Shown: positions 1-33,116 of the stretch, piece by piece
Position numbering within the stretch: position 1 is the stretch's first letter
Layout of the letters: every line of letters starts with the position of its first letter
Source: Spirochaetaceae bacterium
GTDB lineage: Bacteria; Spirochaetota; Spirochaetia; DSM-27196; SLST01
Assembly: GCA_007118855.1 (NCBI GenBank)
Contig: SKQU01000358.1
Span: 1 to 33,116 of the forward strand
Reading direction: 5' to 3'
Length of the DNA: 33,116 nt
The notes under the pieces: generated by a model
Told to the model about the DNA's origin: nothing
What the model saw: only the letters and a program-made list of their open reading frames with translations
Databases searched by the model: none
Program-made: the position numbers and the translations under genes

Positions 1-1866
1 CAGGACAGCGCACTCGAGCAGTACGGTGTCTGGGTGAAGGCCGGTCCGGAGGACGTGGATGAAAACGAGGCCGAGGATGGGGCTTTTGCCCTGACCGATC
101 TTGGTGACGAATCGCTCGAAGAGGGCGAGGGAGATCTGCTCGGCTTTGATCAGGACCTCGGTACCGACGAGCTCGACCTCGAAGACCTGGCTGCCGACGA
201 GTCCACTGAAGAGGAGCCTGTCGCGTCGGACACCGCCGACGCCTTCAGCGAGCCGGATCCCGACGAAGAAGAGGATCTTCTCACGCTCGATGACGAGGAT
301 TTCGGGCTCCACCTCGAGAGCGCGGAAGAGCCCGGAGAACCGGAGCATGCCGCCGTGACCGCCGCGGACGAACCTTCAGAGCTCGAAGAGCTCGACCTTG
401 ACGACCTTTCCGACGAGCACGGGTTGATCGAACCGGAGCCGGAACCGGCGGCGGTGAGCGACGAGCGACCATCCGGGGCCGGAGCCATCGACATCGACGA
501 CGAGCTCCCGGGAGACCTCGACGACCTGACCCTTGATCTGGAGACGCTCGACGTGGACTCCTTTGAGGAGTCCGCGGAGCCGGAGGACCAGGCAGGAGAG
601 ACCGACGAGCTCGATGTGCTCGAGCCCGAGGAGGAGACCGACGAGCTCGATCTGGACGCCCTTCAGCTCGACGACACCGAGACCGCCGAGATCGACCTCT
701 CGGCCCTTCCCGGTGACACCGACAGCCTCGACGAACCGCCGCAGGACCTCTCCCGGCCGCCGGAGGACGATCTGCCCGAGCTGGAGATCGATGACGGCAT
801 CAGCGACGACCTTGGATTCGACGAGATGTTCAATGATGTGGCGGCCGTCGAGGACGAGATGGTCGAAAGCGGCTCGCCGCGGCACGAGGGCGCGGGCGGG
901 GATCGGTCGGCTGCTCTGCTCGAGAGCATTGAGCATGAGCTCTCGTCCATCCGCACCGAGCTCGCGAACCTGAAGCAGGAACTCAGCAGGCTGCGCTCTG
1001 CTCCGGCTGCAACTGCCGAGCCGCGCGAGGGACCCGCTGCCGACGACCAGGACGCAGGCGGGTTCTTCGAGGACGAGGGCGATGACGACGAGACGATCGC
1101 GCTGACCGGAGCCGAGCTCGACAATATCATGAACACCGCCGAGTTCACCGAGCAGCCGGGGCGCCCGACCGACTTCGACGACATGGTCTCCTCCCCCGAT
1201 CAACTGGATGAGCAGCCGGAACCGGCCGGTCCTGCCGTCGACGACTTTCTCGGCTCACTGGATCTCCCGGGACCCGAAGGAGAGGCCGATACCGACTCTC
1301 CGGTTCAGGAGATCACCCTCGAGGAGAGTCCGCGGCAGACCGATACCATCGACCTGGACATCGACCTCGACGTTCCGGAGGAGCCCGCGACCGCGGTGGA
1401 GCCTGGGGCCGACGACGAACCGGCGGCCTTTGAGGGGTCGGAGGACGAGGTAGAGGCGCTCGCGAGCATGGATATTGATGCGGAGCTCGCGGATATCGAG
1501 GAGCTCGATGACACGAGCGCTCCGCCGTCGCCGCCTGCCGAGGTCGAAGCCGAGGAGGACTCGGCTCCCCTCGACGCAGAGTTTCTCGACGCTGAGTACC
1601 TCGGCGTTGAGACCGCCGAGGAGCCATTCCTCGAAGAGGTCCAGGATGAGCCGTTCGCGGATGTCTCGGAGGCGACAGCCGCCGGGACGCTTTCCGATGA
1701 GGAAACCCCTATACCCGAAAACCTGAAAGGCGAGCTGCGCAGCGTGCTGAACTACATGGACAAGCTGCTCGAGTCCTTGCCCGAAGAGAAGATCCAGGAG
1801 TTTGCGGCAAGCGAACACTTCAAAGTCTACCGTCGGCTCTTCGAAGAGCTGGGATTGGAGCAATAG
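1..1866 (+). CDS. Acidic low-complexity spirochaete protein (5' partial)
   Basis: The frame is open from base 1 (reading QDSALEQYGVWVKAGPEDV) to a TAG at 1864-1866, so the true start probably lies upstream; the GTG at 34 is only the first start-like codon inside the window. The protein is extremely rich in Asp and Glu, with many loose repeats of the form ELDLDDL or DIDDEL. A short predicted coiled coil lies at about nt 900-1010 (ESIEHELSSIRTELANLKQE). A motif reading ALTGAELDNIMNTAEFTE at about nt 1099-1152 and the last 50 or so residues (nt 1710-1863, IPENLKGELRSVLNYMDKLL) look folded and conserved. I recall similar architecture in other spirochaete proteins, but no function is known to me. 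It leads an operon with a GAF-like gene and two DUF115 genes, separated from the next start by 3 bases. Confidence 0.8.
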   Translation, partial: QDSALEQYGVWVKAGPEDVDENEAEDGAFALTDLGDESLEEGEGDLLGFDQDLGTDELDLEDLAADESTEEEPVASDTADAFSEPDPDEEEDLLTLDDEDFGLHLESAEEPGEPEHAAVTAADEPSELEELDLDDLSDEHGLIEPEPEPAAVSDERPSGAGAIDIDDELPGDLDDLTLDLETLDVDSFEESAEPEDQAGETDELDVLEPEEETDELDLDALQLDDTETAEIDLSALPGDTDSLDEPPQDLSRPPEDDLPELEIDDGISDDLGFDEMFNDVAAVEDEMVESGSPRHEGAGGDRSAALLESIEHELSSIRTELANLKQELSRLRSAPAATAEPREGPAADDQDAGGFFEDEGDDDETIALTGAELDNIMNTAEFTEQPGRPTDFDDMVSSPDQLDEQPEPAGPAVDDFLGSLDLPGPEGEADTDSPVQEITLEESPRQTDTIDLDIDLDVPEEPATAVEPGADDEPAAFEGSEDEVEALASMDIDAELADIEELDDTSAPPSPPAEVEAEEDSAPLDAEFLDAEYLGVETAEEPFLEEVQDEPFADVSEATAAGTLSDEETPIPENLKGELRSVLNYMDKLLESLPEEKIQEFAASEHFKVYRRLFEELGLEQ

Positions 1867-1869
1867 CGC

Positions 1870-2993
1870 ATGGGGCTCATGACCAGGGCGCTCGCGAGCG
1901 CCCAGACCTCGGATACCGGCGGGCTCCTCCGTCGCGCCAGCGAGATGCGGACAAGGGCCTGCGAGGCGCCGACGGTTGAGCGCCGGCGCCGGCCCGGCGG
2001 ACAGCCACGACCGGCGGATCCGGCTCCCCGCGCAACGGCTCAAAAAAAAAAGCCTGTGACCCCGCCCCGGACGACGATGGTCTACGCGCTCCCGCGGCAA
2101 TAAGGCGAATCCTTCACGACCTCCCCGACCTCCCTGGGAGCTTCGAGCTGCCCGCGCACATCTTCCGACTGCTGACGGCCAATCTTGAGCTCGAACGCGC
2201 CGCGATCCTGCTGCCTGACCTCGACCTCGACGTCTTCGTGCCGTGGGCGGGGTGCGGCCTTGACTCGACCTCCATGCACCGCCTGCGTCTTCCGGGTGGC
2301 GACCTGAGGGATGCCCTTGGCAACCACGAGGCCGGTGTCCTCTGGACCGGCGAATCGTGCGGCGAGTTCGCACCGTACCTCTCGCAGCGTGAGGCGTCGA
2401 TGCTCGAGCATCTGCTCTTCTTTCCGTTCACCTTTCGTGACGACCTCCAGGCGGTGCTCGTGGTGACCGAGAGTCCCTACTTCGACGGCCGCAGCGAATA
2501 CCTGCGGATCATCCTTGCGGCGGTCGCAGAGCCTGCGGCAGCGGCAATGAACCGGCACCGGGACCTCTTCGCTCAGACTGTCAGGCAGGCAATCGTGTTC
2601 AAGTCGACCGACGTCGATGCGCTTGCCCGGCGCATGGCCGCACGTGTGCCGGGAGGGGTGCGAGTCGTCCTGCTCGAGCTCTCCGACGTCATCTCTCAGA
2701 TCGCCACGTCGAACGACCTGCTCGATCCCTTTCGTGTACGCCAGGACGTACTGAGGCGGATCGCGTCCCTCTTTGCGTCGACCGCCAGTGTCTGCGACGC
2801 CGACGGGCAACGGGCGTTGCTCCTGCTGCACGGCACCGCCGAGGAGGATCCCGACCTCCTTGTCCAGCATGTCGCAGCCGATCTGGCCCGTTTCATGCCC
2901 GAGCTCGCCGGGGTTCCGGTGCTGCGCTTCACCACCGCCCACTGCCCCGATGATTCGAGCGATCTGAGCGCGCTGATCGACTCCCTCCTGTGA
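1870..2993 (+). CDS. GAF-like / degenerate GGDEF protein, interrupted by a frameshift at an A10 tract
   Basis: Starting at ATG 1870, frame 1 codes for 77 residues (MGLMTRALASAQ...) and stops at TAA 2101-2103. The -1 frame is open from 1980 to TGA 2991-2993 and clearly codes for protein from about 2079 onward (GLRAPAAIRRILHDLPDLPG, then HIFRLL), but has no ATG, GTG or TTG before GTG 2238, which would remove part of the first domain. A run of ten A's at 2042-2051 is the natural junction; one extra A joins both parts into a 374-residue protein. That protein would have a basic, Pro-rich N-terminal linker, a GAF-like domain (nt about 2100-2560) and a C-terminal alpha/beta domain resembling a GGDEF fold without the GGDEF motif. 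The next gene overlaps by 4 bases (GTGA). It could be programmed slippage, phase variation, a real disruption or an assembly error. Domain names are inferred from fold-like patterns only. Confidence 0.7.
2042..2051 (+). other. A10 homopolymer, candidate slippery site
   Basis: Ten consecutive A's preceded by C and followed by GCC, in otherwise very GC-rich DNA. In the upstream frame the codons are CAA AAA AAA AAG; in the downstream frame they are AAA AAA AAA GCC. A -1 ribosomal slip on A-AAA-AAG or A-AAA-AAA, or insertion of one A by RNA polymerase, would join the N-terminal and C-terminal parts of the gene at 1870-2993. Runs of nine or more A's are known substrates for transcriptional slippage, as in Thermus dnaX. 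I see no obvious stimulatory Shine-Dalgarno-like element just upstream. Confidence 0.6.
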
Positions 2994-4546
2994 CCGGTCT
3001 GCGCATCACCACCGCGCGAAACGGCGAGCCCACCGCAATCCTCGGGACCCGGCACCTGCATTCACGGGTTTCGCCGCGCGAAGAGGCTGCGAGATTCGTC
3101 ATCAGGCAGATCGACCGATCCTGCCGCCTCGTGCTCGTCATAGGTCCGGGACTCGGGCACTCGTTCGCCGCTCTTCGGGAGCTCCTCCCTGAAGCCCGGC
3201 TGTTCGGCCTCTCGCTCTCGAGCGAGCTCGCTCAAGCGCAGCACTGGCGTCCGGATCGCGGCTGGGACCCCGGCAGCGACGAGCCGCTTCGCGTCTTCCT
3301 GACTCGCGAGCTGTCCGACCTCGATTCGTCTTCGGTCCTCGTCCTCGAGTGGCCTCCGGTTGTCGCCGCCTTCCCGAAGGTCGCCGAGTCGGTGCGTGCC
3401 GAAGTATCGGCCCATCTGCGGCGGGGTCACGCCAGTCTCGTGACCCGCGGCGCGAGCGGCCGCCGCTGGCTGCGGAACCAGATCTTCAACTTCCGGCACG
3501 GGGCACCGGCGGCGTTCCGCAGATCCGGCAGCGGTATCAGCGCCGCCGTCCTCATCGGGTCCGGACCCTCTGCCGAGCGGATCATCCCCGGGCTGGGTGT
3601 CTTGCGCGACCGTCTCGAGTTCTGGGTCACGGGCTCCGCGCTCGATGCCGTCGTACGTCTCGGACTCAGACCGGACGTGGTTGTCGTCACCGATGCCGCG
3701 GTCTACGCCGGAGAGCACCTCCGACCGGCAATCAGCGGCCTCCTGCGCGATGCGCCGGTCGCCGCCCCGCTCTCGGCCACCCGGGCAGTCGCGGGCTGCG
3801 AGCGGCTTGTCGTCCTCAGCGAAGGCGATGTCGTCGAGGAAGAGCTGTTCACCCGGGCAGGCCTCTCGGCTCCTCTGATTCCTCCGCACGGAACGGTGAG
3901 CGCTACCGCCGCGGCGCTGATCCGGACCACCGGCGACCTCCCCATCGTCTGTGTCGGTGTCGACTTCGCGTGGCGCTCGGGTCGGTCACACGCCCGCCCC
4001 CATCTCTCTGAGATCTACCGCAGAACGACGGCACACCGGTGCTCACCCGAGGAGACGCAGGTCTACGCGCTGGCCCGCGGCCAGGAGCCACTCTGCGGCG
4101 AGTGGACTTCGAGCCCTTCGCTGCTCGCCTACTCCGAGTGGTTTCACAGCGTCGGCCGTCTACGTTTCGCCCCGATCCATTCGCTTTCAACCTCGCCTGC
4201 AGCCGCCTCGCTCCCTGCGATCGGCCTCGACCATCTCGCGTCGCTCGAACCGCGGTACCAACGGATCAGCTGCGCCCCCTCGCCCCTCCTCCCTGAGGCG
4301 GAACGAACACGCATCGCGCGACAGACGCTCTGCTCGCTCATCCGGACCAGTCGCACGGCGAGACCGCCCGACCGTCCGCGTGACCTTGAGACGGCCTGCC
4401 CCTCTTTCGCCTCGCTCGCCGTGAAGCTCGCGCTGCCGCAGCTCCTGCGATGGTACCGTGACGATCACGATCAGCGCGACCGGTGGGCCGGGATTCAGGC
4501 GATCGTTGAGCAGGAGCTTACGGACCTCCTGAGGGAGACCGGATGA
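2990..4546 (+). CDS. DUF115 / MptE-like (Maf-type motility accessory) protein, copy 1
   Basis: 518 residues from a GTG that overlaps the previous stop (GTGA). An N-terminal Rossmann-like stretch at about residues 43-70 has a glycine-rich turn (VLVIGPGLGHS). The DUF115 core spans about residues 185-330 and includes AVLIGSGPSAERIIPGL, a LRPDVVVVTDAAVY segment and VCVGVDFAW. DUF115 is found in archaeal MptE (6-hydroxymethylpterin diphosphokinase) and in Maf proteins, which are needed for flagellin glycosylation in Campylobacter, Helicobacter and Aeromonas. In a spirochaete the Maf-like role is the better guess, acting in the cytoplasm on flagellin, but that is inference. The next gene is a divergent paralogue and overlaps by 4 bases (ATGA), so the two products may work as a pair. 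Confidence 0.82.
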   Translation: MTGLRITTARNGEPTAILGTRHLHSRVSPREEAARFVIRQIDRSCRLVLVIGPGLGHSFAALRELLPEARLFGLSLSSELAQAQHWRPDRGWDPGSDEPLRVFLTRELSDLDSSSVLVLEWPPVVAAFPKVAESVRAEVSAHLRRGHASLVTRGASGRRWLRNQIFNFRHGAPAAFRRSGSGISAAVLIGSGPSAERIIPGLGVLRDRLEFWVTGSALDAVVRLGLRPDVVVVTDAAVYAGEHLRPAISGLLRDAPVAAPLSATRAVAGCERLVVLSEGDVVEEELFTRAGLSAPLIPPHGTVSATAAALIRTTGDLPIVCVGVDFAWRSGRSHARPHLSEIYRRTTAHRCSPEETQVYALARGQEPLCGEWTSSPSLLAYSEWFHSVGRLRFAPIHSLSTSPAAASLPAIGLDHLASLEPRYQRISCAPSPLLPEAERTRIARQTLCSLIRTSRTARPPDRPRDLETACPSFASLAVKLALPQLLRWYRDDHDQRDRWAGIQAIVEQELTDLLRETG

Positions 4547-6159
4547 CGCTGCTCGACCGGCAGCTCGCCCTGCTTCCGCCGGACATTGCACGGGAAATAT
4601 TGAGCGCCCCTGCGCGGCCCGACGAGATCTTCGAGACCTCCGGCGATCAGGTGCCGGTGAACGGCATCCTCCGTGACGGCCGAGCCTTCCTGTTCCATTC
4701 ACGATACGCGGCTGTCCGCGAGGCCAGGCGAATAGCCGGCGTCGCGGCAGCAGCCGGATGCGTCGTGGCGCTCGGCGTGGGCATGGGACACCATCTGCGC
4801 GCACTCGCCGAGCGTGCCGAGCGAATCGTGGCCGTCGAGCCCGACGCGGCGCTCCTGCGTTCGGCCCTCTCGCGCGTCGACTTGACCGATCTGCTCGGCT
4901 CCAGACGCCTGACCCTGATCACCGACTGCCGCGAGGAAGTCCTCCTCGAGCTGATAGCTGCGCGCTACGTTCCCGGGGTGCACGGCGCGCTGCGCATGGC
5001 GGAGCTCCCGGGAAGAGTAGGCGCCGAGCCGCAGCGGATGAACGAGATCCGCGACGCTCTCAGCCGGGCAGTCCAGTCGTTGTCCGGCGATCTGGCGATC
5101 CAGGCCCGATTCGGGCTGGCATGGACGCGAAACGCGGTTTTCAACCTCCTGCGGGCGAGACCCGGCCCGCTCCCGGACTTCGGCGGGCAGACGGTCGTGG
5201 TCGCCGCCGCCGGTCCTTCGCTGGCCGACGCAGTCGGGACCCTCGCCGAAGCCCGGCATCCGATCATCGCGGTCGACACGGCCCTTCCCGTCCTGCAGTC
5301 GCACGGCGTGAGCCCTCACCTGGTTGTATCCGTCGACTGTCAGCTTGCCTCGTACCACCATTACCTCTGCGCCGGCTTCCCGCGCATACCGGTCGCCGCC
5401 GACCTCTCGGTGGCCCCGTCGGTCTTCTCGCGGCTCGTGCAGACGATTCCCGTTCTCAGCGATCATCCGCTGCATCGCCTGTTTCGCCATCTGGGGCTGC
5501 GCGCGCCCCATGCGGACGCGCGGGGGGGGAATGTCGCTCAGGCCGCAGTCGATCTCGCCGTGCGATGCGGCGCGCGCGAGGTCCGGCTCGTCGGGGCAGA
5601 CTTCTCGTATCCGGACGGTCAGACCTATCCGCGCGGCAGCTACGTTCACCACCTGTTTGCCGGGCGTTGCGGCAGGCTCACCCCGGCGGAGAGCATGCAC
5701 TACGGTTTCCTCGCACGGCGGCCCGGGCTACGGCCCGACCCCGACCGGCCGTCGCGGCTCCTGCAGCCCCTGCTCTGCAGCTATGCCCGCAACATGGAAC
5801 GGTTCGCAGGAACGCTCCCGGTGCCGGTCACTCAGGAGCCGGGTCGGGGCATCCGCCTCGACCTGCCCCCGCCGCGAGGAAGCGCGAGCGCTCATCGCTC
5901 ACCCGATGAGTTGCGTCCCACCGCGGTCTCGCCGCGGGACCTACTCGGCAGCGCTGAGGAGCTCTTCAGCACGATAGCCGACAGCGCGAGCCTTCTACGC
6001 GGCATTGATGCGCAAGCGCAGGCGGTGGCGCTCGCCGCGCGCGCGCTCCTGCCTCCGCTCACCTGTCTGCGGTCTCGCGACCCGGAGGCGGATGCGGATC
6101 TCCTGGTCGCTCGCGCATCGCAATGGACGCGCTCGACCATCCGCGCGGCGCTCTCATGA
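4543..6159 (+). CDS. DUF115 / MptE-like (Maf-type motility accessory) protein, copy 2
   Basis: 538 residues, starting at an ATG that overlaps the stop of copy 1. An N-terminal methyltransferase-like Rossmann stretch (about residues 70-105, VALGVGMGHHLRAL followed by IVAVEPD) precedes the DUF115 core at about residues 217-350, with VVVAAAGPSLADAV, SPHLVVSVDCQLASYHHY and VRLVGADFSYPDGQTY. It has the same domain order as its upstream neighbour but low identity by eye, so this is an old duplication rather than a recent tandem copy. It is the last gene of the first operon and runs convergently toward the MEMO gene with a 13-base gap that holds no evident terminator. The function is probably nucleotide-sugar or flagellin modification, by analogy with Maf proteins. 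Confidence 0.82.
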   Translation: MTLLDRQLALLPPDIAREILSAPARPDEIFETSGDQVPVNGILRDGRAFLFHSRYAAVREARRIAGVAAAAGCVVALGVGMGHHLRALAERAERIVAVEPDAALLRSALSRVDLTDLLGSRRLTLITDCREEVLLELIAARYVPGVHGALRMAELPGRVGAEPQRMNEIRDALSRAVQSLSGDLAIQARFGLAWTRNAVFNLLRARPGPLPDFGGQTVVVAAAGPSLADAVGTLAEARHPIIAVDTALPVLQSHGVSPHLVVSVDCQLASYHHYLCAGFPRIPVAADLSVAPSVFSRLVQTIPVLSDHPLHRLFRHLGLRAPHADARGGNVAQAAVDLAVRCGAREVRLVGADFSYPDGQTYPRGSYVHHLFAGRCGRLTPAESMHYGFLARRPGLRPDPDRPSRLLQPLLCSYARNMERFAGTLPVPVTQEPGRGIRLDLPPPRGSASAHRSPDELRPTAVSPRDLLGSAEELFSTIADSASLLRGIDAQAQAVALAARALLPPLTCLRSRDPEADADLLVARASQWTRSTIRAALS

Positions 6160-6172
6160 GAGGACCCGCGCC

Positions 6173-7003
6173 TCAGCAGCGGTAGCCGATCGCCACGTAC
6201 CCCACGAACGACTCGTCCGGCCGTACGTCGAGGCTCTGGGCGTACTCGATGAGATCGCCTCTCTCCGCGCCGCACTGCGAGGCGAACCCGATCGCTGCGG
6301 CTGCGGCCCCGCTGCTGCATGCCGCGTGTCGCTCGAGGGCCAGGCGCAGAACCTGTTCGGCGTCGAGCCGGACCATCGCCTGAACGACCGGACCGTCGTT
6401 CTCTACGCGAACCCACCGGCTCGCGTCACTCCCGACGCCGCGGTGCGTGAACCCGTACGCCGGACCGTAGTGGGTGAGGTCGGTTGAGCCGACGAGGCAG
6501 ACCGTGCGCCCCTGCGCTGCCGCGTACTCGGCAACAGCGCGCCCGAGCATTTCGGCGGACGGAGCCGGGGGACAGCGCAGCGCGACCACCCGCGCGCGGG
6601 GCCGCAGGTAGTGGATGAGCGGGAGCTGCACCTCCACGGTATTGTCCGCGACACGATCCTCGCGAAGATCAAACCGGCTCTGCAGCGCCGAGATCAAGGA
6701 CGTGTCCGCCTCCAGGCGGCCGAACGGCGTCTCGAATCCGGACTCGGGCGCTGCGAGAACCGGGTCCGACGGTCGAAGATGTCCGCCAACGACCACGATC
6801 GTATCCGCGCCCTCCGGCAATGCACGCAGCGCCCGGTACGCAAGCCGCCCGGAAAAGGCCCAACCGGCATGCGGAACGACAACCGACGCGTACCGCCCGG
6901 CCGCCGCGGACAGGCCGGTCTCCCACTCTTCGCAGCGGAGGCGGACTCCTTCTGCAGTCGACGGATACCATCCGGAGGGAAGCGATCGACGGCGTACTGT
7001 CAT
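6173..7003 (-). CDS. amrB: MEMO family protein (AmmeMemoRadiSam system protein B)
   Basis: 276 residues from ATG 7003. Family signatures are VVPHAGWAFSG with the first conserved His, VVGGHLRPSD with the second, GSTDLTHYGP with the Asp and third His, and a Cys in the C-terminal AACSSGA segment. These match the metal-binding residues of human MEMO1 and related extradiol-dioxygenase-like folds. The biochemical role in bacteria is not established; the family normally co-occurs with AMMECR1 and a radical-SAM protein. AMMECR1 lies 13 kb away in this window (20184). A TTG at 7039 would add 12 residues, but ATG 7003 fits the family start better. It also coincides with the predicted transcription start of a TTGCGC-N18-TATGGT promoter, suggesting a leaderless mRNA. 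Confidence 0.88.
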   Translation of the reverse strand: MTVRRRSLPSGWYPSTAEGVRLRCEEWETGLSAAAGRYASVVVPHAGWAFSGRLAYRALRALPEGADTIVVVGGHLRPSDPVLAAPESGFETPFGRLEADTSLISALQSRFDLREDRVADNTVEVQLPLIHYLRPRARVVALRCPPAPSAEMLGRAVAEYAAAQGRTVCLVGSTDLTHYGPAYGFTHRGVGSDASRWVRVENDGPVVQAMVRLDAEQVLRLALERHAACSSGAAAAAIGFASQCGAERGDLIEYAQSLDVRPDESFVGYVAIGYRC

Positions 7004-7009
7004 ACCACT

Positions 7010-7039
7010 ACCATACAGAAGGACCGCCGCCCCGCGCAA
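7010..7039 (-). promoter_or_regulatory. Predicted sigma70-type promoter of the MEMO gene
   Basis: On the minus strand, TTGCGC (7039-7034), an 18-base spacer and TATGGT (7015-7010). Six bases separate the -10 box from ATG 7003, so the expected +1 is the A of the start codon. No Shine-Dalgarno sequence is present. It overlaps the divergent promoter region of the 7087 gene. Confidence 0.4.
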
Positions 7040-7051
7040 TCCGAAAACTGA

Positions 7052-7079
7052 TGCACACCGCCGGGAATTCTTCTATACT
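7052..7079 (+). promoter_or_regulatory. Predicted promoter of the degenerate GGDEF gene
   Basis: TATACT at 7074-7079 is a good -10 box; the best -35 candidate is the weaker TGCACA at 7052-7057 with a 16-base spacer. Seven bases separate the -10 box from ATG 7087, so the transcript would have a leader of about one base. No Shine-Dalgarno sequence is seen. Confidence 0.35.
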
Positions 7080-7086
7080 TCTACGC

Positions 7087-8298
7087 ATGTACCGGCGGTT
7101 CGGCCTCATCTACTCGATATTCAGTTTGCTCGTACTGGTCGGCCTGATCGTCCTGGTGCTCGCGAGGCTGAGCTCCACGCGGTCGGCCAATCTCGCCGAG
7201 ATGGAGGCCAGCTTCCGCAGGCTGCAGAACGACGTTGCGATCTCTGCCGCGGGAGACCATTCGCTGTCGCAGGTGCTGCGCGAATACACAAGAGTCGTCC
7301 CCTCGGTCCGCGCACTCGTCGCCTACGATCTCGAGCGCGGCTTACGCTACGTCTGGGCGGCAGACACGGCTCTGCTCGGCTTCACGCGGACCGAGCTCGA
7401 GTCGTTTCGCGGCTTCCCAACCTACCGGCTGAACGATATCAGCGAAGTCCGGCTGCGCGAGCAGCTCCCCTCCCCGCAGGACGGCCGCCTCTATCTGGAC
7501 GCGGTCTACCGCGTTTTGACCTTCTCCCAAGCCTATCCCGCGCTTCGCGACAGCCTGATCGCGCTGATTGGTTTCGCCTTCCTCACGGTTCTCGTCATTC
7601 TCGCGCTCGACCGGACGGGCCGGGCGGCTGCGGCCGCGGCCGACGTACCACCGGTCGCCGCCGAGCGTGGCGCAGAAGCCTCACCGGGCCGTGCCGCGAA
7701 GTCCGCGCAGGGCCGTGCGCGGACGGACGCACCGCCGGACGCACCGGAGCCCGACCACGAGGAGGACTTTGAGGAGGTCCCGGTTGAGGAGCTCGCCACC
7801 GACCCGGGCGAGCCGGGCACCCTGTTCAACCCGGTCACGGGTCTCTCCCATCGACTGCACCTCGACCGCAGACTCGGCCTCGAGCTCGAACGTTCAGCGT
7901 ACAACGACCAGGACCTCGCCTGCCTGCTCGTGCGATTCGCCGGTATCTCCGGAGGCGAAGCCTACGTGACTCGGGCGAAGCAGGTGCTCGCGACCTTCCA
8001 GTTCGAGGACCTGTGCTTCGAGTACGACGACTCGACCTTCTGCGTAATCCTCCCGAACGCCGAGTTGCCGCAGGCGCTGCGCCAGGCCCAGGCCTTTCGC
8101 GCCCAGCACCCCCAGAGCACAATAGGGCTGAGCTCCCGTAACGGTCGTCTCGTGGAGGCTCACCGCATCCTGATGGAGGCTGATCGCAGCCTGCGGCATG
8201 CGGAGAAGGAGCCCGGGCGCATCGTCGGGTTTCAGCCGGACCCCAGGAAGTACCGCCAGTACATCACGCAGCAGACCTCTCCCGGTCAGTCTCCCTGA
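7087..8298 (+). CDS. Membrane-anchored protein with degenerate GGDEF-like domain
   Basis: 403 residues from ATG 7087 (MYRRFGLIYSIF). One transmembrane helix lies at about residues 6-28, followed by a roughly 125-residue presumed periplasmic sensor segment, a second helix at about 156-175 (LIALIGFAFLTVLVILAL), an Ala/Pro/Glu-rich linker, and a C-terminal domain from about residue 240. That domain begins FNPVTGLSHRLHLDRRLGLE like a GGDEF domain, but the active-site loop reads EYDDSTFCVIL instead of GGDEF, so diguanylate cyclase activity is unlikely. It may act as a receptor or scaffold; the ligand is unknown. An upstream in-frame ATG at 7051 is possible but lacks support. Its 3' end overlaps the convergent DUF4340 gene by 13 bases. 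Confidence 0.78.
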   Translation: MYRRFGLIYSIFSLLVLVGLIVLVLARLSSTRSANLAEMEASFRRLQNDVAISAAGDHSLSQVLREYTRVVPSVRALVAYDLERGLRYVWAADTALLGFTRTELESFRGFPTYRLNDISEVRLREQLPSPQDGRLYLDAVYRVLTFSQAYPALRDSLIALIGFAFLTVLVILALDRTGRAAAAAADVPPVAAERGAEASPGRAAKSAQGRARTDAPPDAPEPDHEEDFEEVPVEELATDPGEPGTLFNPVTGLSHRLHLDRRLGLELERSAYNDQDLACLLVRFAGISGGEAYVTRAKQVLATFQFEDLCFEYDDSTFCVILPNAELPQALRQAQAFRAQHPQSTIGLSSRNGRLVEAHRILMEADRSLRHAEKEPGRIVGFQPDPRKYRQYITQQTSPGQSP

Positions 8299-9224
8299 CG
8301 CGCCTCTGCGAGCTTGCCGAGCCTGTCCAGACTCGTGCGGCTGATCGTGTAGAGCAGCCCCCCGTACGGATCTCCGGGCAGCCCGGGACCCGAGGGGCGC
8401 GCCACCAGCGTCCGTGCGTCGCCGCGGATCTCCGCGGAGAAGCGACGTCCGTCGGCGAGGGTGAAGGAGAAGACGGCGGCCGGGACGAGCGCGGCGAAGT
8501 CGCCGACGTAGAACCCGTTCGCGACGAAGTCCACGATCCCGGCTGAAGCAATCTCGAGCTCCCGCGCATCCGGCTCGTACTCCCGCCCGTCCGTGCGCAG
8601 CAGCCATGCATCCGCGGCGCTTCGCACGAACTCGAGGTCCGGAACCAGATCGCCGGACAGGCGCGCGCGGACCATCTGCGCCGGCCGCGCATCCTCAGGG
8701 AAGAGGCGCAGATACGCCCAGAATGTCTGCGATTGCCTCAGGTAGAAGTCGAGGTTCGACCGCAGAAGCAGGACGAGATCCGAGTCGGCCTCGCGCACGT
8801 ACAGGTGGCCCGCAGGCTCCACCGGATCGCCTGCGACCCAGGTGAGCCGCCGCTGATCGGTCTCGACGGTCACCGGTCGGCCTGCCTCATCGTCCACGCC
8901 GAACCGGTCGTGGAGGCCCCGATCCCCGGTCACGCTTCGCAAGATCCGTGATCGTTCGAGTCCCTCGAGGAAGAGCTCCGCGCGGTCAAATCTCGCGGGA
9001 AACCTGTGCCCGTCGAGCATGAGGTCCCACGTATCAGCGCGCACGAGATCGACCTCACCGTGCACGCCGGAGATCCGGACCCGTGTGACGCGGTCCGCTT
9101 CAACGGGAAGGAACGCACGAGAGGCGGGGTCCGCACGCCCGGAGACCAGAAGCCCCACCGCCAGCGTCACGGCGAGCACGGTGTTGAGCGCCGCGAGCCC
9201 CGTCAGTCCCACGCGGGCTCTCAT
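8286..9224 (-). CDS. DUF4340 domain protein of a Gld-type ABC operon
   Basis: 312 residues, last gene of the rnz to DUF4340 run. An N-terminal signal anchor at about residues 6-28 (GLAALNTVLAVTLAVGLLVS) is followed by a mostly beta extracytoplasmic region. It includes LPVEADRVTRVRISG, WDLMLDGHRFPARFDRAELF and repeats of the DUF4340 type, in which a lysine- or arginine-rich strand is followed by Trp and a statement of threshold residues. DUF4340 proteins are commonly encoded directly after GldG-like genes, as here, and probably sit with the ABC complex at the membrane face; the substrate is unknown. Its ATG overlaps the stop of the GldG-like gene by 4 bases, indicating coupled translation. Identification rests on the context and sequence pattern. 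Confidence 0.8.
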   Translation of the reverse strand: MRARVGLTGLAALNTVLAVTLAVGLLVSGRADPASRAFLPVEADRVTRVRISGVHGEVDLVRADTWDLMLDGHRFPARFDRAELFLEGLERSRILRSVTGDRGLHDRFGVDDEAGRPVTVETDQRRLTWVAGDPVEPAGHLYVREADSDLVLLLRSNLDFYLRQSQTFWAYLRLFPEDARPAQMVRARLSGDLVPDLEFVRSAADAWLLRTDGREYEPDARELEIASAGIVDFVANGFYVGDFAALVPAAVFSFTLADGRRFSAEIRGDARTLVARPSGPGLPGDPYGGLLYTISRTSLDRLGKLAEARQGD

Positions 9225-10741
9225 TCCTGTCTCCCACCGACTCTCGATCGGCGCTTTCTGCGGCGCAGCCTGAATGCCCCGTAGAGCATCACGGAGAGAG
9301 GCAGGAGTACAACATTCAGCGCACGCGCCGTGAAACGGATCGTCGCCTCCCGCTGGGCGTCGGTGACGGCGCTCAGCGTCAGGACGCGACTCGCCCGCGT
9401 GCGGACCTCGAGCAGTCGCTCGTCGTGACTCAGCCAGTGCGCGAGGCTTGAGGCGAACTCAAGGTTCCATGCGCTTCCGGTCGCCTGCAGAAGGTCATCC
9501 CGGAGGAAGTGGGAGTCGCTCACGACCGCAAGCCTTCCCCCGGGGCCGGTCTGCTGCCGGGAAACGGCTACGAGCCCGTACTGCCCTCTCGTGTGCTCCG
9601 CATCCCGCAGAAGCTGCGCGCTGCGCTGCGGGTTGAGCTCGAACGGTTCGTGCATGAGCCATGCCCGCGGTGTGGACGCTGCGATGATCCGCGCGCCCGG
9701 ATAGTCCGGGTCCACGGCAACCGTGCCCGGCCAGTAGAGGTCGAGCCCGGGAAAGCGGGCCGTCACCGGATGCTCCTCACTCGTGTACCGTGGAAGGACC
9801 ACGGGCCAGTGCGGGTACGGATACGAGCGCGTGACGCTCACGCCGGCGGCAACCTCCTCCACCTCGATCGGGTTGTGGCTCTCGTCGAGGAGCAGCGAAC
9901 CGCCGACGGTGACTCCGTGCATCGCCGCCAGCTCGTGAACCGGCGTTCGCCCGACCGCGCGAGGCTGTATCCCGTTACGCAGCTCCACCTCCACCGCATT
10001 GAGCGTGAGAAGGACCGACCCTCCCCGCTCGAGGTATTCCGCGAGGAGCGGAACATCCTCGGGCCAAAGCCTGTGCGCGTCGGTCACGAGCACCACGTCA
10101 AGGTCGTCCGGGATTACCTCACCGGGTCTCACGAGGCGGACCTCGTACGTCCGTGCGAGCTCGGACGCCACAAACCGGTAGCTCTCTTCGACCCCACGGG
10201 TCTGGTCGCCGAGGAGGAGTCCGAGGTACCGTCGCTCATCGCGGAGGAGGTTGTCGATCGCCGTCGTCAGGTCGTACTCGAGCGTTTCGGGCTGGAACAC
10301 GAAGGGAAGCACCGCTCGACGGTCGAGGTACTCGATGACGACTCCGCTGTACACGACGGCGGTGCGCCGCTCACCCCCCTCGGTCACGGTCAACTGCTGC
10401 GGCACGACTCCGAGCGCCTCTACATCCTCGGGCCGCTCGAGCCCGGACGGATCGACGAAGCGCGCGGAGACCGCGCCCGACACCGCCGCGTACTCTTCGA
10501 GCACGTCAACGATCTCGCGGGGCTCGGGAAACCGTTCAACGAGCCGGGCAGACCGGTAATAGGTAATCGAGACGTCGTACTCGAGTCCCTCAAGGAGTTC
10601 GCGACTGACGTGCGAGATCGTGTGGATGCGACGCTCGGTCAGGTCGACGCGCGTGAAGTAGACGAGGCTGTTCGCCGTCGCAAGGACAATCGCCGAGAGT
10701 ACGAGCCCGTGCACGAGGAGACGCCGCCTGCTGCCTCTCAT
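9221..10741 (-). CDS. GldG family ABC-transporter auxiliary protein
   Basis: 506 residues with one N-terminal membrane helix (about 8-29), a long extracytoplasmic region and a C-terminal helix (about 477-495) followed by a basic tail (RLRRRKRRSR). Recognisable parts are VDLTERRIHTISHVSRELLEGLE with IVDVLEEYA (DUF7088-like) and LAEYLERGGSVLLTLN (the ABC_transp_aux glutamine-amidotransferase-like fold). In Flavobacterium, GldA, GldF and GldG form an ABC system needed for gliding; in other phyla the same trio occurs without gliding and its substrate is not known. It lies between the permease and the DUF4340 gene, overlapping both by 4 bases. Confidence 0.85.
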   Translation of the reverse strand: MRGSRRRLLVHGLVLSAIVLATANSLVYFTRVDLTERRIHTISHVSRELLEGLEYDVSITYYRSARLVERFPEPREIVDVLEEYAAVSGAVSARFVDPSGLERPEDVEALGVVPQQLTVTEGGERRTAVVYSGVVIEYLDRRAVLPFVFQPETLEYDLTTAIDNLLRDERRYLGLLLGDQTRGVEESYRFVASELARTYEVRLVRPGEVIPDDLDVVLVTDAHRLWPEDVPLLAEYLERGGSVLLTLNAVEVELRNGIQPRAVGRTPVHELAAMHGVTVGGSLLLDESHNPIEVEEVAAGVSVTRSYPYPHWPVVLPRYTSEEHPVTARFPGLDLYWPGTVAVDPDYPGARIIAASTPRAWLMHEPFELNPQRSAQLLRDAEHTRGQYGLVAVSRQQTGPGGRLAVVSDSHFLRDDLLQATGSAWNLEFASSLAHWLSHDERLLEVRTRASRVLTLSAVTDAQREATIRFTARALNVVLLPLSVMLYGAFRLRRRKRRSRVGGRQE

Positions 10742-11460
10742 CGAGCTTTCCTCGCGACGAGCGCTGCCCTGGTGAGGTAGAGGGCCGCGACGGTGAGCCC
10801 GGCGAAGTAGGCGAGATCGCGGGTGTCGAGAACCCCGCGGTTGAGATTGCGGAAACGGTGGTCGAACGAGAGGAAGCGCAGGACCGCCGCAGGCACCGCA
10901 GCAAGCTCGAGGACGGCATTGAGCTCTGCCGCGAGCGTGAGGAACAGGAGGATCAGCGCCGTTCCCACGAAGGCGGATATCTGATGACGCGAGAGCGATG
11001 AGACGAGCCCCCCCACCGCGGTTCCGGCGGTCACGAGCAGCACGAGCCCGATGTACTGCCCGTAGATCTCGCCCGGCTCGAACTGTCCGAGCTCGCGCAC
11101 CGAGAGCGGAACGAAGATCGTCAGCACAACGGCGAGCAGCATCAGTGACAGCGACGCGAGGTACTTCCCGAGCACAAGTGACGCTTCGCCCACCGGCAGC
11201 GTGAGCAGAATCTCGTCGGTCCCCGCGGCCCGCTCCTCAGCCCAGGTGCGCATGGTGACCGCGGGGATCAACACGACGAATACGATGGGCATGATGCCGT
11301 AGTAGCTTCGAAGCGACGCAACGTCCGCCGCGAAGAAGTCGTGAATGAAGAAAAACCACACGGAGGTGAACACCAGAAAGGCCGAGAGCACGACGTAGGC
11401 GACCGGCGAGTTGAAGGAGCCCAGAAGCTCCTTGCGCAGCACCGCGAGCGTGCCCTTCAC
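10738..11460 (-). CDS. GldF-type ABC-2 permease
   Basis: 240 residues with about six predicted membrane helices. The N-terminal part contains LLGSFNSPVAYVVLSAFLVF, and a cytoplasmic loop reads RTWAEERAAGTDEILLTLPV, which is typical of ABC-2 permeases of the GldF/NosY type. It would form the membrane channel for the ATPase encoded immediately upstream. Its start overlaps the ATPase stop by 4 bases, and its own stop overlaps the GldG-like start, so the three subunits are probably made in fixed proportion. Transport direction and substrate cannot be read from the sequence. Confidence 0.88.
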   Translation of the reverse strand: MKGTLAVLRKELLGSFNSPVAYVVLSAFLVFTSVWFFFIHDFFAADVASLRSYYGIMPIVFVVLIPAVTMRTWAEERAAGTDEILLTLPVGEASLVLGKYLASLSLMLLAVVLTIFVPLSVRELGQFEPGEIYGQYIGLVLLVTAGTAVGGLVSSLSRHQISAFVGTALILLFLTLAAELNAVLELAAVPAAVLRFLSFDHRFRNLNRGVLDTRDLAYFAGLTVAALYLTRAALVARKAR

Positions 11461-12389
11461 CGCTGCCCCCCCGCTGTCAGCCGGGCAAAGACATCCTCGA
11501 GCGACTCACGCTCCGGGACCACCGCCCTCAGGCGCAGCCCGTGAGCGACCGCCCAGTCGAACACATCCTCCGCCTCACGCCCTTCGTTGAGCATGAGGCG
11601 CAGCCTGGCGCTGCCGTCGGGCTCATCACGCTCCTCGACCGTCTCGCCGATCCGGTCGAGCTCGTGCCGAGCACGAGGGCCCGGTCGTGAGGCGAGCGAG
11701 ACCGCCACGATCGCCCGGGTGCGAAGCGCGGAGGCTATCTGAGCCGCGGTTCCGGACGCCACGATCCGCCCGGCGTCGAGTATCAGCACGCGATCGCAGA
11801 CCGCCTCCGCCTCGGACAGGATGTGCGTGGACAGCAACACCGTCTTCGTCCGCCCGAGCTCCTCGACGATCCGCCGGACCTCGCGAATCTGATTCGGGTC
11901 AAGCCCGCTCGTCGGCTCGTCGAGGATCACGACATCCGGATCGTGCAGGAGCGCCTGAGCCAGACCGACGCGTTGTCGAAGTCCCTTCGAGAGCTCGGAA
12001 ATCGGCCGGCGCCACACCGACTCGAGTCCGCAAAGACCGGCGAGGCGCTCGACTGCCGCGCGGTGTTCGGCCCGCGAAAGCGAGCGGGCCGCGCCGATGA
12101 AGCCGAGGTACTCGTCCACGGTGAGCATCCCGTATGCCGGCGCGTTCTCGGGCAGGTACCCCAGTCTCCGCTTCGCGGCGACCGGATCGGTCACGACATC
12201 GTGGCCGCCTATGCGCGCGCTGCCGTGCTGCGGGTAGTGGTATCCGGTGAGAATCCTCAAGATGGTGGTCTTGCCCGCACCGTTCGGGCCGAGCAGACCG
12301 ACTATCTGTCCGGGATGCACGTCAAAGGAGACCCGGTCCACCGCGAGCACCGAATCGTAGCGCCGTGTGAGCTCGCGGGCCTCGATCAC
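11457..12389 (-). CDS. GldA-type ABC transporter ATP-binding protein
   Basis: 310 residues. Walker A GPNGAGKTT is at about residues 34-42, the signature LSKGLRQRVGLAQAL precedes Walker B VVILDEPTSGLD, and the switch His lies in LLSTHILSE. A C-terminal extension of about 90 residues carries the regulatory domain usual in the GldA/NatA/CcmA class. The protein would energise the GldF-type permease encoded next. Its ATG overlaps the stop of rnz by 4 bases, so the transporter is translationally coupled to a tRNA-processing nuclease, an arrangement that looks incidental to genome compaction. Confidence 0.93.
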   Translation of the reverse strand: MIEARELTRRYDSVLAVDRVSFDVHPGQIVGLLGPNGAGKTTILRILTGYHYPQHGSARIGGHDVVTDPVAAKRRLGYLPENAPAYGMLTVDEYLGFIGAARSLSRAEHRAAVERLAGLCGLESVWRRPISELSKGLRQRVGLAQALLHDPDVVILDEPTSGLDPNQIREVRRIVEELGRTKTVLLSTHILSEAEAVCDRVLILDAGRIVASGTAAQIASALRTRAIVAVSLASRPGPRARHELDRIGETVEERDEPDGSARLRLMLNEGREAEDVFDWAVAHGLRLRAVVPERESLEDVFARLTAGGQR

Positions 12390-13330
12390 TCATCCTCCTC
12401 GTAGGGGATCGCGATCGTCTGACGATCGCGGCTGAGGAACGTGTACGGGAAGATCTCACGCGCCTCGTCGAGCAGCCTTGCAAGCTCCCGGTCGGTGTAC
12501 CGCGGGCTGTAGTGGATCAGACCCATCTTCTTCACGCCGCCCGCCTCAACGGCGATCTGCGCCGCCTCGCGAGCCGTCATATGCCGTTTGCCGTGCGCGG
12601 TATCGCGCAGCGCGTCTTCGAACATCCCCTCGCTGATCAGCAGATCCGAGTTCGTGACCTCTGCCGCGATCGATGGAAGCGGCAGCGTGTCCGTAACGTA
12701 GCTGAACTTGCGTCCGCGGCGAGGCGCTCCCATGACGTCGCCCGGCTCGACGACCCGGCCGTCCTCGAGCGCCACGGAAGTGCCATGCTGCAGCTTGCCC
12801 CACAGCGGGCCCCGGGGAACGCGGAGCGCGGTCGCGCGCTCGGGATGGAAGAGCCCGGGGCGCGGATCCTCCTCCAGCACGTACCCGACGCAGGTCCGCG
12901 AGTGGCGCAGCGGTATCGTGCGGACGCAGAACCCGTCACCCTGGTAGACCACCTGCTTCGACGAGGGGCTCTCGATCTCCTGGACGACGATCTCGTAGTT
13001 GATATACATCTCGAGCACATCGCGGCTCGCCTCCACGAAGTCGCGGATTTTGGGGGGGCCGATGATGTAGAGCGGATCGTCCCGCTCCACCTGGCTCGAG
13101 AGCATGAGCATGCCGGGCAGACCGGTCACGTGGTCGGCGTGGGTGTGGGATATGAAGATCGCGTTGATCTTCTTCCACTTGAGGTTCAGCCGACGCATGC
13201 TGACCTGCGTCCCCTCGCCGCAGTCGAAGAGAAAGAGATCGCCCTCGCGACGGAGCAGCACGGATGTCAGATGCCGCGACGGCAACGGCATCGTCCCGCC
13301 CGTCCCGAGGATAAAGGCTTCCATATTCAT
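12386..13330 (-). CDS. rnz: Ribonuclease Z-like metallo-beta-lactamase
   Basis: 314 residues, close to the usual bacterial RNase Z length of about 305. The N-terminal GTGGTMPLPSRHLTS, the FDCGEGTQ strand and the metal-binding SHTHADHVTGLPG motif define the ElaC/RNase Z branch of metallo-beta-lactamases; later ligands lie near YVTDT, LLISEGMF and GLIHYSPRY. The enzyme cuts tRNA precursors 3' of the discriminator base. Residues about 80-125 would form the flexible arm. ATG 13330 and ATG 13324 (MEAFILGTGG) are both possible starts, and neither has a clear Shine-Dalgarno site; translation may depend on the xylA stop only 6 bases upstream. It begins the overlapping run into the Gld-type transporter. 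Confidence 0.88.
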   Translation of the reverse strand: MNMEAFILGTGGTMPLPSRHLTSVLLRREGDLFLFDCGEGTQVSMRRLNLKWKKINAIFISHTHADHVTGLPGMLMLSSQVERDDPLYIIGPPKIRDFVEASRDVLEMYINYEIVVQEIESPSSKQVVYQGDGFCVRTIPLRHSRTCVGYVLEEDPRPGLFHPERATALRVPRGPLWGKLQHGTSVALEDGRVVEPGDVMGAPRRGRKFSYVTDTLPLPSIAAEVTNSDLLISEGMFEDALRDTAHGKRHMTAREAAQIAVEAGGVKKMGLIHYSPRYTDRELARLLDEAREIFPYTFLSRDRQTIAIPYEEDE

Positions 13331-13336
13331 GCGAGA

Positions 13337-14644
13337 CTAAAGATACCGGTTCACAATGCCTTCGAGCATCTCCTGGCGTCCGGAAGTATTGGTGATCTGT
13401 GAATGGTCGAGCGCATAGGTCTCGAGCTCCTTGAAACCGATCTTCCCGTCGACGATCTGCTTCCCTATTCCGCTTGTGTAACTCGCGTAGCGCTCCCTGA
13501 TGAACGACTCGATCTCACCGCTCTCCCTGAGCGCCCAGGCGGACTTCAGCCCCCGCGCGTAGGCGTCCATCCCGGCGATGTGCCCGATGAAGATATCGGC
13601 GGGATCGAAGGAGCCACGCCGCAGGTGAGCGTCGAAGTTCATCCCTCCCGGCGCGATTCCGCCGTTCGCGAGCACTTCGTACATCGCAAGCGTCGCCTCA
13701 TGGATATCCGTGGGCATCTGGTCGGTATCCCAGCCGAGCAGATAGTCACCCTGGTTGACATCCATGCTGCCGAGCATGTCGTTCGCGCGGGCGTAGCGCA
13801 GCTCATGCGCGAAGGTGTGGCCGGCGAGCACGGCGTGGTTCTGCTCGATGTTCATCTTGAAGTGGTCGGTGAGCCCGTACTTCTGCAGGAAGGCGTGGCA
13901 GGCCGCGACGTCACTGTCGTACTGGTGCTTCGTCGGCTCCATCGGCTTGGGCTCAATCAGGAACTGCCCGCCGAAACCGATCTCCCGGGCGTAGTCGACC
14001 GCCATCGCGAGAAACCGGCCCAGATTGTCGAGCTCGAGGCCCATGTCCGTGTTCAGAAGCGTCTCGTAGCCTTCCCGGCCGCCCCAGAAGACGTAATTGG
14101 TTCCGCCAAGGTAGTGGGTCACCTCGATCGCTTTCTTCACCTGGGCCGCGGCGTAGGCGAAGACATCGGCATTGCAGCTCGTGGCCGCCCCGTGCACGAA
14201 ACGGGGGTGCGCGAACAGGCATGCCGTTCCCCACAGCAGTCTGACGGATGACCCGCCCATGAGGCCCTTCGTGAACTCGACAATCTCGTCGAGATTCCTG
14301 TTCGTCTGCGCGAGCGTCTCACCTTCCGGGGCGATATCACGGTCGTGGAAGCAGAAGTACCGGAGCCCGAGCTTCTGCAGGATCTCGAACAGCGCCTCCA
14401 TCCGCGCCTTCGCCTGATCCATGGGATCGGTGACCGAGTCCCACGGCCGGATCGCGGTGCCCATCCCGAAGGGGTCGGACATACGACCGTTCATCGTGTG
14501 CCAGTACGCGATCGAGAAGCGCAGGTGATCGTGCATCGTCATGGAACCTACGCGCTCATCGGCGCGGTAATACTTGAAGGCGAGAGGATTGGTGGAATCA
14601 GGGCCTTCGAAGGGTATCTCCGGTATGTCTGCGAAAAAACTCAA
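13337..14644 (-). CDS. xylA: Xylose isomerase
   Basis: 435 residues, matching class II xylose isomerases of about 440. It converts D-xylose to D-xylulose (and glucose to fructose) in the cytoplasm. [12 protein letters not shown] holds the catalytic His and Asp, [13 protein letters not shown] the catalytic Lys, and [19 protein letters not shown] and GSMDVNQGD further metal ligands. I chose TTG 14644 because GGAGGT at 14656-14651 sits 6 bases before it and the protein then begins [14 protein letters not shown] like other family members; longer readings upstream add an unrelated tail. No xylulokinase or transporter is next to it, which is unusual for xylA. A promoter lies in the gap after fabV. 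Confidence 0.95.
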
Positions 14645-14672
14645 GGACGGACCTCCAATGGACTTTTCACGA

Positions 14673-14701
14673 AGTGTAGCGCAACCACGGCCGACTGTCA
14701 C
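14673..14701 (-). promoter_or_regulatory. Predicted sigma70-type promoter of xylA
   Basis: On the minus strand, GTGACA (14701-14696), a 17-base spacer and TACACT (14678-14673). The expected +1 is near 14666, giving a leader of about 22 bases that contains the GGAGGT Shine-Dalgarno site. It makes xylA independent of fabV. I see no clear XylR or catabolite-control operator. Confidence 0.45.
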
Positions 14702-14730
14702 GAGCGCGCAGCGAAGCAGCGCCTGAGTCG

Positions 14731-15894
14731 CTACGGGGTGACGTCGGCATCGTAGTCTACCCCTTCCACGCCGAAACCGTGGATCCGGAGGAACTCGCGG
14801 TGATACTCGTCGATGTCGGTGAGCTCCCGGAGGTTGGAGTCATCCACGGTCTCGAAGAGCTCACGCACGCGCTGCTGCACGTCGCCACGCATCTCCCAGT
14901 CGTCGATCCGGATTCGCCCCTCCTCGTCGACGGGCACCGAATCTCCGGCGTAGAGCCGATCGGCAAAAAGTCGGTACGCCTGTTCGATCGTTCCCTCGTG
15001 CAGCCCCATCTCCTTCATCACGCGGAAGAGGATCACCCCGTAGAGCGGGACGACCGGTATGACCGAGCTCGCCCTGGTGACGACGGCCTTGTTGACCGAA
15101 ACGTATGCCGCGCCGTCGAGCGCCGCCATGCTGCGGCTCAACTCCTTCGCCGTTGCCTCGAGGTGCTCCTTCGCCTTCCCGATCGAACCCTCCCGGTACA
15201 CACGCTTGACGAGCTCGGGTCCGATATAGCTGTAGGCCACGCTCTTCGCCCCCGGCAGGAGCAGGTTCTCTTCGAGCAGACGATCGATCCACAGCTGCCA
15301 GTCCTCGCCTCCCATGACCTTGACGGTCGCTTCGATCTCCTCCTCGGTCGCCGGCTCCGCGGAGACGGTCCTGAACTCTCCGGTCATGGTGTCGATCGTC
15401 CGGGCGGTGAACGGTTCCCCCACGGGCTTCAGTACGGAGCGATAGGTCTCCCCGCTCTTCGGGTCGGTGCGAATCGGAGCCGCGAGGCTGTACACCACGA
15501 GATCCACGGCACCCGACTTCCGCAGCAACGCGACGGTCTCGTCCTTGATCTCGTCGCTGAACGCATCGCCATAGATCGTGGCAACGTCGAACCCCTCCGA
15601 GCGCGCCTGATCCTCGAGGAACTCGGTGTTATACCAACCTACCGTCGCGGTTCGGCTGCCGCTCGCCGGCTTCTCATAGGCGACGTTGACGGTCGCAGCT
15701 CCGCATCCCCAGGCGGCGACGATCCGCGACGCGAGCCCGTACCCGGCCGACCCGCCGATCACCAGAGCGCGTCGAGGCCCCGGGATCCTGCCCCGCTGCT
15801 TCACGTACTCAATCTGCTTCCGGACCTCGCGCGCGAGTCCGACCGGATGCGCGTTCATGCAGATATTGCTCCGAATCATCGGCCTGATTACCAT
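14731..15894 (-). CDS. fabV: Trans-2-enoyl-CoA / enoyl-ACP reductase
   Basis: 387 residues; the characterised Treponema denticola enzyme is about 397. Family features are [18 protein letters not shown] at the start, the nucleotide-binding [14 protein letters not shown], and the catalytic Y-x8-K motif ([14 protein letters not shown]) at about residues 232-241. The enzyme reduces trans-2-enoyl-CoA or enoyl-ACP with NADH and serves in fatty-acid synthesis or in reversal of beta-oxidation during fermentation. ATG 15894 is preceded by GGGGAGGA with good spacing. No other fab gene is adjacent, so it probably acts as the genome's stand-alone enoyl reductase; whether a FabI or FabK exists elsewhere cannot be seen. 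Confidence 0.95.
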
Positions 15895-15921
15895 CGTATC
15901 CTCCCCGAATTGGTGAGAGAA

Positions 15922-15950
15922 AAGCTACTCGATGGAACCGGCTTCAGCAA
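15922..15950 (-). promoter_or_regulatory. Possible promoter of fabV
   Basis: On the minus strand, TTGCTG (15950-15945), a 17-base spacer and a poor TAGCTT (15927-15922). The expected leader is about 20 bases and includes the GGGGAGGA Shine-Dalgarno site. Its -35 box lies only 5 bases from the -35 box of the divergent hisD promoter, so the two may compete for RNA polymerase. Confidence 0.25.
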
Positions 15951-15955
15951 CGGCT

Positions 15956-15985
15956 TTGACGCGTGAATCGAGTAGCGGGTAGAGT
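15956..15985 (+). promoter_or_regulatory. Predicted promoter of hisD
   Basis: TTGACG at 15956-15961, an 18-base spacer and TAGAGT at 15980-15985. Six bases separate the -10 box from ATG 15992, so the expected +1 is the A of the start codon. No Shine-Dalgarno sequence precedes the gene, which fits a leaderless message. Confidence 0.4.
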
Positions 15986-15991
15986 GGGCCG

Positions 15992-17284
15992 ATGAAGATA
16001 CCGGTACAGGTGTGGGCCGACCTCGATTCCGACGAGCGAAAGCGGATCCTCTCGCGCTCGGAACAGACGATCGACGAGGTCGTCCGCGACGTGGAGCCGA
16101 TCGTCGCGGACGTGGCGAACCGGGGCGATGCGGCCCTGCGCGAATACGCCCGCTCGCTCGACAACCTCCCGCTCGATCTGCCCTTCGAGGTCCCGACGGC
16201 GGACTTCGACAGAGCCGAGCGCAGGCTCGACTCCGCGGTTCGCGAAGCGCTCGACTACGCGATCGCCAACGTCACCGCCGCGCACGAACACCAGGTGGCG
16301 CGCGGACTCGAGCTCACCGAGGTCCGTCCCGGCCTGCTCGCCGGCGAGCGGACCCAGCCGATCGAATCGGTCGGGCTCTACGTCCCGCAGGGGCGGGGGC
16401 GGTTTCCCAGCATGCTCTACATGCTCGCGATCCCGGCTCGCCTCGCCGGAGTCCCCCGGGTCGTGGTCGCCACCCCGCCGGCTCCCGGCGGTGAGGTGGA
16501 CGACGCCTGCCTCTACGCGGCGCGACGCTGCGGTGTGCACGCGGTCTACCGCATGGGGGGCGCGCAGGCGATCGCCGCCCTCGCCTACGGCACGGGCACG
16601 ATCGCCCGCGTGGACAAGATCGTCGGACCGGGAAGCGCCTACGTCGCGGCGGCCAGGCGTCTGCTTCGCGACCGCGTCGACGTCGGCCTGCCGGCCGGTC
16701 CCTCCGAATCGGTGATTCTTGCCGACGAGTCGGCCGGCGCGCGAGGCGTATCGGTCGATCTGCTCATCGAGGCCGAGCACGGGTCGGATTCGCAGGCGAT
16801 CCTCGTCACCACGAGCAGCCGGCTCGCCGCGGAAGTGGCCGATCTCCTTCCCCGGCTGATCGAGGAGACTCCCGAGCCGCGTCGAGCTTTCCTGACGGAC
16901 GTCTTCAGCGGGTACGGGGGACTCGTACTCGCCGACTCGCCGGCCGAGGCGGCGCACATCGTCAACGAGATCGCGCCGGAGCACCTGCAGATCCGAACCG
17001 CCGAGCCCTGGTCGACGATGAGCCTCATCACCGCTGCGGCGGAGATCCTCCTTGGCGAGCACTCCGCGTTCAGCCTCGCAAACTACGCGGCCGGCGCGAA
17101 CGCGGTGCTTCCCACAGGCGGCGCCGCGCGAACGTGGTCCGGCGTGTCCGTCCATGATTTCGTCAAGCGGACGAGCGTCGTGCAGGTCTCATCGCGGGCC
17201 TACGAGGAGATCGCGGCCCATGTGCGCACCCTCGCCGAGTACGAGGGGTTTCACTGGCACGCGCGGGCCCTCGACGAACGGTGA
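15992..17284 (+). CDS. hisD: Histidinol dehydrogenase
   Basis: 430 residues, normal for HisD. It oxidises L-histidinol to L-histidine with two NAD+, the last step of histidine synthesis, and needs zinc. The GLYVPQGRGRFPSMLYML segment, RMGGAQAIAALAYGT, VDKIVGPGSAYVAAA, GLPAGPSESVILAD, the zinc-site AEHGSDSQA and the catalytic pair Glu330-His331 (APEHLQI) are all present, so it should be active. It stands alone, without other his genes; HisD in isolation can be a scattered pathway member or a paralogue acting on another alcohol. Its stop overlaps the start of folC, with the NFACT gene following. Confidence 0.95.
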   Translation: MKIPVQVWADLDSDERKRILSRSEQTIDEVVRDVEPIVADVANRGDAALREYARSLDNLPLDLPFEVPTADFDRAERRLDSAVREALDYAIANVTAAHEHQVARGLELTEVRPGLLAGERTQPIESVGLYVPQGRGRFPSMLYMLAIPARLAGVPRVVVATPPAPGGEVDDACLYAARRCGVHAVYRMGGAQAIAALAYGTGTIARVDKIVGPGSAYVAAARRLLRDRVDVGLPAGPSESVILADESAGARGVSVDLLIEAEHGSDSQAILVTTSSRLAAEVADLLPRLIEETPEPRRAFLTDVFSGYGGLVLADSPAEAAHIVNEIAPEHLQIRTAEPWSTMSLITAAAEILLGEHSAFSLANYAAGANAVLPTGGAARTWSGVSVHDFVKRTSVVQVSSRAYEEIAAHVRTLAEYEGFHWHARALDER

Positions 17285-18708
17285 TGGCGGCGATCAAGAC
17301 GGTCGAGGCCGGTTTCTCCTGGTGCGAGACCTTCCTCGAGATCGACCGCGGCGACTACGAGGCAGGCCGCTACCGCCTTGCGCGGATGCGCACGCTGCTC
17401 GGCGACTTCGGGGACCCCCATCGGGCGTACGAGACGGTGCACGTCGCAGGGTCAAAAGGGAAGGGATCGACGGCCGCCTTCATCGCCTCCGTACTCGCCG
17501 CCGCCGGAAGCCGATGCGGGCTCTACTCATCCCCGCACGTGGAGAGTCCCCGCGAACGCGTTCGAGTGCTCGACGGATCGCTCACGGACGATCTCGCGGT
17601 GGGAGTCTTCAACGGGATCCGGGCCTACGTCGAGCGGATCGCTCGAACGACCCGACCGGCCCTGCTTCCCACCTATTTCGAGCTCGTCACCCTCTTCGGG
17701 TTCCTGGTCTTCCGCGAGGCGCGCTGCGAGATCGCGGTCTTTGAGGTGGGAATCGGGGGCAGAACCGACGCGACGAACCTCGTGCGGCCGATCGCCTCGG
17801 TCATTACTCCGGTCGAGCTCGAGCACACCGATCGCCTCGGCCGCACGCTGCGGAGCATCGCGGCGGAGAAGGCGGGCATCGTCAAGCGCGGCGTACCGGT
17901 CGTGGTCGGTCGCCAGCACCCGGAGGCGCTCGCGACCATCCGCCGCGTCGCCGAGCTGCGCCGCGCCCCCGTGCACGACGTTGTCGCTCAGATCGAGACG
18001 TTCGCGGCCGAGACGAGCACCTCGGGGACGCTCCTGCGCCTGCGGCTGCGCGGCGGCCTCGACCTCACCTCCGAGCTGCGCCTGATCGGGACGGTTCAGG
18101 CACACAACGCGGCGCTTGCCGCGCTCACCGCGACCGTCGTTCGCCCGCACCTCGGCGCCGAGGTCATCGCGGCCGGCCTCGCCGGCGCCTGGATCCCGGG
18201 TCGTTCGGAGCTCGTTCCGGGCCCGCCGGCCTTCCTGCTCGACGGGGCGCACACGGAGCGCTCGGTCCGGTCGCTCTGCGACACGGCAGCCGAGCTCTGC
18301 CGGGACAGGCGGGCGCGGGTGGCGATCTACGGGTCGGTATCCGGAAAGAATCACGAGTCGATGCTCGCGCACCTGATCGCCTGCTTCGACCGAATCGTCA
18401 TCACGCGCCCGGGGAGCTTCAAGCCAAGCGATCTCGCGCTCCTTCACCGGACGTGTGCCGCCCTCGGTGGGGTCGCGACCATCCACGAGCGCACCGAAGA
18501 CGCGCTCGCCGCGGCTCGCGCCTCCGTGTCAGACCGCGAGAACGCCCTTATCGTCGTGACCGGGAGTTTCTATCTTGTAGGGGCGGTTCGTTGCCTGCTG
18601 CGGGACGAAATCGCCGCAGGACGGGACCATGAGACGAGATCCGGAGTGCAGACGGCGCATGCACGAAGAACGACTCACGACGGGCGCGGCGCCCGTGATG
18701 TTCCCTGA
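17284..18708 (+). CDS. folC: Folylpolyglutamate / dihydrofolate synthase
   Basis: 474 residues from ATG 17284, which overlaps the hisD stop (TGATG); GTG 17281 directly before it is an alternative giving one more residue. It is a Mur-ligase family enzyme that adds glutamate to dihydropteroate and folates. The P-loop GSKGKGSTAAF lies at about residues 55-65, followed by SPHVESPRERV, VFEVGIGGRTDATN with the metal-binding acidic residues, and HTDRLGRTLRSIAAEKAGI. The C-terminal domain has FLLDGAHT and VYG-like IYGSVSGKNH. The last 30 residues are Arg-rich and look like a non-conserved tail. Confidence 0.93.
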   Translation: MAAIKTVEAGFSWCETFLEIDRGDYEAGRYRLARMRTLLGDFGDPHRAYETVHVAGSKGKGSTAAFIASVLAAAGSRCGLYSSPHVESPRERVRVLDGSLTDDLAVGVFNGIRAYVERIARTTRPALLPTYFELVTLFGFLVFREARCEIAVFEVGIGGRTDATNLVRPIASVITPVELEHTDRLGRTLRSIAAEKAGIVKRGVPVVVGRQHPEALATIRRVAELRRAPVHDVVAQIETFAAETSTSGTLLRLRLRGGLDLTSELRLIGTVQAHNAALAALTATVVRPHLGAEVIAAGLAGAWIPGRSELVPGPPAFLLDGAHTERSVRSLCDTAAELCRDRRARVAIYGSVSGKNHESMLAHLIACFDRIVITRPGSFKPSDLALLHRTCAALGGVATIHERTEDALAAARASVSDRENALIVVTGSFYLVGAVRCLLRDEIAAGRDHETRSGVQTAHARRTTHDGRGARDVP

Positions 18709-18719
18709 GGCGATTGCCC

Positions 18720-20132
18720 GTGTCGCTTAACTGGCGGGAGATCGACGCCGTACTCGATGAGCTCGACCTGCCCGGAAGCCACATCCAGCAGGTCGTCCAG
18801 CCCGATTTCCGCAACCTCTACCTGGAAGTCTTCCGCCCGGGTCGCCGGCTTCGCCTGAGAGTGTGCCTGGAGACCGGGCTCACGAGAATCCACGCAACTG
18901 CTCGCATACCGCCACGCCCGCCGGTGCGTCAGCGCTTCGCGCAGCTTCTGAACGCGCGGGTCAAAGGGGCCCGCATCGTCGATGCCCGCCAGGTCAACGC
19001 GGACCGGATCATCAGGCTCGATCTCCTGCGCGGCGGCGAGCCGACGATCCTCTGGATTCGCCTCTGGGGAGGCGCGGCGAATTGCATCGTCACCGAGGCC
19101 GACGGGACGATCCTGGACGCGTTCTTCCGCAGGCCGCGCCGAGGCGAGGTCAGCGGCAAGACCTGCCTGATCGAAGATCGCGGTGTGCCGTCGCAGACGG
19201 ATCCGCACCTTGCGAAATTCGAGGCACGCTGGCAGACGGACGTCAACGACTCGGTGCGCGCGCATTACGAGCGAATAGAAGAGGAGAAGACCCGGACCGC
19301 CGCAACTGAGGCGGCGTCACGCATCCTGGAGCAACAGCTCGCCTCGCTGCGCAAAGCCCTGGCCGATCTGCGGGCACGCCGCAGCGGACACCGGGACGCG
19401 GATCGGTTGCAGACGATAGGTGATCTGCTGACCGCAAGTCTCTACCGCGTCGAGCCGGGCGCCGAGTGGATCGAGGTCGAGGACTACACGGAAGACAACA
19501 CGCCGGTCCGCATAGAGCTCGATCCCGCGAAGTCGCCGGGGGAGAACGCGCAAGCCTACTTCGCGAAGGCACGCCGCATCCGCCGGCAGACGGCAACCGT
19601 CGACGAGGAAACGGCGAACATCGAGGCTCGCGTTGAAGAGCTCGAACGGACCGGACGGAACCTCGCGACGACCCCCACGTCTGATATCGAGCGATTCGTC
19701 GCAGACCACACGGCTACTCGCGGGAGGCGTGCCCCTGATCACGCGACTCCGGGGCTGCAGTTCTCCAGTCACGGATTCACAATTCTCGTGGGGCGCAACG
19801 CGCGGGAGAACGACGAGCTTCTACGGCACGCCGCGCGAGGCAACGATATCTGGATGCACACCCGCGACGTCCCGGGAGGCTACGTATTCATCAGGAGCCG
19901 CCGCGGCGTAACCGTTCCACTCGACGTCCTGCTCGACGCGGCGAACCTCGCGATCCACTTCAGCAGGGCGAAGAACAACGGGCATGCGGATCTCTACTAC
20001 ACGCAGGTGAAGTACCTCAGGCGGCCCCGCCAGGGCCCCACGGGTCTCGTCCTGCCGACGCAAGAGAAGAACCTGCACGTGAGCGCCGATGAGCATCGGC
20101 TGTCGCGGATGCTTGGCCGCCGCCAGTCCTGA
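18720..20132 (+). CDS. NFACT family protein, RqcH-like
   Basis: 470 residues from GTG 18720 (MSLNWREIDAVL); TTG 18714 is a less likely start, and GAGG about 9 bases upstream supports the GTG. An NFACT-N domain includes the conserved Asp95-Arg96 (NADRIIRL), corresponding to Asp97-Arg98 of Bacillus RqcH, which are required for alanine tailing of stalled nascent chains. A coiled-coil region at about residues 180-320 precedes the NFACT-R (DUF814) domain at about 350-440, with NDIWMHTRDVPGGYVFI and HFSRAKNNGHADLYYTQVKY. It is shorter than the roughly 570 residues of Firmicutes homologues and lacks an obvious NFACT-C part. It probably works on 50S-peptidyl-tRNA complexes in ribosome quality control. 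Confidence 0.88.
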   Translation: MSLNWREIDAVLDELDLPGSHIQQVVQPDFRNLYLEVFRPGRRLRLRVCLETGLTRIHATARIPPRPPVRQRFAQLLNARVKGARIVDARQVNADRIIRLDLLRGGEPTILWIRLWGGAANCIVTEADGTILDAFFRRPRRGEVSGKTCLIEDRGVPSQTDPHLAKFEARWQTDVNDSVRAHYERIEEEKTRTAATEAASRILEQQLASLRKALADLRARRSGHRDADRLQTIGDLLTASLYRVEPGAEWIEVEDYTEDNTPVRIELDPAKSPGENAQAYFAKARRIRRQTATVDEETANIEARVEELERTGRNLATTPTSDIERFVADHTATRGRRAPDHATPGLQFSSHGFTILVGRNARENDELLRHAARGNDIWMHTRDVPGGYVFIRSRRGVTVPLDVLLDAANLAIHFSRAKNNGHADLYYTQVKYLRRPRQGPTGLVLPTQEKNLHVSADEHRLSRMLGRRQS

Positions 20133-20149
20133 CGTCAGAGTCCGGCAGC

Positions 20150-20178
20150 TTGAAACCGCAGAACAAGCGCTCCATAAT
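20150..20178 (+). promoter_or_regulatory. Predicted promoter of the AMMECR1 operon
   Basis: TTGAAA at 20150-20155, exactly 17 bases of spacer and CATAAT at 20173-20178: one of the best sigma70-like matches in the window. Only five bases separate the -10 box from ATG 20184, so transcription should start at the start codon. It lies in the only gap (51 bases) between the NFACT gene and AMMECR1. Confidence 0.5.
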
Positions 20179-20183
20179 GGGGC

Positions 20184-20744
20184 ATGCTCAGCGCTCAGGC
20201 TCGCCGAACGCTCATCACCGTCGCGCGCAAGAGAATCACCTCTGAACTGACGGGACACGACCCAGGCTACCCGGACAGGCTGCCCGAGCTCGAGGCGCCG
20301 GGCGGCGCCTTTGTGTCACTGCATATCCTTCACGGCTTCGAGCCGCGGCTGCGCGGATGCATCGGTCACATCACCTCGGACCTTCCCCTCTACGACACCG
20401 TGCGTGAGGCGGCATTCGCGGCGGCCTTCCGCGACCCGCGGTTCCCGCCGCTCACGAAGGACGAAATCGCGGACGTGGTCATCGAGATTTCCGTGCTCTC
20501 TGCGCTCGAGCGGATAACCGACACCCGGTCGATCGAGGCGGGGCGCCACGGCATCCTCATAGAGCACGGCCGGCACAGCGGTCTCCTGCTCCCGCAGGTC
20601 GCACTCTCACACCGCTGGGACCGCACGACGTTCCTCGAGCAGACCTGCCGCAAGGCCGGCCTCGACCCGGACGCATGGCGAAGCCCGGACACGGTGATAC
20701 GCATCTTCACGGCCGAAGTATTTGACGAATCGTCGGCCGCGTAG
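20184..20744 (+). CDS. amrA: AMMECR1 domain protein (AmmeMemoRadiSam system protein A)
   Basis: 186 residues, a complete AMMECR1 domain. The hallmark LRGCIGHI motif is at residues 56-63, with Cys59 strictly conserved in the family, followed by REAAFAAAFRDPRFPPLTKDE and IEISVLSALERI. The biochemical role is unknown; in many prokaryotes the domain is fused or adjacent to MEMO and a radical-SAM protein. Here the MEMO gene is at 6173-7003 and no radical-SAM gene is in the window. It heads the pseudokinase-murD-add group; the next start is 24 bases downstream. Confidence 0.92.
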   Translation: MLSAQARRTLITVARKRITSELTGHDPGYPDRLPELEAPGGAFVSLHILHGFEPRLRGCIGHITSDLPLYDTVREAAFAAAFRDPRFPPLTKDEIADVVIEISVLSALERITDTRSIEAGRHGILIEHGRHSGLLLPQVALSHRWDRTTFLEQTCRKAGLDPDAWRSPDTVIRIFTAEVFDESSAA

Positions 20745-20768
20745 TTCCTTTAGCACGAAGGTGGACAC

Positions 20769-22217
20769 ATGGCACTCGATGTTCGGATCATCAGTAACGG
20801 GCTCATCGAGCTCTATCGCAACGACACGCAGCTGCTTGCGGTGGACACGGGCATTCGGTCGAACAGCCCCACGCTGCGAAAGCTCGCCGGGCAGCAACGG
20901 CAGACGGGATGGATCATCGTGGGAGACTCAGTCGAACCGTGGCGGCCGCAGGGCTTCGTGGAGCACGAAGGCACGGTCCATGTCCATGGACCGTACGCCG
21001 AAGGCAGGCTCCTCGAAGACGCGCTCTACGACTCGTCGAGCAACCGGCTCGAGCTGCTCGAACGAATCGCCCGGGCGTTCGCCGCGCTCGAGCGCCGGAA
21101 CGTGCCCATGGTGCCCTTCCATACGCGTACACTGGTGCTCCTCAACGACGGCGGGCTGCTCGTCCTCCCGCCGGACATCATGGCGGCCGTCCGGGAGCAT
21201 CAGGACTATGAGTCCCGGATCAAGCGGATGGAACGGTTCAACCATCCGGATCACAAACCCGAGGAGAACGTCGGATTCGCGCTCGCCGCGGCGGCCTACT
21301 ACGTGATCACCGGTGAGTTTCCCTACGACGCGCAGGACGAAGAGGATCTGCACTCGCGCGTGCGCGCGGGCATCGTGATTCCTGCGCATCACCGCGACGT
21401 TACCGTTCGCCGCGAGGTCTCCGAAGCGCTCCAGGCCGAGCTCACCGGCGCGAAGGCGACCCCGGACCCGAACGTCTGGGCCGACCGGCTGCGTGTCTGG
21501 CGCGAACACGGGATCCGGGACAGTCTTTCGTCGCAGGAGCAGGGCCGGCTCGAAGAGGAGGCCCGTCAGGCGACCGAGAGGCTCGAACGCACCTACCGCC
21601 GCAAGGAGGGGCTGCGTCGCAACGGAAGAAAGATTCTCACGATCGCGGCCATCGTCATCATCGTCGGCTCGATCCCCGCAACGATCATCAGGAACGCCCT
21701 GCAACCGGGCGCCACGGCGGGCCTGCCGGCGGAGGAGGTCGTTGAGGCGTTCTACACAAGCATCAACTCGCTCGACCACATGACGATGGAGGACGCAACG
21801 GTCGACCGTGCAGGGGCCGATCTCATCCGTGAGGTCACCAATCTCTTCGTGCTCGACCGCCAGCGGATGAGCGTTGAGATGCAGTCCGGATTCGTCGACG
21901 CCCAGGAGTGGCGCGACGCGGGAATGCCCACCCTGCCCGCCGACCGCCATCCGTACGGCGTGGCCAACCTGGAGATCCGTGCGCTCGACGCGATCGAGGG
22001 CGAGCAACGGTTCGAGGCGCGCTACGAACGCTGGTTCCCGGACTACGAGATCGCTGAGGTCACGGGCCGCTCGGGGATCGCCGGAATACAGGTGGTCGAC
22101 CGTCTCGCCCTTCGTACCGATCGGCGCGACGACTGGCTCATCTACGAGATAGAGCGGGTGTCGGAGGAGTCGGTCAACCTGAACGAGCTGCGGCGACAGG
22201 CCGCCGATTCGAACTGA
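20769..22217 (+). CDS. Pseudokinase-like single-pass membrane protein
   Basis: 482 residues, preceded by an AAGGTGG Shine-Dalgarno-like site. The first 250 residues follow the layout of a Ser/Thr protein kinase without its catalytic residues. There is no VAIK lysine; the place of HRDxxxxN reads RNVPMVPFHTRTLVLLNDGG; the place of DFG reads LPPD; and EENVGFALAAAAYYVITGEFPYD resembles the alpha-F helix and the GxxPF turn of a C-lobe. One membrane helix lies at about residues 288-310 (ILTIAAIVIIVGSIPATII). The outer part (about 320-482) looks NTF2-like, starting EEVVEAFYTSINSLD. I do not recognise a named family. The position before murD suggests an envelope sensing or scaffolding role, but that is inference. 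Confidence 0.75.
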   Translation: MALDVRIISNGLIELYRNDTQLLAVDTGIRSNSPTLRKLAGQQRQTGWIIVGDSVEPWRPQGFVEHEGTVHVHGPYAEGRLLEDALYDSSSNRLELLERIARAFAALERRNVPMVPFHTRTLVLLNDGGLLVLPPDIMAAVREHQDYESRIKRMERFNHPDHKPEENVGFALAAAAYYVITGEFPYDAQDEEDLHSRVRAGIVIPAHHRDVTVRREVSEALQAELTGAKATPDPNVWADRLRVWREHGIRDSLSSQEQGRLEEEARQATERLERTYRRKEGLRRNGRKILTIAAIVIIVGSIPATIIRNALQPGATAGLPAEEVVEAFYTSINSLDHMTMEDATVDRAGADLIREVTNLFVLDRQRMSVEMQSGFVDAQEWRDAGMPTLPADRHPYGVANLEIRALDAIEGEQRFEARYERWFPDYEIAEVTGRSGIAGIQVVDRLALRTDRRDDWLIYEIERVSEESVNLNELRRQAADSN

Positions 22218-22240
22218 CCGCCGGCACAAGGGAGATGCCA

Positions 22241-23656
22241 ATGGGTCGAGCGGATGCCGGCGAGCTGGCCGGGGCGCGGGTCGTGGTGATGGGGCTCGGC
22301 GCGCACGGGGGCGGGGCCGCGAGCGCTCGTTTCTGCGCGCAGGCCGGAGCCGACGTCACGGTCACCGACCTGCGCGACGAGGAAGCCCTGGCGCGAAGCG
22401 TTGCCGAGCTCTCCGATCTTCCCGTGCGTTTCGTGCTGGGAAGGCACGACGAGGCGGATTTCCGCCATGCGGACATCGTCGTCAAGAATCCCGCGGTACG
22501 ACGGGACGTCGCGCTTCTGCGTCACGCGGCGCGCATAGAGACCGACGTATCGCTCTTCCTGCAGCTCCACCACGGCCCGATCATCGCGATCACCGGGACG
22601 AAGGGCAAATCGACAACCGCGAGCGCGCTCCACCACATTCTGCGTGAGGACCATCCGACCGCCCGGCTCGGGGGTAATATCACCGTCTCACCCCTCTCCT
22701 TCGCCTCCGAGCTCACCGGAACCGAGCCGATCGTGCTCGAGCTCTCCTCGTTCCAGCTCGGCGATCTCCTGCTGACTCAGCTCGGGGCCGAAGCCACCGC
22801 CGCCTTTACCGTGAGCGCCGTCACGAACGTCATGCCGGACCATCAGGACTACTACGCCTCGATGAGCGACTACGCCGCGGACAAGGCTCTGATCTTCGCC
22901 TCGCAGCGACACGACTCCTGGTGCCTGCTGTCGGCGGACGACCGGTGGTCCCGAGCCTACCGTCCGCCGCAGCCGCAGCGGGTCGTACGCGTGAGCCGTA
23001 CGGCGCGACCGAACGACGATGGACCGAGCGCCGGATTCGCCGACGGATGGGGCGTCCTGCATCTGCCCGAATCTGACCGTCCCGTCCGGCTCGTCGAACC
23101 GGACAGCCGCGCCGCAGGCGAGCACCAGCGGACGAACCTGCTCTACGCCGGCGCCGCGGCGCTCCTGTTCGGCGTCCGTGCGGAGACGGTGCGCCGAAGG
23201 GCGCGCGAGTTCCCGGGCATCGCGCATCGGCTCGAGTCTCTAGGAGAGGTCCGCGGGGTCCGCTTCGTCAACGATTCGGCGGCGACGATCGCGGAGGCGG
23301 TGCTCGCGGCGGTGGGCAGTTTCACCGCTCGGGTGCACCTGATCGCCGGCGGAAGCGACAAGGGCGTCCCGCTCGACGCATTTGCAGAGGTGGCTCAGAG
23401 AACGGGGTCGATCCACCTCCTCGGAGGGAGCGCAACGGATCGTCTGGTTGCCCTGCTCGACTCGCTCGGCCTGCCCTACCGGGGTCCGTACCGGACGCTC
23501 GAAGACGCGTTCGACGGCGCGGTCAGGGCGGCAGGCGACGGGGAGGTCGTTCTCCTCTCACCGGGATGCGCGTCGTTCGGAATGTTCCAGAACGAGTTCG
23601 ACCGCGGAGATCAGTTCAGGTCACTCGTCGCCGCGCACCGAGCCGTGGTAGAATAG
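22241..23656 (+). CDS. murD: UDP-N-acetylmuramoyl-L-alanine--D-glutamate ligase
   Basis: 471 residues. It adds D-glutamate to UDP-MurNAc-L-Ala in the cytoplasm, using ATP. The P-loop GTKGKSTTAS is at about residues 119-128, followed by LELSSFQLGDL, VMPDHQDYYASMSDYAADKA, the FVNDSAATIAEA segment and LLSPGCASFGMFQNEFDRGDQF near the C-terminus, all typical of MurD. I chose ATG 22241 rather than ATG 22235 because AAGGGAG at 22228-22234 has correct spacing only for the former. The N-terminal domain begins GARVVVMGLGAHGGGAA, the usual UDP-binding glycine-rich turn. No other mur gene is adjacent. Confidence 0.95.
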   Translation: MGRADAGELAGARVVVMGLGAHGGGAASARFCAQAGADVTVTDLRDEEALARSVAELSDLPVRFVLGRHDEADFRHADIVVKNPAVRRDVALLRHAARIETDVSLFLQLHHGPIIAITGTKGKSTTASALHHILREDHPTARLGGNITVSPLSFASELTGTEPIVLELSSFQLGDLLLTQLGAEATAAFTVSAVTNVMPDHQDYYASMSDYAADKALIFASQRHDSWCLLSADDRWSRAYRPPQPQRVVRVSRTARPNDDGPSAGFADGWGVLHLPESDRPVRLVEPDSRAAGEHQRTNLLYAGAAALLFGVRAETVRRRAREFPGIAHRLESLGEVRGVRFVNDSAATIAEAVLAAVGSFTARVHLIAGGSDKGVPLDAFAEVAQRTGSIHLLGGSATDRLVALLDSLGLPYRGPYRTLEDAFDGAVRAAGDGEVVLLSPGCASFGMFQNEFDRGDQFRSLVAAHRAVVE

Positions 23657-23670
23657 TCGCAGGAGGACCC

Positions 23671-24876
23671 GTGCCCTACCCACCCGAGTTCATCCGCGCG
23701 ATACCCAAGAACGACCTGCATGTGCACCTTGACGGCAGCCTGCGGCTCGAAACGCTGATCGAGCTCGCCCGCGACCAGCGTGTCGATCTCCCCTCGGCGA
23801 CGCCGGACGGCCTGCGGGCGACGGTGTTCAAGAACTCATACCGCGACCTCGATGAGTACCTTCAGGGGTTCGCCTATACCTGCCGGGTGATGCAGGACCC
23901 GGACAGTCTGGAGCGGATCGCGTACGAGCTCGCCGAAGACAACATCAACGAGGGAGTTCGTTACGTCGAAGTGCGGTTCGCTCCGCAGCTGCACGTATCG
24001 CAGCGGATGACCTACGAAACGGTCATGCATTCGGTCGACGCGGGGCTGCGAAAGGCCCGGGATCGGTTCAACGCGAACCTCGCGCCTGATGAGCCGCCTT
24101 TCGAGTACGGCATCATCGTGACGGCGATGCGCTTCTTCACGCCGCAGTTCAGCTCCTACTATGGCGACCTCGCCCGCGTGCACCCGTACTCGAGCGACGA
24201 CGAGCTGATCCGGATGGCCTCGCTCGAGCTTGCGAAGGCGAGTGTGAAGCTGCGAAACGAAACCGACGTGCAGGTCGTGGCTTTCGACCTCGCCGGCAGC
24301 GAGTACGGCTATCCGGCAAGCGCGCATCAGGACGCATACGACTACGTTCACAGCCACTTCATGAAGAAGACCGTCCACGCGGGCGAAGCCTACGGTCCGG
24401 AGTCGATCTTCCAGGCGATCACGAAGATCCACGCCGACCGCATCGGCCACGGGCTGCGGCTCTTCCGGGCGGACATGATCTACAGTGACGCGGTCACCGA
24501 TCGTGACCGCTACGTCCGCGACCTGGTGAACTACATCGCGGACAAGCGCATCACGGTCGAAGTCTGCCTCACGAGCAATCTCCAGACCTGCCCCGACCTC
24601 AGGAGCGTCGCGGATCACAGCCTTGGAGACATGCTCGAGCGAAACCTGAGCCTCTGCATCTGCACGGACAACCGCCTCGTGAGCAATACGTCCGTGACGC
24701 GGGAGATCGAGCTCGCGGTGGACGGGTTTTCCATCGCCCCGAAGCAGCTGAAGAACATCATGATCTACGGGTTCAAACGCAGTTTCTTCTACCGCCCCTA
24801 CCAGGTCAAACGACAGTGGGTGCGCCAGATCACCAACTACTACGAGCGGCTCGAAGAGCAGTACGGAATCAGCTGA
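23671..24876 (+). CDS. add: Adenosine deaminase family protein
   Basis: 401 residues from GTG 23671, preceded by AGGAGGA at 23661-23667. It deaminates adenosine (and deoxyadenosine) to inosine with zinc. The metal ligands are His17 and His19 (NDLHVHLDGS), the His of HAGEAYG at 236 with catalytic Glu239, RIGHGLRL with the base His, and Asp333. The usual TDDP motif reads TDNRLVSNTS, so the second Asp is Asn334; this TDNRxxS form is also seen in actinobacterial Add proteins and does not by itself rule out activity. It abuts the convergent SUMF1 gene: the two stop codons together form TGATCA, leaving no space for a terminator. Confidence 0.9.
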   Translation: MPYPPEFIRAIPKNDLHVHLDGSLRLETLIELARDQRVDLPSATPDGLRATVFKNSYRDLDEYLQGFAYTCRVMQDPDSLERIAYELAEDNINEGVRYVEVRFAPQLHVSQRMTYETVMHSVDAGLRKARDRFNANLAPDEPPFEYGIIVTAMRFFTPQFSSYYGDLARVHPYSSDDELIRMASLELAKASVKLRNETDVQVVAFDLAGSEYGYPASAHQDAYDYVHSHFMKKTVHAGEAYGPESIFQAITKIHADRIGHGLRLFRADMIYSDAVTDRDRYVRDLVNYIADKRITVEVCLTSNLQTCPDLRSVADHSLGDMLERNLSLCICTDNRLVSNTSVTREIELAVDGFSIAPKQLKNIMIYGFKRSFFYRPYQVKRQWVRQITNYYERLEEQYGIS

Positions 24877-26982
24877 TCACGGCTGCGGATTGCGCACGAG
24901 CCTGACCCCGATGCTGAAGCTTCGTCCGTGCTCGGAGTAGCGACCGCGGTTGGTCACCCGAACGTCGGGCGCGCGGGTGTTCCACGCCGTTCCCCGCACG
25001 ACCCGCTGGTTCGGATCGAGCGCGATCGCGAGTACGATGGCTTCGCTGCGCACACCGAAATCGGTTGAGTCCGGGCCCACCGGATCCGTATCCGGAGACT
25101 GCGCGTAGTACCCGGGGTCGTAGCGGTCATGGCACCACTCCCAGACGTTTCCCACCAGATCGCGGATGCCGAATGGGGATGCGTCGTCGGCCGTCTGGAA
25201 CCCCTGCTGCACGGTCCCGTTGAAGAACCCGACCGGATTGGTGGGTCCTCCGCGCGCCGTGTACGGTTCGTTGACGTCCTCAAAGGGATCGAAGCTGCGA
25301 TAGTAGTTCGCCACTCGACCGGAGAGTTGCCCACCCCAGGGAAACCGCCGTCCGGTTGGGCCGCGCGCGGCGTACTCCCACTCCGCCTCCGTGGGCAGCC
25401 GGTATCCTGAACCGTGCGCTTCGAGCAGCTCCCCGTCGCCGGTATGGGCCGCAGGCCTGCCCTCGAGATAGGAGAGGAGGTCCGCGATGCGAACGGCCCC
25501 GGCCCACGTCACCCCGACCGCCGGGTGCGAACCGTACCCGGGAACCACACGAAGGTCGGTGTCCGCGTACCGAAGGCCGAATTGATCGCCGTAGTCCATC
25601 TCCCCGAGCCCGACGAGAGGAACGCGCTCATCATCGGTCGACCAGACGGCGTCGGCGTCGATCTCCACGAGCCCCCGCTCTGCGGCATACCGGACGATCG
25701 TCACGAGCTCGTCGTTCGTGAGAGGGCTCACCTGCATGTCGTATGCCGCGGTCAGCGTGATCTGTCTCACCGGCCGCTCGTCACGCCCGCCGTCCTCGGC
25801 TCCCCGGGCGAAGGTCGCCTGCTCTCCGGGTCGGATCACCGGCGCGAACGCAAGCTCAAAAGCGCCAACCGTGAACCGCTCGGCCGGCCCCCAGGAGAAC
25901 CAGGTCCCCGCATCGTTTCGAACCCGTACCTGCCACTCGTACTCACCGCCGGCGGACAGATCATCAGGTATTGGCACGTAGGTCTGGGGAACCGGCGATT
26001 GCTGCTGCCACGACGCCTGCCCGACCGCCCGGTACCGCGCCTGGTACGCCACGCCTCCCTCTACCGGCAGCCACTGCAGGCCGGGCCGTGCGGTGAGCGT
26101 CGTCTCACCGCCCACAGGCCAGGCGCGTTGCGGTTGGGCGTCGGCAAGTATGACGAGATCCGCCGCTTCCCCGAAGGCGGTCAGGTATCCATCGTCGGTG
26201 CGCGTGCGGGCCCGCACGGCGTAGCGACCTGCGCTCAGGTCGAAGGGGACAGCCACCGGTCCAGGCTCGTTCGCGACGAAAGAGCGCTCTCGGCCGACGA
26301 GTATCTGCGTCTGACGTTCGGACTCGGCGGAGAGAACCGGACGCGTGCTGATAGTGGGAGCGGTCGGGTCCATCCGGGGCGCGTGAAACCCGAATCGTGT
26401 CACCGTGTCGATCCGGGCCCATTCGCTCTCACGCCCGTCCTCGAGCACTGCACGCACTCGCACCGAATAGGCGGCGGAGTCGACGAAACCCGGGGGGACG
26501 CTCACCTGCAGCGGATCACGAGCCGCCGGCACTCGCAGCACCCGCTCGTCCCGGGGCAGGGTCGCAAAATCCACGACCTCGAAAGGCTCCTCGAACGGAC
26601 GTGGAGCGACCGGTCCGGAGATCATCTCGATCTCGTAGGCCGCGATGACGCCCTCGCTTGGGAGCGCAGAGAGCAGGAATGTCGTCCGCGCGAGCTCGGA
26701 CGGATCGCTCGGATTCACCAGCCGCAGGGTTACGGGACGCTCGTCAGGGTCGATCGCCGCAACCGCCTCCGGAGGCTCGGCCGGTTCAGGTTCCGCCGGC
26801 GGAGGTTGCTCTTCTACCTCCGGCGGTTGCGGTTCGGCGGTGTCGACGGGAGGCTGCTCGATCACTTCGATCGGCGGTTCTTCCGGATCCGGTTCCTCCG
26901 GAGTGTCCGGGACCCCCGCACACGAGGAGAGAAACACGAGTAAAACTATGGGCAGCAAGCACCTGCGCATCGCGATTGCCAT
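24877..26982 (-). CDS. SUMF1/FGE-domain lipoprotein with Fn3-like repeats
   Basis: 701 residues from ATG 26982. The signal peptide ends in lipobox LSSC with Cys21, so the protein is probably a lipoprotein facing the periplasm or cell surface. A Pro/Glu-rich spacer (about 25-75) is followed by beta-rich, fibronectin-III-like segments; VRVRAVLEDGRESEWARI and YEWQVRVRNDAGTWFSWG look like their last strands. The C-terminal 330 residues are a SUMF1 (formylglycine-generating enzyme-like) domain with HPAVGVTWAGAVRIA, YRLPTEAEWEYAARG, FPWGG, DLVGNVWEWCHDRYD and a final FSIGVRLVRN. The paired catalytic cysteines of true formylglycine-generating enzymes near the C-terminus are missing, so binding rather than oxidation is likely. 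It is last in the metG operon. Confidence 0.85.
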   Translation of the reverse strand: MAIAMRRCLLPIVLLVFLSSCAGVPDTPEEPDPEEPPIEVIEQPPVDTAEPQPPEVEEQPPPAEPEPAEPPEAVAAIDPDERPVTLRLVNPSDPSELARTTFLLSALPSEGVIAAYEIEMISGPVAPRPFEEPFEVVDFATLPRDERVLRVPAARDPLQVSVPPGFVDSAAYSVRVRAVLEDGRESEWARIDTVTRFGFHAPRMDPTAPTISTRPVLSAESERQTQILVGRERSFVANEPGPVAVPFDLSAGRYAVRARTRTDDGYLTAFGEAADLVILADAQPQRAWPVGGETTLTARPGLQWLPVEGGVAYQARYRAVGQASWQQQSPVPQTYVPIPDDLSAGGEYEWQVRVRNDAGTWFSWGPAERFTVGAFELAFAPVIRPGEQATFARGAEDGGRDERPVRQITLTAAYDMQVSPLTNDELVTIVRYAAERGLVEIDADAVWSTDDERVPLVGLGEMDYGDQFGLRYADTDLRVVPGYGSHPAVGVTWAGAVRIADLLSYLEGRPAAHTGDGELLEAHGSGYRLPTEAEWEYAARGPTGRRFPWGGQLSGRVANYYRSFDPFEDVNEPYTARGGPTNPVGFFNGTVQQGFQTADDASPFGIRDLVGNVWEWCHDRYDPGYYAQSPDTDPVGPDSTDFGVRSEAIVLAIALDPNQRVVRGTAWNTRAPDVRVTNRGRYSEHGRSFSIGVRLVRNPQP

Positions 26983-26992
26983 CTTACCATAA

Positions 26993-27829
26993 TCATCGGC
27001 GCAGAGGGAGTACTCTTCGAGCGAACCAGTCGGCATTCACCGCCCCGACTCGCCGTACGCGCTCGCGTCCGGCCGCGTCGAACACCACCGTCGTGGGGGT
27101 CGCGGTGATGCCGAGCGCCCGAGCGGTCTCTCCTGAGGAGTCGAGCGCTACGGGGAACAGATGTCCGCTGTCTCCGAGGTAGCCGCGCACCGCCTCGATC
27201 GACGGCTCGGTCCCCGTGAGATTCAGGGTCACCACATTCACCTCCTCGCCGTGATTCGCGTAGAAGCGATCGATCTCCGGCATCTGCGCAGTGCACGGCC
27301 CGCACCAGGTGGCCCAGGCGGTGATGACCGTGGGCTTCGACGCGTCCAGGGAGCGCTCGTACCCGGACAGAAAGACGAAGTCGGGAATCGCGGCGGGCTC
27401 TTCGGCGCGGGAGGGAACGAGCGACGCGATGCCGAAACCGAGCGCGGCACCGGACAGGAGGACGGCTCCATGGATCGCGACCCGAGCCCGCCTTCCGGAG
27501 GCCTTTCGCAGGTAGACGACGGCGCCGACGCCTATCCCGGTGAGGAGCCCGGCAACGAGCCCCGCTGTGCCGCCGGGATAGTAGAGCAGACGCGCCGGGG
27601 CTTCGACTATCTGCTCGATCCGGGTGACGGCGGGCGTCAGCTTCCAGACGGCGAAGCCGACGAGCACCGCGGAGAGCGCTGCGTCGTTCGCCGTCGACCA
27701 CGACTCCCGGTCCGCCCGCCAGATCGTGCGCTGGGCAATCGCGACAATCGCGAGCCCGGTCGCGGAAGCGACGAGCCAGACGGGAATCGTCAACGGTCCA
27801 ATTCGAAGCAGCTGATCAGCGAGCGACAT
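26993..27829 (-). CDS. TlpA-like thioredoxin with N-terminal Lgt-like membrane domain
   Basis: 278 residues. About the first 145 form four to five hydrophobic helices reading IGPLTIPVWLVASATGLAIV, AVWKLTPAVTRIEQIVEAP and YYPGGTAGLVAGLL, a pattern like the N-terminal part of prolipoprotein diacylglyceryl transferase. The C-terminal half is a thioredoxin fold with the redox motif Trp-Cys-Gly-Pro-Cys at about residues 175-179 and the cis-proline in GITATPTTVVF. The enzyme probably reduces or isomerises disulfides outside the cytoplasm; the electron source is not evident. The Lgt-like part lacks the long catalytic loop of Lgt, so transferase activity is not expected. It overlaps the femX-like gene by 14 bases and precedes the lipoprotein gene by 10. 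Confidence 0.85.
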   Translation of the reverse strand: MSLADQLLRIGPLTIPVWLVASATGLAIVAIAQRTIWRADRESWSTANDAALSAVLVGFAVWKLTPAVTRIEQIVEAPARLLYYPGGTAGLVAGLLTGIGVGAVVYLRKASGRRARVAIHGAVLLSGAALGFGIASLVPSRAEEPAAIPDFVFLSGYERSLDASKPTVITAWATWCGPCTAQMPEIDRFYANHGEEVNVVTLNLTGTEPSIEAVRGYLGDSGHLFPVALDSSGETARALGITATPTTVVFDAAGRERVRRVGAVNADWFARRVLPLRR

Positions 27830-28931
27830 GTGACCTCACGCCATGAACGTAGACATCACGGGCCCGCTCGGCAAGCCGGAACAGGCGCGCACCCACCGGG
27901 CGCCCGATGACGTCCCAGCAACCAAGGCGGCGAAGCCGGATGCCGCCGAAGCCGCACTTGAACCGGTAGAGCCCGTGCATCGGGTGCGACGGGTCGTCCG
28001 TCGGCGGCACGCCGTAAAGATCGTACCAGGCACACCCGTCGCGGCGGGCATCCACGATCGCGCGCCACTGCAGCGCGTAGTTGGGCATGAGGTTGCGTTT
28101 TTCGTCAGAGCTCGCGCCGTACAGGTACGTTGCTCCGCCTGAGTACCGCACGACGATGATTCCGGCGAGCACATCCCCCTCGTGGCGGGCGAGGTAGAGT
28201 CGCAGGTCCACCCCCCCGTCGGTCCGCGGCAGCTCGAGGAGGCGGGCGTAGTACTCTCGCGAATGGATGGCGATCCCATCCCGTCTCGCCGTCCGGCGGT
28301 ACAGATCGTACCAGAGGTCCAGGTGAGAGGCGTCGGCCTCGTCGACCTCCACGCCCTTGCGCTCGGCAAGCCTGATGTTGTAGCGGTTCTTGCGGTGCAT
28401 CGCGGCGAGCAGGCCATCTTCATCTGCTGAGAGATCGATGACCACCGTATCCGGCGGCTGGACACCGACGGGTGCCCTGCGCGCCGTCGTCGCGGAGTTG
28501 CCGTCGCCGAGCGCGCCGGCAAAGCCGGGATCGACGGAGCAGTGGGGCAGATCGAACCGGACGAGCACGGGCGGGCGCCCGAGTCGCCGCCGGACCTCGC
28601 CGACGGTCGCCAAGGCGGCGCGGCCGATCGCTTCGCCGAGCTCGGCCGCCTCCGGGCCGGGACACCACGCCCGGTTCTCGCCTGCGACCGCGGGGCCGTA
28701 GGGCACGTAGGACAGGAGCACGCCGGGCGCCACGCGACGCGTGAGCACCAGCAGGTCGGGCATCCCCGGAGCCACCTCATCGCCGGGGATGCTCGAGGCA
28801 TGCCAGCCGAAGGCCGACTTGTGCTCACCCCAGAACCGGGTCTGCAGAAAATGCCATGGCCGGGGCGCCCGCGGCCCTGCGGCACCACCCGGCAGGGCGG
28901 CGCCCGCGTCGCCGGCGCCGGAGGAACTCAT
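27816..28931 (-). CDS. FemX-like peptidoglycan bridge aminoacyltransferase
   Basis: 371 residues of the FemAB/FemX (lipid II:glycine glycyltransferase) family, made of twin GNAT folds. Typical pieces are LLSYVPYGPAVAG, MHRKNRYNIRLAERKGVEV, LYLARHEGDVLAGIIVVRY with YLYGASSDEKRNLMPNYALQW, and YDLYGVPPTDDPSHPMHGLYRFKCGFGG. Such enzymes transfer an amino acid from aminoacyl-tRNA to the side chain of residue 3 of the stem peptide. Spirochaete peptidoglycan carries ornithine at that place, reportedly with glycine attached in some species, so this could be the ornithine-modifying enzyme; that is inference. Its ATG overlaps the metG stop by 4 bases. The first 22 residues are Gly/Ala-rich and may not be conserved. 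Confidence 0.85.
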   Translation of the reverse strand: MSSSGAGDAGAALPGGAAGPRAPRPWHFLQTRFWGEHKSAFGWHASSIPGDEVAPGMPDLLVLTRRVAPGVLLSYVPYGPAVAGENRAWCPGPEAAELGEAIGRAALATVGEVRRRLGRPPVLVRFDLPHCSVDPGFAGALGDGNSATTARRAPVGVQPPDTVVIDLSADEDGLLAAMHRKNRYNIRLAERKGVEVDEADASHLDLWYDLYRRTARRDGIAIHSREYYARLLELPRTDGGVDLRLYLARHEGDVLAGIIVVRYSGGATYLYGASSDEKRNLMPNYALQWRAIVDARRDGCAWYDLYGVPPTDDPSHPMHGLYRFKCGFGGIRLRRLGCWDVIGRPVGARLFRLAERARDVYVHGVRSHVAR

Positions 28932-31123
28932 CCGACCGGTCCGTTCTCAACGAAGCGGGTGCGCACTTCACGCCCACGGGCCTCAAGCGGCGTCTCACCA
29001 ACGACCACGACCCCGCGCTCGGCGCGGATGGGGATGGAGAAGAATGCGTCAATGTCGATCTGTTCCGGGCGTCCGGCCGCCTCCGGGGCGCCCGCGAGCC
29101 TGACCGGCGTTCCAGGCTCCACTTCGTGGAGGAACAACACGTCGACGCGTTCCTCACCGTCGTCATGCTTCTCGCTCGCGGCGAGCAGCATCCCCTCGCT
29201 CAGGACTCCCCTCAGTTTTGCCGGCTTCAGATTGTCCACGATGATCACGGTCCTGCCGACTAGCTCTCCCGGTTCGTAGTGCCCCACGAGGCCGCTCACG
29301 ATCTGCCGCTCTTCCCCGCTTCCGTCGTCGATCTCCTCGACGTAGAGGCGGTCGGCCTTCGGATGAGGCTCGACCGAGGTGATCTTCGCGGCGATCAGAC
29401 GCACCTCCCGCGAGAACCGGTGCTCAACCGAATCTGATGCCGAAGCTGCAGCTTCGGCTTCAGCTGCCCGCTCCGACTGCGAGCCCGAGAAGGCCGCCCG
29501 GAACCGCTCGACCTCTTCCTCGGTAATCTGCGCGAAGAGGATCTCGGGCTTCCCTACCCGGCTGATCCCGGAGAGCTCACGCAGGTCGCTCCAGGTGAGC
29601 TCGGACACCCCCAGGAAGCCCGCGATGCGATCGGCGGTCTCCGGAATGTAGGGCTTGACGAGTATCGCGAGGTCGCGAATCAGGTAGACGAGATCGGTCA
29701 GAAGGCGCAGGGTGCCCTCCGGATCGTCATGACGGCGCTTCCACGGCTCTCCGTCCTGAAAGGTCTTGTTGCCGAGCGAGGAGAGCGCGAAGACGGTGCG
29801 CAGCGCGTCACGCAGGTTCGCCCACTCGAGCAGACCGGTGATCTTCTCCTCAAGCGTCGAGACCTGTTCCCAGAGCGGTTTGTTCACCTCGCCCCCGGGC
29901 TCCGCGAGCCGTCCGTCGTAGTAGCGGTGCACGAAGGTGAGCGTCCGGTTGACGAGATTGCTGAGGTTACCGATGAGCTCGCCGTTGACCTTCTCCCGGA
30001 AGTCGTCCCAGGTAAACAGGTAGTCGCTGCTCTCCGGCCGGTTGTAGTACGTGTAGAACCGCCACACGTCGGCGGGTATGCCGGTCTCCATCGCGTCGTT
30101 GCCGAACACACCGATCCCCTTGCTCTTGCTGAACTTCCCCGCCTCGTAGTTCAGGTACTCGCTGCTCGACATGTGGTGGAGCATCGTCCAGTTCTCGCCG
30201 CTGCCGAGCAGTGAGCAGGGGAAGATCACGGTGTGAAAGGGGATGTTGTCCTTCCCGATGAACTGGAAGAGCTCGGTGCCTTCAGGGTCCTTCCACCACC
30301 GCTCCCAGTCGTCGGTGTGGTTCGCGGTGATCGAGATATAGCCGATCGGCGCGTCGAACCAGACGTAGATCACCTTGTCCTTGTACTCCTCGAGGGGCAC
30401 GGGAATCCCCCACTTCAGATCGCGGGTGATCGACCGTTCCTTCAGCCCGTCGCGGATCCATGCATTGGTCATCCGGATGGCGTTGCGCGCCCAGCGGCCC
30501 TCTTTGGACGCGACGGCCATCCACTCCTCGAGCTTCGGTCTGATCGCAGGCAGATCGATGTAGAGGTGCCGGGTCTCCTTGACGACCGGTTTCGAGCCGT
30601 CGAGCGCGGAGCGCGGATCGATCAGGTCGGTGGGGTCGAGCAGCTTCCCGCACTGCTCGCACTGGTCTCCCCTCGCCTCCTCGTACCCGCAGGCAGGGCA
30701 GGTACCGCGGACGTAGCGGTCGGCGAGAAACATATCGGACGCCTCGCTGTAGAGCTGCTCGATCGTGTGCTCGGTGATGTAGCCGTTTTCGTGCAACCGC
30801 AGCAGGATCGCCTGCGTGATCTTCGTATGCCACTCGGTACTCGTGCGCCCGAACCTGTCGAAGCTGATGTTGAACCAGCGGTAGATGTCGTCGTGTATCC
30901 GGTAGTAGCGGTCGCAGAGCTCGTTCGGCGTGATTCCCTCTTCCCGCGCCTTCGTCTCGGTCGCCGTCCCGTACTCGTCGGTCCCGCAGATGTAGAGCGT
31001 CTCATACCCTCGCATCCGGCAGAATCGGGCGAAGACGTCGGCGGAGAGCACCTGGATGAGGTTCCCCAGGTGGGGGATATTGTTGACGTAGGGCAGGGCC
31101 GAGGTAATGAGTCGCTTCTTCAT
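28928..31123 (-). CDS. metG: Methionyl-tRNA synthetase
   Basis: 731 residues from ATG 31123. The HIGH-type motif is PYVNNIPHLGNL at about residues 11-22; the zinc knuckle CPACGYEEARGDQCEQCG has four cysteines; the KMSKS-type motif reads KFSKSKGI. The C-terminal EMAP-II/Arc1p-like tRNA-binding domain (about residues 610-725, EVRLIAAKITSVEPHPKADRL, VDNLKPAKLRGVLSEGML) favours dimerisation and tRNA binding. It charges tRNA-Met in the cytoplasm. TTG 31132 is an alternative start three codons upstream; ATG 31123 fits the family start (MKKRLITSALPY) and lies next to the predicted transcription start. The gene heads an operon with the FemX-like, TlpA-like and SUMF1 genes. Confidence 0.96.
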   Translation of the reverse strand: MKKRLITSALPYVNNIPHLGNLIQVLSADVFARFCRMRGYETLYICGTDEYGTATETKAREEGITPNELCDRYYRIHDDIYRWFNISFDRFGRTSTEWHTKITQAILLRLHENGYITEHTIEQLYSEASDMFLADRYVRGTCPACGYEEARGDQCEQCGKLLDPTDLIDPRSALDGSKPVVKETRHLYIDLPAIRPKLEEWMAVASKEGRWARNAIRMTNAWIRDGLKERSITRDLKWGIPVPLEEYKDKVIYVWFDAPIGYISITANHTDDWERWWKDPEGTELFQFIGKDNIPFHTVIFPCSLLGSGENWTMLHHMSSSEYLNYEAGKFSKSKGIGVFGNDAMETGIPADVWRFYTYYNRPESSDYLFTWDDFREKVNGELIGNLSNLVNRTLTFVHRYYDGRLAEPGGEVNKPLWEQVSTLEEKITGLLEWANLRDALRTVFALSSLGNKTFQDGEPWKRRHDDPEGTLRLLTDLVYLIRDLAILVKPYIPETADRIAGFLGVSELTWSDLRELSGISRVGKPEILFAQITEEEVERFRAAFSGSQSERAAEAEAAASASDSVEHRFSREVRLIAAKITSVEPHPKADRLYVEEIDDGSGEERQIVSGLVGHYEPGELVGRTVIIVDNLKPAKLRGVLSEGMLLAASEKHDDGEERVDVLFLHEVEPGTPVRLAGAPEAAGRPEQIDIDAFFSIPIRAERGVVVVGETPLEARGREVRTRFVENGPVG

Positions 31124-31131
31124 GGAAGCCA

Positions 31132-31160
31132 ACTATAGGAGAGCGACCGCCGGCGGTCAA
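31132..31160 (-). promoter_or_regulatory. Predicted promoter of the metG operon
   Basis: On the minus strand, TTGACC (31160-31155), exactly 17 bases of spacer and TATAGT (31137-31132): five of six matches in each box. The expected +1 is near 31125, two bases from ATG 31123, and no Shine-Dalgarno sequence is present, so the message should be leaderless or nearly so. Confidence 0.5.
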
Positions 31161-31202
31161 CCGCGCCCCTTTGCGCCGCCCCGGGTGCGAGCGCGGGCTG
31201 CC

Positions 31203-31218
31203 GGCCGGGAGCCCGGCC
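31203..31218. repeat. Short inverted repeat between metG and hflK
   Basis: GGCCGG, the loop GAGC and CCGGCC form a perfect six-base-pair hairpin in the 148-base gap between the divergent genes. There is no T-run after it, so it is not a standard terminator. It lies directly upstream of the predicted hflK -35 box and might be a regulator site, or chance in GC-rich DNA. Confidence 0.3.
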
Positions 31219-31247
31219 TTGACCGCAGCCCGATCAGGGCGTACCCT
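31219..31247 (+). promoter_or_regulatory. Possible promoter of hflKC
   Basis: TTGACC at 31219-31224, 17 bases of spacer and the weak -10 TACCCT at 31242-31247. The expected +1 is near 31254, giving an 18-base leader with the AGGAGG site at 31262-31267. An alternative -10 (TAGTAT, 31252-31257) has no partner at the right distance. Confidence 0.3.
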
Positions 31248-31271
31248 TCGTTAGTATAGACAGGAGGCCAT

Positions 31272-32324
31272 ATGTCTGAAAGAGACGTCTCCCCTCCGAA
31301 CATGCCGTTCAATCTGCGACCGAAGCTGGTGGTCACGGTGCTGGTGGTGGTGGTGCTCATAGCGCTCGCCGCGAGCAGCTTCTACGTGGTCGACCAGACC
31401 GAGCAGGCGGTGGTGCTTCGATTCGGGAGATACCTGAGAACCACGGGACCGGGATTGCAGTTCAAGCTCCCCTTCGGGATCGACCAGAACTACAACGTCC
31501 GTGTCCAGCAGGTCCAGCGCGAAGAGTTTGGGTTCAGGACCGCGGTCGCCGGTGACCAGACGGTCTTGAGCGCGACGCAGTTCCCGCGGGAATCGATCAT
31601 GCTCACCGGAGACCTCAATATCATAGACGTCGACTGGATCATCCAGTACCAGATCGTCGACGCGCGGGCGTGGCTCTTCAACTTCGAGTCGATCCCCGGC
31701 GGAATCGGCATACAGGCAATGCCCCCCGCGGGTAATACCGCCGCCGACCGCCGCGTCAAGACAATCCGCGACGTCACCCAGTCGGTGATGAACGCGCTCG
31801 TCGGCGACCGGGCGATCGTCGACGTGATCGGCGCAGAGCGCATCGCGATCCAGGTCCAGGCCGCCGAGCGGCTCAACGTCATCTTCCAGGGCTACGACCT
31901 TGGAGTGCGGGTCCGCGAGATCCGGCTGCGAAACGTGGTGCCGCCGGTCGGGCGTGTCCAGGCCGCCTTTGACGACGTCAACCGGGCGGTGCAGGACTTC
32001 AACCGGCTGATCAACGAGGGCCGCGAAGAGTACAACGCGGAGATCCCGCGGGCAGACGGCCAGGGACGCCGGTTGATCGAGGAGGCCGAAGGCTACCGGG
32101 TCAACCGAGTCAACACGGCAACCGGCGACATCGCGCGATTCAACAACGTGCTCGCCGAGTACCGGCTCGACCCGCGCACGACGCGAACGCGACTCTACAT
32201 AGAGATGGTTGAGGCCGTCTTCGCCGACGAGGATCGCGTCGACCTGATCGACCGGAACCTGCAGAACTTCCTGCCGCTTCTGAACATCGGCGGCGAGGGG
32301 ATCGTCCCGGGAGGTCAGCAATGA
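31272..32324 (+). CDS. hflK: FtsH protease regulator HflK
   Basis: 350 residues from ATG 31272, with AGGAGG 5 bases upstream. A short cytoplasmic N-terminus is followed by one membrane helix (about 17-40, LVVTVLVVVVLIALAASSFYVV) and an SPFH/prohibitin domain starting DQTEQAVVLRFGRYLRTTGPG. Further along are VDWIIQYQIVDARAWLF and the coiled-coil region with LIEEAEGYRVNRVNTATGD. HflK and HflC form a large periplasmic cage around FtsH and modulate its proteolysis of membrane proteins. The E. coli protein is longer (419) because of a Gly/Pro-rich N-terminal extension that is absent here. It overlaps hflC by 4 bases (ATGA). Confidence 0.94.
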   Translation: MSERDVSPPNMPFNLRPKLVVTVLVVVVLIALAASSFYVVDQTEQAVVLRFGRYLRTTGPGLQFKLPFGIDQNYNVRVQQVQREEFGFRTAVAGDQTVLSATQFPRESIMLTGDLNIIDVDWIIQYQIVDARAWLFNFESIPGGIGIQAMPPAGNTAADRRVKTIRDVTQSVMNALVGDRAIVDVIGAERIAIQVQAAERLNVIFQGYDLGVRVREIRLRNVVPPVGRVQAAFDDVNRAVQDFNRLINEGREEYNAEIPRADGQGRRLIEEAEGYRVNRVNTATGDIARFNNVLAEYRLDPRTTRTRLYIEMVEAVFADEDRVDLIDRNLQNFLPLLNIGGEGIVPGGQQ

Positions 32325-33116
32325 AGAAGCTTATACGAACGCTCGTCATAATCGGTGTGGTGGTCATCGTCTTTCTCATCCTCGGGCCGCTGTACGTGGT
32401 TACCGAGGGTGAGCAGGCGGTCGTCGTCCGCTTCGGCGAGATCGTGAAGACCACCACGCAGGCGGGACTCCACGTGAAGACGCCCGTCGTGGACAATGTC
32501 GTCAAGTACCCGGCGAGAACGATGAGCTGGGACGGCCAGGCGCGCCTCTTTCCTACCGCCGAGCAGCAGTTCATCTACGTGGACACCACGGCGCGCTGGC
32601 GCATCGTCGAGCCGAGTCTGTTCTACTCGAGACTCATCAGCGTCCAATCGGCGTATGCGCTCCTCGACGATATCCTTGAAAGCGCGGTGGCGAACGTGAT
32701 CGCGCAGAACCCCATCTACGAAGCGGTGCGAAGCACCAACCTGATCAACGAAATCGTGCGCGAAGAGGTGCAGGTCTCCGAGATCCCCGAGGACGACGAG
32801 GACGTGGCGGAAATCGCCGATCTCATCGTCACGGTCGAACAACAGGAGGACGTGCGCAAGGGCCGCGAGGTACTCTCGCAGGAGATGCTCGCCGCGGCGA
32901 GCCAGGAGATCGAGGATGTGGGGCTCGAGCTGATCGACGTGGTCATCCGCCAGATCCGCTACTCCGACGAGCTCACCGAGAGCGTCTACGACCGGATGGT
33001 CTCCGAACGCCAGCGCATCGCGCGCGCCTACCGCTCGCTCGGTGAGGGCCGCAAGGAGACGATCCTTGGTGAGCTCGACCGCGAGAAAAACCGGATTCTC
33101 TCGCAGGCCTTCGCGC
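32321..33116 (+). CDS. hflC: FtsH protease regulator HflC (3' partial)
   Basis: The first 265 residues are present; the frame is still open at the window edge. ATG 32321 overlaps the hflK stop. One membrane helix is at about residues 6-28 (RTLVIIGVVVIVFLILGPLYVV), then the SPFH domain beginning TEGEQAVVVRFGEIVKTTT, with VDTTARWRIVEPSLFY and, near the cut, ELIDVVIRQIRYSDELTESVYDRM followed by RAYRSLGEGRKE, a classic HflC signature. A stretch of about 40 acidic residues (EIPEDDEDVAEIADLIVTVE) sits in the middle. It pairs with HflK in the FtsH-associated membrane complex. Confidence 0.94.
   Translation, partial: MKKLIRTLVIIGVVVIVFLILGPLYVVTEGEQAVVVRFGEIVKTTTQAGLHVKTPVVDNVVKYPARTMSWDGQARLFPTAEQQFIYVDTTARWRIVEPSLFYSRLISVQSAYALLDDILESAVANVIAQNPIYEAVRSTNLINEIVREEVQVSEIPEDDEDVAEIADLIVTVEQQEDVRKGREVLSQEMLAAASQEIEDVGLELIDVVIRQIRYSDELTESVYDRMVSERQRIARAYRSLGEGRKETILGELDREKNRILSQAFA

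Follow-up and report, generated by a model that had tools for sequence, protein, structure and literature searches.

The window analysed here (the whole stretch of DNA, 33,116 nucleotides of contig SKQU01000358.1 of the Spirochaetaceae bacterium assembly GCA_007118855.1) begins with a block of genes on the forward strand whose features are listed in Table 1. This block consists of a gene for an acidic protein, a gene divided between two reading frames by a run of ten adenines (A10), two DUF115/MptE-like genes and a gene for a membrane GGDEF-like protein. It occupies positions 1-8298 of the window and recurs across the class Spirochaetia (loci L176-L182), including a Treponema-like genome of 1.1 Mb (genome G119) in which the split gene is in one frame. 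The protein encoded upstream is very acidic, carries the motif ETIALTGAELDNIMNTAEFTE and a conserved C-terminus, and belongs to no Pfam or NCBIfam family. The function of the block is unknown, and a role in flagellar filament modification is a guess from the DUF115 genes.

Table 1. Coordinates of the features at the split-gene locus (positions in the window).
Position	Strand	Feature	Basis
34..1866	+	Upstream gene, acidic protein cut by the contig start (C-terminal motif LPEEKIQEFAASEHFKVYRRLFEELGLEQ); its stop is just before the start of the split gene	Same gene precedes the split gene in relatives
1870..2103	+	0-frame ORF, predicted short form, 77 aa (conserved MGL. start motif, linker, KKK, unconserved tail)	Reading frames; comparison with relatives
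2042..2051	+	A10 tract, proposed slippage site, read cAA AAA AAA AAG in the 0 frame; only A/T run of ten or more in the genome assembly	Conserved in 48 species
2043..2993	+	-1-frame part of the gene, predicted GAF domain plus degenerate GGDEF-like domain (316 aa from KKK); open frame runs 1980-2993; stop overlaps the next start (GTGA)	Comparison with relatives; AlphaFold2 model (pLDDT 88)
2990..4546	+	First DUF115/MptE-like gene	PF01973, E 1.1e-6, below the gathering score
4543..6159	+	Second DUF115/MptE-like gene, weak similarity to the N-terminal domain of the flagellin glycosyltransferase Maf	PF01973, E 6.9e-25; PF20157, E 3.8e-4
6820..8298	+	Membrane-anchored GGDEF-like protein at the end of the conserved block (likely true start near 7087)	TIGR00254, E 0.0089, below cut-off

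The first ORF of the split gene starts at ATG 1870, just after the stop of the acidic-protein gene (1864-1866), and ends at TAA 2101-2103, whereas the first ATG, GTG or TTG in the -1 frame is the GTG at 2238. The A10 run is followed by G, and one extra A joins the two frames into (1124+1)/3-1 = 374 residues. All the coordinates given in the original prediction were confirmed; homology to relatives begins at the run itself (KKK, profile position 1) and not at about 2079, where a coherent protein had been said to begin. The run is not explained by chance or by codon bias. The window is about 66% GC, a run of eight or more A's is expected 0.03 times in 33 kb, the next longest A/T run in the window is A6, and A10 occurs once in the whole 3.9 Mb assembly, while only 12% of the Lys codons in the window are AAA.

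Six other genomes of the same family (here f1; families and genomes sampled in this work are numbered with f and G) carry the gene, one named match being a Spirochaetales MAG, CSSed165cm_69. All of them have exactly A10 at the same place, and in all of them the upstream ORF (MGL...) and the downstream ORF of about 315 residues differ by -1. The upstream peptide is conserved mainly in its N-terminal motif and in KKK, whereas the downstream part is well conserved, with 42-74% identity to the window. In the f1 genomes in which the gene was found there are only one or two A10 runs in the whole genome, and one of them is always this. Within the order, a profile found the gene in 41 of 46 genomes. 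Families f4, f5 and f7 have exactly A10 with the -1 offset, while families f2, f3, f6 and f8 have one frame and no such run, with the exception of G026 (f6), which has A11 in an uninterrupted frame. Two genomes (G001 and G018) have an A10 elsewhere and no detectable copy of this gene. Interestingly, a second A-run gene was noticed in the same order, a chelatase chlI/chlD-like gene that carries A10 with a -1 frame break in f4 and f7 but A11 with one 676-residue frame in G022, and that belongs to a described family of recoded genes (PMC3711429; PMC9227772).

In the class, 126 of 395 Spirochaetia genomes, most of which are drafts, gave a match, and the regions around most of these were analysed by one procedure, with start codons assigned by motif and position. 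A wider phylum sample of 198 genomes gave matches only within the class at E 1e-10. Five loci were left out of the counts (one containing N, two cut at contig ends, one second copy in the same genome and one in which no start was found). After this curation, 48 species from 17 families and 23 genera have the gene split, always by -1; forty-six have a located start codon, and two (G024 and G041), which lack it at the contig end, were assigned by their sister species. All 48 have an A-run of at least nine at the junction, namely 44 A10, one A9, one A11 and two A12. By contrast, 69 species have the gene in one frame and only 11 of these, mostly AT-rich (f19 and f30), have a run of at least nine, the exceptions being G026 (A11), G050 (A10) and G075 (A11), in which slippage would shorten rather than lengthen the product (loci L054, reverse strand, run at 1338, L135 and L136). 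Fisher's exact test on the slightly larger uncurated set gave p of about 5e-23, a value that is descriptive only since the species are related. A protein tree needs at least 14 changes of state, with split copies in both halves of the tree, although many deep forks are weak and the number of origins is not settled.

These comparisons bear directly on the alternatives raised in the original prediction, which listed programmed slippage first, followed by phase variation of the run and by a base lost in the assembly. Programmed slippage is strongly supported, as the run and the -1 offset are conserved in 48 species of 17 families; close relatives share both, although more distant families do have an uninterrupted gene without the run. 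The window does come from a draft assembly of 439 contigs, but a lost base cannot recur in dozens of independent assemblies, and the -1-frame part is an intact, conserved protein with a confident predicted fold; an assembly error or a decaying pseudogene is therefore very unlikely. Phase variation is likewise not supported. A10 is long enough to be mutable, runs of 9-13 occur among homologues and in-frame runs exist in G026, G050 and G075. Nevertheless, phase variation predicts a mixture of ON and OFF lengths, and every genome of families f1, f4, f5, f7 and f35 in which the gene was found (31 genomes) has A10, with the -1 offset in every copy with a located start. No ON length (A11 or A8) is seen among them, and frame and run stay locked over deep branches, so that this explanation is very unlikely on comparisons that did not include variation within a species.

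It could also be argued that the locus contains two separate genes, one for a small N-terminal peptide and one for an independently started GAF/pseudo-GGDEF protein, since in 13 of 49 loci some ATG, GTG or TTG lies within 25 codons after the run. However, only 3 of 49 have an ATG within that distance, the first ATG in the -1 frame is a median 85 codons after the run, the first start in the window lies inside the predicted GAF domain, and single-frame homologues fuse both parts. Independent initiation is thus very unlikely.

As to the mechanism, the constant feature is run length, at least nine and nearly always ten, while the run starts in codon position 1, 2 or 3 and the next base is G, C or T. 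A phased -1 heptamer needs only six or seven A's, yet every split homologue keeps at least nine, which suggests that length matters and not a phased heptamer. Sixty-base windows near the run fold only slightly better than shuffles (mean z between -0.4 and -0.2; 4-8% of sites below -2 within 90 nt of the run), so that no clear downstream structure was found, pseudoknots not being included in the test, and SD-like words, present at 8 of 49 sites against 4 in a control position, are not clearly enriched. These facts favour slippage of RNA polymerase, but they do not exclude programmed -1 ribosomal frameshifting of the dnaX type, in which the mRNA would keep ten A's. The offset is always -1, and the efficient bacterial heptamer A AAA AAG lies in phase at 21 of 46 sites, with A AAA AAA at 17, A AAA AAC at 7 and A AAA AAT at 1, although any long A-run contains such a heptamer. 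Moreover, in E. coli chelatase cassettes -1 shifting rose with A-run length (7, 9 and 11 A: 10, 40 and 63%; PMC3711429), so length dependence alone does not prove polymerase slippage. We consider ribosomal frameshifting as the main route to the full protein unlikely, while ribosomal slipping could contribute.

The product of the joined frames was assigned to no family by NCBIfam or Pfam, and a sequence search of solved structures was weak (GAF of PtsP, E 0.053). AlphaFold2 gave a confident model with a GAF domain, a long helix and a GGDEF-like domain, for which the top Foldseek hit was PelD (4etx, E 5e-7); the TM-score of the full alignment was only 0.33, so the domain arrangement is not established. 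A loose GGDEF-like pattern was found in 3 of 117 homologues and is absent from the window protein, and RxxD is not conserved in the 22 aligned sequences inspected around the former GGDEF site. The protein is therefore not expected to be a cyclase, and c-di-GMP binding is unsupported.

Although transcript, peptide and read data are missing, our findings suggest with reasonable confidence that the A10 tract is a programmed slippage site, most likely used by RNA polymerase. We hypothesize that, while copying A10, the polymerase realigns and makes mRNAs with varying numbers of A's, of which those with one extra A (or two fewer) would give the 374-residue predicted GAF/pseudo-GGDEF protein and the rest short N-terminal peptides ending in KKK plus a few unconserved residues. 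The result would be a fixed, minority share of full-length protein and, because its stop overlaps the next start, possibly a set share of ribosomes reaching the DUF115 genes. The gene exists as one frame without the run in many families, so the short form is not universally needed, and, since its tail is not conserved, any function of the short form would lie in its N-terminal part. More tentatively, it is possible that slippage itself, and not one reading frame, is the selected trait, an ancient class-wide device fixing the ratio of a free N-terminal MGLL.../KKK peptide to the GAF/pseudo-GGDEF protein (and through overlap the DUF115 genes) that has survived changes of run length, codon phase and even polarity, as in G026, G050 and G075.

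The mechanism is known, but no report of this gene, or of conservation of such breadth, was found in the full-text literature searched, from which many journals are absent. Few chromosomal genes are known to depend on slippage of RNA polymerase over long evolutionary times, and this one keeps its run in 17 families of one bacterial class, including genomes with one or two A10 runs in millions of bases. It offers natural replicates (lengths 9-12, all phases, both polarities and run-free versions) for testing what slippage is for, and it draws attention to a conserved, uncharacterised five-gene block of spirochaetes. Gene callers are likely to split this gene in two or to miss its N-terminus.

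Previous studies describe systems close to this one, of which the first two provide precedents for this hypothesis. In Citrobacter rodentium tssM1, an A11 run yields mRNAs with 10-15 A, the frame is restored by extra A's without any ribosomal stimulators found, and both length variants of the one chromosomal gene and their ratio are needed (PMC4256274); there, however, the short form is most of the protein and slippage is shown in two species, whereas here the break is near the N-terminus and conserved over 17 families. In Shigella, where spa13 and mxiE undergo transcriptional slippage (reviewed in PMC5009743), slippage after 58 codons of spa13 adds 112 aa and affects the overlapping next gene, spa32, an arrangement similar to the short first ORF and overlapping stop described here, although the Shigella genes are plasmid-borne secretion genes of one group and the present gene is class-wide and of other function. 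In dnaX of Thermus thermophilus, slippage on A9 also sets the ratio of two products (PMC1088944), but the template frame gives the long product, whereas here it gives the short one, G026, G050 and G075 having the dnaX-like polarity. The fs-chlD/chelatase genes (PMC3711429; PMC9227772) likewise have a -1 frame break at an A-run between two protein parts, also present as A10 in several of these spirochaetes, but this is a different gene and was described as ribosomal frameshifting with downstream structure. Finally, PelD of Pseudomonas, a c-di-GMP receptor with GAF and degenerate GGDEF domains, is the best structural match over the whole model, from which the present protein differs in that no RxxD is conserved at the aligned positions sampled, no N-terminal membrane segment is evident and no pel genes lie nearby.
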